Assembly: GCF_020622065.1 (NCBI RefSeq)
Contig: NZ_JAHRYQ010000001.1
Location: forward strand, 1,364,001-1,428,000
Length of the DNA stretch: 64,000 nt
Reading direction: 5' to 3'
Origin: Geothrix sp.
Lineage (GTDB): Bacteria; Acidobacteriota; Holophagae; Holophagales; Holophagaceae
In this document: positions 1 through 64,000 of the stretch, piece by piece
Numbering within the stretch: position 1 is the stretch's first letter
Layout: every line of letters begins with the position of its first letter
Notes under the pieces: generated by a model
Database searches by the model: none
Seen by the model: the letters and a program-made list of their open reading frames with translations, nothing else
What the model was told of the DNA's origin: nothing
Position numbers and translations under genes: made by a program

Positions 1-300
1 GCTGATGTCGGCGGCGGGGATCCAGCGGAAGTCCTGGCCATAGATGTCGCGGTTGGCGACGCGGAACTGGATCTTCTCGGATTCTGCCCCGCGGGCGGGC
101 TCATGGCCCGTGATCTCCCCCAGGAGGGGCCCGTCAGGCGTCTGGACCTGGACGATGGGACTGGGCCAGAAGTAGCCCAGGCCCTTGGCCGCGATGAACC
201 CGGCCAAGCCGATGATCATCGCAAGACAGAAGGCGAGGACTGTGGCGGAGAGCCAGACGAAGACATCGCCTTGACGGAAGGATTCGGTCAAGCGGCTCAT
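1..300 (-). CDS. pstA: Phosphate ABC transporter permease PstA (N-terminal 100 residues, runs off the left edge)
   Basis: This is one of the two membrane subunits of the high-affinity phosphate importer PstSCAB. Reading the minus strand from ATG at 300 gives an open frame to the window edge. It starts MSRLTESFRQGDVFVW, has a first membrane span at about residues 17-38 (VWLSATVLAFCLAMIIGLAG), then a hydrophilic segment containing FWPSPIVQVQTPDGPLLGEI. A periplasmic segment straight after the first span is typical of the long PstA proteins that pair with long PstC proteins. The start codon overlaps the pstC stop by one base (TGATG), so the two are translationally coupled. The permease domain itself, and presumably pstB and phoU, lie beyond the edge. 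Confidence 0.85.
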   Translation of the reverse strand, partial: MSRLTESFRQGDVFVWLSATVLAFCLAMIIGLAGFIAAKGLGYFWPSPIVQVQTPDGPLLGEITGHEPARGAESEKIQFRVANRDIYGQDFRWIPAADIS

Positions 301-2471
301 CAGATGGACTCATAGCGGCGCCGCAGCCGCTGGCGGACCAGTTCGGCGACGGTGTTGAGGATGAAGGTGAAGATGAAGAGGAGGAAGGCCGCGAGGAAGA
401 GGATGCGGTAGAGGGTTCCATGCAGCGGGGCTTCCGGGATCTCCACGGCGATGTTGGCGCTGAGGGTGCGCATGCCGTTGAAGGGGCTCCAGTCCAGCAC
501 GGGGGTGTTGCCCGTGGCCATGAGGACGATCATCGTCTCGCCGATAGCCCGGCCCAGGCCGACCATGGTGGCGGAGAAGATGCCGGGGCTGGCCGTCGGG
601 AGCACCACGCGCCAGGCGGTCTGCCAGGGGCTGGCGCCGCAGGCGAGGCTGGCCGAGGTGAGCGAGCGGGGCACGCTCGACAGGGCGTCTTCGCTGATGG
701 TGAAAATGATCGGGATGACGGCGAACCCCATGGCGAAGCCGACCACCAGGCTGTTCCGCTGATCATAGGAGACGCCCATGGCCGACTGCAGCCAGGCGCG
801 GTAGCTGCCTCCCATCATCGTGTGCTCGACCCAGGGCCCGGCCAGGCTGGCGAGCCAGATGCCCACGAGCAGCACCGGGAACATCCAGAGCGCCTCGCGG
901 CCGGTGCCGAAGGCGTTGCGGAAGGGCTGGGGCAGGCGGCTCCAGATGGGCATGACCAGCAGGGCCAGGAAAAGGACGGCGAAGGGGTAGATGAAGACTT
1001 CCACGGCCATTTTTTCGAGCAGGGGCGCCATGACGAGGCCCGCGAGGAAGCCGAGCACCACGGAGGGCAGGGCCGCCATGATCTCCACCGTGGGCTTGAT
1101 GACATTCCGCAGGCGCGGAGAGGCCAGCTGCGAGGTGTAGAGCGCCCCGAGGACCGCCAGGGGGAACGCGAAGAGCATGGCGTACAGGGTGCCCTTGAGG
1201 GTTCCGAAGACCAGGGGCACGAGGCTGAACTTGGGTTCGAAATCGTCGGTGCCGCCCGTGCTCTGCCAGACATATTCCGCCTTCTCGTACCCCTCGTAGT
1301 GGGTCTTCCCCCACAGCAGGCCGAAGCTGACTTCCGGATGAGGGGCGCTCAGGGACCAGAGGCGCAGGGCGCCCGTGGCGGCGTTCGCATGGAGGATGAG
1401 GTCGCCCCGGGGCGCCAGGGTGGCGTGGCCGGGGCCGTCGATGCGCATGGAGAACAGCCGCCGTTCAGTTGTCAGGTGGTCCACCACGACCTGACGGGCC
1501 GTCCAACCGAGGAACCGCTTGTCGCGCTGGCTGGGCTGAAACCCCAGGACGGCTCCGTCCAGGCGGGGGAAGTGGTGGAAGGACTGGAGCTGGAAGGTTT
1601 CGTTCACCCGGACCCGCTGGAAGGCGGCGAGCTTGCCCTGAGCCCCGCCGACCAGAAGGCTGGTGTGCCCCAGCGCGAAGCCCAGGGACTGGATCGGCTC
1701 GCCGAAATCTGAGGTGGAGAGGACGCCATTCGCCTCGGGATCCACATCCAGCAGGTGGCCTTCCCGGGTTCCGATGAAGAGGTTTTTGGCGTCGCCGCTC
1801 CAGGCCGCCGCCGTGGGATGGAGCGCGGGATCGAGGGGAAGGGCCTTCCAGTCGAGGGTGCCCGTACCATCCAGGGCCGATTCGGACCAGACCAGGCCAT
1901 CGCCCCGGCGGGCGGCCACCCTCAAGGTGGTTCCGCCGGCGAGGCCTCCCCCCTCCAAGGTCTGGAAGGTCAGGATCTCGCCCACCTGCAGCCCGACCAG
2001 CCCGCCGCCCTGCCAGTGGGATTCCAGGGTCCATTGGGCAGGGTCGTTCTCCCCAGCGGGTTTCGACCAGACCATGCGGGCCAGGAAGAGCCGGTCATCG
2101 GCCCCGATGACGAGGCATTCACCCCGCGGCGTGGCGGGCGAGAGCGCCTTCCAGGGCAGAGGCGGGCCGTCCGAGGGAACGGGGAGGGGCGTTCCCTCCG
2201 GGAGCCGAAGGGCCTTCACGCCCTCTGTCCGGGAAAGGAACACCCCCGCCTTCCCGGATTCATCCAGCCACCCTGCGGCGGACTGGGGTGCCTGCAGGGT
2301 TGCGACGGACTTGGACTGGGGGGGGATGAACAGCGGAATGGCTTCCTTCAGGATGAAGAGAAGCATCGCCAGCACGGCGCCAATAATCAGAATGCCCCCA
2401 CCCGAAATGGTGAAGGCCATGAACCGATCCATGCGCTGGGCGCGGATCTGATTGGAGGGGGTGCTGGGCAT
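300..2471 (-). CDS. pstC: Phosphate ABC transporter permease PstC, long form with a large periplasmic domain
   Basis: Membrane subunit of the phosphate importer, 723 residues against roughly 300-320 for the short PstC of enteric bacteria. One N-terminal span (about residues 18-42, with GGGILIIGAVLAMLLFILKEA) is followed by a periplasmic domain of about 370 residues. That domain is rich in short beta-strand and turn stretches ending in W/F-x-G, and looks beta-propeller-like. The permease domain begins near residue 420 (GTLKGTLYAMLFAFPLAVLG) and contains the conserved cytoplasmic loop (GRAIGETMIVLMATGN) expected to contact the ATPase. It follows pstS after a stem-loop and overlaps pstA by one base. 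The long form is known from gammaproteobacteria and some other phyla; what the extra domain does is not known to me. Confidence 0.92.
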   Translation of the reverse strand: MPSTPSNQIRAQRMDRFMAFTISGGGILIIGAVLAMLLFILKEAIPLFIPPQSKSVATLQAPQSAAGWLDESGKAGVFLSRTEGVKALRLPEGTPLPVPSDGPPLPWKALSPATPRGECLVIGADDRLFLARMVWSKPAGENDPAQWTLESHWQGGGLVGLQVGEILTFQTLEGGGLAGGTTLRVAARRGDGLVWSESALDGTGTLDWKALPLDPALHPTAAAWSGDAKNLFIGTREGHLLDVDPEANGVLSTSDFGEPIQSLGFALGHTSLLVGGAQGKLAAFQRVRVNETFQLQSFHHFPRLDGAVLGFQPSQRDKRFLGWTARQVVVDHLTTERRLFSMRIDGPGHATLAPRGDLILHANAATGALRLWSLSAPHPEVSFGLLWGKTHYEGYEKAEYVWQSTGGTDDFEPKFSLVPLVFGTLKGTLYAMLFAFPLAVLGALYTSQLASPRLRNVIKPTVEIMAALPSVVLGFLAGLVMAPLLEKMAVEVFIYPFAVLFLALLVMPIWSRLPQPFRNAFGTGREALWMFPVLLVGIWLASLAGPWVEHTMMGGSYRAWLQSAMGVSYDQRNSLVVGFAMGFAVIPIIFTISEDALSSVPRSLTSASLACGASPWQTAWRVVLPTASPGIFSATMVGLGRAIGETMIVLMATGNTPVLDWSPFNGMRTLSANIAVEIPEAPLHGTLYRILFLAAFLLFIFTFILNTVAELVRQRLRRRYESI

Positions 2472-2500
2472 GGGGTCTCGTAAGAGGGGTAGGTCCGGGT

Positions 2501-2542
2501 CAAAACACAGGCGTGCCGGAGGATTCCCCCGGCACGCCTGTG
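2501..2542 (-). terminator. Stem-loop between pstS and pstC (terminator or attenuator)
   Basis: A perfect 14-bp inverted repeat has arms at 2506-2519 and 2529-2542 with a 9-base loop. Read on the minus strand it lies just downstream of the pstS stop and is followed by TTTTG. This fits an intrinsic terminator with a short U tract that lets part of the transcription through, so that the binding protein is made in excess over the permease, as in other pst operons. Confidence 0.75.
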
Positions 2543-2552
2543 CGCGACTTTG

Positions 2553-3527
2553 TTATTTCAGCTTGGCGATCTCGTCGGCTTCCATCTTGGCGGTGAGGGG
2601 GAGGAACCCGTCCTTCACGACGATCTCCTGGCCCTCCTTGCTGAGCACGAACTTCAGGAATTCGCGGGTCAGGGGATCCACGGGCTTCTTCGGGTCCTTG
2701 TTGATGTAGACATAGAGGTAACGGGACAGGGGGTACTTCCCGTTCAGGGCGTTCTCGTAGGTCGCGGCGAAGGCCATGCCGCCGTTCTTCTTCTCATCGG
2801 AGAGGGGCACGGCGCGGACGCCCGAGGTGGCGTAGCCGATGCCGCTGTAGCCGATGGCGAAGCGGTCGGAACCGACGCTCTGGACGACGGAGGAGGAACC
2901 AGGCTGTTCCTTGACGGTGTCCTTGAAGTCGCCCTTGAAGAGCGCGTGCTCCTTGAAGTATCCGTAGGTGCCGCTGGCGCTGTTGCGGCCGTAGAGGCTG
3001 ATGGTCTTGGAGGCCGCCTCGCCGGTCAGGCCGAGGTCGCCCCAGGTCTTGATGTCCTTGGCCAGCCCGCCCTTGCGGGTCTTGGAGAAGATGGCGTCAA
3101 CCTGCTGGAGGCTTAGGGACTTGACGGTGCTGTTCTTGTTCACGAACACGGCCAGCGTGTCGATGGCGACGGCCACCTTGGTGGGCTTGTAGCCGAATTT
3201 CTTCTCGAACTTGTCGATCTCCTCGTTCTTCATCTCGCGGCTCATGGGACCGAGCTGGCTGGTGCTCTCGATGAGGGCCGGAGGAGCGGTGGTCGAGCCC
3301 TTGCCTTCCACCTGGATCTTCACATTGGGGTATTTCTTGTTGAATCCCTCAACCCAATAGGCCATCAGGTTGTTCAGGGTGTCGGATCCGATGGAGTTCA
3401 GGTTCCCGCTGATCCCGGAAACCTTCTTGTAGGTGGTGACCTTGGGGTCGACCTTGACGGTCTGGGCGGTCGCGGACATTCCCACCAGAGCGGCCAGCAG
3501 GGTGCGGGCCAGGACTTGCATTCTCAT
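2553..3527 (-). CDS. pstS: Periplasmic phosphate-binding protein PstS
   Basis: Substrate-binding protein of the Pst importer, 324 residues. A signal peptide (MRMQVLARTLLAALVGMSATAQ) should be cleaved near residue 22. The mature protein has typical PstS elements: a GSDTL segment near the N-terminus (GNLNSIGSDTLNNLM), GKGSTTAPPALIESTSQLGP, and GRNSASGTYGYFKEHAL, the class of loops that hold the phosphate oxyanion through serine, threonine and arginine. An AGGAGG ribosome site lies 7 bases upstream of the ATG. It is first in the operon and is separated from pstC by a stem-loop. Expression is probably phosphate-regulated, see the candidate Pho box. Confidence 0.95.
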   Translation of the reverse strand: MRMQVLARTLLAALVGMSATAQTVKVDPKVTTYKKVSGISGNLNSIGSDTLNNLMAYWVEGFNKKYPNVKIQVEGKGSTTAPPALIESTSQLGPMSREMKNEEIDKFEKKFGYKPTKVAVAIDTLAVFVNKNSTVKSLSLQQVDAIFSKTRKGGLAKDIKTWGDLGLTGEAASKTISLYGRNSASGTYGYFKEHALFKGDFKDTVKEQPGSSSVVQSVGSDRFAIGYSGIGYATSGVRAVPLSDEKKNGGMAFAATYENALNGKYPLSRYLYVYINKDPKKPVDPLTREFLKFVLSKEGQEIVVKDGFLPLTAKMEADEIAKLK

Positions 3528-3588
3528 CGATGCCTCCTCGTATGGGTTCGACTCTGGGGGCCGGAGGTGAAGGTCCCTGGCTCGGGTT

Positions 3589-3606
3589 GTGACATCCGTG
3601 TAACTT
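3589..3606 (-). promoter_or_regulatory. Degenerate Pho-box-like element upstream of pstS
   Basis: On the minus strand the bases read AAGTTACACGGATGTCAC. The downstream half TGTCAC matches the PhoB half-site; the segment 11 bases upstream (AGTTA) matches only three of five core positions. It lies about 60 bases ahead of the pstS start, a plausible operator position. The match is weak and rests mainly on the neighbouring gene. Confidence 0.3.
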
Positions 3607-3621
3607 CGTCGGGGCCTGTAT

Positions 3622-3655
3622 CCGGGGGGCTGGGCGCTCTTTGCTTGCCCCCCGG
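3622..3655. repeat. Inverted repeat in the pstS / RNase E/G divergent intergenic region
   Basis: Nine-base arms CCGGGGGGC (3622-3630) and GCCCCCCGG (3647-3655) flank a 16-base spacer. The gap between the two divergent genes, 3528-3874, is the longest non-coding stretch in the window. Besides this repeat and the weak Pho-box-like site nearer pstS I see no RNA gene or ORF with its own ribosome site in it. The hairpin could form in the pstS leader transcript or be an operator; the sequence does not decide. Confidence 0.4.
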
Positions 3656-3874
3656 GGAATAAGTGGGTTTAATGACTGAAGATCCTGCGGGCAAATCGAG
3701 GCCACGCCCTTTGCTTTCGCGGATTGCGACCATCCCTTTTATTCCCTACCGGGTGGCCGAAGACAGGGCAGGGCCCCCTTCGGTTTCCCGACCTCCCATC
3801 CCGAATCCAACCCCATGCAAGGCCGCCGCGCACACCCTGCGCCAGCCGCAGCCCTGGGAACCACAGGAGAATCC

Positions 3875-6079
3875 TTGAATCCCAAGAAAACGATGATGAT
3901 CAACGCCACCGATCCGGAAGAGATCCGCGTGGCCACCCTGATCGACGGCGTCCTGTTCGATTACGATGTCGAGTTCCTCCACAACGAGAAGATCAAAGGC
4001 AACCTCTACAAGGCCAGGGTCGTCCGCGTGGACACCAGCCTCCAGGCCGCCTTCGTCCACTTCGGCGGCCAGAAGAACGGCTTCCTGCCCCTCGGGGAGC
4101 TCCCCCGGGAGATGAGCGGCGACGGTCGCCGGGGCCGCATCCAGGATGTCCTCCAGCGGGACCAGGAGATCCTGGTCCAGGCCGTGCGCGAGGAACTGGG
4201 CAGCAAGGGCGCCATGATGACCGGCCAGATCAGCCTGGCGGGCCGCTACCTGGTGATCACCCCCGGGAATCCCGTCAACGGCATCAGCCGCAAGATCGAG
4301 AGCACCGAGGAGCGCCGCCACTTCAAGCAGCTCGTCGACACCCTGGAGATCCCCGAGGACATCGGCGTGATCGTCCGCACTGCCAGTCTGGGCGTGACGA
4401 AGGAGGACTTCGAGCGCGACCTGGAGTACCTGCTGGACACCTACAAGGAAGTGCTGAACCGCTACAAGCACCGCCATGGTCCCGGGCTCGTGTGGCAGGA
4501 GGACGATGTCGTCACCCGCACCCTGCGCGACACCTTCAGCGCCGATGTGGAGGAAGTGCAGATCGACGACCTGGACACCTTCCACGCCGCCCAGTCCTTC
4601 TTCAAGCGCACCATGCCCCAGCACCTTGATGTGCTGAAGCACTACACGGGCAAGAAGCCCCTCTTCACCCGCTACCAGCTGGAAGAGCAGATCGACCGCG
4701 TCTACGGCCGGAAGGTGCCCCTGCCCAGCGGCGGCGCCCTGGTGCTGGATCAGACCGAGGCCCTCGTGGCCATCGATGTGAACAGCGGCAAGACCTCTGG
4801 CGATGGCGTGGAGGACATGGCCTTCAAGACCAACATGGAAGCCGCAGAGGAAGTGGCCCGCCAGCTGCGCCTGCGCGACCTGGCCGGCCTCATCGCCATC
4901 GACTTCATCGACATGAAGCGCGAATCCCACATCCGCTCCGTCCAGGACAAGCTGGTGGATTGCCTCAAGGCCGACAAGGCGCGCATGGAGGTGGGGAAGA
5001 TCAACCGCTTCGGCGTGCTGGTCATGACCCGCCAGCGCATCCGCCCGAGCCTGCAGCATGTGAACCACGAGTCCTGCCCCACCTGCGCCGGCACCGGCAA
5101 GGTGAAGACCATCGAGGCGATGGCGCTCTCCGTGGTCCGCAAGCTCCATGGCATCCTGGCCAAGGGCGGCATCGGGGAGATCCGCGTGAAGCTGGCCCCT
5201 GCCATCGCCGCCGCGGTGCTCAACGAGAAGCGCAGCGACCTGACTCAGATGGAAGAGGAGAGCGGCGCGAAGATCCTCATCCTGGCCGATTGGTCCATGG
5301 GCTACGGCGAGATGGCCGCCGAGATCGAGCGCGCCGAGGAAGCCCCGGCCGAGAAGCCGACCGCTTCCAAGCCGCACCGGGAGAAGGGCGCTCCGGAAGA
5401 GGAGACCGTGGTGCTGGGCGGCGACAGCCCCATCTCCTTCGACAAGGCTCTGGGCGAAAGCGCCAAGGAGGCCAAGAAGGAAGCCTTCAAATACGACCGC
5501 CGCGACCTGCAGCGGGCGGCCCTGGACGAGCGGGAACGCCTGCGGGCCCTGTTCGAGAGCGCCAAGCCTGAGGACGAGGAGTCCGAGGAGGGGGCCGAGG
5601 AACCTGGCGACGAGGCCAAGGGCGAAGGTGCCAAGCGCAAGCGCCGCCGGCGGCGGCGCAAGGGCGGAGCGGAGCGGAATGGCGAGGGCACGGCCCCGGC
5701 CGAACCCCGTGAGGACCGATCGGAATCCACCCCCCAGCCCGAACCTCCGAAGGTCACGGCGGATCTGGTGGCCAGCCTGCTGACTCCCAGCCCCCGTCCG
5801 CGGATCGGCGCCGCAGCTCCGGTCCTGGCCGCGCCCGAAGCGCCCGCGGACTCGGCCAAGCCCAAGCGCACCCCTCGCGCGAAGGTGACTTCGGCGCCCG
5901 AACCCGTCGCGGTTCCCGCTCCCGAGCCGGCCGTGACGGCGGAAGGTCCTGCGAAGAAGAAGGCCGCACCCAAGGCCAAGGTCCCCAAGGCGCCCGCCAA
6001 GAAGGCCGACAAGGCCGAGACGGCGGAAGAAGCGCCCAAGCCCAAGACGACCCGGGCCAAGAAGGCTAAGGCCGAGTAA
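3875..6079 (+). CDS. Ribonuclease E/G family endoribonuclease with long charged tail
   Basis: Endonuclease for rRNA maturation and mRNA decay, 734 residues. I chose the TTG at 3875 because AGGAG (3865-3869) sits 5 bases upstream and the protein then begins MNPKKTMMINATDPEE, close to other family members; an in-frame ATG at 3815 lacks a ribosome site. An S1 domain lies at about residues 35-115. Metal-binding Asp301 (AIDVNSGKTSG) and Asp343 (IDFIDM) and zinc-link Cys401/Cys404 (CPTCAGTG) are present, so the catalytic core is intact. From about residue 490 the protein is disordered: acidic, then an Arg block (KRKRRRRRRKGG), then Pro/Ala/Lys repeats resembling histone H1 tails. In RNase E such tails bind RNA and degradosome partners. 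RNase G usually lacks one, so the architecture is nearer RNase E. Confidence 0.93.
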   Translation: MNPKKTMMINATDPEEIRVATLIDGVLFDYDVEFLHNEKIKGNLYKARVVRVDTSLQAAFVHFGGQKNGFLPLGELPREMSGDGRRGRIQDVLQRDQEILVQAVREELGSKGAMMTGQISLAGRYLVITPGNPVNGISRKIESTEERRHFKQLVDTLEIPEDIGVIVRTASLGVTKEDFERDLEYLLDTYKEVLNRYKHRHGPGLVWQEDDVVTRTLRDTFSADVEEVQIDDLDTFHAAQSFFKRTMPQHLDVLKHYTGKKPLFTRYQLEEQIDRVYGRKVPLPSGGALVLDQTEALVAIDVNSGKTSGDGVEDMAFKTNMEAAEEVARQLRLRDLAGLIAIDFIDMKRESHIRSVQDKLVDCLKADKARMEVGKINRFGVLVMTRQRIRPSLQHVNHESCPTCAGTGKVKTIEAMALSVVRKLHGILAKGGIGEIRVKLAPAIAAAVLNEKRSDLTQMEEESGAKILILADWSMGYGEMAAEIERAEEAPAEKPTASKPHREKGAPEEETVVLGGDSPISFDKALGESAKEAKKEAFKYDRRDLQRAALDERERLRALFESAKPEDEESEEGAEEPGDEAKGEGAKRKRRRRRRKGGAERNGEGTAPAEPREDRSESTPQPEPPKVTADLVASLLTPSPRPRIGAAAPVLAAPEAPADSAKPKRTPRAKVTSAPEPVAVPAPEPAVTAEGPAKKKAAPKAKVPKAPAKKADKAETAEEAPKPKTTRAKKAKAE

Positions 6080-6085
6080 CCGGCC

Positions 6086-6808
6086 GTGTCCCTCTACTGG
6101 CTGGCCCCTCTCGCCTCCCTCGCCACCCTCCTGGGTGGCTGGGGCGTGGTGCGGTTCCTCCAGGGGCGCGCCCAGTTCATGCGCCTTCTTTCAGGTGTGG
6201 CGGCGGGCTACCTGCTTTCCGTCACGGTGGTCCGCATCATCCCTGAGTGTCTGGAAGCCAAGGGCGGGGAGTCCAATGCCCTGTGGGTCCTGGCGGGCTA
6301 TCTGCTCGTCCATGTGATGGAGCACGGCATCACGCTCCACTTCCACTACGGCGAGGAAACCCACAAGGATGGGTCGCCCCTCAGCGGGGTGCTTGCCCTG
6401 ATCGGGTTGTCCCTGCACAGCCTCATGGACGGCGTGGCCATTGCGGCGGCCCTGGCCACCCACAGCAACCTCGGCCCGCTGGTGGTGCTCGGCATCCTGT
6501 TCCACCGCATCCCCGAAGGCGGCACCATCGCCTCGATCTTCCTGGTGCGTGGCTTCGGGAACCGGGGCGCCCTTCTCGCGGCGGGCACCTTGGCCCTGGC
6601 CGCCCTCGTGGGCTCGGCCGGCCAGTCCCTCCTGAACCTCCCCACGGGGCCGGTCCTGGGGCTCACGGCCGGGCTGGCGCTCTATGTGGCCAGCTCGGAT
6701 CTGCTGCCGGAGGTGCAGAAGGTATCAGGGTTCCGGAGCACGGTGGCCCTGCTTTCCGGCGTGGGGATCTTCCTGCTCAGCGCGCGGCTGCTGCCGCACC
6801 ATCACTGA
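6086..6808 (+). CDS. ZIP family metal transporter
   Basis: Predicted inner-membrane divalent metal (zinc-type) transporter, 240 residues, GTG start 6 bases after the RNase gene. Several membrane spans are visible. The two metal-binding helices carry HSLMDGVAIAAAL and HRIPEGGTIASI, matching the HxxxDG and HxxPEG signatures of ZIP proteins. A short histidine-containing loop (HGITLHFHYGEETH) precedes them. No metal-responsive operator is evident, and it is probably co-transcribed with its neighbours. The exact metal cannot be told from sequence. Confidence 0.87.
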   Translation: MSLYWLAPLASLATLLGGWGVVRFLQGRAQFMRLLSGVAAGYLLSVTVVRIIPECLEAKGGESNALWVLAGYLLVHVMEHGITLHFHYGEETHKDGSPLSGVLALIGLSLHSLMDGVAIAAALATHSNLGPLVVLGILFHRIPEGGTIASIFLVRGFGNRGALLAAGTLALAALVGSAGQSLLNLPTGPVLGLTAGLALYVASSDLLPEVQKVSGFRSTVALLSGVGIFLLSARLLPHHH

Positions 6809-6815
6809 CCCCCTC

Positions 6816-9111
6816 ATGACCATCCCCGGGAAGACCCGAGGTCTGCTGCTGGGGGCCCTGCCGTGCTTGCTGGCGGCGCAGGGCCCGCCCCTCATTCCGG
6901 TTCCCGCGCCGCTGGAGGCGCCCACCCTGGCGGAGCTGCTTCCCCTGAGGCCATTCCAGGTCGAGTCGGGCCCGGGCCTTTCCCGCGTGCCCTTCGACTG
7001 GCGCGGGGAGCGGGTCCGGGAACAGGGAGATGTCTGGATCCTCGAGCAGGGCGCCATCCAGGCCGAGGGCCTGCTGCTCCTGGCGGACCACATTGAGTAC
7101 CGCATTTCCGAAGGACGCCTGGTGGCCCAGGGCCACATCCGCCTGGAGGGCCCCGGGCTGCGCCTGCGCAGCGAGCGACTGGAGATGGACTGGGAACGGC
7201 GGTCCGGCGAGGCCTGGGCGCTCCAGATGGACCTGCCGCCGACCTGGACCCTCCGCTCCTCCCATGTGGCCTTCACGACCCTGCGGACCTGGTCCTTCGA
7301 TAGTGTGGAATTGAGTCCCTGTCCGGAGGAGCGGCCTGGCTGGAAGGCGCGGCTCTCGTCCCTGAAAGTGGATCTCGACGGCTTCGCGACCCTGTGGAAT
7401 GCCCGGGTCCAGATGGGGCCCGTGCCCATCTTCTACCTGCCCTACGCCCTCTATCCGGCCCAGGCGGAACGGACCTCGGGCCTGCTGCCTCCGAAGCTGG
7501 GACTCTCGAGCGCCTTTGGATCCACCCTGGGGCTTTCGTACTACCAGGTGCTGGGAAGCTCAGCGGATGCCACCCTCGCGCCGGAATACTTCAGCAAGGA
7601 GGGCGTCCTCTGGGGCGGTGAGATGCGCTGGCGGCCGGACCTGACCCATCAGGGCAGCCTGTCCGGGCAGACGATCCACCAGCGCAGCCTCGACACCCAT
7701 CGCTATCGCTACTCCCTGAACGAGGTCTGGCAGCGGGAAGACGGCTGGCAGCTGACCGCCGATGTGAACCAGGCCTCGGACAACCTGGTGGATGCGGACT
7801 TCGGCAAGGGCATCGGCTACCTGGGGGCCACCACCTTCGATTCGGCCCTCTACCTGGGGCGCAGCTTCACCTTCGGCAGCCTCAGCCTCTCGGCAGCGGA
7901 GCAGCGGAGCTTCTTCTTCACGACGGATCAGGGCGATCCCTTCTACAGCCCTGATTTTCCCGCCTCCCTCCGGCGGCAGACCCTGCCCCAGGGGGAGTTC
8001 CGGTTCTTCCCGGTGGCGCTGGGCGCGCAGCTCTACCTGGACGGCGGGGTGCGACTGGGGCGCTTCGCCTACCGCGTCGAAGGCAGCACCACCACGCCCG
8101 ACCGGGCCTACGCCTGGGACCGCCAGGACACCAACACGCGCCTGCACGGGCGCCTGGGCCAGTGGGGTCCCTTCCGCGCCGACCTCGAGATCATGGGCCG
8201 CGCCACCCACTACAGCGCCTCGCTGAGCTCCCCGGTCTTCGATGCGGAGGGGGGAAGCAGCGACACGGCGGTGAATCCCGCCACCAGCCCCTTCCAGGTG
8301 GATGGCGCGGCGGCGACGCGGTTCCTGGCCTCGGGGCACCTCCGCCTCTCGGGCCCCCAGGTGGGCCGGAGCTTCAAGGACTTCTCGCTCTTCGGCTACA
8401 AGGGTGAATTGAAGCATGTGGCGGAACCCTATTTCGGCTTCACCGAAACCAGCCGGTACTCGGAGGCCGGCGCCCTGCCGCGCTTCGACACCGTGGACTC
8501 CTTTCCGGGCGTCAACGAGAGCGCCTCCGGCGAGCGGAGCATCGAACTGGGACTGAAACAGCACATCCTGGGCCGCCCGGGCTCGGGTTCAGGCTTCGCC
8601 GATCTTGCGCGTCTGCGGATCGCCACCCGCTATCACGCCTCGCCCATCATCCTCAGCGATGGCCGCTACAAGAAGGGCTGGTCCAGCGTGGACACGGACC
8701 TGGATGTGGAGCCCGACGAGCGCCTTCGAATCAGCCTCCGCCGGTCCTCGGACCTGGGTGCCGGAGGCTCCGACAATGCCCTGAGCCTGGATGTGAAGGC
8801 CCAGGATGGGAGCCGCTTCAACCTGGCCTACTTCTCCACGGGCATCAACCGCTTCCTGGTGCGGCAGAAGGGCCTGCAGGTGGGTGGCGTCCAGCGCTTC
8901 TGGGATGACCGCCTCCGCCTGGAGTTCAGCGCCAACTACGACTTCCACCAGAGCGGCTTCGCTTCCAGCCAGGTGGCCCTGGCCTATGTGGAACCCTGCG
9001 TGGCCTATGTGCTGAAGTTCACCCATGTGGCCGTGAACAAGGCCCTGGTCTCCGGGGGGCGGGAGGACCGCATCGATCTGACGCTGACCCTGAGGGGCCT
9101 GGGCGACCTCT

Positions 9112-9128
<17 letters not shown>
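6816..9128 (+). CDS. lptD: LPS-assembly outer membrane protein LptD
   Basis: Outer-membrane beta-barrel that inserts lipopolysaccharide into the outer leaflet, 770 residues. I start it at ATG 6816, 7 bases after the preceding stop, because this gives a signal peptide (MTIPGKTRGLLLGALPCLLAAQG); the frame stays open upstream but only over the ZIP gene. The N-terminal beta-jellyroll (OstA-like) domain is at about residues 75-135 (ADHIEYRISEGRLVAQGHIR), followed by the barrel. The barrel has alternating aromatic strands, FYLPYALYP, and a C-terminal phenylalanine-rich strand (LFSFRR end). Cysteines are few, so the disulfide arrangement of the E. coli protein is not obviously conserved. The last 17 bases overlap the end of the convergent GGDEF gene. 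Confidence 0.88.
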
Positions 9129-10488
<1,360 letters not shown>

Positions 10489-10535
10489 GGGGGCCGTAGG
10501 CGGAAGCCCCCATGGTAGTGCAGTTCATTGACTGA

Positions 10536-11675
10536 TTAGGGAAAAAAACGACGAGTGATGCGACGGTGAAGGGCGCAGGTCAGCTCGTAGGGGATGGTGC
10601 CCAGGGTCTGGGCCAGCCGCTCCAGCCCGTGGGGGGCGAAGGGGTCGGCGCTGTAGAGCACCATGGGATCCCCGGGGGCGATGGGCACATCCAGGGGCAG
10701 GGCCACGGTGAGGTAGTCCATGGAGATCCGGCCCACCACGGGGAAGGTTCGTCCCTGGAAACCCACCATGGCCCGGTTCCCGAGGTCCCGCCGGTAGCCG
10801 TCGGCATAGCCGCAGGCCAGCGTGGCGATCTGGAGGGGATGGGGGGCCACGAAGGTCCGGCCGTAACCCACGGTGGCACCCGCGGGCATGGCCTTCACCC
10901 GCGCCACCTCCGCCACCAGCTCCAGAGCGGGTTCCAGTCCCAGGGCGTGCCCCTCGGGAATCGTGGTGAGGCCGAACAGGGCCAAGCCCGGTCGCAGATG
11001 GGTGTCCTGGTCGAGCAGGCCGCGCAGGCACGCATCGCTGTTGCCATGGTGGCGCTGGCCTGGATGGATGCCCGCGTCCGCGAGCTGCGCCAGGCAGGCA
11101 TCGAAGATCCGGCGCTGGCGCTGGGCGAAGCCCTGATCCGGGTCGTCCGCCGTGGCAAAGTGGCCCATGACGCCTTCGATCCAGGCGCCGAGCCGCCGCA
11201 GGTCGGGCAGGCAGTCCCCCAGCTCCGAAGGCAGCAGGCCGAACCGCCCCATGCCCGTATCCAGCTTCAGGTGGAGCCGGACCGGATGCTGGGGGAGGAG
11301 CCGCGCATAGTCGGCCAGATGCTCAGGTCCCACCACGGCGATGGTGAGGGCCTCGGCGCTGGCGGCGGGCAGGGCCTCGGGCCGGAGGCCGCCCAGCACG
11401 AGGATGGGGCACTCGATGCCGCCTTGGCGCAGTTCGAGCCCCTCCTCCAGGTTGGAGACGGCGAGGCCGTGGACGCCCGCCTCCTCCAGGGCCCGGCCCA
11501 CGGGCACGGCCCCATGACCGTAGGCATTGGCCTTCACCACGCCCCAGATCTCCCGGCCCCCGGAGGCGGAGCGGATGCGATCCAAGTTGCGCGCGATGCG
11601 CCCCAGGTGCACCTCGGCCCGGAGGGATCGCCCCTCCGGGTGCGGCTTCAGGGGTTCGAGGTGCTGTTCATTCAC
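10536..11675 (-). CDS. alr: Alanine racemase
   Basis: PLP enzyme interconverting L- and D-alanine for peptidoglycan, 379 residues. The PLP lysine is Lys48 in VVKANAYGHG, and the second catalytic residue, a tyrosine, lies in TVGYGRTFVAP. RISMDYLTV and LDTGMGRFG are further family motifs. The GTG start lies 12 bases after the trxB stop, so it belongs to the same transcript. No regulator is nearby, which suggests the constitutive type. Confidence 0.95.
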   Translation of the reverse strand: MNEQHLEPLKPHPEGRSLRAEVHLGRIARNLDRIRSASGGREIWGVVKANAYGHGAVPVGRALEEAGVHGLAVSNLEEGLELRQGGIECPILVLGGLRPEALPAASAEALTIAVVGPEHLADYARLLPQHPVRLHLKLDTGMGRFGLLPSELGDCLPDLRRLGAWIEGVMGHFATADDPDQGFAQRQRRIFDACLAQLADAGIHPGQRHHGNSDACLRGLLDQDTHLRPGLALFGLTTIPEGHALGLEPALELVAEVARVKAMPAGATVGYGRTFVAPHPLQIATLACGYADGYRRDLGNRAMVGFQGRTFPVVGRISMDYLTVALPLDVPIAPGDPMVLYSADPFAPHGLERLAQTLGTIPYELTCALHRRITRRFFP

Positions 11676-11687
11676 GCCAGGGGGCCT

Positions 11688-12656
11688 TCACTCGGCCAAA
11701 CCCTGCTCGACCAGCCAGCGTTCGGCGTCGATGGCGGCCATGCAGCCGCTGCCGGCGGCCGTGATGGCCTGACGGTAGACATGGTCCTGCACATCGCCGC
11801 AGGCGAAGACGCCGGGGATGGAGGTGCGGCTGGAGCCCTTCTCCACCTGGAGGTAGCCGGTCTCATCCATGGGCAGCTGCCCTGCGAAGAGGCCGGTGTT
11901 GGGCTGGTGCCCGATGGCCACAAAGAGCCCCTCCACCGGAAGCTCGGACTCGGCGCCGTTCACGGTGTCCTTGAGCTTCAGGGCGCGGATCTTCTCCACC
12001 TTCTCGCCCATGGGCGTCTCGTGGGTGGCCGTGACCACATCCAGCACGGTCTGGTTCCAGTGCGGCTGGATCTTCTCATTCTTGAGGGCGCGGTCCTGCA
12101 TGGCCTTGGAGGCGCGGAGCTTGTCCCGGCGGTGGATGAGGTGGACCTTGGTGGCGAACTTGGTGAGGAAGGTGGCCTCCTCGATGGCCGTGTCGCCGCC
12201 GCCCACCACCGCGATCTCCTTCCCGCGGAAGAAAAAACCATCGCAGGTGGCGCAGGCGCTGACGCCGCCGCCGGAGCGGGAGAGCGCCTCGTCCTTGCCG
12301 ATGCCCAGCCACTTGGCGGAGGCGCCCGTGGCGATGATCACGGCATCGGCCGTGTACTCGCCCTTGTCGGTGCTGAGCTTGAAGGGGCGGCTCTGGAGGT
12401 CAGCCTTGAGCACGGTTTCGGACTTGATGGTGGTGCCGAAGCGGAGGACCTGCTCCCGCATCTCGTCCATCAGGGCGGGACCGGCGATGCCCTGGCGGAA
12501 ACCGGGGAAGTTTTCGACTTCGGTGGTGATGGTGAGCTGACCGCCGGGTTGGGCACCTTCGAACACCAGGGGGGCGAGGTTGGCCCGGGAGGCGTAGAGG
12601 GCGGCGGTGTAGCCGGCCGGGCCGGTTCCGACGACGACAACTTTATGGTGGCTCAC
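11688..12656 (-). CDS. trxB: Thioredoxin-disulfide reductase
   Basis: FAD enzyme that reduces thioredoxin with NADPH, 322 residues. I chose the GTG at 12656, with AGGAG 6-7 bases upstream, over a GTG at 12683 with no ribosome site; the protein then starts MSHHKVVVVGTGPAGYTAAL, the FAD-binding fold. The redox-active pair is in ACATCDGFFF, and the NADPH fold is VVGGGDTAIEEATFL. The C-terminal FAD motif is FACGDVQD. It lies between kdsB and alr on the minus strand. Confidence 0.95.
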   Translation of the reverse strand: MSHHKVVVVGTGPAGYTAALYASRANLAPLVFEGAQPGGQLTITTEVENFPGFRQGIAGPALMDEMREQVLRFGTTIKSETVLKADLQSRPFKLSTDKGEYTADAVIIATGASAKWLGIGKDEALSRSGGGVSACATCDGFFFRGKEIAVVGGGDTAIEEATFLTKFATKVHLIHRRDKLRASKAMQDRALKNEKIQPHWNQTVLDVVTATHETPMGEKVEKIRALKLKDTVNGAESELPVEGLFVAIGHQPNTGLFAGQLPMDETGYLQVEKGSSRTSIPGVFACGDVQDHVYRQAITAAGSGCMAAIDAERWLVEQGLAE

Positions 12657-12719
12657 AGGCTTCTCCTGGCAAGGAACGGGCACGCGTCCCAGCCTTCGAG
12701 TCTAGCGCGTCTGGACCGG

Positions 12720-13505
12720 CTAGCGCGCGAGGCCCCGCTCCCGGAGCAGGGCCTCCACGGCGGCCACATCACTGGGAACATCCACGCCCAGGCTCAGAAA
12801 GGGCGTTTCGGCCACGCCGATGGGGATGCCCGCAGCCAAAGCCCGAAGCTGCTCAAGCATCTCCAGCTGCTCAAGGGGGTGGGGGGGCAGGGCCGTGAAG
12901 GCCCGCAGGGCGTCGGGCCGGTAGGCATAGAGCCCCAAGTGCCGCTTGAAGTGGCGCAGCTGGTCCGGCTTCAGCCAGGGCCGGAAGTCCGCCTCGAAGA
13001 TCGAGGAATGGCGCAGGTAGGGAATGGGGCTGCGGCTGAAGTAGAGGGCCCGCTGGCGGTCGTCCACCACCACCTTCACCGCATTGGGGTTGAACAGGTC
13101 ATTCGCGTGGGCGAAGGGGCAGGCGGCGGTGCCCATGGGCAGGTCCGGCTGGGCGCGCATGAGGGCCACCAACGCAGCGACAGTGTCGGGGTGCATGGCG
13201 GGCTCGTCGCCCTGGATGTTCAGCACGCAATCAAAGGATTCGCCGAGGATTGCCAGGGCCGCCGCGGTGCGATCCGTGCCGGAGGGCAGGGCGGCGTCCG
13301 TCATCACGGCCTCTCCCCCGAAAGCGTCCACGGCCGCCGCGATGCGGTCGTCATCCGTGGCCACCACCACCCGATCCACCCCGGCGGCCCGCTGGGCGGC
13401 CTCGAAGACCCACTGGATCATCGGCTTCCCCGCGATGGGGGCCAGGGGCTTGCCGGGAAACCGGGAGGCCTGGAAGCGGGACGGGAGGACGGCGAGGGTG
13501 CGCAT
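12720..13505 (-). CDS. kdsB: 3-deoxy-manno-octulosonate cytidylyltransferase (CMP-Kdo synthetase)
   Basis: Activates Kdo with CTP for lipopolysaccharide inner-core synthesis in the cytoplasm; 261 residues, the normal family length. Starts at ATG 13505 with MRTLAVLPSRFQASRFPGKP, the nucleotide-binding signature. ATDDDRIAAAVDAFGG, NIQGDEPAMHPDTV and YFSRSPIPYLR follow, all characteristic. The open frame extends upstream across the start of the divergent cheA, but without homology. First gene of the kdsB-trxB-alr-GGDEF group. Confidence 0.94.
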   Translation of the reverse strand: MRTLAVLPSRFQASRFPGKPLAPIAGKPMIQWVFEAAQRAAGVDRVVVATDDDRIAAAVDAFGGEAVMTDAALPSGTDRTAAALAILGESFDCVLNIQGDEPAMHPDTVAALVALMRAQPDLPMGTAACPFAHANDLFNPNAVKVVVDDRQRALYFSRSPIPYLRHSSIFEADFRPWLKPDQLRHFKRHLGLYAYRPDALRAFTALPPHPLEQLEMLEQLRALAAGIPIGVAETPFLSLGVDVPSDVAAVEALLRERGLAR

Positions 13506-13628
13506 CCCGACAGTATCGGATGGTCGCGGACCGGGATCACCCGAAGATCGGGGCAGGCGGGTCGGGCCATCCCGACCAGATTCCAGATTCGGCGGCCCGG
13601 TGCCGAATCGGGGTGTCAGGAGTTGCGT

Positions 13629-15659
13629 TTGGATCCATCCTTCGACGATGTCTGGGCAGAGTGGGAGGACCTGTTCGCGCAGGCCCGGAAGACCCTCGGT
13701 ACGCTGAAGACGCCTCAGCCGCCGCATGTGGTGCAGACCTCGGTGAATGCCCTGTTCCGGACGACCCACACGCTCAAAGGCATGGCCGGGATGCTGGGTT
13801 TCCCCAGCTTCAGCCGGGCCGCTCACCGCATGGAGGACATTTTCGACCTGATGCGCAAGGGGCGCCTGCGATCGACGGATTCCCTGATCGAGACACTCGA
13901 ATCGGGCATTCAGGCCCTGGAGTCCGGCTTGGCCGGGCTCCGGCGCGGGCGGCCGGAGCCTGAGGACTACCTGCGCGGGCTTCGGCGGCAGCTGGGTGAA
14001 CTGGAGGCCCTGGCGCGCCCCTCGGAGGGCGGAACCCAGGATCTGACCTCCCTGCTGGACCTGCCGCCCGAGGTTCTGAAAGGCCTCTCCGACTACGAGC
14101 GCACCCGGGTGACGGCCGTGCTGCTGGCCGGCACGCCGATCCACGGCCTCGCCGTCTGCCTGGACTTCGCCACCTTCGACGAGCGCCTGCGGGCGCTGAG
14201 CGAGGCGGCGGCGGCCAGCGGCGAGCTCATTTCCACGCTGCCCTGGGAGGTGCCGGAAGGAAGGGAGGGGTTGGCCTTCCTGCTGCTGGTCGCTGCGCCC
14301 TCCGTCGAGGACCAGGCCCTGGGCATCCCGGCCGAGGAGTTCATCGGCACGCGCCGGCTGGCCGATCCCGAGCGGGTGCCGGCCAGCGTCCGGGCTGCCG
14401 CAGCCGCCCCGGCCCCGGAACCTCCGCCCCCCGAGTCGGGGCCGGAGCCAGCGCCCGCTTCAGCTCCGATCCCGGACATGGAGGTGCTGAGGCTCCCGGC
14501 GCAGCGGGTGGAGGCCCTGGAGGCCCGCCTCATGGAGGTGGCGCAGCTGCGGGACTCCGTCAGCCAGATCATGCGTCAGGGCAGCGGCGCGGGCCAGGAG
14601 CGTCCCCTGGGGATCATGGGGGAGATGGAGGCCGGGCTCCTGGAGGTCCAGAAATCCCTGCTCCAGATGCGCATGGTGAAGGTGGAGAGCCTCTTCTCCC
14701 GCATCGAACCCATGGTGAAGACCCTCAGCCGGGATACGGGCAAGCCCGTCCGTCTGGCCTTCTATGGCGGGGACCTCGAGCTGGAGCGGAACCTGCTCGG
14801 ACGCCTCACGGAACCCTTCCTGCACCTGATCCGCAATTCCCTTGACCACGGCCTGGAGACCCCTTCGGAGCGGGCGGCCCAGGGCAAGAGCGAGAGCGGG
14901 TCCCTGAGGATCTCGGCCTCCCAGCGGGGGCGGAACCTGCGCTTCGACCTCCGGGACGACGGGCGCGGCTTCGACCTGGCCCGCATCGAGGCCCGTGGCA
15001 TCGCCATGGGGCTGCTCAAGGAGGGGCAGGTCCACACGCCTGAACGCCTGCACCGCCTGACCCTCGAGCCCGGGTTCTCCACCCAGGAACAGGCCTCGGA
15101 GATCTCGGGCCGCGGCGTCGGGATGGATGTGGTCCGGGCTGAGATCGAGGGCCTGGGCGGGGAGATCCAGATCTCCAGCGAGCCCCGGCGCGGCAGCCTG
15201 GTCCGCCTGACCCTCCCGCTGTCCCGTGCCGTGATCAGCTGCCTCAAGGTCCGCAGCGGCGGGCAGACTTTCGGGATCCCGCTGGGCAGCGTGGTCCGCG
15301 TCCAGGCCAGTGCGGTCCCCCTCCACGGCGGCGACCGGGTGGAGGTGCTGGGCATGAAGCTGCCGATGGAATCCCTCCAGGCCTGCCTGGCCCAGCCCGA
15401 GCCCCCGGGGGGCCAGCGCCTCGTGGTGGTGCTCCGCCAGCAGGGCGCCTCCTCTGCCAACGGCGTGGAGATCGCCCTGGGGGTGGACGAAGTGGCTGGG
15501 CGCACGGAGCTCCTGCTGCGCAGCCTGCCGGAACTGGCCCATGCCCAGGGGATCATGGGCGGCAGCCTCCAGGGCGAGGGCATCTTGTGGGTGCTGGACC
15601 CGGAGGCCGTCATGGGCCTGGCCATGGATTCCCTCATGCGACGGGTGGCCCGTGTCTGA
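13629..15659 (+). CDS. cheA: Chemotaxis histidine kinase CheA
   Basis: Cytoplasmic kinase that passes phosphate to response regulators under chemoreceptor control; 676 residues. The start is TTG at 13629 with AGGAG (13618-13622) 6 bases upstream. Domains in order: an Hpt domain at residues 1-110 with phospho-acceptor His47 (HTLKG); a linker and a degenerate middle region with a Pro/Ala-rich stretch near 255-280; a dimerisation helix pair (VEALEARLMEVAQLRDSV); an ATP-binding domain with N box IRNSLDHG (near residue 400), DDGRGFD and GRGVGMDVV; and a CheW-like regulatory domain from about 534. cheW overlaps it, but no cheY, cheB or cheR is in the window. The frame stays open for 3 kb upstream only because it lies antisense to other genes. 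Confidence 0.93.
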   Translation: MDPSFDDVWAEWEDLFAQARKTLGTLKTPQPPHVVQTSVNALFRTTHTLKGMAGMLGFPSFSRAAHRMEDIFDLMRKGRLRSTDSLIETLESGIQALESGLAGLRRGRPEPEDYLRGLRRQLGELEALARPSEGGTQDLTSLLDLPPEVLKGLSDYERTRVTAVLLAGTPIHGLAVCLDFATFDERLRALSEAAAASGELISTLPWEVPEGREGLAFLLLVAAPSVEDQALGIPAEEFIGTRRLADPERVPASVRAAAAAPAPEPPPPESGPEPAPASAPIPDMEVLRLPAQRVEALEARLMEVAQLRDSVSQIMRQGSGAGQERPLGIMGEMEAGLLEVQKSLLQMRMVKVESLFSRIEPMVKTLSRDTGKPVRLAFYGGDLELERNLLGRLTEPFLHLIRNSLDHGLETPSERAAQGKSESGSLRISASQRGRNLRFDLRDDGRGFDLARIEARGIAMGLLKEGQVHTPERLHRLTLEPGFSTQEQASEISGRGVGMDVVRAEIEGLGGEIQISSEPRRGSLVRLTLPLSRAVISCLKVRSGGQTFGIPLGSVVRVQASAVPLHGGDRVEVLGMKLPMESLQACLAQPEPPGGQRLVVVLRQQGASSANGVEIALGVDEVAGRTELLLRSLPELAHAQGIMGGSLQGEGILWVLDPEAVMGLAMDSLMRRVARV

Positions 15660-16083
15660 GCACTCCTCCCTTCTCCATGTCCGGGCCGCGGGCCGGGACA
15701 TGCTGCTCTCCGTCGCCGACCTCTGGGAGGTGGTGGCCCCGGCACCCGTGACCCGGCTCCCCGGTGGCCCCCCGGGCATCCAGGGCGTGGTGATCCACCA
15801 GGGCGAATTCCTGCCCGTGCTGGCCTGGAAGCACCTTCCGGACTGCGCCCAGGCCAGCGGAGACATCACGGCGGTGGCCGTCTTCCGGCGGAGGCTGGGG
15901 GTGCCCCTGGAGCGCCTGTTCGGAACGCTGGATCCCCCGGGGGAGGGCTGGCGCTCCTCGTCCGAGGAGGATCCCTGCAGCGCCTTCACCGCCGGCGTGT
16001 GCAACCTGGAGGGACGCGATCTGCCCTTGCTGGATGTGGACCGCCTACTGGCGCTGCTGCACCGCCTCCGCGCTGAGCGCTGA
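15652..16083 (+). CDS. cheW: CheW-like chemotaxis coupling protein
   Basis: Small scaffold linking chemoreceptors to CheA, 143 residues, a single CheW beta-barrel domain. Starts at GTG 15652, overlapping the cheA stop by 8 bases, which indicates coupled translation. Recognisable elements are LLSVADLWEVV and GGPPGIQGVVIHQGEFLPVLAW (compare the GxxNLRGxIxPVxDL core), with a C-terminal LEGRDLPLLDVDRLL. The receptor-binding face cannot be assigned confidently. It probably works with the cheA product and the receptor-like gene at 17645. Confidence 0.85.
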   Translation: MSEHSSLLHVRAAGRDMLLSVADLWEVVAPAPVTRLPGGPPGIQGVVIHQGEFLPVLAWKHLPDCAQASGDITAVAVFRRRLGVPLERLFGTLDPPGEGWRSSSEEDPCSAFTAGVCNLEGRDLPLLDVDRLLALLHRLRAER

Positions 16084-16133
16084 CGAGCGGGACCGTCCGT
16101 GCGATGATGGCAGTTTCGTCATCGGAGGCTCCT

Positions 16134-17135
16134 TTGAACCGTCGCCTTGCCGCCCCCGTTGGAATCACTGCTACTGGGCAATGTTTTCCCCCAAGGGTGG
16201 TCACCAACGACGATCTCTCCAAGATCATGGAGACCAATGACGAGTGGATCCGGACCCGCACCGGCATCCGGGAGCGCCGCTGGGTCGAGCCTGGCACCGG
16301 CGCCTCGCAGCTGGGGGCCCCGGCCCTTCAGATGGCCTTGGACAACCGCGGCATCAAGGCCTCGGAACTGGACCTGATCCTCGTCACCACCGTGACCCCC
16401 GACACCCTGTTCCCGGCCACGGCCTGCCGCATCCAGGACATGGTGGGCGCGACCAATGCCTTCGGCTTTGACCTGAATGCCGCCTGCTCGGGCTTCCTCT
16501 ATGCCCTCACCACCGCCTCCAGCCTTGTGGCTGCGGGCGGCGTCCGCCGGGTGGGCGTGGTGGGCGTGGACATCATGTCCACCATCATCAACCTGGAGGA
16601 CCGGGCCACCTCGGTGCTGTTCGGTGATGGCGCGGGTGCCGTCATCGTCGAGCGGGTAGAGGAGGGGCTGGGCATCCTCGACTTCGAGCACAAGGTGGAC
16701 GGCTCGGGCGGCTGCTTCCTCTACATGCCCGCCGGCGGCTCACTGAAGCCCGCCTCGGCCGAGACCGTGGCTGCGAAGGAGCACTACATCCACCAGGCCG
16801 GGAGCGAGGTCTTCAAGAACGCCGTGCGCGAGATGGCCGACAACAGCAGGCTGCTGATGGACCGGAACGGCTTCCGCGGCGACGAGCTCAAGCTCTTCGT
16901 CCCGCACCAGGCCAACATCCGCATCATGGATGCCGCCGCCAAGCGGCTGGAGCTGGATCCCTCCCGGATGATGGTGAACATCGACCGCTACGCCAACACC
17001 ACCACGGCCACCATTCCCACGGCCCTCCACCAGGCCGTGGAGGCCAAGCGCGTGGAGAAGGGCGATCTGGTGGTGCTGTCCGCCTTCGGCGCCGGCTTCA
17101 CCTGGGGCTCGACGCTGCTGCGCTGGGCCTACTGA
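16134..17135 (+). CDS. fabH: Beta-ketoacyl-ACP synthase III
   Basis: Starts fatty-acid elongation by condensing acyl-CoA with malonyl-ACP; 333 residues. I chose TTG 16134 because GGAGG (16124-16128) is 5 bases upstream; an ATG at 16104 would add ten residues and has no ribosome site. The catalytic triad is visible: Cys118 (NAACSGFLYAL), His in FVPHQANIRIM and Asn in YANTTTATIP. TNDEWIRTRTGIRERR is the N-terminal family signature. It is not beside other fab genes here; it lies between cheW and rsmD, closely spaced with both. Confidence 0.94.
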   Translation: MNRRLAAPVGITATGQCFPPRVVTNDDLSKIMETNDEWIRTRTGIRERRWVEPGTGASQLGAPALQMALDNRGIKASELDLILVTTVTPDTLFPATACRIQDMVGATNAFGFDLNAACSGFLYALTTASSLVAAGGVRRVGVVGVDIMSTIINLEDRATSVLFGDGAGAVIVERVEEGLGILDFEHKVDGSGGCFLYMPAGGSLKPASAETVAAKEHYIHQAGSEVFKNAVREMADNSRLLMDRNGFRGDELKLFVPHQANIRIMDAAAKRLELDPSRMMVNIDRYANTTTATIPTALHQAVEAKRVEKGDLVVLSAFGAGFTWGSTLLRWAY

Positions 17136-17151
17136 TTCGGCGCCCGACGCC

Positions 17152-17682
17152 GTGCGGATCATCGCCGGAACCCTGAAGGGGCGGCGCCTGACGGCTCCCC
17201 CCCCCGGCGACCTGCGCGTGCGGCCCACCTCGGACCGGGCGCGGGAGGCGCTGTTCTCGATCCTCCAGCGGTGGCCGTTCGGGCCCTTCCTGGATCTCTG
17301 TGCGGGGACCGGGGCCGTGGGCTTGGAGGCCCATTCCCGGGGCTACGCGCCGGTCACCTGCGTGGAAGCCGCCGATCCGGGCTGGTCCTGCCTGCTCCGC
17401 AATGCCGAAGGTACCGGCGTCAAGCCCTTGAGGACGGACCTTCAGCGCCTTCCAGAGGGCGCTTACACCGGGCAGGCCGTGATTTTCCTGGATCCACCCT
17501 ACGATCAGGCCGCGGCCCTCTGGGGCCGGATGGCCGGCCGGTTGAGGGGCTGGATGGCCCCGGACGGGGTCCTGGTCTTCGAAACGGACCGGCAGACCAT
17601 GTTGGAATTACAGACAGGGTGGGCTCTGGCCGAAACACGCGAGTATGGTACGGCACGATTCCATCTCTGGACCCCGGCCTGA
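17152..17682 (+). CDS. rsmD: 16S rRNA (guanine966-N2)-methyltransferase RsmD
   Basis: SAM-dependent methyltransferase acting on 16S rRNA during 30S assembly; 176 residues from a GTG 16 bases after fabH. The N-terminus MRIIAGTLKGRRL and RPTSDRAREALFSIL are typical of the family. The SAM-binding loop is LCAGTGAVGLEAHSRG, and the catalytic motif is FLDPPYD. A tight gap to fabH and an overlap with the next gene suggest one transcript. Confidence 0.9.
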   Translation: MRIIAGTLKGRRLTAPPPGDLRVRPTSDRAREALFSILQRWPFGPFLDLCAGTGAVGLEAHSRGYAPVTCVEAADPGWSCLLRNAEGTGVKPLRTDLQRLPEGAYTGQAVIFLDPPYDQAAALWGRMAGRLRGWMAPDGVLVFETDRQTMLELQTGWALAETREYGTARFHLWTPA

Positions 17683-20191
17683 GCTCAGGACGGAGACCCC
17701 CGTTCAGCTCAGTGCTTCTGTGCGCGCGCTGGTCATCACCCGACTGCGTCTGGCCACGGGGATCATCTGGTTCCTCGGGTTCACCATCGGGCTGTTGTTC
17801 CTCTTCGCCTCGCTCCCGGACTTCCGGTTTTCCCTCCTGGGCGGAGCCGCGGCCCTGGGGCTGATGGCCCTGGCCATCGGGGGGTCCTATCTCCAGATCG
17901 AGCACCTCCGGCGGTCCCTTGCCGACGGGCCCCTCAGCCCCGAGCTCTACCGCCCGCTGACCCGGTTTCCCCAGACCTCGTCCCTGCTGTTCTTCTACCT
18001 CGCGGCCTGCATCAGCGTGGGCGCCTACCTGTGGGTGAAGCTCTACCTCGGGCAAAGTATCTGGGTCAGCTTCCTCATCATGGTGATGTTCGTGGTCATG
18101 GCCGCCCTGGCGGCCATCAGCCAGTATTTCCTCGCCAAGCAGAACCTGATGAAGGTCTATCAGCTGCTGGCGCGGGAGCCCGGGTTCAACGAGTCGCTGG
18201 CGCGGTTCTCCACCAGCCTGCGGGCCAAGTTCGGCTTCGGCATCATGGCGATGACCGGTGGGGTGGTCCTCCTGTCCATCCTGGTATCCGGCCTCACCCT
18301 CCAGTCATCCATCCGTACCAAAGTCACCAGTTACGCAAAAAACGAATTGATGAACCTGGCCGATTCCGTGGCTTTCGTCCAGGAGATGAACACCACCCCC
18401 GAGGACCTCCAGGCCTTCCTGGGAACGCTGAAACTGGGAGCGGGTGGAGGTGTGTCCCTGCGGCTGCCAGCCAGCCGGGGTGGGGCCGTGCTCGGTTCCC
18501 GCACCCGCATCGCGGGCGCCGGCGACATTCTGGTGGTCCAACCCCTGCCGGATGGATCGGAGCTGAGGGCGGTGATTCCCGAGGCCGAGTATGCCGACGC
18601 GGTCTGGAAGGCCCTGCGACCCAACCTTGCCATCCTCGTCCTGTCCTCCATCTTCTTGATCTACTTCATCCAGCTGATCCTGCGTGATGTCCAGCAGCCG
18701 CTGCTGCTGCTGAGCCGCAATGCCCGCCAGGTGGGCGAAGGCCACATTGACAGCCTGGAGGCGGTGTACAGCGACGATGAGGTGGCAGCCCTCAGCCAGG
18801 GTTTCGGCCGCATGGTCGGCAGCCTCCGGGGCATGGTGGTGCAGATCCGCTCGGCGAGCCGGGATCTGGCCAAGGCCTCCAGCGCGATCCGGGAATCCGC
18901 CGACGGGGTCCGGCAATCCAGCCACGGCCAGCGTGAGCTCATCGAGTCCTTCCATCAGGAGATCAACGAGCTGACGGACACCTCCATCAGCATCAGCGCC
19001 AGCTCGATGGAACTCAGCCTCGCCTCCGAAAGCACCAACGCCACCATCGTGGAGATGGCCGCCAGCGTACAGCAGATCAACCAGAGCATGGACGAACTGC
19101 TGATGGTGGTGGAGGGCATCACCTCGGCCATCCGCGACTTCGACAGCGCCATCAAGAATGTGGGCAAGAATGTGGACCACCTCGCGGGCCACGCCATCCA
19201 CACCAAGGAATTCGCCGAAAACCTGGAACAGAGCACCTCCGCCATCGACGACAGCGTGAAGATCGCCCAGCGCTACACCAAGAAGGTGATCCACAACGCC
19301 GCCCGCGGCATGGAGCTGGTGGGACGGAACCGGGAGAAGATCCAGGTCATCGAGCGGGTCGTCCAGGACTTCCACGGCACCACGCGGACCCTGCTCCAAC
19401 TCGGGGCCGACATCGCCAAGATCCTCGACTACATCGGGGACCACGCGCAGCAGACCAACCTGTTGGCGCTCAACGCGGCCATCATCGCCTCCCAGGGAGA
19501 CGCGGGCGGGGACGGGCAGGCCAAGGGCTTCTCGGTGGTGGCGGACGAGATCAAGCAGCTGGCCGAGCAGACGGGCCGCTCCACCCAGGAGATCCAGCAG
19601 ATCATCGGCACCCTCCAGGCCGAGATCCGGAAGGCCTACCAGCAGGTGGAGCTTGGCCTCGACGCCGTCCGGGACGGGGCTGAGTCCGTGGGGCAGAGCG
19701 AGGAGGCCCTGCAGGCCATCCTGGAGTCCATCAGCGAGACCGACAGCGTGGTGGAGAGCATCCTCAACGAGACCCTCCAGCAGGCGGGCCAGGCCTCGCT
19801 CATCCACGAGGCCAACCGCAACATCCACAACCAGGTGGAGACCATCCGCTCGGTCATCGCCGAACAGCAGCAGACCAGCAACTACATCCTCTCCCTGGCC
19901 ATGAATGTCCAGCAGGCCACCAGCGTGGTGCGCGACTCCACCAAGGAGCAGAGCACCGGCAGCGACGAGATCGCCCGGGCCACGGAGCAGGTCCGCGCCC
20001 TGGCCAGCAGCCTCCACGAGATCCTGGCGCGGCAGGAGGACCATGTCCTGTCGCTGAAGGAGACCATGAACCGCGTGCTGGGCAAGGCCGTGGAGAGCGA
20101 GCGCGCCATCGAGGCTTCCAGCGGAGCGGTGGAGCAGCTGGGTGTGCAGGTCCACATGCTCAACCGGGAAGTGAACATCTTCAAGTTATAG
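17645..20191 (+). CDS. Methyl-accepting chemotaxis-like receptor with a multi-span membrane sensor
   Basis: Receptor-type signalling protein of 848 residues. About four membrane spans fill the first 160 residues, a fifth lies near 198-220 (GIMAMTGGVVLLSILVSGL) and a sixth near 325-347. A periplasmic segment of about 100 residues separates the last two. A HAMP-like region follows, then a long coiled-coil signalling domain. The hairpin tip reads QQTNLLALNAAI, as in chemoreceptors. Next comes IASQGDAGGDGQAKGF, which departs from the usual EAARAGE-QGRGF and is about four residues longer; FSVVADEIKQLAEQTGRS is canonical. The ATG at 17645 overlaps rsmD by 38 bases; GTG 17720 is the alternative start, and neither has a strong ribosome site. 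It may signal to the nearby CheA/CheW or to the kinase that follows. Confidence 0.83.
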   Translation: MVRHDSISGPRPELRTETPVQLSASVRALVITRLRLATGIIWFLGFTIGLLFLFASLPDFRFSLLGGAAALGLMALAIGGSYLQIEHLRRSLADGPLSPELYRPLTRFPQTSSLLFFYLAACISVGAYLWVKLYLGQSIWVSFLIMVMFVVMAALAAISQYFLAKQNLMKVYQLLAREPGFNESLARFSTSLRAKFGFGIMAMTGGVVLLSILVSGLTLQSSIRTKVTSYAKNELMNLADSVAFVQEMNTTPEDLQAFLGTLKLGAGGGVSLRLPASRGGAVLGSRTRIAGAGDILVVQPLPDGSELRAVIPEAEYADAVWKALRPNLAILVLSSIFLIYFIQLILRDVQQPLLLLSRNARQVGEGHIDSLEAVYSDDEVAALSQGFGRMVGSLRGMVVQIRSASRDLAKASSAIRESADGVRQSSHGQRELIESFHQEINELTDTSISISASSMELSLASESTNATIVEMAASVQQINQSMDELLMVVEGITSAIRDFDSAIKNVGKNVDHLAGHAIHTKEFAENLEQSTSAIDDSVKIAQRYTKKVIHNAARGMELVGRNREKIQVIERVVQDFHGTTRTLLQLGADIAKILDYIGDHAQQTNLLALNAAIIASQGDAGGDGQAKGFSVVADEIKQLAEQTGRSTQEIQQIIGTLQAEIRKAYQQVELGLDAVRDGAESVGQSEEALQAILESISETDSVVESILNETLQQAGQASLIHEANRNIHNQVETIRSVIAEQQQTSNYILSLAMNVQQATSVVRDSTKEQSTGSDEIARATEQVRALASSLHEILARQEDHVLSLKETMNRVLGKAVESERAIEASSGAVEQLGVQVHMLNREVNIFKL

Positions 20192-20248
20192 CGGGGTGGA
20201 GCCAGGCTGCCGGGCTGCTAGGCTGGAGCCGATCCCGGACGCCCCTTC

Positions 20249-21919
20249 ATGTACCGTCTTTCCATCAAGACCAAGCTGAGCGCAGTCATCAGCACCCTGG
20301 TCCTCTCGTTCATCGCCTTCAACCTGCTGTACTACCCGCGCTGGGTGGAACGGCAGATCCGCACCCAGGCCGAACTGAGCGCCCGCCAGGTGGCCGAGAC
20401 CGCCAGCTATGCCTTGAGCCCGGCGGTGAGCACCGGCAACACCCGGGACATCGCCAGGGTGCTCCAGGGTGTCCAGAACATCCCCTCCTTCCGGTTCAGC
20501 GCCGTCTATGGGGCCGGGGGAGAGGCCCTGGACAGCACGCCCACGACGCCGGACTGGGTCATGGGGCAGATGCTCAAGGATGGCGTGTCCCAGACCTACA
20601 CCCACGGCGAGAGCAACATGCTGGTGGTCGTGGCGCCGGTCTTCTACGAGGAGCCGCGGGCCGACCAGGTCGGCAGCCTGGTCATCGGCTTCACCACCGA
20701 AGGGACCCAGCGCGCCGTGCGGGAGAATATCCGGGCCAGCCTCGCGGTGGGCCTGGTGACGCTGGTGGTGGGCATCGGCGTTGCCGTCTTCCTGTCGAAC
20801 CGCTACCTCCGCCCCGTGATCCAGCTGACGGACGCCGCCCAGAAGGTGGCCCAGGGTAATTTCGAGACCGTTTCGGTGAAGGTCTCCACCCGGGACGAAA
20901 TCCAGGACCTGAGCCAATCCTTCGAGGTGATGACCGACAAGCTCCGGGTCTCCCGGGACGAGATCGAGCGGCAGAACCGGCTGCTGGAATACCGGGTCCA
21001 GGAGCGCACGCGGCAGCTCATGGAGACCATCTGGGAGCTGGAGGAGATCCGGGCCAACCTCGAGCGCCTGGTCCAGGAACGCACGCGCGGCCTGGAGCAG
21101 AGCCAAGAGGAGCTCCGCGCCTGGGCCAGCACGCTGGAGGAGAAGGTCCAGGAGAAGACCCAGGAATTGCGGGAGCTGAACGACAGCCTGCTGACCAGCT
21201 ATCAGCGGCTGAAGGAAGTCGATCGGCTGAAGGACGAGTTCCTGGCGAACATGAGCCATGAGCTCCGAACCCCGCTGAATTCCATCATCGGATTCTCGGG
21301 GATGCTGATGCAGGATCCGGAGGGCCGCCTGAGCCGGGAAGGGAAGGAAGATCTCCAGATCATCTACCAGAACGGCCGGTCGCTTCTGGGGCTCATCGAT
21401 TCCATCCTCGACCTTTCAAAGATAGAGGCGGGCAAGATGGAGCTGGAACTGGAGGAGGTGGATCCCTTGCTGCTGCTGGACGAAGTGAAGGCCATGGCGG
21501 CGGGCCTCATCCAGGAGCGCCCCATCAGCCTCGTTTACCAGCGACCACAGGGCACCGCCTGCGTCATGGGCGACCGGAACCGCCTCCGGCAGGTCTTCAC
21601 GAACCTCGTGGGCAACGCCATCAAGTTCACGGAAGCCGGGTCGGTGCGCATTTCCGCGGTTCTCGGCGCCGGGTCGCTCCAGATCAGCATCGAGGATACG
21701 GGCATCGGCATGTCCGCCGCGGAACTGGAGCGTCTCTTCAAGCCCTTCCAGCAGGTGGATGGCAGCATCACGCGGCGCTTCGGCGGCACGGGCCTGGGGC
21801 TGGCCATCAGCCAGCGGTTCATGGGGCTCATGAACGGTCAGATCCGCGTGACCAGCCGCAAGGGTGAGGGCAGCACCTTCGTCGTGGAAATGCCGCTGTG
21901 CGGAGGGGCCTCCGCATGA
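20249..21919 (+). CDS. Membrane sensor histidine kinase (HAMP, HisKA, HATPase)
   Basis: Two-component kinase, 556 residues. Span 1 is at about residues 10-30 and span 2 at about 165-185, with a periplasmic sensor between them. A HAMP domain and a long coiled coil with a repeated EERVQE(R/K)TREL pattern follow (about 235-320). The HisKA domain has His337 in NMSHELRTPLNSIIGFSG. The ATP-binding domain is complete: N box FTNLVGNAIKFTE, DTGIGM and GGTGLGLAIS. No receiver is attached. The next gene overlaps by four bases (ATGA) and begins with a receiver domain, so it is the obvious partner. The ligand is unknown. Confidence 0.92.
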   Translation: MYRLSIKTKLSAVISTLVLSFIAFNLLYYPRWVERQIRTQAELSARQVAETASYALSPAVSTGNTRDIARVLQGVQNIPSFRFSAVYGAGGEALDSTPTTPDWVMGQMLKDGVSQTYTHGESNMLVVVAPVFYEEPRADQVGSLVIGFTTEGTQRAVRENIRASLAVGLVTLVVGIGVAVFLSNRYLRPVIQLTDAAQKVAQGNFETVSVKVSTRDEIQDLSQSFEVMTDKLRVSRDEIERQNRLLEYRVQERTRQLMETIWELEEIRANLERLVQERTRGLEQSQEELRAWASTLEEKVQEKTQELRELNDSLLTSYQRLKEVDRLKDEFLANMSHELRTPLNSIIGFSGMLMQDPEGRLSREGKEDLQIIYQNGRSLLGLIDSILDLSKIEAGKMELELEEVDPLLLLDEVKAMAAGLIQERPISLVYQRPQGTACVMGDRNRLRQVFTNLVGNAIKFTEAGSVRISAVLGAGSLQISIEDTGIGMSAAELERLFKPFQQVDGSITRRFGGTGLGLAISQRFMGLMNGQIRVTSRKGEGSTFVVEMPLCGGASA

Positions 21920-23733
21920 CCGCCCCGCCGCTCCAGATCCTCTGCATCGAGGACAACGCCATGAACTGGCGGCTGGTGCAGCGGTTGCTCTCCCAGGCCG
22001 GGTACGACATGCACTGGGCCGAGGACGGCCTCAAGGGCTTTGAGGCGGCCTCCCGGCTTAAGCCCGCCCTGATCCTGCTGGACATCAACCTGCCCGGGTT
22101 GTCGGGCTTCGAGGTCGCCACCAAGCTGCGGCAGAACGCCGATCTGAAGGACACGGTCATCGTCGCGCTCACGGCCAAGACCATGCGGAGCGACCGCGAG
22201 ACCGCGCTGGTGACGGGGTGCGACGGGTTCATCTCCAAGCCCATCGATCCCTTCCTCTTTGTGGGGCAGGTGGAGTCCTACCTCGGCGGCCAGCGGGATC
22301 GCCTGGAGCAGGGGCGGGAAGGCGAGGCCCTCCGGCAGTTCAGCCAGAAGGTCGTCGCGCATCTGGAGGCCCAGCTGCGGGAAGCCCAGGAGGGCAACCA
22401 GAAGCTCCTGGAGGCGCAGGGCGCCCTGGAGCAGCGCAGCAATCACCTGTCCAGGCTGCTGTCCCTCAGCAAGGAGATCATCCCCGTGCGGGACGCGGGC
22501 GAGATCCTGGCCCGGGTCCTGGGCCAGTTCCGCGAGGAGCTGCAGCTCGACCGCCTGAGCGCCTACCGGCTCCACCCGAGCGGCGCCTATTTCCAGGGGT
22601 TGGTCTGGGGGCCCACCGGGTTCCAGGAAACGGCGGTGCTGCCCCTGGATCACCCGCTCGCGGCCAAGGCCGAGGCCCTTGCTTCGGGAGGCGTCCTCAT
22701 CGATGCGGATCTCCGCCAGACCGCGGCCTGGGAACAGGGCATCGAGCTGCAATTGTGGAATCCCCGGGCCCAGGCCTTCCTGCTCCCCCTCCGCAGTCGT
22801 TCCGGAGAAGACCGCCTCTGGGGATTTCTCGCCGCGGATCGCGCTGACCACCCTTATCAACCCTTCGAAGCCGAGCTGGCCGCCCTGTATGCCGGTACGC
22901 TGCAGGTGAGCCTGGAGAACGCCGAGCTGATCGCCCATCTCGATGAGACCAGCCAGGCCCTGGGCACCAGTTACGAGGGCCTGGAGTCCGCCTACGAGGC
23001 CCTGAAGGAGGCCCAGCGGGCCCTGGGCGCCCAGGACCGGAAAGCCACCCTGGGAGGGCTCTTCCTGCAGATGGCCCAGCGCCTCCAGGTTCCGGTCCAG
23101 ACCCTGAAGACGGAGAGCCAGGCCCTGTCCCTTTCCATCGACCAGGAAGGGGCGCTGCCCCCTCTCGAAGCCCGGCAGGCCTGCCACCGGGCCATGGAAC
23201 AGATCCATCGGGCCACCGCACAGGTGGACAGCCTGGTCAGGGCCCTCCTCCGCCGAGCAGGTCAGGGGGAGGCCAGCGCCCCCGAATGGATCCATCTGCA
23301 CGACCTGTTGAACCAGGAGCTCGAGTTCCTCCAGGCTGACGGGACGCTCTCAGAAGGCCTTCCCCTGGAGCTCAACCTGCAGGCGCCCCGGGATCTCATC
23401 TATGGCGTCTACACAGATTTCTCGGAGATCCTGGGGCACCTTCTGGCGCATGCCCGCCAGGGCGAACCCGGTCGGATCCAGATCCGCTCCTGGGGAGGGA
23501 ACCGCCACTTCCGGCTGGAACTCGAGGACGAAGGCGGGGCCATCTCCCAGGAACGCATCGACCATGCCTTCGAGCCCTTCTCACAGCTACGACCCGCGGA
23601 ACCCGGCCCGGCCCGGCAACCGGGAACCGAGCTGCCCCATTGCGCGCAGCTGCTGAATGCCTATGGGGGCACCGCTCACTTGGCGGCCACCGAGCGGGGA
23701 ACCGTCGTGAGGATCAGCCTTCCGATGGAGTGA
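21916..23733 (+). CDS. Response regulator with GAF domain and degenerate kinase-like C-terminus
   Basis: 605 residues, start ATG 21916 in an ATGA overlap with the kinase gene and with GGAGGGG upstream. The receiver domain is at 1-125 with phospho-acceptor Asp56 (LILLDINLPGLSGFE), the acidic pair ED12-13, and Lys in ISKPID. Then come a coiled coil, a GAF domain at about 190-345, and a second coiled coil. The end resembles a HisKA/HATPase module, but I see no HE(L/F)RTP histidine. The place of the N box reads HLLAHARQ with no asparagine, and the G1 box is only hinted at (DEGGAISQERID). It is therefore likely a phosphorylated scaffold or an inactive kinase homologue rather than an enzyme. It has no DNA-binding domain. 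Confidence 0.82.
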   Translation: MTAPPLQILCIEDNAMNWRLVQRLLSQAGYDMHWAEDGLKGFEAASRLKPALILLDINLPGLSGFEVATKLRQNADLKDTVIVALTAKTMRSDRETALVTGCDGFISKPIDPFLFVGQVESYLGGQRDRLEQGREGEALRQFSQKVVAHLEAQLREAQEGNQKLLEAQGALEQRSNHLSRLLSLSKEIIPVRDAGEILARVLGQFREELQLDRLSAYRLHPSGAYFQGLVWGPTGFQETAVLPLDHPLAAKAEALASGGVLIDADLRQTAAWEQGIELQLWNPRAQAFLLPLRSRSGEDRLWGFLAADRADHPYQPFEAELAALYAGTLQVSLENAELIAHLDETSQALGTSYEGLESAYEALKEAQRALGAQDRKATLGGLFLQMAQRLQVPVQTLKTESQALSLSIDQEGALPPLEARQACHRAMEQIHRATAQVDSLVRALLRRAGQGEASAPEWIHLHDLLNQELEFLQADGTLSEGLPLELNLQAPRDLIYGVYTDFSEILGHLLAHARQGEPGRIQIRSWGGNRHFRLELEDEGGAISQERIDHAFEPFSQLRPAEPGPARQPGTELPHCAQLLNAYGGTAHLAATERGTVVRISLPME

Positions 23734-23738
23734 GGCCG

Positions 23739-24431
23739 CTAACGGGTGACGACCTTCTCGATGCGCTTCTCGAAGGCCGTACCCAGCACCAGCCGGTGGA
23801 CGAAGATGCCCGGCGTGTGGATCGCATCGGGATCCAGCGCGCCGACCTCGACGATCTCCTCCACCTCGGCGATGCAGACCTTCCCGCAGGTCGCCGCCAT
23901 GGGGTTGAAGTTCCGGGCGGTTTTGCGGAAGACCAGGTTGCCGAGGCGGTCGGCCTTCCAGGCCTTCACCAGGGCGAAGTCGGCGAAGATCCCGGATTCC
24001 AGGACGCACTCCCGGCCCCGGAACAGGCGGGTTTCCTTCCCCTCGGCCACCTTCGTGCCGGCACCGGTGGGGGTGAAGAAGGCCGGGATGCCTGCGCCGC
24101 CCGCCCGCATGCGCTCGGCCAGCGTTCCCTGGGGCACCAGCTCGACCTCCAGCTCGCCTTGGAGGAACTGCCGCTCGAACTCGGCGTTCTCGCCCACATA
24201 GCTGCTGACCATCTTCCGGATCTGCCGGTTCTTCAGGAGGAGGCCGAGCCCAAAGTCATCCACTCCGGCATTGTTGGAATAGCAGGTGAGATCCTTCACA
24301 CCGGTCCGGACCAGCGCGGCGATGAGGTGCTCGGGGATCCCGCAGAGGCCGAATCCGCCCACCGCGAGGTGGGCTCCGTCCGGGATGTCCTGCACGGCTT
24401 CCAGGGCACTGCTGACGCGCTTGTCGATCAT
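23739..24431 (-). CDS. 3-oxoacid (acetoacetate/succinyl type) CoA-transferase subunit A
   Basis: Alpha subunit of a CoA transferase that moves CoA between succinyl- or acetyl-CoA and 3-oxoacids; 230 residues, full family length. Signatures: [20 protein letters not shown] near the N-terminus, [37 protein letters not shown] and [21 protein letters not shown]. The glutamate that forms the CoA thioester is in the B subunit, which normally follows directly. Here the gene is alone, and its 3' end faces the regulator gene 5 bases away. The B subunit must be encoded elsewhere or be missing. Confidence 0.9.
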
Positions 24432-24515
24432 GACGGGGAACCTCGGAATGTCCCTTCAGTGTGCCATCTCTGGCATCCTGCTCCAGTTCCTGTTTGAACC
24501 GGAAGGGGGTCGATC

Positions 24516-25568
24516 ATGAGGAGGAGGTTCCTGGCCGTCCTGGGAGCGCTGAGCCTTGGCGCTCAGGCCCCGGCACCACCCCCGGAGGCCCTGCACGACG
24601 CCCGGGAGACCCATCTCCGGGGCGTGAAAAAGCTCACGGACACCGGCTCCAACGCCGAGGCCTACTGGTCGAACGACGGCCGGAAGATCATCTTCCAGAG
24701 CACCCGGGACGGCCACCCCTGCGACCAGCTCTACACCATGAACGCCGACGGCACCGACCAGAAGCGGGTCAGCTCGGGCAAGGGCAGGGTCACCTGCGGC
24801 TGGTTCCTGCCCGGGGATCGGAAGATCATCTACGCCAGCACCCACGGGGCCGGCCCGGAGTGCCCCGAGGGGCCGCCCTTCACGCCGGGCAAGTACCAGT
24901 GGCCCGTGTTCCAGGGCTATGACCTCTACATCGCCGGCGCCGACGGTCGCGATGCGAAGCCGTTCCTGCCCGCTCCCGGCTACGATGCCGAGGCCACCGC
25001 GGCGCCCAACGGCAAGTGGATCGTCTTCACGAGCGAGCGCGGCGGCGATGTGGACCTCTGGCGGGTGGACACCGATGGGAAGCATCTGCTGCGCCTGACC
25101 GACGGCGTGGGCTACGATGGCGGCGGCGTGTTCAGCCCGGATTCGAAGCTCATCGCCTGGCGCACCAATTACCCGAAGGGCGAAGCCGCCACGGTGAAGT
25201 ACCAGGAACTGCTCAAGCGCCACCTCGTCGAGCCCATGGAGATGGACATCTGGGTGATGAACGCCGACGGCAGCGCCAAGCGGCAGGTCACGAAACTGCC
25301 GGGGGCGGCCTTCGCGCCCATCTTCACGCCGGATGGCAAGGGCCTCGTCTTCGCCACCAACCACCATGACAACCAGGGCAAGGGGCGTGGGTTCGACCTC
25401 TTCTGCATCAACCTGGACGGGACGGGCCTGGAGCGCCTCACCTGGACCGGCGTGTTCAACTCCTTCCCCCACTTCAGTTCCGATGGCCGCAAGCTGCTCT
25501 GGGTGAGCGGCCGGGCCCCCCGGGGCCCGCGCCAGTTCGATGTGTGCGTGGCAGAGTGGCTCCCGTGA
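24516..25568 (+). CDS. Secreted PD40 (TolB-like) beta-propeller protein
   Basis: 350 residues with a signal peptide (MRRRFLAVLGALSLGAQA). At least five PD40 blades are visible, each with a (P/S)DG-x-K-h-h-(F/W) core: NDGRKIIFQSTRDG, NGKWIVFTSERGG, PDSKLIAWRTN, PDGKGLVFATN, SDGRKLLWVSG. It lacks the N-terminal TolB domain, so it is not TolB. Related proteins are annotated as DPP-IV N-terminal-like or biopolymer transporter Tol; the function is unknown. It overlaps the next gene by four bases. Confidence 0.82.
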   Translation: MRRRFLAVLGALSLGAQAPAPPPEALHDARETHLRGVKKLTDTGSNAEAYWSNDGRKIIFQSTRDGHPCDQLYTMNADGTDQKRVSSGKGRVTCGWFLPGDRKIIYASTHGAGPECPEGPPFTPGKYQWPVFQGYDLYIAGADGRDAKPFLPAPGYDAEATAAPNGKWIVFTSERGGDVDLWRVDTDGKHLLRLTDGVGYDGGGVFSPDSKLIAWRTNYPKGEAATVKYQELLKRHLVEPMEMDIWVMNADGSAKRQVTKLPGAAFAPIFTPDGKGLVFATNHHDNQGKGRGFDLFCINLDGTGLERLTWTGVFNSFPHFSSDGRKLLWVSGRAPRGPRQFDVCVAEWLP

Positions 25569-26122
25569 ACGCCAAACCCGCGATCTTTCTCGATCGGGAC
25601 GGCACCCTCAACGAGGAGGTCGATTACCTGTCCGACCCCGAGCAGCTGGTGATGATTCCCGGTGCCGCGGCCGCCGTGGCCCGGCTCAATGCCCGGGGAA
25701 TCCCTGTCGTGGTGGTGACCAACCAGAGCGGCATCGGCCGCGGCAGGTACGGATGGGATGATTTCGCCGCGGTCATGAGCCGGATGGGTACGCTGCTGGC
25801 CCAGGAGAACGGCCGCATCGATGCGGTCTACGCCTCGCCCCATCACGAGCAGGGGCAGGGGGCCTACGCCGTGGCGGACCATCCGGAGCGCAAACCCAAC
25901 CCGGGGATGCTGGTGAGGGCCGCCGAGGAGCTGGGCCTCGATCTGGCGCGCTCGTGGATGGTGGGCGACAAGGGCATCGATCTGGAGGCGGGCCGCCGGG
26001 CGGGTTGTCGCGTGGCGCTCGTCCGGACGGGCTATGGCGCCCAGGTGGATGGTTCTGCGGCGGATCTGGTGGCACCGGATCTTGCGGGAGCCGTGGACCG
26101 CATCTTGGCCCAATGGCCATGA
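25565..26122 (+). CDS. GmhB-like HAD phosphatase (heptose 1,7-bisphosphate phosphatase family)
   Basis: HAD-superfamily phosphatase, 185 residues, beginning at GTG 25565 in a GTGA overlap with the preceding stop. Catalytic Asp10 and Asp12 are in FLDRDGTLNEE. Motif II is VVVTNQSGIGRG, the substrate loop KPNPGM, and motif IV MVGDKGIDLEAG. In GmhB of E. coli a zinc ion is held by three cysteines and a histidine just before the KP motif. Here the segment reads SPHHEQGQGAYAVADHPERKP with no cysteine, so the zinc site is absent. That makes heptose bisphosphate the likely but unproven substrate. No other heptose genes are adjacent. Confidence 0.8.
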   Translation: MNAKPAIFLDRDGTLNEEVDYLSDPEQLVMIPGAAAAVARLNARGIPVVVVTNQSGIGRGRYGWDDFAAVMSRMGTLLAQENGRIDAVYASPHHEQGQGAYAVADHPERKPNPGMLVRAAEELGLDLARSWMVGDKGIDLEAGRRAGCRVALVRTGYGAQVDGSAADLVAPDLAGAVDRILAQWP

Positions 26123-26859
26123 TCCTGGTCGAGAAGACCGGCCTGGTGCCCGGCACGCTGATCCAGCGGTACAAGCGCTTCCTGGCAGATGTGCGACTGG
26201 ACGATGGCAGTCTCGTGACCGCTCACACCACCAACACGGGGTCTATGAAGACCTGCTGGGAGCCCGGTGATCGGGTGTTGCTGGAGCCGGCCGCCAATCC
26301 GGACCGCAAGCTGAAGTTCACCTGGTTGACGGTGGAACGCCCCGGGGGCTGGGTGGGCGTGGAGACGGGCATGCCCAACCGCGTGGTGGCCGCGGCCGCC
26401 CGGAAGGATGTCCTGCCTGGTCTGTCCGGTCTGCACGGCGTCCGCACGGAGGTTCGATACGGGGCCGAGAACAGTCGCATCGATGTGCTGGCCCTGGATG
26501 GCGAGGGGCGCCAGGTGTTCATCGAAGTGAAGAACACCACCCTGAAGGCGGGCGACTGGGCCCTGTTTCCCGACGCGGTGACGGAGCGCGGAACCAAGCA
26601 CCTGCGGGAGCTCCAGGCCATGGTGCGCGAAGGTCACCGGGCCGCCATCGCCCTGTTCGTGCACCGCACGGATGTGGATCGCTTCGATGCGGCGAGGGAG
26701 ATCGACCCGGTCTACGCCACGGAGCTGGACCGGGCCGCCGAAACCGGTGTGATGGTCCTCCCGCTGGCTGTGCGTCTTGTCACAAGGCGGGAGGCGGATG
26801 GTCTCTGGAGCCTTGGGTGGGAAGTGCCGGGCCTTCTGCCCTGGGTTCGGCGTGGCTAG
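26119..26859 (+). CDS. sfsA: SfsA family DNA/RNA nuclease
   Basis: Sugar fermentation stimulation protein family, about 246 residues. The start is uncertain between ATG 26119 (ATGA overlap with the previous gene, chosen) and ATG 26113. Typical elements: GTLIQRYKRFLADV, AHTTNTGSMKTCWEPGD, SRIDVLALDGEGRQVFIEVKN (endonuclease-like fold with acidic residues and lysine), FPDAVTERGTKHLREL, FVHRTDVDRF. The family was first linked to maltose metabolism; the fold suggests nucleic-acid cleavage. It is cotranscribed with the phosphatase and probably gcvT. Confidence 0.88.
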   Translation: MILVEKTGLVPGTLIQRYKRFLADVRLDDGSLVTAHTTNTGSMKTCWEPGDRVLLEPAANPDRKLKFTWLTVERPGGWVGVETGMPNRVVAAAARKDVLPGLSGLHGVRTEVRYGAENSRIDVLALDGEGRQVFIEVKNTTLKAGDWALFPDAVTERGTKHLRELQAMVREGHRAAIALFVHRTDVDRFDAAREIDPVYATELDRAAETGVMVLPLAVRLVTRREADGLWSLGWEVPGLLPWVRRG

Positions 26860-26888
26860 ACTGGGGTTTTCCTCCTCAGGAGTCCCGC

Positions 26889-28004
26889 ATGTCCGCCACT
26901 GTGTCTGAGCTCATGAAGACCCCCCTGAATGCCGCGCATCGGGCCTTGAACGCCAAGATGGTGGATTTCGGTGGCTGGGACATGCCGGTGCAGTACCCCG
27001 CCGGGATCCTCGCCGAACACGAGGCCGTGCGGACCAAGGCTGGCCTCTTCGATGTGAGCCACATGGGCGAGATCCGCGTGAAGGGTCCCGGCGCCCTGGC
27101 ACTGGTGGAGCATCTGACACCCAACGCGGTGTCGAAGCTGGTCATCGGCCAGGTCCACTACACGGCCTTCCTCTATGAAAACGGCACCTTCGTGGACGAC
27201 CTGCTGGTCTACCGCGAGGGCGAGGAGGAGTTCCTGCTGGTGGTGAACGCCGGCAACTCGGACAAGGACTTCGCCTGGGTGCAGAAGCACGCCGGCGCCT
27301 ACGACTGCACGGTGGTGAACGAAAGCCCCGTCACGGGCCAGATTGCCCTCCAGGGGCCCCTGTCGGTGAGCATCCTCCAGCCCCTCACCAAGACCCCGCT
27401 CGATCCCATCGGCTACTACTTCTTCACCCATGGCGAAGTCGCCGGGGTCAAGTGCATCATCAGCCGGACGGGTTACACGGGTGAGGATGGCTTCGAGCTC
27501 TACTGTGCCGCGGGCGACACTGAGCGCCTCTGGAACGCCGTGATGGCGGCCGGAACGCCCCTGGGTCTGCTGCCCGCGGGCCTGGGCTGCCGCAACACGC
27601 TGCGGCTCGAGTGCAAGATGGCCCTCTACGGACATGAGATCGACGACAGCATCCACGCGCTGGAAGCCGGGCTGGGCTGGATCGTGAAGCTCGACAAGGG
27701 TGACTTCATCGGCCGCGACGCCCTGCTGGCCGCCAAGGCAGCGCCTGCGCCCCGCAAACTCGTGGGCTTCAAGACCCTGGAGAAGCGCGACATCGCCCGC
27801 GACCACATGCCCGTGGTGCAGGGGGGGAAGCAGATCGGCTTCGTCACCAGCGCTGCGCCTTCGCCCACCTGTGGCATCAACCTGGGCCTGGCCTATGTCC
27901 CCACGGACCTGGCCAAGACCGGTAACCGCATCGAGATCGAGATCCGCGGCCGCGCCGTGCCCGCCGAGATCATCCCCACGCCGTTCTACAAGCGGACGAA
28001 GTAG
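26889..28004 (+). CDS. gcvT: Glycine cleavage system aminomethyltransferase (T protein)
   Basis: Transfers the aminomethyl carbon from the lipoylated H protein to tetrahydrofolate, giving 5,10-methylene-THF and ammonia; 371 residues. ATG 26889 has AGGAG 6 bases upstream. DFGGWDMPVQYP, LFDVSHMGEI, SRTGYTGEDGFELY and LRLECKMALYGHEID are diagnostic, the last holding the folate-site aspartate region. The 29-base gap to sfsA leaves no room for a glycine riboswitch. gcvH follows after 41 bases; gcvP is not in the window. The gene pairs logically with the folate enzyme at 54351. Confidence 0.96.
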   Translation: MSATVSELMKTPLNAAHRALNAKMVDFGGWDMPVQYPAGILAEHEAVRTKAGLFDVSHMGEIRVKGPGALALVEHLTPNAVSKLVIGQVHYTAFLYENGTFVDDLLVYREGEEEFLLVVNAGNSDKDFAWVQKHAGAYDCTVVNESPVTGQIALQGPLSVSILQPLTKTPLDPIGYYFFTHGEVAGVKCIISRTGYTGEDGFELYCAAGDTERLWNAVMAAGTPLGLLPAGLGCRNTLRLECKMALYGHEIDDSIHALEAGLGWIVKLDKGDFIGRDALLAAKAAPAPRKLVGFKTLEKRDIARDHMPVVQGGKQIGFVTSAAPSPTCGINLGLAYVPTDLAKTGNRIEIEIRGRAVPAEIIPTPFYKRTK

Positions 28005-28045
28005 ATTTCGTTTCACCCGCACATCCCACACTCCATGGAGGATCC

Positions 28046-28432
28046 ATGTTTCCTGCCGACCTGAAGTACACCAAGGACCACGAATGGCTGAAGCCCGCGG
28101 GCGACGGCACCGCGCTGGTGGGCATCACCCAGTACGCGCAGGATGCGCTCGGTGATGTGGTCTTCGTGGACCTGCCGGAGGCCGGCGCCACCTTTGCCCA
28201 GGGCGAGGAATTCGGAACGGTGGAATCCGTGAAGACCGTATCTGAACTGAACATGCCCTCCGCCGGCGAGGTGCTCGATGTGAACGCCTCCCTGGCCGAT
28301 CACCCAGAAGCCGTGAACGAGGATCCCTACGGCAAGGGCTGGATGGTCAAGATCAAGCTGACGGGCGGCCTGGCGGGCGATCTGCTGGACGCGGCCGCCT
28401 ATGAAGCCCTGGTGAGCGCCGAGAGCCACTAG
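28046..28432 (+). CDS. gcvH: Glycine cleavage system H protein
   Basis: Lipoyl carrier that shuttles the aminomethyl intermediate between P, T and L proteins; 128 residues. GGAGG lies just ahead of the ATG. The lipoylation lysine is in TVESVKTVSELNMPSAGEV, the standard context, and DLKYTKDHEWLK and GITQYAQDALGDVVFVDLP are family hallmarks. It is directly downstream of gcvT and 4 bases from the transglycosylase gene. Confidence 0.97.
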   Translation: MFPADLKYTKDHEWLKPAGDGTALVGITQYAQDALGDVVFVDLPEAGATFAQGEEFGTVESVKTVSELNMPSAGEVLDVNASLADHPEAVNEDPYGKGWMVKIKLTGGLAGDLLDAAAYEALVSAESH

Positions 28433-28436
28433 ACCT

Positions 28437-30452
28437 ATGGCGCTGCCGCTTTTGACCGCCCTCCTCTGGGGGACGATGCCGGTGCAGCTGCCGGCGTCGT
28501 CCCCCCAGGCGCATGTGGCGGTCGCGCCCCCCCGGGCGCCGGAATCCGACGCGACCCGCATCGCGCGCCTCCGGAGCCTCGTGGAAGCGGCCGAACAGGC
28601 CCTGGAGGCCGAAGACGAAACGGCGGCGACCGACCGGGCCGACGAGGCGGATGTCCTCACGGCGGACTGGCCGGCGGAACTGCTGCGAAATGCCGAGGTG
28701 CAGAGCCTTCTGCAGCGGTTGAAGGAAGTCCAGGATCAGCTCGCCGAGGAGGAGGCTCCGGAGGCCGAGCCCGGCCTCAAGACCACCGGCGAGGTGGTGT
28801 CCATCAGCGGCGAGGAACTGCGGGCTGAACTGGAGCGGGTCCGGGCGGCAGAGCAGGGCGCCACCTACGATTTTCCCATCGATCTGAACGACAAGGTGCT
28901 CACCTGGGTGAGCCTCTTCACCACCACCAAGCGCGGCTTCATGGAGAACGCCCTGGGCCGCGCCTCGATGTACATGCCGATGATCCGGCAAGTCTTCGCG
29001 GAGGAAGGGGTGCCGCAGGATCTCGCCTACCTGGCCGTGATCGAATCGGGCTTCCGCAACGAGGCCAAGAGCCACGCCAAGGCCGTGGGCATGTGGCAGT
29101 TCATCCGTTCCACGGGCCGCATCTACGGCCTTACGGGCAACGCCTGGATCGAGGAGCGGCGCGATCCGGTGAAGGCCACCCGCGCGGCCGCCCGCTACCT
29201 CAAGCGGCTGTATGAGATCTCCGGCGACTGGTATCTGGCTTCCTCCGGCTACAATGCCGGTCCCTTGACGCTGGAACGCGCCATCCAGAACATCGGGACC
29301 CGGAACTTCTGGGACCTGGCCCGCTCCCGCTGGCTGCGCACCGAGACCAAGAATTATGTGCCCGAGCTGTGCGCCGCGATCCTGGTCGGGCGCAACCCCG
29401 AGCGCTACGGCCTGCGCATCCTGCCGCTGCCCCCGTACGCCTACGAGACCGTGGCCGTGCCCAGCATGACCAGCCTCACCGTGCTTGCCCGCTGCGCCGG
29501 CACGGATTCGAACACCTTGAAGGTCCTGAATCCGGAACTGCTGCGGGGGTCTACACCACCGGGCCCCTACATGCTGCGCGTGCCCCCGGGCAAGGCGGGC
29601 GAATGCCTGCGCCAGCTCGCCCGCATGCCGGCCGGTAAGCGGCTGGACTTCCAGCACTACACCGTTCGGAAGGGCGACACGCTGGCCAAGGTGGCCCGGC
29701 GCTTCCGCCTGACGCCGGATGATCTCCTGGACGCCAACGACCTGACGCCGAAACAGTTCAAGCCGGGGAAGCGGCTGCTGGTGCCGCCTCCACCCACCCT
29801 CGCGCTGGATGACCGGGATCTGGCCCCGAAAGTCGAGCGCGTGAAGCTGCTCGGAGATCGGCCCCTGGAGGCACTTCCGGTGTTGACGCCCGTTCCGACA
29901 GATTCGGAGGCGGCCGCTCCCGCGGAAGCCGAATCTAGGACTGTGGCGGAGAAGCCTGTGCCACCTTCACCTTCACCGGCGGCCGCGTCCGGGCTGGTGC
30001 CTGCCGTGGTGGCACCGCCCCGCGAAACCCCCGCCCGCCCTGCGGAAACCGCGGCGGAGCCCCCCGCAGGTGAGCCGGAGACTGTTCCCGGGAGCATGTA
30101 CCGCGCCCGGCCTGGCGACACCTTGGCCAAGATCTCCCGGGCCCGCGGGGTTCCCCTGGGAACCCTCATGCGTCTGAATCCCCAGGCCGTGAAGGCCCTG
30201 CACCCGGGCGATTCCGTGCGACTGCCGGGGTCGCCGGCACCGGCTGCCCCAGCCCGGGCCACCGCTCCGACCCCGGCTTCAGTCTCGGGCACGGCCTCGA
30301 CCACCCCGCGCGTCCATGTGGTCCAGAAGGGCGAGACCCTCGCCGCCATCGGCCGGAAGTACGGCCTGGATCCCAAGGATCTCAAGGCCTGGAACCGGAT
30401 GAAACGGGACCGGATCCAGGCCGGCCAGCGGCTCCGGTTGTCCCCCCGCTGA
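28437..30452 (+). CDS. MltD-type lytic transglycosylase with three LysM domains
   Basis: Cleaves peptidoglycan glycan strands to 1,6-anhydromuropeptides, in the periplasm; 671 residues. A short hydrophobic N-terminus (LPLLTALLWG) serves as the secretion signal, with no lipobox. An acidic coiled region is followed by an SLT domain at about 165-310, with catalytic Glu203 in AVIESGFRNEA and the downstream AVGMWQFIRSTGRIYG and SGYNAGP motifs. LysM domains lie at about 407-452, 554-598 and 626-671, each beginning with a (K/P)G(D/E)TLA pattern. A Pro/Ala-rich linker separates the first LysM from the last two. It is possibly co-transcribed with gcvTH. Confidence 0.92.
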   Translation: MALPLLTALLWGTMPVQLPASSPQAHVAVAPPRAPESDATRIARLRSLVEAAEQALEAEDETAATDRADEADVLTADWPAELLRNAEVQSLLQRLKEVQDQLAEEEAPEAEPGLKTTGEVVSISGEELRAELERVRAAEQGATYDFPIDLNDKVLTWVSLFTTTKRGFMENALGRASMYMPMIRQVFAEEGVPQDLAYLAVIESGFRNEAKSHAKAVGMWQFIRSTGRIYGLTGNAWIEERRDPVKATRAAARYLKRLYEISGDWYLASSGYNAGPLTLERAIQNIGTRNFWDLARSRWLRTETKNYVPELCAAILVGRNPERYGLRILPLPPYAYETVAVPSMTSLTVLARCAGTDSNTLKVLNPELLRGSTPPGPYMLRVPPGKAGECLRQLARMPAGKRLDFQHYTVRKGDTLAKVARRFRLTPDDLLDANDLTPKQFKPGKRLLVPPPPTLALDDRDLAPKVERVKLLGDRPLEALPVLTPVPTDSEAAAPAEAESRTVAEKPVPPSPSPAAASGLVPAVVAPPRETPARPAETAAEPPAGEPETVPGSMYRARPGDTLAKISRARGVPLGTLMRLNPQAVKALHPGDSVRLPGSPAPAAPARATAPTPASVSGTASTTPRVHVVQKGETLAAIGRKYGLDPKDLKAWNRMKRDRIQAGQRLRLSPR

Positions 30453-30459
30453 TCTGTGC

Positions 30460-30488
30460 TTGCGGAAGCGCAAAAGGAGTGTGATACT
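30460..30488 (+). promoter_or_regulatory. Sigma-70 type promoter of the tRNA gene
   Basis: TTGCGG (30460-30465) and GATACT (30483-30488) are separated by exactly 17 bases, a good housekeeping -35/-10 pair. Transcription would begin near 30495, about 8 bases before the tRNA. It is the clearest promoter in the window. Confidence 0.72.
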
Positions 30489-30502
30489 AGGTTTTCCCGA
30501 AT

Positions 30503-30578
<76 letters not shown>

Positions 30579-30581
30579 AAC

Positions 30582-30607
30582 AGAAGGCCACCGCAAGGTG
30601 GCCTTCT
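30582..30607 (+). terminator. Stem-loop downstream of tRNA-Ala
   Basis: A perfect 11-bp stem AGAAGGCCACC / GGTGGCCTTCT closes a GCAA tetraloop, starting three bases after the tRNA CCA end. The stem base is A/T-rich, but no clear U run follows, so it may act as a weak terminator or as a processing and stability hairpin. Confidence 0.65.
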
Positions 30608-30632
30608 TGCTGAAAGCTGAAAGCCGCCCGTC

Positions 30633-32624
30633 ATGCTCGCTTCCCTCAACCATGTGGATCTTCGCTTCGGCCCTCAAGAGGTGCTGAAGGATGTCACTTG
30701 GGCCGTCCAGGAGGGCGAGTGCTGGGGTGTCATCGGCCGCAACGGCGCGGGCAAGAGCACGGTCTTCAAGCTGCTGCTGGGCCAGCTGGAGGCGGACAGC
30801 GGCACCGTCGTGCGCCCCACGAAGGAGCGAGGCATCCGCATGGGCCACTACGCCCAGGACCTGGTGCCCGAGACGCACGGGAGCGTGCTGGAAGAGGCGC
30901 TGGCGGCCTTCGGCGATGTGGAGCGCCTGCAGCACGAGATGCGCGAGCTGGAGCACCGCATGGGCGAGGCCGGCGCAGATCTCGAGTCGGTGATGGAACG
31001 CTACCAGAAGGTCACGGAAACCTTCGAGCACCTCGACGGCTTCAGCATCCGGGCCCGTGCGGAAAGCATCCTGCAGTCTTTGGGATTCGCGGCCGCGGAT
31101 TTCGAGCGCCCGGTGGAGACGCTCTCGGGCGGCCAGAAGAGCCGTGTGATGCTGGCCAAAGCCATTCTCCAGGGTCAGGATCTGCTGCTGCTGGACGAGC
31201 CCACCAACCACCTGGACCTGCCCAGCCTGCGCTGGCTCGAGGACTTCATCCAGGGGACGGACGCCACCGTGGCCGTCATCAGCCATGACCGTTACTTCCT
31301 GGACAAGATCGCCACCGAAATCCTGGAGCTGGAGATAGGCCGGTCGCGGGTCTACGAAGGCAACTACTCGGAGTTCATGGAGAAGAAGGAACAGGAGCTG
31401 GAGCTGCTGGAGCGGCATTACGAACAACAGCAGGCCTACATCAAGAATCAGGAAGAGTACATCCGCCGCAACATCGCGGGGCAGAACACGAAGCAGGCCC
31501 GGGGTCGCCGCACCCACCTCGCCAAGCTCGACCGCATCCAGAAACCCCTCCGCGACCGCCGCAAAGTGAAGTTCAGCTTTCCCGAGACCCAACGCAGCGG
31601 CGATGTCGCGCTGGTGCTGGAGAACGCCAGCGTGGGTTGGGGTGGGCAGGCCCTCTACGCGCCGCTGGAGCAGCTGCAGATCAAGCGCGGCCAGAAGATG
31701 GGCATCGTGGGCCTCAACGGCACGGGCAAATCCACCCTGCTCAAGGCCATCTGCGACGAGATCCCCTTCATCACGGGCCAGGCCCGCCTGGGCAGCCAGG
31801 TGAAGCTCGGCTACTTCGACCAGCATCACCGGAACCTGGACCCCCGCAACACGGTGTTCCAGCAGATCCACGCCGTGAATCCCCAGGCGCTGAAGCAGGA
31901 TGTGCTGGGCTTCCTGGCGAAGTTCCAGTTCCGCGGCGACGAGGTGGACAAGCCCGTCACGGCGCTCTCCGGCGGCGAGCGGGCCCGCTTGAGCATCGCC
32001 ACGCTCATCCGCCATGGCGTGAACCTGCTGCTGCTGGACGAGCCCACCAACCACATGGACATCCCCAGCATGGAGGCCATGGAGGACACGATCCTGAGCT
32101 TCACCGGCGCGGCCATCGTGGTGACCCACGACCGCTACCTGCTGGGCCGGGTGGCGGATTCCCTGCTGCGCATCCACGAGGGCAAGGCCGAGTTCCGCGA
32201 AGGCGGCTACGAGGATCACCAGGCCTGGGTGGACCTGGACTTGAGCGCGGACGAGGGATCCGGAAGCCCGGAGCCCGAATCCCAGAAGAGACCGGCAGCG
32301 CCGCAACCGAAGCAACCTGCGGCCGGAAAGGCTCCGGGCCCCGCGGCCGGTCCCGCCCCGTCCAGCAAGTCTGCCGCCATCGACAAGGACAAACAAAGGG
32401 CCATCAAGCGCTTCGAGAAACAGGTGGCCGAAGCCGAGGCCAAGGTGGTGGGCCTCGAGGCGAAGCTCGCCGACCTGCAAAAGGACATGGCCGCCATGGA
32501 TCCTTCCGACTGGCAGGCCTTCAACGCCCGTCTGGATGGCCAGAAGGCGCTGGAGGCGGATCTGGCCTATGCCATGAGCGACTGGGAGGCCGCGCAGACC
32601 GCTTTGGAGGAAGCCCAGCGGTAG
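30633..32624 (+). CDS. ABC-F family ATP-binding protein
   Basis: Soluble protein with two ABC ATPase domains and no membrane part, 663 residues; ABC-F proteins act at the ribosome. Domain 1 has GRNGAGKST, signature LSGGQKSRV and LLLLDEPTNHLD; domain 2 has GLNGTGKST, LSGGERARL and LLLLDEPTNHMD. The linker at about 235-320 (EFMEKKEQELELLERHYEQQQ) is the helical arm between domains. A Pro/Ala-rich stretch leads to a C-terminal coiled coil at about 590-663, as in the Uup/YheS type. Nothing suggests a resistance determinant. The start at ATG 30633 has only a weak ribosome site. Confidence 0.93.
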   Translation: MLASLNHVDLRFGPQEVLKDVTWAVQEGECWGVIGRNGAGKSTVFKLLLGQLEADSGTVVRPTKERGIRMGHYAQDLVPETHGSVLEEALAAFGDVERLQHEMRELEHRMGEAGADLESVMERYQKVTETFEHLDGFSIRARAESILQSLGFAAADFERPVETLSGGQKSRVMLAKAILQGQDLLLLDEPTNHLDLPSLRWLEDFIQGTDATVAVISHDRYFLDKIATEILELEIGRSRVYEGNYSEFMEKKEQELELLERHYEQQQAYIKNQEEYIRRNIAGQNTKQARGRRTHLAKLDRIQKPLRDRRKVKFSFPETQRSGDVALVLENASVGWGGQALYAPLEQLQIKRGQKMGIVGLNGTGKSTLLKAICDEIPFITGQARLGSQVKLGYFDQHHRNLDPRNTVFQQIHAVNPQALKQDVLGFLAKFQFRGDEVDKPVTALSGGERARLSIATLIRHGVNLLLLDEPTNHMDIPSMEAMEDTILSFTGAAIVVTHDRYLLGRVADSLLRIHEGKAEFREGGYEDHQAWVDLDLSADEGSGSPEPESQKRPAAPQPKQPAAGKAPGPAAGPAPSSKSAAIDKDKQRAIKRFEKQVAEAEAKVVGLEAKLADLQKDMAAMDPSDWQAFNARLDGQKALEADLAYAMSDWEAAQTALEEAQR

Positions 32625-32652
32625 GCCGGGCGGTTTGTGCTATCCAGGGGGC

Positions 32653-33429
32653 ATGCGCCTGCCCATCTATCAGATCGACGCCTTTGCCGACCGCGCTTTT
32701 GCGGGCAATCCGGCGGCCGTGGTGCTTCTGGACCAGTGGTTGCAAGATCCGGTGATGCAGGCCATCGCCGCTGAGAACAACCTGGCGGAGACCGCTTTCC
32801 TGGTATGCGAGCCCGCAGGCTGGCGCATCCGCTGGTTCACGCCGGCCTGCGAAGTGGACCTCTGCGGCCATGCCACCTTGGCTTCGGCCTTTGTGCTGTT
32901 CGAGCGGGATCCCCTCCTGTCGCAGATCGCCTTCCAGTCCCGGAGCGGGCTGTTGTCGGTGGTCCGCGAGGGTGAACGGCTGGTCCTGGACTTTCCGAGC
33001 CGCCCGCCTGCGGCCATGACACCCGTTGCGGGGCTGTCGGAGGCCCTGGGGGCGTGTGTGCGGGAGGTCTGGAAGGCCCGGGACCTGGTGGCCGTGCTGG
33101 ACGACGAGGCCACCGTGCGGGGCCTGAAGCCCGACCTGGCGGCCCTGGCCGAGATGGACGACTTCGCCGTGGTGGTCACAGCCCCGGGCGATGAGGCCGA
33201 TTTCGTCTCGCGGTTCTTCGGTCCTCGGGTGGGGGTCCCGGAGGATCCCGTCACAGGGAGCGCCCACAGCACCCTCGTGCCCTTCTGGGCGTCTCGTCTG
33301 GGGCGGACGAAGCTGCGGGCGCTGCAGGTCTCCCCCCGAGGCGGCGAGCTCCACTGCGAGCTGCGCGGGGACCGGGTCGCCATCGGCGGCCGCGCCGTGA
33401 AAGTGCTGGAGGGGACTTTCTTCCTCTGA
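32653..33429 (+). CDS. PhzF family isomerase-like protein
   Basis: 258 residues, start ATG 32653 after a GGGGG run. The family comprises isomerases and epimerases with two diaminopimelate-epimerase-like halves. Catalytic Glu46 lies in NNLAETAF; CEVDLCGHATLASAF and EDPVTGSAHSTL are the second and third signatures. PhzF itself works in phenazine synthesis, but no phenazine genes are here and the substrate is unknown. It sits 28 bases after the ABC-F gene and 39 bases before the SDR. Confidence 0.88.
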   Translation: MRLPIYQIDAFADRAFAGNPAAVVLLDQWLQDPVMQAIAAENNLAETAFLVCEPAGWRIRWFTPACEVDLCGHATLASAFVLFERDPLLSQIAFQSRSGLLSVVREGERLVLDFPSRPPAAMTPVAGLSEALGACVREVWKARDLVAVLDDEATVRGLKPDLAALAEMDDFAVVVTAPGDEADFVSRFFGPRVGVPEDPVTGSAHSTLVPFWASRLGRTKLRALQVSPRGGELHCELRGDRVAIGGRAVKVLEGTFFL

Positions 33430-33468
33430 GGCGCTGATAGGATGGGGCCACCCCATCCGAGGCCTTCC

Positions 33469-34278
33469 ATGACGCAGTTCCGCGGCGCCCATGTCTTCAT
33501 CACCGGTGCGGCCAGCGGCCTGGGCCGCCTCATGGCCCTGGAGGCCGCCCGGCGGGGGGCCCGCGTGAGCCTGGTGGACCGGGATGCCACGGGGCTTGCG
33601 GGGGTCTGTGCGGCCATCCAAGGGGAGAAGGGGGACGCCAAGGACTTCGTGGTGGACCTTTCGGACCGGGCGGCCATCCAGGCCACCTGCGCCGAGGTGC
33701 TGGAGACCCGGGGCGGCGTGGACATCCTCATCAACAACGCCGGGATCGTCTCAGGCAAGCCTCTGCTGGAGTGCAGCGACGAGGCCATCGAACGGACCTT
33801 CCAGGTGAATGCGTTGGCGCTCTTCTGGACGGTGCGCGCCTTCCTTCCTGGCATGACGAAGACAGGGAAGGGCCACATCGTCACCGTGGCCTCTGCCGCC
33901 GGTCTGGCAGGCACCTCTCGGCTGGTGGATTACTCGGCCTCGAAGTTCGCCGCGGTGGGCTTCGACGAGTCCCTGCGCATGGAACTGAAGCGCCTGGGCA
34001 GCCCGGTGCGCACCACCGTGGTGTGCCCCTTCTTCATCGATACGGGCATGTTCGAGGGCGTGAAAACCCGCTTCGCCTGGCTGCTGCCCATCCTCAAGCC
34101 CGGCTATGTCGTCGGCCGCATCATGGGGGCCATCGAGGGGAACCGCGCCCGGCTGATCATGCCCCGCTTTGTGATGACCGTCCCCGTGGTGCGGGTGCTG
34201 CCGCCCTTCCTCTTCGACGCGGTGCTGGGTTTCTTCGGCGTGAACCGGAGCATGGACGAGTTCGTGGGACGGCACTAG
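33469..34278 (+). CDS. Short-chain dehydrogenase/reductase
   Basis: NAD(P)-dependent oxidoreductase, 269 residues. Cofactor-binding motif TGAASGLG is near residue 15, NNAGIVSG near 90, and the active site is Ser in VASAAGLAG with YSASK (Tyr and Lys). The C-terminal part, with MPRFVMTVPVVRVLPPFLFD and FGVNRSMDEFVGR, resembles the membrane-associated 17-beta-hydroxysteroid / retinol dehydrogenase group (HSD17B11, RDH10, DHRS3). That suggests a lipophilic alcohol or ketone substrate; no substrate is proven. LVDRD after the second strand favours NAD over NADP. Confidence 0.9.
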   Translation: MTQFRGAHVFITGAASGLGRLMALEAARRGARVSLVDRDATGLAGVCAAIQGEKGDAKDFVVDLSDRAAIQATCAEVLETRGGVDILINNAGIVSGKPLLECSDEAIERTFQVNALALFWTVRAFLPGMTKTGKGHIVTVASAAGLAGTSRLVDYSASKFAAVGFDESLRMELKRLGSPVRTTVVCPFFIDTGMFEGVKTRFAWLLPILKPGYVVGRIMGAIEGNRARLIMPRFVMTVPVVRVLPPFLFDAVLGFFGVNRSMDEFVGRH

Positions 34279-34291
34279 GGCGGGCGCGGTC

Positions 34292-35107
34292 TCAGGGCCG
34301 GGGGGCCAGGTTCAGGGACCGGGCCTCCGCCGCAAGACGCCCGTAGGCCTGAGCCAGGTCCTCGAAGAGGCGGCCCTGATCATGGAGGTCCACTTCAGAC
34401 CTGAAGGCGCCCGATGCGAGGGGTTCCAGGGCCTTCACGGAGGCGACCCAGGCCGGCCACGCCGGGAGGTCCGCCAAGTGCCCGCCGTAGGCTTGGTTGA
34501 AGCCCTCGATCAGATAGGCCGAGCTGCGAGGGACCCGCGCCTTGTCCGCGGTCAGGGCCTCCACAAACACCGGGGCGATCATCTCGGCCACGGCGGCTGG
34601 TCGGTCCGAAAAGCCCAGGCGCTGGCGGATCCAGGCATCGATTCCCGAAACGCCGATGCTCGAATCGGCGGGGAACCAGGCCCCTGTCTGGGGATCCCAC
34701 ACTTCCAACCAGCGATGGTCGTTGTGGCCTCGTCCAAACACGCTGGCCTGCGCTCCCCGTTTCTGGACCATGGCCGCGGCATTCGCCTGGCGCCGCTCTG
34801 AAGGGGCCTGAAGGTTGATCTCCTGCACCCACCGCACCTGGATGTCCCTGGATTCCAGCAAACTCCGGAGCACCCGGGCGTGGTCCGCGCAATTCCCGGC
34901 GCCGCGCTGCAGGATCTCCTCCACGGTGCGATTCCGGTAGTCCGTGGCCACAAAGGGCATGGCGCGGTTCAAGTGGGCGACCAGGCGGCCCACCCGCACG
35001 GGCACCGTGCCTGGCGCGTCCAGGGTGCGGCCAGCCTCCGTGGGAGACAGGGCCTGGGCGCCGAGGCTGACGGAGAGGGCGATGGACAGGACATTGGCAA
35101 GGCGCAT
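34292..35107 (-). CDS. Secreted transglutaminase-like protein
   Basis: 271 residues with signal peptide (MRLANVLSIALSVSLGAQA). The transglutaminase-like Cys-His-Asp triad is recognisable: Cys in GAGNCADHARVLRSLL, His in GHNDHRWLEVWD, and the aspartate a few residues later in GAWFPADSS. Bacterial proteins of this type are mostly cysteine proteases or peptidases rather than cross-linkers. There is no partner gene; the SDR converges tail to tail and the aldehyde dehydrogenase is 71 bases downstream on the same strand. Function unknown. Confidence 0.8.
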   Translation of the reverse strand: MRLANVLSIALSVSLGAQALSPTEAGRTLDAPGTVPVRVGRLVAHLNRAMPFVATDYRNRTVEEILQRGAGNCADHARVLRSLLESRDIQVRWVQEINLQAPSERRQANAAAMVQKRGAQASVFGRGHNDHRWLEVWDPQTGAWFPADSSIGVSGIDAWIRQRLGFSDRPAAVAEMIAPVFVEALTADKARVPRSSAYLIEGFNQAYGGHLADLPAWPAWVASVKALEPLASGAFRSEVDLHDQGRLFEDLAQAYGRLAAEARSLNLAPRP

Positions 35108-35178
35108 GGGAACCCCACGGCAAGGTACGGGGGCTCAGGGCCACGGGTTTAGCCCGCGCTTCGTTCCGGTGCGGGCCC

Positions 35179-36579
35179 CTAGAAGTATTTCAGGGTGAGA
35201 TCCACCATCCTGCGGACGAAGCCCGTGTAGGGCGGATACATGAGCTGGATGGCCGAGAAGCGGGTGCGCTGGCGCAGGATGCCGCGGGCGTTGGAGAAGG
35301 CCTCGAACCCGTGGCGCCCGTGGGCCTTCCCGAAGCCAGAAGTGTTCACGCCGCCCGTGGGCAGGCCCGTGTGGGCGAAGTGCAGGATCGTGTCGTTGAT
35401 GCAGCCGCCGCCAGCCGTGGTGCGGGCCATGAGGCCCTCCGCCGTCCGGCGGCTGCCGCTGAAGACATAGAGCGCCAGCGGTTTGGGCCGGGCGTTCACG
35501 AAGGCCACGGCCTCGTCCATGTCCTGCACCTTCAGGATCGGCAACAGGGGGCCGAAGATCTCCTCTTGCATGACCGGCGAGGCCGGGTCCACGGCGGTCA
35601 GCAAGGTCGGGCCGATGTACCGCGACACCGCCTCGGTCTCGCCGCCGAAGGCGACCTGGGCCGAAGAGCCGCTCAACAGGGTCTGGAGCCGAGCGAAGTG
35701 CCGGTCGTTGATGATGCGGGCCAGATCCGGACTGGCCTGGCGCGTGGCATGATCGGCACCGTAGAAGCGGGAGAAGGCCTCCTTCAGGTGGGTCACCAGC
35801 TCGTCGTGGACCCGGGCGTGAACCAGCACATAATCCGGCGCCACGCAGGTCTGGCCGCCGTTGAGGCCCTTGCCCCAGGCGATCTTTCGGGCGGCCCCGC
35901 GCAGGTCGGCGTCCGCGTCCACCAGCACCGGGGACTTGCCGCCCAGCTCCAGGGTGACGGAGGCCAGGTGCTCAGCGGCGGCTCTCATCACGGCCTTGCC
36001 CACGGACGGGCTGCCCGTGAAGAAGATGTGATCGAAGGGCAGGGTGAGCAGGGCCTGGGCGGTGTCGGCCTCGCCTTCCACCAGCGCGACTTCGTCCTCG
36101 GGAAAGAGGCCTGCCAGCAGCTTCCTCAGGAAGGCGTTGGTGTGGGGGGTGAACTCCGAGGGCTTGAGGATGGCGCAGTTACCCGCGGCCAGGGCCGAGA
36201 CGAGAGGCCCGAGCGTGAGGTAGATGGGGTAGTTCCAGGGGCTGATGATGAGCGCCAGCCCCTTGGGCTCATGCCGGATGGTACCCGTGCTGCCGAAGAG
36301 ACCGATGGGCGTGGGCACCCGGCGGGGTTTCATCCAGCGGGGCAGGTGGCGCAGGGCCTCCTTGATCTCCGAGATGACGGGGTAGAGTTCCGTGAGGTCC
36401 ACTTCCTCCGGCGATTTCCGGAAGTCCGCCGCCAGGGCCGCCTGGGCCTCGGCCCGGCGGGTCATGAGGGCCTCCAGAAGCGCCCGGAGCTTAGCCTGGC
36501 GCTGCCGGGCCGAGGTGGCCGCCACCCGCCACCGGGCCGCCTGCTGGCGGGCGAACAGGGCTTCCACCTCAGAGGTCAC
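35179..36579 (-). CDS. Aldehyde dehydrogenase (ALDH3-like)
   Basis: Oxidises aldehydes to acids with NAD(P); 466 residues from GTG 36579, which has GGGAG 5 bases upstream. An ATG at 36609 would add ten residues without a ribosome site. Catalytic Cys is in GGQTCVAPDYV and Glu in VTLELGGKSP. ALIISPWNYPIYL and FTGSPSVGKAVM are the cofactor-binding parts. The C-terminus (FSAIQLMYPPYTGFVRRMVDLTLKYF) ends in the hydrophobic helix of the fatty/coniferyl aldehyde class 3 group. The neighbours (tryptophanase upstream, transglutaminase downstream) do not indicate the substrate. Confidence 0.92.
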   Translation of the reverse strand: MTSEVEALFARQQAARWRVAATSARQRQAKLRALLEALMTRRAEAQAALAADFRKSPEEVDLTELYPVISEIKEALRHLPRWMKPRRVPTPIGLFGSTGTIRHEPKGLALIISPWNYPIYLTLGPLVSALAAGNCAILKPSEFTPHTNAFLRKLLAGLFPEDEVALVEGEADTAQALLTLPFDHIFFTGSPSVGKAVMRAAAEHLASVTLELGGKSPVLVDADADLRGAARKIAWGKGLNGGQTCVAPDYVLVHARVHDELVTHLKEAFSRFYGADHATRQASPDLARIINDRHFARLQTLLSGSSAQVAFGGETEAVSRYIGPTLLTAVDPASPVMQEEIFGPLLPILKVQDMDEAVAFVNARPKPLALYVFSGSRRTAEGLMARTTAGGGCINDTILHFAHTGLPTGGVNTSGFGKAHGRHGFEAFSNARGILRQRTRFSAIQLMYPPYTGFVRRMVDLTLKYF

Positions 36580-36638
36580 GGGCGCTCCCGATTGGTGAGT
36601 TCCGCCCATGCTACCGAAGAATCAGGTCCGGCGGGTGT

Positions 36639-38009
36639 CTACACCCAGGCCATTTCGGCGGTGAAGTGGCGCAGGTATTTGCTCTGCTTGACGATCTTCA
36701 CGCCCCGGATCTCCTTGGCCTTGGCCTTCACATCGGCGATCACCTCGGCGGCGAAGTCGAAGTGGCTCTGGGTGTACATGCGGCGGGGGAAGGCCAGGCG
36801 CACGAGCTCCATGCTGTGGTAGGTCTCGGTGCCGTCCTCGAGCCGTTTGCCGAACATGACGGAACCGATCTCCACGCCGCGGATGCCGCCTTCGAGGTAG
36901 AGGGCGTTGCAGAGGGCCCAGGCCGGGTAATGCTCCACGGGCATGTCCGGCAGCACGGTCTTGGCGTCGATGTAGACCGCGTGACCGCCGGTGGGCTTCA
37001 CGAACCCGACCCCCGCGGCCTCCAGCTTTTCACCCAGGTATTCGGCCGTGCGGAGGCGGTAGCGGAGGTAGGACTCGTCCATGCCCTCCTCCAGGCCCAC
37101 GGCCAGAGCCTCCAGGTCGCGCCCGGCGAGGCCGCCGTAAGTGGGGAAGCCCTCGGTGAGGATGAGCATGTTGCGGACGGGATCCAGCCATTCGTCGCTG
37201 CGGAGCATGATGAAGCCGCCGATGTTCACCATGCCGTCCTTCTTGGCGCTCATGGTGCAGCCATCGGCGTAGCTGAACATCTCCTGGCAGATGGCCTTGA
37301 TGGGGGTGTTTTCGTAGCCCGGCTCCCGGAGCTTGATGAACATGGCGTTTTCAGCAAAGCGGCAGACATCCATGATGAGCGGCTTGCCGTATTTCTTGAG
37401 CAGCGACGCGTAGGCGCGAAGGTTGCCCATGGACACGGGCTGACCGCCGCCGGTGTTGTTCGTGATGGTGATCATGCCGAAGGGGATCCGGGCGCCGTCC
37501 TTCTTGAGCACTTCCTCGACGCGGGCCAGGTCGATGTTGCCCTTGAAGGGGTGGATGAGGCTGGGCTGGAGCCCTTCGGCGATCACGAGGTCCAGGGCCT
37601 CGACCCCGTTGAACTCCAGGTTGGCGCGGGTGGTGTCGAAGTGGCAGTTGTTGGGCACCAGGTCCCCCTGCTTGCAGACGGCGCTGAACAGCACCTTCTC
37701 GGCGGCCCGGCCCTGGTGGGTGGGAATGAAGTGGGCCATGCCGGTGATGCCCTGCAGCACGGCCTCCAGCCGGAAGAAGCTCCGGGCGCCGGCATAGCTC
37801 TCGTCGCCGACCATGATGGCGCCCCACTGGGCCGAGCTCATGGCGCCGGTGCCGGAATCCGTCAGCCAGTCGAGCAGCACATCCTCCGCCCTCAGCTTGA
37901 ACACATTCAGCTTCGCGGCCTCCAGCATCTGCAGACGCTCCTGCGGAGTGGTCATGCGGATGGGCTCGACGGACTTGATGCGGAAGGGTTCGATCATCGT
38001 GCGGGGCAT
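36639..38009 (-). CDS. tnaA: Tryptophanase (or related beta-tyrosinase family lyase)
   Basis: PLP lyase splitting L-tryptophan into indole, pyruvate and ammonia; 456 residues from ATG 38009, with GGAG 5 bases upstream. PTHQGRAAE, NNTGGGQPVSM and the PLP lysine region MSAKKDGMVNIGGF place it in the tryptophanase / tyrosine phenol-lyase family. The segment GIRGVEIGSVMFGK follows the tryptophanase form VEIGS; tyrosine phenol-lyase has an arginine (SMERG) there. DVCRFAENAMFIK also resembles tryptophanase (ARFAENAYF). I favour tryptophanase but cannot exclude another aromatic substrate. No TnaC-like leader or TnaB permease is adjacent; coaX diverges 110 bases upstream. Confidence 0.85.
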   Translation of the reverse strand: MPRTMIEPFRIKSVEPIRMTTPQERLQMLEAAKLNVFKLRAEDVLLDWLTDSGTGAMSSAQWGAIMVGDESYAGARSFFRLEAVLQGITGMAHFIPTHQGRAAEKVLFSAVCKQGDLVPNNCHFDTTRANLEFNGVEALDLVIAEGLQPSLIHPFKGNIDLARVEEVLKKDGARIPFGMITITNNTGGGQPVSMGNLRAYASLLKKYGKPLIMDVCRFAENAMFIKLREPGYENTPIKAICQEMFSYADGCTMSAKKDGMVNIGGFIMLRSDEWLDPVRNMLILTEGFPTYGGLAGRDLEALAVGLEEGMDESYLRYRLRTAEYLGEKLEAAGVGFVKPTGGHAVYIDAKTVLPDMPVEHYPAWALCNALYLEGGIRGVEIGSVMFGKRLEDGTETYHSMELVRLAFPRRMYTQSHFDFAAEVIADVKAKAKEIRGVKIVKQSKYLRHFTAEMAWV

Positions 38010-38119
38010 GGAGGCTCCAGAGACGGAACTCCCAGAGTACCGGAGGCGACCGGGATGGACATCACAAGGGGCTGGCGGCCCGGCGCGCGTCAGGCGATCC
38101 TGGATGGCTCGGAGTGCGC

Positions 38120-38917
38120 ATGAGTCTTCTGTTGGCCGTCGATGTGGGCAACACCAATGTGGTGCTGGGAATCTACGATCTGTCAAAAGGACCGGATTCG
38201 CCCCTGGTCTGTTCCTGGCGCCTGGCCACCAGCCGCGAGCGCACCGCGGACGAATACGGCGTCTCCGCGCTGGCCCTGATGCGCCACCAGGGCATCGAGG
38301 CCGGCCAGATCAAGCATGTGGCCATCTCCTGCGTGGTCCCGCCGCTCCACCCCATCCTCATGAGCCTGGCGAAGAACTACTTCGGCGTGGACGCCTTCTA
38401 CATCGAGCCCGGCGTGAAGACCGGCGTGAAGGTGCTCATCGACAACCCGGCCGAGCTGGGGGCGGACCGCCTGGTGAACGCCGTGGCGGGCATCGAGAAG
38501 TACGGCGCCCCCCTCATCGTGGTGGATTTCGGCACCGCCACCACCTTCGATGTCATCAATGCGAAGAAGGAATACCTGGGCGGGCTGATCTGTCCGGGCC
38601 TGAAGATCAGCGCGGATGCCCTGTTCCAGCGGGCCAGCCGCCTTCCGCGCGTGGAGATCGCCGAGCCGGAGCGCCTGGTGGGCCGCAACACCGTCCAGGC
38701 CATGCAGTCCGGCATCTTCTACGGGTATGTGGGGATGGTTGACGGCATCCTGGACCGCCTGCTCGACGAGTGCCCGGAAGCCAAGATCGCCGCGACGGGC
38801 GGGCTGGGCCATGTGATCGCGCCCCACACCAAGCACATCCGCCAGATCGCGCCGGATCTCACCCTGGATGGCCTCCGCATCCTCTGGTTCCGCAACCAGG
38901 GCAGCGGCCGGAAGTAG
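38120..38917 (+). CDS. coaX: Type III pantothenate kinase
   Basis: First enzyme of coenzyme A synthesis, phosphorylating pantothenate; 265 residues. ATG 38120 with CGGAG 5 bases upstream is preferred over a GTG two codons earlier. Phosphate-binding motif DVGNTNVVLGIY is at the N-terminus; GADRLVNAVAG and VVDFGTATTFDVI carry the conserved aspartates; GGLICPGLKISADALFQRAS and ATGGLGHVIAPH complete the acetate/sugar-kinase fold. The type III enzyme is insensitive to CoA feedback. birA follows after 4 bases. Confidence 0.95.
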   Translation: MSLLLAVDVGNTNVVLGIYDLSKGPDSPLVCSWRLATSRERTADEYGVSALALMRHQGIEAGQIKHVAISCVVPPLHPILMSLAKNYFGVDAFYIEPGVKTGVKVLIDNPAELGADRLVNAVAGIEKYGAPLIVVDFGTATTFDVINAKKEYLGGLICPGLKISADALFQRASRLPRVEIAEPERLVGRNTVQAMQSGIFYGYVGMVDGILDRLLDECPEAKIAATGGLGHVIAPHTKHIRQIAPDLTLDGLRILWFRNQGSGRK

Positions 38918-38921
38918 CCGG

Positions 38922-39593
38922 ATGGACCTGCCGCTGATCCGGCTGGCCGTGGTGGACTCCACCCAGGCCTTCCTGCGGCGGAATCCCCACCTCGGTCCTT
39001 GCGTCGTGCTGGCGGACCAGCAGAGCCAGGGACGGGGGCGCCAGGGCAACCGCTGGGAAAGCGCCGCCGGGGCCGGGCTCTGGATGTCGGCGGCGCTGCC
39101 TTCCCCGGCGGGTGTGGCCCCGGGGGTGGTGCTCCAGCGCGCCATGAGCGCCGCGGCCCGGGTGCTGGACCCCGGCGGTCGGACCCTGGGCTTGAAGTGG
39201 CCCAACGACCTGGTGGCCTGGCGGGATGGCCGCCTCGTCAAGGTGGGGGGGATCCTGGGTGAACAGGCCGGAGGACGCCTCATTCTGGGGCTCGGCGTGA
39301 ACCTGACGGCCGCCCCGGACCTGCCTGGCCGCGCCATTCCCCCGGCGAGCCTGGGGGATCTCGGTTTGGAAACGCCGCCGGCATTTGAGCTGGCCATCCA
39401 TATCACCCATTTTTGGAATGATTTGAAGGAAGAATTTCAACCTCTTTTTCGATGGCCCACCGCTGGTGCCGCCATACGCTGGGAGGAGGGGCAGGGCACC
39501 TGCCTGGGCTGGGAGCCCGATGGCCGGCTGAAGGTGGCCACAGCCGATGGCATCCGGCGGCTCAGCGCAGGAGAGATCTCGGGGCTCGGGTAG
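38922..39593 (+). CDS. birA: Biotin--[acetyl-CoA-carboxylase] ligase, catalytic form only
   Basis: Activates biotin and attaches it to the carboxyl-carrier protein; 223 residues. Signatures: VVDSTQAFLRR, QSQGRGRQGNRWES (biotin-adenylate loop), LKWPNDLVA and KVGGILGE. The N-terminal helix-turn-helix of the E. coli bifunctional BirA is absent, so it should not act as a repressor. Pairing of birA with coaX is common in many bacteria. Confidence 0.92.
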   Translation: MDLPLIRLAVVDSTQAFLRRNPHLGPCVVLADQQSQGRGRQGNRWESAAGAGLWMSAALPSPAGVAPGVVLQRAMSAAARVLDPGGRTLGLKWPNDLVAWRDGRLVKVGGILGEQAGGRLILGLGVNLTAAPDLPGRAIPPASLGDLGLETPPAFELAIHITHFWNDLKEEFQPLFRWPTAGAAIRWEEGQGTCLGWEPDGRLKVATADGIRRLSAGEISGLG

Positions 39594-39691
39594 GGCCGGT
39601 AGGAAGTGCAGGCCCCATCTTGCGGGCGGTGGCTTCACGGGGAGATCCCTGCCCACGCCTCTGGTCGAAATAGAGACTTGAACTCAAATCA

Positions 39692-39707
39692 TGGCTTGAG
39701 CATTGAT
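39692..39707 (+). promoter_or_regulatory. Candidate sigma-54 promoter within the AT-rich norB upstream region
   Basis: TGGCTTGAGCATTGAT matches the -24/-12 consensus TGGCAC-N5-TTGC(A/T) at the GG element and spacing, but has TTGA in place of TTGC at -12. It lies about 60 bases before the norB start. The surrounding 39660-39765 is far richer in A/T than its neighbours. The sequence also holds six TTGA/TCAA tetramers. None are spaced as TTGA-N6-TCAA, so no FNR/DNR box is supported. NO-reductase genes in other bacteria are often driven by sigma-54 with NorR; no NorR half-sites were seen. Confidence 0.3.
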
Positions 39708-39765
39708 GCTGAAGGGAGCACTGTTTGATTGTTTTTTAAAATTCTCAAGTAGAAAGGGATACGCC

Positions 39766-42054
39766 ATGAGCAGTGCCGTCACGGACTCGACTCCCCTCTC
39801 CCCCCGCTGGCGCCAGGCGGTCATCCTCGTGATGATCTTCGGCTTCAGCCTGCTGATCTGGATCACGGCCAAGACCTACACCGGCGCACCGCCCATCCCG
39901 GCCCGGGTGATGGGAACTTCGGGACAGGTGCTCTTCACGGGCGAGGAGATCAAGGACGGCCAGGAGGTCTTCCTGAAGTACGGCCTCATGGAGCACGGCA
40001 CCCTGTGGGGGCACGGGGCCTACCTGGGACCCGACTACACCGCCGAGTACCTGCACCGCCTGGCCGAAATCGGGCAGGACACCCTGGCCCGGGCGCAATA
40101 CGGCAGGGCCTTCCGGGATCTGAGCGAAGGCCAGGCCCTCGAGATCGGGGCCCTGCTGAAGAGCCAGATCAAGCAGAACCGCTACGATCCCGGGACGGAC
40201 GCCCTCCAGTTCACCGAGGTCGAGGCGACCTCCTACCGCCTCCAGGTGGAGGAATGGCGGACCTATTTCTCCGGCAGCAAGGCCGCGGTGGGCCTGCCCG
40301 CGAAGTTCATCCAGGATGAACGGGAACTGACCCACCTCACGGCCTACTTCGCCTGGGCCACCTGGGCCACCGTGGCGCCCCGCCCCGGGAAGGACTACTC
40401 CTACACGAACAACTGGCCCTACGAGCCCCTGGTGGGCAATGGCCCCACGGCTTCGACCTACCTGTGGAGCGCCCTGAGCCTCATCACCCTGCTGGGGGGC
40501 CTCGGCCTGATCCTCTTCATCTTCGGGAAGTTCAACTACCTGGGTTGGGGCGGTGCGGCGGGTTGGAAGCACGCGGAGGAGGGTCGGCTCCATGCCTGGA
40601 CCCTCACCCCCAGCCAGAAGGCTGTGGCCTTCTTCTTCGCCGTGGTGGCGGTGCTCTTCCTGGGCCAGGCCGCCCTGGGCGGCGTTCTGGCCCACTATCG
40701 CGTGGAGCCGGACGGGTTCTACGGGTTCGACCTGGCGCGCATCCTCCCCTACAACCTGGCCCGGACCTGGCACCTGCAGCTGGCCATCTTCTGGATCGCC
40801 ACGGCCTGGGTGGGCGGCGGTCTCTTCCTGGCGCCCCTGGTGGGCGGCTCGGAACCCAAGGGACAGAGGGCCGGCGTGCTGGTCCTGCTGGGCGCCCTGG
40901 CCATCGTGGTCTTCGGCAGCCTGTTCGGCGAGTTCGCGGGCATCAACGGCTATCTGGGCAGCCTGTGGTTCTGGCTGGGCCACCAGGGCAGCGAATACCT
41001 CGACCTGGGCCGTTTCTGGCAGCTGCTGCTGGCCGCCGGGCTCATTTTCTGGCTCTTCCTCATGTTCCGGGCCCTGCGCCCGGCCATGAAGGGCGGCGAG
41101 CAGGGGGAGCTGCCCTCGCTCTTCTTCTATGCAGCCATCGCCATCCCCCTCTTCTATGTTCCGGCCCTGTTCTACGGGCCCCGCACCAACTTCGCCGTCA
41201 TCGACAACTGGCGCTTCTGGATCATCCACCTCTGGGTGGAAGGCTTCTTCGAGCTCTTCGCCACGGTGCTGGTGGCGGTGATGTTCTACCAGCTGGGCCT
41301 CGTCACGGCGAAATCCGCCACGCGGCTGGTCTACCTCGACGCCATCCTCTACCTGGCCGGCGGCATCATGGGCATCGGCCACCACTGGTATTTCACGGGA
41401 CAGGGAACCCTGAACATGGGCCTCGCGGCCAGTTTCTCCGCCCTGGAGGTGGTGCCGCTCACGCTGCTGACGCTGGACGCCTGGGATTTCATCCGTCTGC
41501 AGGATCGGAACTGCGACGACTGCGGCCGGCCCCTGGCGGCGAAACAGCGCTGGGCCATCAAGTTCCTCATCGCCGTGGGCGTCTGGAACTTCGTGGGGGC
41601 GGGCGTCTTCGGGTTCCTCATCAACCTGCCCATCGTCTCCTACTTCGAGGTGGGCACCACGCTGACGGCCAACCATGGACACGCAGCCATGTTCGGCGTC
41701 TTCGGCATGCTGGCCCTGGCTGTCCTGGTGTTCTGCCTGCGGGAGCTCAAGAGCGACCGGGCCTGGGACAGGGTTGAGAAGTTCATCCGCATCGGCTTCT
41801 GGGGCCTCAATATCGGTCTGGGCCTGATGATGCTCCTCGATCTGTTCCCCGGTGGCGTGATCCAGCTCTGGGATGTGCTCTCGAATGGCTACTGGCATGC
41901 CCGGCGCCTCTCCTTCCTCATGGGGGGCACCTTCCATGCGCTGGAGTGGGTGCGCATCGTGGCCGACATGGTGTTCCTCCTCGCGGGAGCCCTGCCCATC
42001 GCCTACGGCACCCTGAGGCTGGTGTTCACCCCTGAACCGAAGGATGCGGCCTGA
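39766..42054 (+). CDS. norB: Quinol-dependent nitric oxide reductase (qNOR)
   Basis: Inner-membrane enzyme reducing two NO to nitrous oxide with quinol electrons; 762 residues, single-subunit length. Start at ATG 39766 with AAGGGA upstream. The N-terminal extension (about 40-230) after span 1 replaces the cytochrome c subunit NorC but has no CxxCH heme motif, as expected for the quinol type. About 13 further spans follow. Heme and non-heme iron ligands: HLWVEGFFELFATV, GIGHHWYFTG and NHGHAAMFGVFGM. It is followed by a cupin and an NDH-2 gene; I see no nitrite reductase, so NO detoxification is as likely as denitrification. Confidence 0.95.
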   Translation: MSSAVTDSTPLSPRWRQAVILVMIFGFSLLIWITAKTYTGAPPIPARVMGTSGQVLFTGEEIKDGQEVFLKYGLMEHGTLWGHGAYLGPDYTAEYLHRLAEIGQDTLARAQYGRAFRDLSEGQALEIGALLKSQIKQNRYDPGTDALQFTEVEATSYRLQVEEWRTYFSGSKAAVGLPAKFIQDERELTHLTAYFAWATWATVAPRPGKDYSYTNNWPYEPLVGNGPTASTYLWSALSLITLLGGLGLILFIFGKFNYLGWGGAAGWKHAEEGRLHAWTLTPSQKAVAFFFAVVAVLFLGQAALGGVLAHYRVEPDGFYGFDLARILPYNLARTWHLQLAIFWIATAWVGGGLFLAPLVGGSEPKGQRAGVLVLLGALAIVVFGSLFGEFAGINGYLGSLWFWLGHQGSEYLDLGRFWQLLLAAGLIFWLFLMFRALRPAMKGGEQGELPSLFFYAAIAIPLFYVPALFYGPRTNFAVIDNWRFWIIHLWVEGFFELFATVLVAVMFYQLGLVTAKSATRLVYLDAILYLAGGIMGIGHHWYFTGQGTLNMGLAASFSALEVVPLTLLTLDAWDFIRLQDRNCDDCGRPLAAKQRWAIKFLIAVGVWNFVGAGVFGFLINLPIVSYFEVGTTLTANHGHAAMFGVFGMLALAVLVFCLRELKSDRAWDRVEKFIRIGFWGLNIGLGLMMLLDLFPGGVIQLWDVLSNGYWHARRLSFLMGGTFHALEWVRIVADMVFLLAGALPIAYGTLRLVFTPEPKDAA

Positions 42055-42077
42055 TCCGCGCCATCCAGGAGATCGTC

Positions 42078-42386
42078 ATGACCATCACGAACCTGCAGGA
42101 AGCCCTTCCCATGCCCGAATCCCAGCGGGCCAACCTGCCACTCATCGATGTGGAGCACGGCACCAAGGTGGTCCTCGTGGCCTTGCCGAAGGGCGTCAAG
42201 ATCGCACCCCACAAGGCGCCCTATGTGGCCAGTGCCCAGCTCCTGACCGGGAGCATCGAAGTGCTCAAGGGCGAAACCTGGATCCCCATGGTTCCTGGGG
42301 ATCGGGTGGTCTTCGACAAGGACCAACCCCACGCCCTGACCGGCATCGAGTCCTCCTATGTCCTCGTGACGCACATGCGGGACTGA
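42078..42386 (+). CDS. Small cupin-domain protein
   Basis: 102 residues, a single cupin beta-barrel. AGGAG lies 5-6 bases ahead of the ATG. KIAPHKAP (first histidine) and GDRVVFDKDQPHALTG (second motif with histidine) suggest a metal site, though the usual two-histidine HxH of motif 1 is reduced to one histidine. Located 23 bases after norB and 6 before NDH-2; cupins of this kind occur beside NO-related genes, but the role is unknown. Possibly a sensor or chaperone for the reductase (inference). Confidence 0.78.
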   Translation: MTITNLQEALPMPESQRANLPLIDVEHGTKVVLVALPKGVKIAPHKAPYVASAQLLTGSIEVLKGETWIPMVPGDRVVFDKDQPHALTGIESSYVLVTHMRD

Positions 42387-42392
42387 AGGCCA

Positions 42393-43682
42393 GTGGCGGA
42401 TCAGGGGTTCGACCGGCCCACGGTCCTCATCGTCGGCGGCGGGTTCGGGGGGCTGCGGGCCGCCCGGGCCCTGGCCGGCGCACCGGTGCGGGTCGTGCTG
42501 GTGGATCGGCAGAACCATCATCTGTTCCAGCCGCTCCTGTACCAGGTGGCCTCGGCCACGCTCTCCCCCGCCGACATCGCCGCGCCCATCCGCCATGTCC
42601 TCCGCACCCAGGGGAACGCCGAGGTGGTGCTGGCGGAGGTCGCGTCCGTGGACCTGGACACCCGGCAGGTCCAGCTGCGGGAAGGTGCGCCCCTGGCCTA
42701 CGATTTCCTGATCCTGGCCGCGGGCTCCCGCAGCTCGTACTTCGGCCGCGATGCCTGGGCCGAGCTGGCCCCGGGCCTCAAGACCCTGGACGATGCCCTG
42801 GAGATGCGGCGGCGCTTCCTGCTGACCTTCGAGCGGGCCGAGCAGGAGGAGGATCCGGAGGTCCGTCGGGAGTGGCTGACCTTCGTCATCGTGGGCGGAG
42901 GCCCGACCGGCGTGGAACTCGCAGGCACCCTGAAGGAGATGGCCAGGCTGTCCCTCCCGCGGGAATTCCGGCGCATCCGCACGGATCGCGCCCGGGTGAT
43001 CCTGGTGGAGGCCGGCCCCCGCATCCTGGCGAATTTCGGCTCCGGGCTGTCCGAGAAGGCGGTTCAGGGGCTGGAGCGCATCGGCGTCGAAGTCCGGCTG
43101 GGGCAGGCCATCACGGCCATCGACGCGCGGGCGGTCGAGCTGGGCGGGGAGCGCATTCCAACGCGGACGGTGCTGTGGGCGGCTGGCGTCTCGGCCGTGC
43201 CGCTGGGCGCAGGCCTCGGCGTGCCGCTGGATCGCCTCGGGCGGGTGATCGTGGAACCGGATCTCAGCCTCGCCGGCCATCCGGAGGTCTTCGTGGTGGG
43301 CGACTTGGCGGCCTTCGCGCATGGGCCTGAAGGCCCCCTGCCGGGCGTGGCCCCGGTCGCCATCCAGCAGGGCGCGGCGGCGGCGGCGAACCTCCTGGCA
43401 ACCCTGGCGGGGCGGCCGAGGCGGGCCTTCCGCTACCGGGACAAGGGCAGCATGGCGACGCTGGGCCGGGGCCGGGCCGTGGCGCACATCGGCCGCCTGA
43501 GCTTTACCGGCTACCCGGCCTGGCTGGCCTGGCTCTTCATCCACCTGATGCTGCTCGTGGATTTCCGAAGCCGGGTGTTCGTCTTCTTCGAGTGGCTGTG
43601 GGCCTACCTGACGACCCAGCCCCGGGCCCGGCTCATCCTCGGGAAGCGCGATCCGAGTTCCTCGAGCACCGCCGGGACCTGA
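42393..43682 (+). CDS. NAD(P)/FAD-dependent oxidoreductase, type II NADH dehydrogenase family
   Basis: Membrane-bound flavoprotein, 429 residues, GTG start, probably feeding NADH electrons to quinone. FAD motif IVGGGFGGLRAARAL and HHLFQPLLYQVASATL; NAD motif VIVGGGPTGVELAG; second FAD site VFVVGDLAAF; QQGAAAAANL. The C-terminus (AWLFIHLMLLVDFRSRVFVFFEWLW) anchors the protein, as in NDH-2. Co-transcription with norB would supply quinol for NO reduction, which makes a coherent unit. Other quinone oxidoreductases of the family remain possible. Confidence 0.88.
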   Translation: MADQGFDRPTVLIVGGGFGGLRAARALAGAPVRVVLVDRQNHHLFQPLLYQVASATLSPADIAAPIRHVLRTQGNAEVVLAEVASVDLDTRQVQLREGAPLAYDFLILAAGSRSSYFGRDAWAELAPGLKTLDDALEMRRRFLLTFERAEQEEDPEVRREWLTFVIVGGGPTGVELAGTLKEMARLSLPREFRRIRTDRARVILVEAGPRILANFGSGLSEKAVQGLERIGVEVRLGQAITAIDARAVELGGERIPTRTVLWAAGVSAVPLGAGLGVPLDRLGRVIVEPDLSLAGHPEVFVVGDLAAFAHGPEGPLPGVAPVAIQQGAAAAANLLATLAGRPRRAFRYRDKGSMATLGRGRAVAHIGRLSFTGYPAWLAWLFIHLMLLVDFRSRVFVFFEWLWAYLTTQPRARLILGKRDPSSSSTAGT

Positions 43683-43691
43683 AGCACCGCC

Positions 43692-44894
43692 CTAGAGCAC
43701 CGACCGGATTTCCGCCTCCTTGAGGATCCTGGGGCTGTTCTTGGCGGCCTGGAGGATGCGGTCCACCCGCTCGGGGCTGGGGTCGTAGCCGTTCATCTCG
43801 AGCCAGTAGACGACATTGCTGTGGCCGGCCAGGGGGCCGATCTCGATCTCCTGGCGGCGCCCCACCAGGGCCGCGGGAACGCCGGAATAGACCGCATCGG
43901 CCAGCTCCACATCGCCGCGGTGCAGGGCCTTCACAATGGCTGCGGCATGGACGCCGGTGCCCGTGCGGAAGGCATCCCGCCCCAGCACCGGGTAGTTGGC
44001 GGGGATCTCGACATCGCACAGCTCGGCCACGCGTTCGGCCAGGGCGGGGAGGCCCGACAGGTCGCCCTTGGGAAAGCCCATGAGGTGCAAGTTGATCATG
44101 AGCTGGTCCAGGGCCACATTGCCGCAGCGCTCGCCGATGCCCAGGATGCTGCCGTGGAGGCGGTCCGCCCCGGCCTCGAAGGCCGCGATGGCATTGGCCA
44201 CGCCCAGGCCCCGGTCATTGTGGCCGTGCCAGTCGATGCGGACGGCGCGGCCGTCGATGACCTTCTCCCGGATGAAGCGGATCAGGCGCCGCACACCATC
44301 CGGCGTGGCGTGGCCGCAGGTATCCGACAGGCAGATGGCATGGGCCCCTTCGTCCAGGGCCGCGCCGTAGATGGCTTCCAGGACCTCCGGGCGGGCCCGC
44401 GTGCTGTCCTCGGTCACCATCATCACCGGCACCTCGTGCCGGCAGCAGAAGGCCACGGCCTTGCGGGTGGCGTCCACCAGGAAGGCCAGGTCCCAGCCTT
44501 CCACATCCATGCGGATGGGGCTCGACCCCAGGAAGGCCCCGGCCTCCAGCGGGATGCCGGCCCGCTGTTGGATCTCCGCCACCTGGGCCAGATCCCCTTC
44601 CAGGGTGCGCACGGCCACATTGGGCGAGATGGGCAGGCGGTGGTCGCGGATCTCCACCATGAGCGCCCGCACGGCGGCCATCGCCTTCGGGCCGGCCCCG
44701 GGCATGCCGAGGTCCACGGCGTCCACGCCCAAGCGGGCCAAACGATGGATGAGGTCCCGCTTGGCGGCGATGTCCGGGTCGCGCACCGAGGGGCTCTGGA
44801 GCCCATCACGCAAGGTCTCGTCGAGAAGCAGCGGAACCCGGGCGCCTTCCGCCAGAGGGCCATTCCAGTCGTTGATCAGCTCGTCGAGGGTCAT
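43692..44894 (-). CDS. DRE-TIM acyltransferase (2-isopropylmalate / homocitrate / Re-citrate synthase family)
   Basis: 400 residues; AGGAGGGAG precedes the ATG. The catalytic barrel begins with LLDETLRDGLQSPSV, where the family form is DTTLRDGEQ. The metal-binding DWHGHNDRGLGVANA and the ERCGNV loop are intact, so the fold and metal site are supported. The regulatory LeuA dimer domain is absent: the protein ends about 130 residues earlier than long 2-isopropylmalate synthases. DLGMPGAGPKA replaces the usual (E)(V/A)G(F/S)P segment. Substrate therefore unclear: 2-oxo acid plus acetyl-CoA is certain at family level only. No leucine or lysine genes are adjacent. Confidence 0.7.
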   Translation of the reverse strand: MTLDELINDWNGPLAEGARVPLLLDETLRDGLQSPSVRDPDIAAKRDLIHRLARLGVDAVDLGMPGAGPKAMAAVRALMVEIRDHRLPISPNVAVRTLEGDLAQVAEIQQRAGIPLEAGAFLGSSPIRMDVEGWDLAFLVDATRKAVAFCCRHEVPVMMVTEDSTRARPEVLEAIYGAALDEGAHAICLSDTCGHATPDGVRRLIRFIREKVIDGRAVRIDWHGHNDRGLGVANAIAAFEAGADRLHGSILGIGERCGNVALDQLMINLHLMGFPKGDLSGLPALAERVAELCDVEIPANYPVLGRDAFRTGTGVHAAAIVKALHRGDVELADAVYSGVPAALVGRRQEIEIGPLAGHSNVVYWLEMNGYDPSPERVDRILQAAKNSPRILKEAEIRSVL

Positions 44895-44901
44895 CTCCCT
44901 C

Positions 44902-46398
44902 CTAGCCTAAGGTGACTTCAATCCTGCGGTCCAGCAAGGTTCCGAGGAGCGCCCCCTTCTCGAGGAAGGTCGCCATCTCCGCTTCGACCTCTCCCTGGGC
45001 CTCCAGCCTCACCTGGAGGGCCTCCTCGTCGATGGCGACGGAGAGGTTCCGGATGGCCTGGCGCCGTCGCCGGTCCAGGGCATCGGCCGCCCGGAGGATG
45101 GCCGCCAGCTTCCTCACCACCTGGCGGTGCCAGGGCGCCAGGGCGCGAAAGGCCTCGTGCTTGGCGTGATGAGGCGCTTTGCCCCGGTGGAAGCGCACGA
45201 CCTGGGCCAGCAGGTCCACCTCGTGAGGCCAGAAGCCCGGCAGGGTGGCATTGCGCACCAGATACTCGCCATGCTTGTGGTGACCCTTCTCCGAGATCGA
45301 AAACCCGATGTCATGCAACCGGGCCGCGAAGGCGAGCCACTGGCGCTCCGTGTCCCCCAGCTCGAAGTGGGGCTGCAGGGCCAGGAAGAGCTGATCGGCC
45401 AGGCGGACCACCTGGCGGCTGTGTCCGGGATCGGGATCGAGTCGGGAGGCCAGCTGCTCGATGGAGGCACGGCGGCGGTCCGCAAGAGGCGGGATGGCGG
45501 CTCCTCCGTGTTTGAGGGCCTCCCAGATCATGCCTTCCCGCAGGCCCACGGGGAGGTGGCGCAGGGGCGGAGCCCCCAGCCATTCCAGAAGCGACAGGGC
45601 CCAGATGGCCCCCACATGGAGGACCTCGGCCCGCTTGGGGTCCACGCCCAGCCGCTCGATGCGCTGCGCCGCGTCGGATCGCCACAGCCTCAAGGCAAGG
45701 GCCCGGAGCTGCGCCACGGTGAACGCCCTGCCATCGCCCGCGCCCTTGGCCAGGTCCTCCAGGGTGCCCGAGGTGCCGAGGGCCAGCGCGGGTTCCGGCA
45801 GCTCTGAGGGCAGGTCCTTGCGGGCCTTCTTGAGGATGCGCCGGATCATCCGCCGCAGGCGCTTGAGGTCGCCGGCCGTGGGCGGGTCGGTCGTCTGGGC
45901 CGCATCCGCCAGCCGCTGGAGACCCCAGGGCAGGGAGATGCTCGCGGCCACGCGTCCCCCTTGCACCCAGGTCATCTCGGTGCTGCCGCCGCCGATGTCG
46001 ATCAGGGCCACGGGTTCCTGAGGGAAGGGGATGGCGTGGGAGACGGCCTGGTGGATGAGCCGGGCCTCCTCCTCGCCCGAGATCACCTGGATGGGGATGC
46101 CCAGTTCTTCCGCCTCCAGGACGAAGGCCTGGGCATTCCGGGCGTCCCGCAGGGCGGCGGTGCCGCAGGCCATGACCGTGTCGCAGCCCAGGTCCCCGAT
46201 GACTTTCGCCATGTGGGCCAGGGCCTCCAGTCCGGCCCGGTAGGCTTCGGGACCGATCTCGCCGGATTTCGCCTCCCCCAGGGCGAGGCGGACCATGGCC
46301 TTCTCCCGCGCCAGGACCCGCTGCCCCCCGAGGGGATCGGCTTCCACCACCACCAGGTGGATGGAGTTCGATCCGACATCGACCGCTGCGATCCGCAT
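44902..46398 (-). CDS. Exopolyphosphatase / pppGpp phosphohydrolase (Ppx/GppA)
   Basis: 498 residues from ATG 46398. The ASKHA phosphatase half begins RIAAVDVGSNSIHLVVVE (first phosphate motif) and contains LIDIGGGSTEMTWVQGG; the middle GTSGTLEDLAKG is also typical. The C-terminal third (from about residue 300) is an HD-type helical domain (FAARLHDIGFSISEKGHHKHGEYLVRN), as in full-length Ppx/GppA. It degrades polyphosphate or the alarmone pppGpp; which cannot be decided. The frame extends upstream to 46548 only through a PSVG repeat that is non-coding in my view. Confidence 0.88.
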   Translation of the reverse strand: MRIAAVDVGSNSIHLVVVEADPLGGQRVLAREKAMVRLALGEAKSGEIGPEAYRAGLEALAHMAKVIGDLGCDTVMACGTAALRDARNAQAFVLEAEELGIPIQVISGEEEARLIHQAVSHAIPFPQEPVALIDIGGGSTEMTWVQGGRVAASISLPWGLQRLADAAQTTDPPTAGDLKRLRRMIRRILKKARKDLPSELPEPALALGTSGTLEDLAKGAGDGRAFTVAQLRALALRLWRSDAAQRIERLGVDPKRAEVLHVGAIWALSLLEWLGAPPLRHLPVGLREGMIWEALKHGGAAIPPLADRRRASIEQLASRLDPDPGHSRQVVRLADQLFLALQPHFELGDTERQWLAFAARLHDIGFSISEKGHHKHGEYLVRNATLPGFWPHEVDLLAQVVRFHRGKAPHHAKHEAFRALAPWHRQVVRKLAAILRAADALDRRRRQAIRNLSVAIDEEALQVRLEAQGEVEAEMATFLEKGALLGTLLDRRIEVTLG

Positions 46399-46460
46399 GG
46401 GACGATTGTGGCGGAGGCGATTCCTCTGGCCAGCGGAATCTTGGGCGGGGGCCCGACCGG

Positions 46461-46508
46461 CGCTCGGACCAACACTCGGACCAACGCTGGGATCAACGCT
46501 GGGAACGA
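46461..46508. repeat. Four 12-base degenerate tandem repeats
   Basis: Units are CGCTCGGACCAA, CACTCGGACCAA, CGCTGGGATCAA and CGCTGGGAACGA (46461-46508). They lie in the intergenic space between the divergent ppx and VWA-like genes, whose other contents show no clear promoter boxes. The repeats may be a protein-binding array or simple replication slippage. Confidence 0.8.
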
Positions 46509-46562
46509 GGGGGCCGGCGTGGTGCAATGGAGATCCATTCATCCCCAAACAAGGAGCCGCGC

Positions 46563-47726
46563 ATGTTCCACCGCTGGTGCATCGGATTGATCCTCGGGGC
46601 GGGCCTGATGGCCGCGCCTCCCGCGCCCGGCCGGACCCAGGCCTGGGTGCTGGCCCTGGACGGACAGGGTGGGGTGGTGGGAGACCTCAAGCCCGGGGAC
46701 CTCGAGGTGAAAGTGGGCGGCAAGGTCCGTCCGGTCGTCGAGTTGAAGACGCCCGCCCAGACGGCCGACGCGGCCCAATCCTGGGTGCTGGTGTTCGAGC
46801 CCATCCGCGATACGGCCATGCGGGCCATCGCGTTCACGGCCGCCGCGGACTTCCTGACCCGCGTGCCAGAGGGCGACCGGGTGCTGATCATCGCCCGGGG
46901 CAAGGATTCCCTGGAATCGCTGATGCCCGGCTTCTCGCTCCGCCGGAGCCTGTGGGCCGAGGCCCTGGCGAAGGTGCCGGACCTGCTCCCGGAAGCCCTG
47001 GTGGGTTCTCCGCAGGAGACGCTGCAGGGCGCCGGCTTCAATGCCGCCTACGCGGATGGGTCTGATACCCCTGCGGGGCAGGAGGCTTTGACGGCCCTGC
47101 TGAACCGTTTCAGGTCGGGGGCCCCGGCCTGGGCCAAGGGCACGACTGATCAGCGGGGCATCAATGTCCTGGATCGCCTGAACTTCAACAACCCCATGCT
47201 CGTGGCTGGGATGCTCGCCACCATCAGCCGTGAATTGAAGGCGCTGGAATCCGTGATGGCCCATGTGGCGCCGCTGCCCGGGCAGAAGCACATGGTGGTC
47301 TTCTCCCGCTGTGAATCCGACGACATGGCCCACCCGAGCGTGAAACGCGCAGCGACCCAGTCCTTCAAGCGGGAGCGGGGCGATGGCGGGGGCCCGGCCG
47401 AGTCGGCCACCCTGGCCAACCGCGACATGACCATCCTCCAGATGTCCGTCAAGGCGAAGGCCGTGGCTTCGGGCGTCACCCTCTATTCCGTCGCGGGCGC
47501 CGGCCAGAACATCCTCGGCAGCATCGGAAACATCACCGCCGCCACCGGAGGGTTCGCCTTCCCGCTGGGCAATGGTCTGGATGCGCAGTTCGGGCAGGGC
47601 ATCCAGGTGTTCGGATCCCGTTACCTGCTCCGCTGGGCCGACGATGGCGCCACCGCCGCTTCGCCCGCCCTGGAGATCACCGTCAAGCGGAAGGGCGTCA
47701 AGGTGCTGGCCCAGTCCCAGCTCTGA
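46563..47726 (+). CDS. Secreted VWFA-related protein (acidobacterial type)
   Basis: 387 residues, ATG 46563 with AAGGAG 6 bases upstream. Signal peptide MFHRWCIGLILGAGLMAAPP. The rest resembles VWA-domain proteins abundant in Acidobacteriota: an N-terminal beta-sandwich (DLKPGDLEVKVGGKVRPVVEL), then a VWA-like core (SWVLVFEPIRDTAMRAIAFTAAADFLTRVPEGDRVLII). The metal-ion site is not of the DxSxS form (VFEPIRDTA instead), so cation-dependent adhesion may be lost. ESDDMAHPS and KGVKVLAQSQ are near the end. Function unknown. The Sel1 lipoprotein follows after 35 bases. Confidence 0.75.
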   Translation: MFHRWCIGLILGAGLMAAPPAPGRTQAWVLALDGQGGVVGDLKPGDLEVKVGGKVRPVVELKTPAQTADAAQSWVLVFEPIRDTAMRAIAFTAAADFLTRVPEGDRVLIIARGKDSLESLMPGFSLRRSLWAEALAKVPDLLPEALVGSPQETLQGAGFNAAYADGSDTPAGQEALTALLNRFRSGAPAWAKGTTDQRGINVLDRLNFNNPMLVAGMLATISRELKALESVMAHVAPLPGQKHMVVFSRCESDDMAHPSVKRAATQSFKRERGDGGGPAESATLANRDMTILQMSVKAKAVASGVTLYSVAGAGQNILGSIGNITAATGGFAFPLGNGLDAQFGQGIQVFGSRYLLRWADDGATAASPALEITVKRKGVKVLAQSQL

Positions 47727-47761
47727 AGCGGTTCATCGACGGGAGTTGGAGGGAGGTCTCG

Positions 47762-48895
47762 ATGGCGGGTTTCCAGGGAGGGAGCGTGCGCAGGTGGGGG
47801 CTTGGGTTTGGCGGGTCGCTGATGATGCTGCTGGGCGCTTGCGCCCGGCCGCAGGTGGACCCTTGGCCGAAGCAGATGAACGCGGCCCTGGCGGGACGGC
47901 TGGAGGGGCTCTCGGAAAGCGCCCGGGCGGACTACCAGGCGGGCTTCCTCAACGGCGCCACCATGCTCCATGAGGCCCAGAAGGCCGGGATCAGGCCCTA
48001 CCAACCCACGCGGGCGCTGCCGGCCCAACCTCTTCGCGGGTGGAGCGCCCCCTCCGAAGGCCTTCAGGCCGGGGTCTTCGATCCCGCCTCCGAAGTGGAT
48101 CCCGCCACGGGGCTCGTCCTGATCGCCGCCAGCGGGGCGAAGGGCTCGCCCTTTGCCGAAGGCCAAGTGGACGGGTTCGGCTGGGCTTTGTCCGCCGTGG
48201 GCCAGAGTCTGATCCGGCCCGTGCCGGGGATCTCACTTCCGAGGGAGTGGACTGCATTCCAGCCAGGGAAAGAGACCCAGCCCCTCGGTCAAGGGGCGAA
48301 GACCGTGCGGTTTCTGTGGGCGCCGGGCCTGGTGGCCTGGGCGCACCAGGAACGGGGGTTCCCGTGGCGGCGAACCTGGCGGACCTGGGGCGATGCTGAG
48401 CCCCCGGCGTGGATCGGGCTTGCGGAGCGCGCGCTCTGGGTGGAAACCCGAGGGGGCCGGGCCCTCGCCTTGGATGTGGAATCGGGGGAGATCCTACGCA
48501 CGCAGGCGGCGGTGCCGCATGAAGAAGCGCGATCCCTGGATTGGGAGAGCTACCAGAAAGAGGTGCTCCGGAGCTTCAACGAGCCCGAGTTCCAGCGTTC
48601 GCTGGCGGCTCTCCGGACGGCGGCGGAGTCGGGGGCCATCCCCGATTGCCTGGCGGTGGCCCGGAAGCTCAGCGGCATGGGAGAAGCGGCCGACCGGGAG
48701 GCGTTCACCTGGTATCTGAAGGCCGCAGAAAAAGGCAGCCCCGAGGCCATGCTCCGCGTCGGAGTCCTCCTCTTCCACGGGCTCTCGGCCCCGATGGACC
48801 GGGTAGGAGCGAAGCGCTGGATGACGCAGGCCATCCAGGCGGGAAACCCCGATGCCGCGGCCGTGCTGGAGACGCTTTTCCAGGGGCGCGAATAG
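47762..48895 (+). CDS. Lipoprotein with C-terminal Sel1-like repeats
   Basis: 377 residues with a lipobox (MLLGACARP; lipidated Cys at about residue 27), GGAGG ahead of ATG. The first 250 residues contain no domain I recognise. From about residue 285 two helix pairs (AAESGAIPDCLAVARKLSGM and FTWYLKAAEKGSPEAMLRVGVLLF) match Sel1/TPR-like repeats, mainly protein-protein adaptors. PFAEGQVDGFGWALSAVGQSL in the middle has no known match. Likely co-expressed with the VWA-like gene and the SCP2-module gene (104 bases downstream). Confidence 0.8.
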   Translation: MAGFQGGSVRRWGLGFGGSLMMLLGACARPQVDPWPKQMNAALAGRLEGLSESARADYQAGFLNGATMLHEAQKAGIRPYQPTRALPAQPLRGWSAPSEGLQAGVFDPASEVDPATGLVLIAASGAKGSPFAEGQVDGFGWALSAVGQSLIRPVPGISLPREWTAFQPGKETQPLGQGAKTVRFLWAPGLVAWAHQERGFPWRRTWRTWGDAEPPAWIGLAERALWVETRGGRALALDVESGEILRTQAAVPHEEARSLDWESYQKEVLRSFNEPEFQRSLAALRTAAESGAIPDCLAVARKLSGMGEAADREAFTWYLKAAEKGSPEAMLRVGVLLFHGLSAPMDRVGAKRWMTQAIQAGNPDAAAVLETLFQGRE

Positions 48896-48999
48896 TCCGG
48901 CCCACAGTGGATTCCTGGCATGGAGGAGCTTGACCTCCGGTAACCGTTGCGCGAAGTCGGAACGCCCGGCCATGCTCGTTCCACATTCCGAGGTGGATC

Positions 49000-50211
49000 A
49001 TGGCATTGACGGTGGATGGCATCTTTGCGCTCATGCCCGAACTCTTCCTGCCCGAGAAGGCGCAGGGCCTGACGGTGTCCGTCTACTACCAGGTGACCGG
49101 GGAAGGGGGTGGCGACTACACCTGCCTGATCGAGAACGGGGTCTTCTCCCTGAAGCGGGAACCCAAGCCCGATGCCACCTCCGTGGTGGTCATCGGCGCC
49201 GAGGACTGGATCGCCCTCAATGAGGGCAAGCTCGATCCCATGCAGGCCTTCATGACCGGCAAGCTCAAGGGCACCGGCGACCTGGGCCTGCTCCAGAAAT
49301 TCCCCAAGTTCTTCAAGAAGCCCCAGAAGCAGGGGGGCCCGGTGAAGCTGCTGAAGGAGCTGGTGCCTGCGCGCCTGGCCCTGGCGACCGGGGTCAAGGT
49401 GACCGTGGGGTCCGAGAGCTGGGGTGAGGGCGCGGAAGTGGCGGGCGACGAGGCCGCTGTCCGCGGTCTGGTCTGCGGCCTTTCTGATCCCGGCCCCGCG
49501 TTGCTGGGTGGCCAGATCCGGTTTTCCGGCGACATGGCGCTGCTCCGCAAGGCCTGGAAGACCTGGTCCGCCGAGCCGGAGATCACCTTCCCGGACACGC
49601 CCGGCGGCAAGGCTCTGGCCACCCTGAGGAAGCGATACAAGGGCGGGGCCAGCGGAACGCTGGAGGTGAAGGTGGATGGGGTGCCCTACCGCCTGGACTT
49701 CAGCCCCGAGGGGCTGGCGGTGCGGCCCGGCGAAGTGGAGGGCGGCGCGGCCCTGGGCATCTCCGATGCCGATTTCGCGGCCCTCAACGCGGGCAAGCTG
49801 AACCTGGTGGCCGCCCTGCTGGGCGGCGGCATCACGGTCAAAGGCGACATGAGCCAGGTGGCGGCCTACACCGCCCATTTCGAGGTGGATGTGAACCCCG
49901 CCCAGGGGCTTCTGGAATCCATGCCTGAGCGTTTCAATGCGGAAAAGGCCGGCGATCTCGAAGCTGTCGTGGGCTACCAGATCGAGGATACGGCTTACAC
50001 TTTGTTAATCCGAAACGGGACCTGCATGGTCTTCCCGCGCCTGCTGAAACCCTGTGATACGCTCCTCAAAGCCAAGGCTGACGATTTCATCGCCATGAGT
50101 ACCGGAACGCTGAATGCCCAGGAGGCTTTCATGACCGGCAAGATCCAGATCGAAGGCGATCCCCTGCTCATGCAGAAAGTGGCGAAGAGCTTCAAGCGGC
50201 CGGAGGCCTGA
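49000..50211 (+). CDS. Protein of about four tandem SCP2-like (sterol-carrier) modules
   Basis: 403 residues, no signal peptide, ATG 49000. At least two modules, residues 1-107 and 300-403, share the SCP2 layout: a beta stretch (VVVIGAEDWIALNEGKLDPMQAFMTGKLKGTGDLGLLQKFPKFF against ADDFIAMSTGTLNAQEAFMTGKIQIEGDPLLMQKVAKSF). The same scheme with gaps appears at about 196-298 (DADFAALNAGKLNLVAALLGGGITVKGDM). The segment 112-195 is a more degenerate third or fourth copy. SCP2 domains bind lipids or acyl-CoA in a hydrophobic tunnel. A four-module protein is unusual and no function is known to me. The last codon is followed at once by the ribosome site of a tiny gene. Confidence 0.75.
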   Translation: MALTVDGIFALMPELFLPEKAQGLTVSVYYQVTGEGGGDYTCLIENGVFSLKREPKPDATSVVVIGAEDWIALNEGKLDPMQAFMTGKLKGTGDLGLLQKFPKFFKKPQKQGGPVKLLKELVPARLALATGVKVTVGSESWGEGAEVAGDEAAVRGLVCGLSDPGPALLGGQIRFSGDMALLRKAWKTWSAEPEITFPDTPGGKALATLRKRYKGGASGTLEVKVDGVPYRLDFSPEGLAVRPGEVEGGAALGISDADFAALNAGKLNLVAALLGGGITVKGDMSQVAAYTAHFEVDVNPAQGLLESMPERFNAEKAGDLEAVVGYQIEDTAYTLLIRNGTCMVFPRLLKPCDTLLKAKADDFIAMSTGTLNAQEAFMTGKIQIEGDPLLMQKVAKSFKRPEA

Positions 50212-50221
50212 GGAGGGGCAG

Positions 50222-50467
50222 GTGAGCAGGGGGGGGGACCACCACAAGGGCCACGAAGCCCGGAAGCCACTCCCGGCAGGGGATGGCGTGGTGCGCTCCA
50301 CCAAGCTGATCCCCACCCTGATGAAGCCCGTTGCGGATTTTCCCGAACCCCAGCTGGCGTGCGGCCAGACCCACGGTCCAGCTCTGGGCCAGACCATGGA
50401 TCTGCCCTGTTCGGGCCGGTGCGGGCACTGCGACTGCCATCCCTGCCGGCTGCACGGGCCGATCTGA
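50222..50467 (+). CDS. Small cysteine-rich protein, unknown function
   Basis: 81 residues from GTG 50222. Support for it being real: AGGAGG (50211-50216) 5 bases ahead of the start and overlapping the preceding stop; third codon positions almost all G or C as in neighbouring genes; and no other supported gene fills this gap. The C-terminal segment CSGRCGHCDCHPC has five cysteines spaced C-x3-C-x2-C-x-C-x2-C, with extra histidines; it could bind a metal ion or iron-sulfur cluster. The N-terminal half (HHKGHEARKP) is basic and histidine-containing. Likely translationally coupled to the SCP2-module gene. I recognise no family. Confidence 0.55.
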   Translation: MSRGGDHHKGHEARKPLPAGDGVVRSTKLIPTLMKPVADFPEPQLACGQTHGPALGQTMDLPCSGRCGHCDCHPCRLHGPI

Positions 50468-50482
50468 CCCCGCTGGCCTCGA

Positions 50483-51241
50483 TCAGTCGGCGCCTTCCCA
50501 CAGCTCCCGCAAGCGCTGGTAGCCCGCCCGGCTCACCGGCAGGCGGGTGCCGTCCCGCAGGATGGCATCACGGTGCTCCTTGGTGTCCTGTTCGACCCGG
50601 ACAAGGCGGTCGAGGTTCAAGATGTAACTGCGGTGGATGCGGATGAAACGGCTTGAATCGAGTTGCGATTCCAGGTGGGCCAGGGTCTGCTGCTTGAGCA
50701 GGTTCTTGCCCTCCGTACGCAGCAGGACATAGTCGTCCTGGGCCTGCACCCAATCGAGCCGGTCGAGGTGGACCACGGTGACCTTGGGGCCATCCTTCAC
50801 CACGATGCGCTCCAGGGGCTTCCCCTGACGGGCGGCGGCGGCGAGCTCGGACGCGGGTGGCGGCGGCGCGGCCGGCTGGGCCGCCTGCAGGGCTCGGGCC
50901 TTGACGAGGGCCGCATCGAACCGTTCCTTCGAGAAGGGTTTCAGGAGGTAGTCCACGGCGTGGGCCTCGAAGGCCCGGAGGGCGTGCTGGTCGTAGGCGG
51001 TCACGAAGACCACGGCGGGCCGCCTGCCTTCGGCCTCCAGGAGCTCCAGCACCTCGAAGCCGTCCAGCTTGGGCATCTGGATGTCCAGAAAGATCAGATC
51101 GGGCTGATGCTGGGCCGCGGCCTTCAGGGCCTCGAAGCCGTTGGCGCATTCTGCCGCCACCTCCACATCCGGGTGGGCCACCAGGTGCTCGCGCACCACG
51201 GCGCGGGCCAGATCCTCGTCGTCGATGATCAGGGCTTTCAT
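50483..51241 (-). CDS. LytTR-family response regulator
   Basis: Transcription factor, 252 residues. The receiver domain has acidic residues D7/D8, phospho-acceptor Asp53 (FLDIQMPKLDGFE), Thr in VTAYD and Lys in LLKPFS. A Pro/Ala linker follows (about 128-140), then a LytTR DNA-binding domain from about 148 (RIVVKDGPKVTVVHLDRLDWVQAQDDYV). The conserved SRFIRIHRSYILNLDRL closes the domain. It overlaps the kinase gene by four bases and is last in the five-gene operon. LytTR targets are direct repeats separated by about 12 bases; none were searched for systematically. Confidence 0.94.
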   Translation of the reverse strand: MKALIIDDEDLARAVVREHLVAHPDVEVAAECANGFEALKAAAQHQPDLIFLDIQMPKLDGFEVLELLEAEGRRPAVVFVTAYDQHALRAFEAHAVDYLLKPFSKERFDAALVKARALQAAQPAAPPPPASELAAAARQGKPLERIVVKDGPKVTVVHLDRLDWVQAQDDYVLLRTEGKNLLKQQTLAHLESQLDSSRFIRIHRSYILNLDRLVRVEQDTKEHRDAILRDGTRLPVSRAGYQRLRELWEGAD

Positions 51242-52302
51242 GGTTCGGTCTCCAGGGGGAATACCAGGGTCACGCGATGGAGGGCCTCCTGCACGCCGGC
51301 CTCGAAGCGGGCGCGGCTGCCGAAGCGGCCCAACAACCGCTGGCGGACCTGCCGCAGGCCGATGCCCAGGCCCTGGGGGGTCGGGGCATCACCATCCATC
51401 GGGTTTTCCACGCGCAGGATCACATGGCCTTCGGTGACCTCCGCGCTGAGGGACAGGGTGCCGCCTTCCGGCAGCGCCGCGATGCCGTGTTTGATGGCAT
51501 TCTCCACCAGCGGCTGCAGCAACAGGGTCGGGAGCAGGGCGGGTTCGGCCTCTGGATCCACGGCCCAGGCCAGCTGCAGGCGGCTGCCGAAGCGGATCTG
51601 CTCGATGGCCAGGTAGGCCCGCGCAAGATCGAGTTCCTCCCTCAGCGGCACCAGGCGGCGCTCGCCCAGACCGAGGCTGCGGCGGAGGAAATCCGACAGG
51701 AGGACGCACATCTCCCGCGCCCGGGCCGGGTCCACGGCGGTGAGCGCCGACAGGGAGTTCAGGCTGTTGAACAGGAAGTGGGGGTTCAGCTGGGCGCGCA
51801 GGGCCTTCAGCTCGGACTCCTGGGCCAGCAGCTGCAGCTCGGCACCCTTCCGCTCGGCCTCGAGGGCCCGGTCCTGGGCCAGCATCAGGTAGCTCAGCGC
51901 GACCGAGGCGAGGTAGAGCAGGATGCCCAGGCCCGTGAGCACGGGCAGGGCCGTGTTCACGCGCTGGGGCAGGGCGCCCAGCCCTGGTATCCAGGCCAGC
52001 ATCCGGGCGAGCATCCAGGCGAGGCCGGCCCACAGGCCGCCCATGAGCACGGCCGCCATGCCCCAGGCCGCCCCGTGCGCGCCGAGCCCCTCGACCGTGC
52101 GACCCAGGGGCAGGGCCCGGCAGAGGAACCAGGCCGACAGGAACAGGAAGGCCGCCAGGAGGCAGAGGGGCAGGGCGAGGGAGCCCGCCTCGGCCCAGCT
52201 CCAGCCCTGGCTCCGGGCGATGCCCGTGAGCAGCAGCGCGATGGGGGCCCATCCCAGAAGGTAGGCCCCCAACCGGGCCCGGCTGGCCAGGAGCGGGTGC
52301 AT
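51238..52302 (-). CDS. LytS-type sensor histidine kinase
   Basis: 354 residues; about four membrane spans in the first 155 residues, then a coiled coil and the His_kinase domain of the LytS/YehU group with phospho-His in LNPHFLFNSLNSLSALT. The ATPase N box is LLQPLVENAIKHGI; GQ-box-like GLGIGLRQVRQRL is present. No extracytoplasmic domain is visible, so it probably senses a signal within the membrane or via its membrane-protein neighbours. It overlaps its predecessor by one base and its successor by four. It is the cognate partner of the regulator at 50483. Confidence 0.93.
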   Translation of the reverse strand: MHPLLASRARLGAYLLGWAPIALLLTGIARSQGWSWAEAGSLALPLCLLAAFLFLSAWFLCRALPLGRTVEGLGAHGAAWGMAAVLMGGLWAGLAWMLARMLAWIPGLGALPQRVNTALPVLTGLGILLYLASVALSYLMLAQDRALEAERKGAELQLLAQESELKALRAQLNPHFLFNSLNSLSALTAVDPARAREMCVLLSDFLRRSLGLGERRLVPLREELDLARAYLAIEQIRFGSRLQLAWAVDPEAEPALLPTLLLQPLVENAIKHGIAALPEGGTLSLSAEVTEGHVILRVENPMDGDAPTPQGLGIGLRQVRQRLLGRFGSRARFEAGVQEALHRVTLVFPLETEP

Positions 52303-53012
52303 CAGCTCTTGACCTCGGTGCCGCCGAAGAGGATGAGACCCGTGACCACCAGGCGGGGACGGCCTTCCACAGGACCGGGGCCATGGTGGGTGTTGTCGTT
52401 CAGGGCTCCGGCCACGGCCGTGGCGCGGTTGGCGATCTCCCAGCCATCGGGCACGCGGATCTCCCCGCCCCCGAAAAGCACGAAAACATCGATGCGGGCC
52501 TGGCCGTTTTCGAGGGCCGCCTGCCGGAGATCCACCTCATAGCCCCCGAAGATGGCCGTCAGCTCGCCGCCCTTGAAGGCCTGGGTGAGGACGCGCCGCT
52601 TGAACCCCCCGAAGATGGCCGTGCCCTGGAGGAAGTCCTCGGAGCGGGCCAGCTCGGGTGGCACGCCGCGGTTCTGCTTGAGCGCCTTGACTACAATGAG
52701 GATGCCCACGCCCACCACCAGCATGGGCGCCAGGGCCTCGGCCAGATGGCCCCGGGCGAAGGTGAAGAGCAGGAGGAAGGCGCCGCCGAGCACGAGGAAC
52801 CAGCCGCCCATGCCGCCGCCGCTGCCCTCCTGACGGATCTTGGCGACGCCCATGGCGACCAGCACCAGGGGCCAGAGCTTGAAGATCGTGTGGGCCTGGA
52901 TGAGGCCGAGGTTGTCCAGGGTGAGGACGAGGCCCGCCACGATGATGGCCACGCCCACCACCAGCTTGGGGCTGAAGGGGCTGGGGGCCTTGGCGTCGTC
53001 GGGGGCAGTCAT
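52302..53012 (-). CDS. LiaF-like membrane protein
   Basis: 236 residues. Two or three spans with the LiaF/DUF5668-type motif (LDNLGLIQAHTIFKLWPLVLVAMGV; LWP near residue 45) and a further span at about 72-92. The soluble C-terminal half is a beta-helical fold with repeated IFGG turns (GTAIFGGFKRRV, LTAIFGGYEVDL, VFVLFGGGEIRVP, ILFGGTEV), as in the LiaF C-terminal domain. LiaF restrains the LiaRS cell-envelope stress system in Firmicutes; the gene order here suggests a similar control of the LytS-type kinase. That is an inference. Confidence 0.85.
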   Translation of the reverse strand: MTAPDDAKAPSPFSPKLVVGVAIIVAGLVLTLDNLGLIQAHTIFKLWPLVLVAMGVAKIRQEGSGGGMGGWFLVLGGAFLLLFTFARGHLAEALAPMLVVGVGILIVVKALKQNRGVPPELARSEDFLQGTAIFGGFKRRVLTQAFKGGELTAIFGGYEVDLRQAALENGQARIDVFVLFGGGEIRVPDGWEIANRATAVAGALNDNTHHGPGPVEGRPRLVVTGLILFGGTEVKS

Positions 53013-53437
53013 GGCTTCACCTGTTCAGAGTCGGTTTCAGGATCACAGGAAACGGCGGGGCTTGGCGATGGGGGGATATCCTTGCTTTTCCGCTCCGGCT
53101 TGGGCTGGGGGAAGATGGCCCGAAGGGTGATGATCAGGCCGCCCCAGACCAGGAAGATGGGCCACCAGCGCTCCAGCAGGCCCCAGGGGCCGAACTGGGA
53201 GATGAAGCCCGCGACGGAGAAGCACAGCCAGACATGCCCCCGGAGGCTGAGCGGCCCGTCCTGGACCAGCCGGGCGAGGCCGAGGGCGGCCAGCACCAGC
53301 GGCCACCAGGTCAGCAGGTGCCAGGCGTCGTACCAGCGGAGGCTGTCCGCCGTGAGGATGAGACCCAGGGCAATGACGGCCAGGCCGATGACGAGTTTAG
53401 TCGAGAAGAGGGGGGGGCGCGTGTCCTGGGCGTTCAT
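53009..53437 (-). CDS. Small LiaF-like membrane protein (transmembrane part only)
   Basis: 142 residues from ATG 53437, which has AGGAA upstream. It carries the same span-plus-LWWP pattern as the previous gene's N-terminus: LVIGLAVIALGLILTADSLRWYDAWHLLTWWPLVLAALGLARL. A second pair of spans (HVWLCFSVAGFISQF, WPIFLVWGGLIITLRAIF) follows and a charged tail ends the protein. It lacks the beta-helical domain. It overlaps its neighbours by four bases on both sides. It may be a paralogue that heterodimerises with the LiaF-like protein (inference). Confidence 0.78.
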   Translation of the reverse strand: MNAQDTRPPLFSTKLVIGLAVIALGLILTADSLRWYDAWHLLTWWPLVLAALGLARLVQDGPLSLRGHVWLCFSVAGFISQFGPWGLLERWWPIFLVWGGLIITLRAIFPQPKPERKSKDIPPSPSPAVSCDPETDSEQVKP

Positions 53438-53547
53438 GAGCGGTGTTCCTTTCTGCCGGATCCAAAGGGGACGACGAAGGCCAGCGTGGGGAGCCACAAC
53501 GCCAGCCACCACCAGGGGCTGTCGAGGAACCATCCCGCGTGGATCAT
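53434..53547 (-). CDS. 37-residue membrane peptide at the head of the LytS/LytTR operon
   Basis: MIHAGWFLDSPWWWLALWLP is followed by TLAFVVPFGSGRKEHRS. GGGAGGAAGGC lies just before the ATG and its stop overlaps the next start in the form ATGA, the same spacing used by all genes of the operon. One hydrophobic segment at about residues 11-28, rich in tryptophan, ends with a basic tail; this predicts a single-span or interfacial peptide with the C-terminus in the cytoplasm. No family is recognised. It is too short to be supported by composition alone; coupling and the ribosome site are the evidence. Confidence 0.6.
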   Translation of the reverse strand: MIHAGWFLDSPWWWLALWLPTLAFVVPFGSGRKEHRS

Positions 53548-53634
53548 GCCTTCCTCCCGTGTGATCAAGCTACGGGCGTTCCCACCTGGAATCGGGCGGG
53601 GATCGGCGAATGGCGGGCGAGGACCGGCGAGCGG

Positions 53635-54243
53635 TCAGACCCAGGTGATCGTCCCGCCCCGGCTGCGTTCCCGCCAGGCGTGATCCAGGGCGGGAACCAG
53701 GTCCGGAGGACATTCAAAGCGCACCACGGCCCCCTCGCCCTCGAAGGTCTGCTCCAGGACGAGGGCGGCGGGGAAGGCGCCCAGCAGGGCGAAGGGAAGG
53801 TGGGCCTGGGCGGCGGGCACGCGGATCTCACCCGTGCGGAGGATGCGGACCTCCTCCCAGCAGCCGGCGGCATCGGCCGCGGCCAGTGCGCCCTGAACGC
53901 CCTCGGTGTAGGCGCGCACCAAGCCGCCGGTACCGAGTTTCGTGCCGCCGTACCACCGGATGCAGACGGCGAGGAGATCGGTGACCTCCGCCCCCTCCAG
54001 CACGGCCAGCATGGGCCGCCCGGCTGTACCGGACGGTTCACCGTCGTCATCGGCGCCGAAGGCCGAGACGGGAACCCCCTCGCGCCAGGCGCTGCAGTGG
54101 TGGGTGGCGTCGAAGTCGCGTTTCCTGAGGGCCGCCAGCACCGCCGCCCGTCCGGCCGCCTCCCGGGCAGGGTGCAGCTCCGTGAGGAAGACCGAGGCCT
54201 TCTCGCGGAAACGGTGGTTCGCGACTTCCTTCAACCGACGCAT
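53635..54243 (-). CDS. YigZ / IMPACT family protein
   Basis: 202 residues from ATG 54243 (MRRLKEVANHRFREKASVF). The IMPACT motifs DDDGEPSGTAGRPML and RWYGGTKLGTGGLVRAY are complete, followed by the small C-terminal alpha/beta domain. The frame is open further upstream, but the family start fits here. Such proteins are linked to translation control in eukaryotes and are of unknown role in bacteria. It diverges from the formate-THF ligase with 107 bases between them. Confidence 0.88.
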   Translation of the reverse strand: MRRLKEVANHRFREKASVFLTELHPAREAAGRAAVLAALRKRDFDATHHCSAWREGVPVSAFGADDDGEPSGTAGRPMLAVLEGAEVTDLLAVCIRWYGGTKLGTGGLVRAYTEGVQGALAAADAAGCWEEVRILRTGEIRVPAAQAHLPFALLGAFPAALVLEQTFEGEGAVVRFECPPDLVPALDHAWRERSRGGTITWV

Positions 54244-54350
54244 GAATCCAGCATGCGGGCGGCTGTGACGGGAATCAACAAAGGGGCGACAATAGCGACC
54301 TTTCAGTCGTATTTGCTTATAGTTGGGGAGGATCTTTTCGAGGAGACGGC

Positions 54351-56258
54351 ATGGATACCGTCGCGCGGCCCTTCTCACCCACGGTCCTGCAGCGCAGGAT
54401 CCCGGTCCCCTCGGATCTGGACATCGCCCAGGCGGCCACCCTCAAGCCCATTGGGCAGGTGGCGGCGGAGCTGGGATTGCGCGACGACGAGCTCGAGTTC
54501 TACGGCCCCACCAAGGCGAAGGTCCGGCTGGAAGTGCTGGAGCGCCTGCGAGATCGCCCGGATGGCCGCTACATCGATGTCACCGCCATCACGCCCACGC
54601 CCCTGGGTGAGGGCAAGACCACCACCACCGTGGGCCTCAGCCAGGCCCTGGGCGCCCACCTGGGCCAGCGCGTGGCCACCTGCATCCGCCAGCCCAGCCA
54701 GGGCCCCACCTTCGGCATCAAGGGCGGCGCGGCCGGTGGCGGCTATAGCCAGGTGATCCCCATGGAGGACTTCAACCTCCACCTGACGGGGGACATCCAT
54801 GCCATCACCGCAGCCCATAACCTCTGCGCAGCTGCCATCGACGCCCGCATCCTGCATGAGGCCGGTGCCACGGACGAGCAGATGTTCGAGCGCATCTTCC
54901 CGAAATCCAAGGGCGCCCGGAAGTTCCCCCGGTCCCTCCAGCTGCGCTGCGCGAAGCTGGGCGTGACCAAGGGCGATCCCGACGCCTTCACGCCCGAGGA
55001 ACGGCGCCGCATCTGCCGCCTGGACCTCGACCCGGCGGCCGTTACCTGGCGTCGCGTGCTGGATACCAGTGACCGCTTCCTCCGCGGCGTCACCGTGGGG
55101 CAGGGCGATGAGGAACAGGGCTTCGCCCGGGCGACGGGCTTCGACATCGCCGTGGCCAGCGAGATCATGGCCGTGCTGGCGCTGGCCACCAGCCTCCAGG
55201 ACATGCGGCACCGCCTGGGGGCCATGGTGGTGGGCCTTGATCGGAAGGGGGATGCCGTCACGGCCGAGGACCTCGGCGTGGCCGGCGCCATGACCGTGCT
55301 GATGAAGGACGCCCTCAAGCCCACCCTGATGCAGACCCTCGAAGGCACGCCCGTCTTCGTCCACGCGGGGCCCTTCGCCAATATCGCCCACGGCAACAGC
55401 TCCATCCTGGCGGATCGGATCGCCCTCAAGCTGGCCGACTATGTGATCACGGAGTCCGGCTTCGGGGCGGACATGGGCATGGAGAAGTTCTTCGACATCA
55501 AGTGCCGTGTGTCGGGTCTGGTGCCGGATGCTGTGGTGCTGGTGGCCACAGTGCGCGCCCTGAAGATGCACGGCGGCGGCCCCAAGGTCGTGGCCGGGAA
55601 GCCCCTGGATGCGGTCTATGTGGAGGAGAACCTGGAGCTCCTCCGGCAGGGCCTGCCGAACCTGCTCCACCACATCCGCATCGCCCGGAAGTTCGGCATC
55701 CCCGTGGTGGTGGCGGTCAACGGCTTCGCCACGGACAGCCCCGCCGAGCTGGACCTGGTGCGCCGGGCCTCGCTGGAAAGCGGCGCCGAGGATGCCGTGG
55801 TCTGCCAGAACTGGGCCCTGGGCGGGGAAGGGGCGCTGGATCTGGCGAAGGCGGTCATGCGCGTCTGCGACCGGCCCTCGCATTTCCGGTTCCTCTACGA
55901 CCTGGACGAGCCCATCAAGCAGAAGATCGAGACCATCGCTCGTGAGATCTACGGCGCCGACGGGGTGGACTACTCGCCCGAGGCCGAAGCCCGGATCGAG
56001 GCCTACACCCGCCTCGGCTACGACAGGCTCCCCATCTGCATGGCCAAGACCCACTTGAGCCTGAGCCATGACCCCACGCTGAAGGGCGCCCCCACCGGCT
56101 TCCGCATTCCCGTTCGTGACATCCGGGCCAGCGTCGGGGCGGGCTTCCTCTATCCCCTGCTCGGCAAGATGGCCACCATGCCGGGCCTGCCCACCAGACC
56201 CGGGTTCTACGATGTGGACATCGAGCTGGAGACCGGTCGTGTGGTCGGTCTGTTCTGA
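54351..56258 (+). CDS. fhs: Formate--tetrahydrofolate ligase, eukaryote-like long form
   Basis: Makes 10-formyl-THF from formate, THF and ATP; 635 residues against about 555 in Moorella and most bacteria. AGGAG is 5 bases ahead of the ATG. The P-loop is [15 protein letters not shown] (near residue 83). [35 protein letters not shown] and [11 protein letters not shown] are family motifs. Between [11 protein letters not shown] and [19 protein letters not shown] is an insert of about 50 residues ([18 protein letters not shown]). That insert, and the ending [15 protein letters not shown] through VVGLF, follow the synthetase domain of eukaryotic C1-THF synthase by recall. It fits with gcvTH in one-carbon metabolism. 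Confidence 0.93.
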
Positions 56259-56310
56259 GCGCACGAAATCCGGAAACGGAGGGCCGCTGGTAGCATGAAC
56301 CCTTCATGAC

Positions 56311-58908
56311 ATGGGCTCTGTGATGCTGACCGGTCCGCTCCTTCCCCTCCGCAGGTGTCTCCGCGGCTTGGCAGCTTTGTCGACCGGAATCCTGCTCCTG
56401 GCGGCCGGGCCAACCTGGGCGGAGGGCGCTCCCGCGCCCCCCGCCGCGAAGACCCTGGCCGAGGCCTTCGAGAAGGGCCCCATCTCCCTGAATGCCCGGG
56501 TCCTCCGGCGCGGGACGGACGGGTCGGAGCAGACGCTCCCGCTCTTCCAGACTCCGGTCCTCCGATACCAGGACCGTGTGGAAATCTCCCTGTCCGGGGA
56601 GGCCTTCGATCCCCGGGTCACTCGCTCCGACTGGACCCTCATCGCCGTCTTCCTGCCCCGGACCGTGGCCCCGACAACCCAGGGCGTGGCTGAGCTGCGT
56701 CTCAAGCGACAGGGGGGGCAGATGGTGGCGCCCGTCCTTCAGGCCCCTTACGACGCCATTCCGATGTTTTTCCTGGTGCCCGACAGCGGAGGCCGGCGGA
56801 AGGTCCTGGCGGATGTCCTGGCCCATCTGGAAGCCTTCCGCTCCATCTGCCTCAAGCTCTCGGATCTGACCGAACAACGGGCCCATGCCGACCGTTTCCT
56901 CACCGGTCTGGACACCATCCGGAAGGACCAGTCCCCCGCGGCCTACGATGCGGCCGTCTTCAACTTCCTGAAGGCCTACGGGGGACAGGTTTCTCAGGAT
57001 CTGCAGGTTTTCCTGAGCCGGAACAGCGCCTCGAACCTCGACAAGTTTCAGTTCCTCACGCAGGAGTTCCGGCGGACCAACATCCTGGTTCCGGCCAATG
57101 ATGCCGGGGATCGAACCACCACCATCCAGGGCCAGTCGGTTTCGGGGCCCGCCCGGGCCTCTTCCGCCTACATCTCCATCGTGTTCGACCTGGTTCAGAT
57201 CTTCCAGAACCTCTGGCCCGGACACCGGTTCCAGTATGTTCCGGCCCTGGCCAAGGATTTCAACGGGACCCGCTCCCAGCTCTGGTACGGAGACTGGATC
57301 CATACCACCGGCGATATCCTCGGTGCCTTGGTGTTCAGTCCCTGTCGCTGGGAGGATGCGGAGCCCCCATCCTTCACCTTCACGGTCCCTCTGGACAGTG
57401 CCCTGGTCCAGCCCTACGGTCAGCTGCTGCTCCGGCCCAAGGCCGGGAGCAACCTGCCTTTCGCCCTGTTCGGGCATGACTGGCGGCTGATCGTCGAAGG
57501 CCCGAACGGGGAGAAGCTCGCGCCGCTGCCCCTCGCACCGAGCCCGGGCAAGCAGGCCTTTATGATCATTCCGGGTGCTCCCCTGGAGGCCCTTCGGCAG
57601 CATGGTTTCCTGCGCGTCAAGGCCCACATTGAGGGTGCATGGGGCTTCCAGGCCGTGGCCACCGAGGCCCAGGAGCTTCCCGCCGGCCTCGATCCCACAT
57701 GGCTTCCCTCCGCCGCGGAGCGGGCTCACTTCATGGTGGGCGAAGCCAGTGTGCTGCGGCTCCCGGCGCCCTGGGCCGCCTGCCTCGGTCGCATCGCCTT
57801 CCGCCCGGGCAGGACCGGAGCCTCTCCCCTGGAGGCCGAGCTGAAACGGCAGCCGGATGGGGCGGGACTGGCCACATTCAGGCCCCTGGGAAACCTGTCC
57901 GGGCCGGGAAACCTGGAGTTGTTCCTGCCCGGGGCCGAGCGGCCCACCTTGAGCATCCCCATGACCCTGCTGCCTCCCCTGCCGGTGGTGGACCGTGTGG
58001 AGGCTCATCAAGGTGAGGCGACCCTCCTCATCTCCGGGCGCAACCTCGGCGAGGCTTCCCAGTGCGTCCTCGGAGGCCAGGTCCTGGCCCGGGGCAAGGA
58101 GAACAGCGACGGTTGGACCTTCGATTCCGCCAAGGGTCCGATCCCCGGAGTCTCCGGAGCCCTGTTGCAGGGGGAGATCCAATTGGCCGATGGGCGGACG
58201 CTGGCCCTGAAGGATGTGCGGCTGCTCCCCCCGCGTCCGGTCCTCGGCAGCCTTCAGGTGCTGGCCGAGCAGCCCGCTCCGGGCCTGCCGCTCTCCGCGG
58301 ACCCCCCGCTCCTGTCGACCACCAGCCCTGTGATGGTGTCGATCCTGCCGGGCCGGAAAGGAGCCTTCCCCTTCGGGCACAGCCCCAAGCTGTCCCTGCG
58401 CCTCTCGGACGAGCCGGGCACCGTGCGCGCGGTGCCTCCCGCCGCGGTCCGCCTGCTGGGGCGCGGCCAGCGCCTCATCGCCACGCTCCGGGTGGCGGAC
58501 CTCTTCGGCCCTACGGCTTCCGGGCGCCTGGAGATCCAGGTGGAGGACGCCTCCGCAGGCGCCAGCGCCTGGGTCGTCCTGCCGCCGCTGTTCGTGGACC
58601 TACCCATCGTCAAGCGGCTTTACCAGGATGGCACCGGCACGCACCTGGAAGGCCCGGCGCTTGAAGCGATCGAGGCGGTGGCCCCCAGTCCTGCCGGCCC
58701 CTGGGTGCCGCTGGCCATGGACTTCCGGAACGGGAGCCAATCCGCTGAGGTTCCGCCGCCTCTGCCTGGGGAGAATCTCTGCCTGCGGCTCTACGGCTGG
58801 CCCGAGGTTCTGGTGCGGCTCCTGGGACCGGCGCCTGCATCGTCCTCGGCGCCGGTGAATACCGCCAGGCCTGAGGCTCGGCCCGGTCCGACTCCGGCAC
58901 CCAAGTAG
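56311..58908 (+). CDS. Large secreted protein of unknown function
   Basis: 865 residues. After an N-terminal signal (about residues 15-40: LAALSTGILLLAAGPTWAEG) the chain is mostly predicted beta with many prolines. A helical segment lies near 165-215 (LADVLAHLEAFRSICLKL). At about 570-600 DRVEAHQGEATLLISGRNLGE resembles an IPT/TIG fold, and the region around 640-800 looks like further beta-sandwich units. No catalytic motif is seen. A Pro/Ser/Ala tail (PASSSAPVNTARPEARPGPTPAPK) ends the protein. It lies between fhs and a bidirectional terminator, presumably as its own unit. Confidence 0.7.
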   Translation: MGSVMLTGPLLPLRRCLRGLAALSTGILLLAAGPTWAEGAPAPPAAKTLAEAFEKGPISLNARVLRRGTDGSEQTLPLFQTPVLRYQDRVEISLSGEAFDPRVTRSDWTLIAVFLPRTVAPTTQGVAELRLKRQGGQMVAPVLQAPYDAIPMFFLVPDSGGRRKVLADVLAHLEAFRSICLKLSDLTEQRAHADRFLTGLDTIRKDQSPAAYDAAVFNFLKAYGGQVSQDLQVFLSRNSASNLDKFQFLTQEFRRTNILVPANDAGDRTTTIQGQSVSGPARASSAYISIVFDLVQIFQNLWPGHRFQYVPALAKDFNGTRSQLWYGDWIHTTGDILGALVFSPCRWEDAEPPSFTFTVPLDSALVQPYGQLLLRPKAGSNLPFALFGHDWRLIVEGPNGEKLAPLPLAPSPGKQAFMIIPGAPLEALRQHGFLRVKAHIEGAWGFQAVATEAQELPAGLDPTWLPSAAERAHFMVGEASVLRLPAPWAACLGRIAFRPGRTGASPLEAELKRQPDGAGLATFRPLGNLSGPGNLELFLPGAERPTLSIPMTLLPPLPVVDRVEAHQGEATLLISGRNLGEASQCVLGGQVLARGKENSDGWTFDSAKGPIPGVSGALLQGEIQLADGRTLALKDVRLLPPRPVLGSLQVLAEQPAPGLPLSADPPLLSTTSPVMVSILPGRKGAFPFGHSPKLSLRLSDEPGTVRAVPPAAVRLLGRGQRLIATLRVADLFGPTASGRLEIQVEDASAGASAWVVLPPLFVDLPIVKRLYQDGTGTHLEGPALEAIEAVAPSPAGPWVPLAMDFRNGSQSAEVPPPLPGENLCLRLYGWPEVLVRLLGPAPASSSAPVNTARPEARPGPTPAPK

Positions 58909-58913
58909 ATGCG

Positions 58914-58941
58914 AAACGGACCCGCACTGGCGGGTCCGTTT
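58914..58941. terminator. Bidirectional terminator between two convergent genes
   Basis: A perfect 12-bp stem, AAACGGACCCGC / GCGGGTCCGTTT, closes an ACTG loop, 6 bases after the stop of the large secreted protein and 19 bases from the icd stop. T-rich arm ends on both strands support use in either direction. Confidence 0.82.
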
Positions 58942-58959
58942 CAGGCGTTTCCGAGGCCG

Positions 58960-61194
<2,235 letters not shown>

Positions 61195-61279
61195 TTAGAA
61201 TCTTCCCCGGCTCGACCCGAACGAGAACGGCAGGCAGATCTCGTTTGTCCGGCGACGGGTAATCAAGGCAGACTCCCAC

Positions 61280-61309
61280 GGGAAAAGCCTTGCTTCAAGC
61301 GGCTTTCCC
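61280..61309 (-). terminator. Possible terminator hairpin between the metallophosphatase and icd genes
   Basis: GGGAAAAGCC (61280-61289) and GGCTTTCCC (61301-61309) pair with one bulged base around an 11-base loop, about 43 bases downstream of the metallophosphatase stop on the minus strand. No clean U run follows. The rest of 61186-61351 shows no other recognisable element; it must also hold the icd promoter. Confidence 0.4.
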
Positions 61310-61351
61310 TGTCGAGACGGCGGTTTGGGACTTCGGTCACTCCGGGCGTTT

Positions 61352-62308
61352 TCAGCCCGCCACCGGCATGGCGACTCCAGAGGCGGCCTTGACGCCGCCG
61401 CGGGTCAGGGCGAAGTCCATGCGGCCCAGATTCACGCCGCCAAAGCCGACCTGGAACACGAGGGTCTCCCCCTGGGCCTGGGGAAGCTTGGTGGGTGTTT
61501 CCAAAAAGGTGTGGCTGTGCCCACCGATCACGGCGTCGATACCTGCCACCGCGCCGGGCAGGCGCAGGTCGTCGTGGGCGGAATCCTTGTTGCTGTAGCC
61601 CAGATGGGACAGCACCACCACCAGGTCCACCTTTTCGACCTCGCGCAGCCGCTTCACCACCGGTCTCAGGCTTTCGTAGGGGTCCTTCCAGACGATCCCC
61701 TCGTGGTTCTTGGGGGCCACCAGACCCGCGAACGCCACGCCCACGCCGGTGATGCCCACCTTCAGCCCCGGGAATTCGCGGACGAGATAGGGCCGGATGC
61801 GTTTTTCGAGGGCGGGAGCGCCCTTGCAGTCGAAATTGCAGTTGACGAAGGCGAAGGGCGGGTTGGCGTGCTTGAGCTGCTCCATGGATTCCATGGCCTC
61901 CACCAGCATTCCCACGCCGTTGTCAAAATCGTGGTTGCCCAAAGTGCCCGCGTCGTAGCCCACCATGCGCATGAGCTGATAGTCCAGGCGACCCTTGTAG
62001 CGGTTGAAGTAGGGCGTGCCCTGGAAGGTGTCGCCGGCGTCCAGGAGCAGCACGGCCCCCAGCTGCTGGCGCAGCTGCCGCACCAGGGTGGCCCGGCGGG
62101 CCATGCCGCCCTTGCCGCTGATGGCGCCGTTGCCCGGCCCGAAGGGCTCGATGCGGGAGTGGGTGTCGTTGGTGTGCAGGAGGGTGACGCGGCCGGCGGC
62201 GGCCGCCTCGGTACCCCCCATCACAGCCCCCATTGAGGCCCGCAGGGGGGATACCTGGGAGGCGGCAGCGGCGGCGCCAAGGGAGACGAGGAAATCGCGG
62301 CGATCCAT
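61352..62308 (-). CDS. 5'-nucleotidase-type metallophosphoesterase (catalytic domain only)
   Basis: 318 residues, start at ATG 62308 with a twin-arginine-like signal MDRRDFLVSLGAAAAAS. The dimetal site is complete: LLHTNDTHSRIEPF, LLDAGDTFQGTP, TLGNHDFDNGV, VVLSHLGYSNKD and IGGHSHTF. In typical secreted 5'-nucleotidases this domain is fused to a C-terminal nucleotide-binding domain; here that part is a separate gene upstream (62317-63117), transcribed first. It is 8 bases after that gene. Substrate: nucleoside 5'-monophosphates or related, by family only. Confidence 0.88.
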   Translation of the reverse strand: MDRRDFLVSLGAAAAASQVSPLRASMGAVMGGTEAAAAGRVTLLHTNDTHSRIEPFGPGNGAISGKGGMARRATLVRQLRQQLGAVLLLDAGDTFQGTPYFNRYKGRLDYQLMRMVGYDAGTLGNHDFDNGVGMLVEAMESMEQLKHANPPFAFVNCNFDCKGAPALEKRIRPYLVREFPGLKVGITGVGVAFAGLVAPKNHEGIVWKDPYESLRPVVKRLREVEKVDLVVVLSHLGYSNKDSAHDDLRLPGAVAGIDAVIGGHSHTFLETPTKLPQAQGETLVFQVGFGGVNLGRMDFALTRGGVKAASGVAMPVAG

Positions 62309-62316
62309 GCGGGCCC

Positions 62317-63117
62317 CTACAGCTTCAGCTTCTTGTCGCGGATGGCTTCCTGGATTGGAACTGGAATCCCATAGCGCCCCGGGGGTGGGGAAACCAGGTC
62401 CTTCTTCGCCTTGCCCAGGGCCGCACATTCATCGAGCAGCATCTGCCTGAGCGTGACACCCGTGGTGAAGGGCTTGCGCCCCTTCTTCAGTGTGGGGATG
62501 GAATCGCCGCCACCGTAGAGGTAGTCCGTCGTGGCCACCTTGATTGTGGCTTCCGGATCGATGGGGCTGCCGTCCTCCCAAGTGACGGTGAGGACAGCCT
62601 GCTCAGGGGGGCCTTCGATCTTCGCCTTCACGCCGGAACAGGGCTCACCGCCTCGGCGGAGCAGGCCTTCCTTCACGACCTGGATCACCTCGGCGCCCGT
62701 GAGCTCGATCACCACCATCTCGTTCTCGAAGGGCATCAGCTCGAAGATGTCGCCCACCTTGAGCTGTCCCGGTCGCAGGTTGGCCCGCAAGCCTCCGGCA
62801 TTGGTGATGGCAAACGGGACTGGCATGCCCACGAGGGGTTGGGCGGCTCGGCGCATGACATCCGAAACCCAATAGCCCAGCAGGTTCTCCTCGCCCCGGC
62901 GCCCACGGAAGAGCCCCTGGGGCGCCTCCACCAGCGGCAGACCGAAGCTGGCCTTGATCTCCGCCGCCAAAGGGGCGATGACCTTCTGGATGTCCGCATC
63001 CTCCGGAATGGCCTCCGTAATGGGGATGACCTCGGTCTTCACGCTGGGGGGCTGCGCCGCCAGCGGAAGGGAAAACAGGGAAAAGACGAGGAGGGCACGA
63101 CCTGGATTAGGCTTCAC
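62317..63117 (-). CDS. 5'-nucleotidase C-terminal domain protein (separate gene)
   Basis: 266 residues. GTG 63117 has GGAAG 6 bases upstream and gives signal peptide MKPNPGRALLVFSLFSLPLAAQ; the ATG six bases earlier sits directly against the ribosome site. The body is the substrate-binding domain of 5'-nucleotidases: NLLGYWVSDVMRRA, FAITNAGGLRANLRPGQLKVGDIFELMPFENEMVVIELTGAEV, VATTDYLYGGGDSIPTL. The aromatic stacking pair could not be assigned. It has no phosphatase motifs of its own and is probably paired with the next gene's product in the periplasm. It overlaps the upstream membrane gene. Confidence 0.85.
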   Translation of the reverse strand: MKPNPGRALLVFSLFSLPLAAQPPSVKTEVIPITEAIPEDADIQKVIAPLAAEIKASFGLPLVEAPQGLFRGRRGEENLLGYWVSDVMRRAAQPLVGMPVPFAITNAGGLRANLRPGQLKVGDIFELMPFENEMVVIELTGAEVIQVVKEGLLRRGGEPCSGVKAKIEGPPEQAVLTVTWEDGSPIDPEATIKVATTDYLYGGGDSIPTLKKGRKPFTTGVTLRQMLLDECAALGKAKKDLVSPPPGRYGIPVPIQEAIRDKKLKL

Positions 63118-64000
63118 GGGCATCTTCCTTCAAGGCCGCCAGGGCGTCCCGCACGGCGGCATCGTGGATCCAGAATCGGGCGGCGGCGCGGAGGAACCAG
63201 CCCATCAGCCAGCCGTTGATCAGGGTGGCGGCCAGCTGCAGCAGCAGGAACAGCCAGACCCTGAAGGTGGTGCCGCCCCCCAGCCGCCAGGCCAGCAACA
63301 GCACCAGGAAGGGGAGCAGGGCACGCAAGGCGGCTCCGCCGAGATTCACCAGCCCCCACTGGATCGGGTGCATCCAGAGCCGCAGAAAGCAGTCCGCCAG
63401 GTGCGCCCAGTAGCCCCGAGAGAGTCCCGCCGCGCGCCCCAGCCGGCAGAACCACCACTGGAGGTTCAGGGCCGCGACGGTCGCCATCACCACCAGCGGA
63501 CGCCCAAAAAAGGCCATCCAGCCGAGCCCGTCGATGCCCAGGCTTCCGGCCCAGGCCAGGGCCGAATAGGCCGCCCAGCCCACCAGGCCCACCGGCAGGA
63601 GGCCGATCAGGAGGGTGTCCAGTGCGCCCAGCAGCCAGGGGCCCAGCCGGGCCTTCTGTCCGCCCGCTTCCGCCTGCAGGCGCCAACCATACCAGAGCAC
63701 GATCACCAGGCCAAGGCCCAGCAGGTGGACCGTCGGCGAGTTGGCCAGGCGATGTTGAAGGCCGCCGTTCACCCACAGTTCCCAGATGTCGCGCGCACTG
63801 ATTCCTTCGCCCCAGTGGCTGGGCAGGGCGCTCCAGCCAGCGGCCCGGCGGAGGTGGCCCGCCCAGCCCAGGGAGGGCCCCAGCAGGACCAGCACCCAGC
63901 CCGCCATCAGGCCCCAGCCCCATCGGCCGAAACCGCCGGGCAGAGCAGGGGCGAAGAAGGACCACGGCGCCCGAGGCGACAGGGTCTCCTCGGTGTGGAT
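63107..64000 (-). CDS. Polytopic membrane protein, 5' end beyond the window
   Basis: The frame remains open to base 64000 (IHTEETLSPRAPWSFFAPAL...), with the first ATG at 63907, so the true start may lie outside. Visible 297 residues hold about five spans, tryptophan-rich, ending with the helix HDAAVRDALAALKEDAREA. VHLLGLGLVIVLWYGW, WLLGALDTLLIGLLPVGLVGWAAY and LRALLPFLVLLLAWRL are spans. No family is recognised. Its last 11 bases overlap the 5'-nucleotidase C-domain gene, so the three genes likely form one operon. Confidence 0.65.
   Translation of the reverse strand: MHTEETLSPRAPWSFFAPALPGGFGRWGWGLMAGWVLVLLGPSLGWAGHLRRAAGWSALPSHWGEGISARDIWELWVNGGLQHRLANSPTVHLLGLGLVIVLWYGWRLQAEAGGQKARLGPWLLGALDTLLIGLLPVGLVGWAAYSALAWAGSLGIDGLGWMAFFGRPLVVMATVAALNLQWWFCRLGRAAGLSRGYWAHLADCFLRLWMHPIQWGLVNLGGAALRALLPFLVLLLAWRLGGGTTFRVWLFLLLQLAATLINGWLMGWFLRAAARFWIHDAAVRDALAALKEDAREA

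Follow-up and report, generated by a model that had tools for sequence, protein, structure and literature searches.

The small gene and its surroundings

The window, that is, the whole stretch of 64,000 nucleotides that we have analyzed, contains a small open reading frame (ORF) on the + strand (50222..50467), which has 81 codons with a GTG start and would code for a cysteine-rich protein of 81 amino acids. As originally predicted, it is found downstream of a gene with sterol carrier protein 2 (SCP2) modules. This gene (49000..50211, + strand) codes for 403 amino acids and matches PF02036 in three stretches (E value 2.2e-38); the small gene starts 10 bases 3' of its stop. On the other side, a convergent gene coding for a LytTR response regulator ends at 50483, 15 bases beyond the small gene, and the gap up to it is otherwise empty, again in agreement with the prediction. 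The same is true of the GC-rich third codon positions: The GC content is 0.71, 0.55, and 0.82 at codon positions 1, 2, and 3. The small ORF by itself is no evidence of a gene, because 54 ORFs of at least 60 amino acids overlap this stretch of 8.5 kb.

Two conserved blocks are found in the protein. One of them is close to the C-terminus (residues 63–77, 50408..50452, + strand), with the motif C-x3-C-G-x-C-x2-H-P-C-x-L. The second one (residues 23–33, 50288..50320, + strand) reads VVRSTKLIPTL, with VVRxAKxIPxM as consensus in the relatives described below.

Past the LytTR gene, there is a gene for a LytS-type histidine kinase, followed by two genes for LiaF-like membrane proteins. These four genes form a single run on the − strand (50483..53533), and the same order appears in most of the 31 loci from named records discussed below. 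Farther away, the window contains a nitric oxide reductase NorB-like gene (39703..42054, + strand), which matches PF22085 and PF00115. An RNA element was also considered and discarded, since the lone Rfam match is below threshold (E 0.34, with a score of 17.3 bits and a gathering score of 75).

The AGGAGG sequence highlighted in the original prediction is indeed present (50211..50216, + strand), 5 bases before the GTG and overlapping the SCP2 stop codon. It is not conserved in relatives: The window is the only one with AGGAGG among the 24 members of the family that we have compared, and 10 of them lack any Shine-Dalgarno-like match of at least 4 bases to the consensus used. The position of the start codon is much more regular: Relative to the SCP2 stop, it falls between −1 and +10 bases in 23 members and at +58 in the remaining one. 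As the Shine-Dalgarno-like matches are erratic, coupling to SCP2 translation appears likelier than an independent strong site. The small gene is probably on the same message as the SCP2 gene and translationally coupled to it.

Distribution of the small gene

A search with the single sequence gives matches in 20 of 41 genomes, including that of the window, and all 20 correspond to the same genus. When loci are oriented by the SCP2 gene, the gene for the small protein is seen to follow the triple-SCP2 gene directly in 24 of the 25 genus genomes inspected. With a profile, 45 of 47 genus genomes are found to contain it; 24 of these 47 supplied the rows of the profile, so the independent finds are 21 of the other 23. 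The original prediction suggested a profile search among Holophagaceae. Relatives were found in the genus itself, but not in any of 30 genomes from other genera of the family. It also named what would refute it, a lack of homologues in relatives or of conservation in the cysteines. The small gene passes this test, because its relatives do have homologues and four of the cysteines are conserved.

We have also confirmed 31 loci in named records, among 83 stretches matching the peptide pattern. Their titles mention Geothrix, Holophagaceae, or Acidobacteria, with G. fermentans and G. limicola among the species whose records contain the small gene. These loci overlap with the genus genomes inspected and should not be counted as further independent evidence. 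The SCP2 gene is directly upstream of the small gene in all 31 loci. In 26 of them, the LytTR gene is also an adjacent neighbor, at a distance of up to about 200 bases. In two others (L109 and L116) it is found about 3 kb away from the small gene, and the SCP2 gene is still adjacent. It is not found in the available stretches of the last three, two of which (L087 and L091) end within about 150 bases and the third (L115) at about 2 kb. Two copies of the small gene are seen in a draft genome with 4% contamination (G055, contigs C89 and C68), and the named assembly JANYLR has two small-gene loci (L087 and L093).

The two genus genomes missed by the profile are G052, whose assembly is 58% complete, and G013, 88% complete. 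In G013, the SCP2 stop and the LytTR match are only 10 bases apart, with no small gene between them, and the profile finds no match elsewhere in this 88% complete assembly. The small gene is therefore dispensable there. A tree of SCP2 sequences places G013 inside the genus, with moderate support (89/87), in a tree where strongly supported inner branches are only 6 of 26. Its absence is therefore probably a loss, and the genus probably acquired the small gene at its base.

In the other genera of the family, the SCP2 gene was searched for in 20 of the 30 genomes. Eight of them have a match, four of them full-length, with 68–70% identity; these four orthologues belong to genera g11 and g13. No ORF of at least 50 amino acids with the motif is found in the 900 bases behind SCP2, either in the eight loci of the family or in a ninth one from another family. 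One locus from another genus of the family (L078, G073:C1:6464-8401) has two SCP2 matches in tandem.

At the level of the phylum, 25 of 297 sampled genomes have matches, 21 of them inside the genus and four outside (best E outside 5.8e-4). We consider these four as chance matches, as the full motif is missing in all of them. One is in a frame which has an internal stop and is antisense to a long ORF (G352), another overlaps a long ORF in a different frame (G206), and a third is in a frame of 34 codons at a contig end, also antisense to a long ORF (G282). The last one has its own frame of 132 codons, overlapping other frames (G114). Among viral contigs, two stretches fit the peptide pattern and neither is confirmed, while plasmids contain no match to the window protein at E values up to 0.1. 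Phages, queried with a relative (L094) instead of the window protein, give six records, all with E 0.9 or worse.

Conservation and selection

The small protein has a length of about 65–87 amino acids in different members. Its N-terminal part is proline-rich and mostly basic, and visual inspection reveals neither a signal peptide nor a membrane stretch. In the VVRxAKxIPxM block, R25 and I30 are each kept by 90% or more of 32 rows; the three most divergent members have a degenerate version of this block. The most characteristic feature is the C-terminal block. C63, C67, G68, C70, P74, C75, and L77 are invariant in the 24 members, as is the start, and the family motif may be written as C-x3-C-G-x-C-x2-[H/N]-P-C-x-L. 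An invariant set of Cys/His ligands, as would be expected in a small metal-binding protein, is found in the four cysteines (24 of 24) together with H73 (23 of 24). The predicted pattern of five cysteines, C63-x3-C67-x2-C70-x-C72-x2-C75, is present in the window, but it holds for the family only in part: Four cysteines are invariant, while C72 is kept in 4 of 24 members. A sixth cysteine of the window protein, C47, was absent from the prediction. The total number of cysteines varies from 4 to 7 per member.

The C, G, and L columns of the block show synonymous codon variation among the 24 members. For all pairs of members, pS is 0.55 and pN is 0.188 in the block, which gives a pN/pS ratio of 0.34. 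If the same bases are read in the other two + frames, the ratios are 1.52 and 1.61, and the antisense frames give 1.87, 0.53, and 1.10. All these ratios are based on proportions without correction, and saturation is close in the all-pair values, which makes close pairs better evidence. In 18 close pairs, pN/pS is 0.014 for the C-terminal block, 0.49 for the part which precedes it, and 0.11 for SCP2; these pairs are not independent, as six members account for 15 of the 18, and their ratios correspond to the + frame only. Purifying selection acts on the C-terminal block at the level of the protein. In the preceding part, the all-pair pN/pS is 0.91, so most of the small protein is weakly constrained.

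The ORF at 50222–50467 is, then, a real protein gene, restricted to one genus. The original prediction of a gene is borne out both by the orthologues (24 of 25 genomes inspected, 45 of 47 by profile) and by selection, which is strongest in the + frame.

Possible function and comparison with known proteins

Our preferred interpretation, which we propose tentatively and with somewhat less than even confidence, is that the gene codes for a lineage-specific small cytoplasmic metal-binding protein, an accessory or regulatory subunit translationally coupled to the triple-SCP2 protein. This cytoplasmic protein of about 65–87 amino acids would probably be made together with the SCP2 protein through such coupling. 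Its proline-rich, basic N-terminal part is probably disordered, and the central VVRxAKxIPxM block may be a docking peptide. The C-terminal C-x3-C-G-x-C-x2-H-P-C block would hold one metal site, giving the tail a fold, and the partner would most likely be the triple-SCP2 lipid- or acyl-binding protein. We infer coupling, disorder, and docking from the features described above. As for the metal, either zinc or Fe-S may be bound by the four-cysteine block. A small metal site fits best, because the four cysteines are closely spaced with H-P before the last one, and zinc is favored over 4Fe-4S because a stretch of 13 residues holds all four of them and nothing ferredoxin-like is matched.

The proposed partnership with SCP2 is based on genome position. 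In its favor, adjacency to SCP2 outlasts adjacency to LytTR, as seen in L109 and L116. Several facts count against the partnership or against our interpretation as a whole: Conserved synteny within a single genus is due in part to simple inheritance, SCP2 orthologues without the small gene exist in g11, g13, and the genus member G013, which speaks against a strict need for it, evolution is fast outside the block (the 0.91 ratio given above), and no homologue whose metal site is known was found in the PDB.

Other explanations should be considered. The small protein might be a regulator not tied to SCP2, a zinc knuckle which binds nucleic acids or proteins and merely shares the SCP2 transcript. 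We find this possible, if rather doubtful. The proline-rich and mostly basic N-terminal part would suit such a regulator, and so would the SCP2 orthologues which lack the small gene, as in G013; nevertheless, all 31 loci have SCP2 next to the small gene, although the LytTR neighbor is not always there. It is unlikely that we are dealing with a metal-free thiol-disulfide redox peptide, whose central C-G-H-C and outer cysteines would make it a small dithiol carrier or redox switch. Protein disulfide isomerases have CGHC in their active site, this tetrapeptide is found in 19 of 24 members and in 32 of the 32 rows of A2, and four invariant cysteines, instead of two, would permit two disulfides. 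However, the other five of the 24 members have CGRC or CGQC, there is no Pfam match of any kind, and the invariant outer cysteines and H-P-C suit a metal site at least as well.

We give very little weight to a precursor of a modified cysteine-rich peptide, with an N-terminal leader and the C-terminal block as modified core. The general layout would agree with it: two blocks, a variable linker, and a conserved C-terminal cysteine block. On the other hand, the cores of modified peptides usually vary more than their leaders, and here it is the C-terminal block that shows the strongest constraint in the protein. Moreover, no peptide-modifying enzyme or exporter appears in Pfam scans of 21 picked ORFs between 35 and 64 kb, a subset of those in that region, of which seven, including the small ORF, are unmatched at the cut-offs. 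Finally, an open frame without a product, due to chance, is extremely improbable. It is true that such GC-rich DNA as this contains many ORFs of similar size and that one antisense frame is likewise open in 22 of 24 members. Against this, orthologues exist in 45 of 47 genus genomes, and the block has an all-pair ratio of 0.34 in the + frame versus 0.53–1.87 in the other five, with 0.014 in the + frame of close pairs.

An extension of our preferred interpretation, the small metal-binding SCP2 subunit, would be that of a new orphan family which arose directly behind an older SCP2 gene, at the base of the genus, and became a metal- or redox-sensing subunit which gates lipid or acyl-CoA binding by the triple-SCP2 protein. 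We regard this extension as speculative and quite improbable. In any case, we have a small protein family which the curated libraries searched do not recognize, with selection at the protein level, a probable gain, and a probable loss, in Geothrix, a genus known for iron reduction. If the link to SCP2 is real, it would represent a regulatory partner for multi-SCP2 proteins of bacteria. Otherwise, it would be an ordinary lineage-specific small cysteine protein, a common kind.

We have found no literature on Geothrix SCP2, small cysteine-rich proteins, or small open reading frames, and a wider search gave nothing on the small gene among the matches listed. The libraries also agree with the original statement that no family is recognized. 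None of the 24 members matches any Pfam family, the PDB gives no hits at E ≤ 10 with either the whole profile or the motif profile, and NCBIfam gives two chance-level matches, each from a single member. One of the 24 members matches the PP0621 family (NF041023), a small bacterial protein which contains cysteines, with E 0.075, which does not amount to membership. With 32 members as queries, a short stretch with cysteines resembles two phage families of unknown function, phrog_2451 and phrog_25330 (best E 0.00055 and 0.0032). For phrog_2451, the match covers 17–21 residues in the three members viewed in detail, and E is at most 0.1 for 9 of the 32 members; the other 23, including that of the window, fall short. 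We interpret it as a match in cysteine composition: A search of the window's genome with this model fails to return the small gene even at E 1, and 10 of 14 control genomes do give matches.

The first three invariant cysteines share the C-x3-C-x2-C spacing of the radical-SAM motif, CxxxCxxC. We have discarded this superfamily: A protein of 65–87 amino acids is too small for the domain, a fourth invariant cysteine follows, and no Pfam match is found in the 24 members. Known zinc-ribbon or ferredoxin families were also discarded, as there is no curated profile match (Pfam, 0 of 24) and no solved homologue in the PDB. While the C-x3-C-x2-C-x4-C spacing of the small protein matches no Pfam model or PDB chain, it does resemble zinc-knuckle and zinc-ribbon proteins, small proteins with four closely spaced Cys/His ligands, in these ligands, in its small size, and in its probable location in the cytosol.
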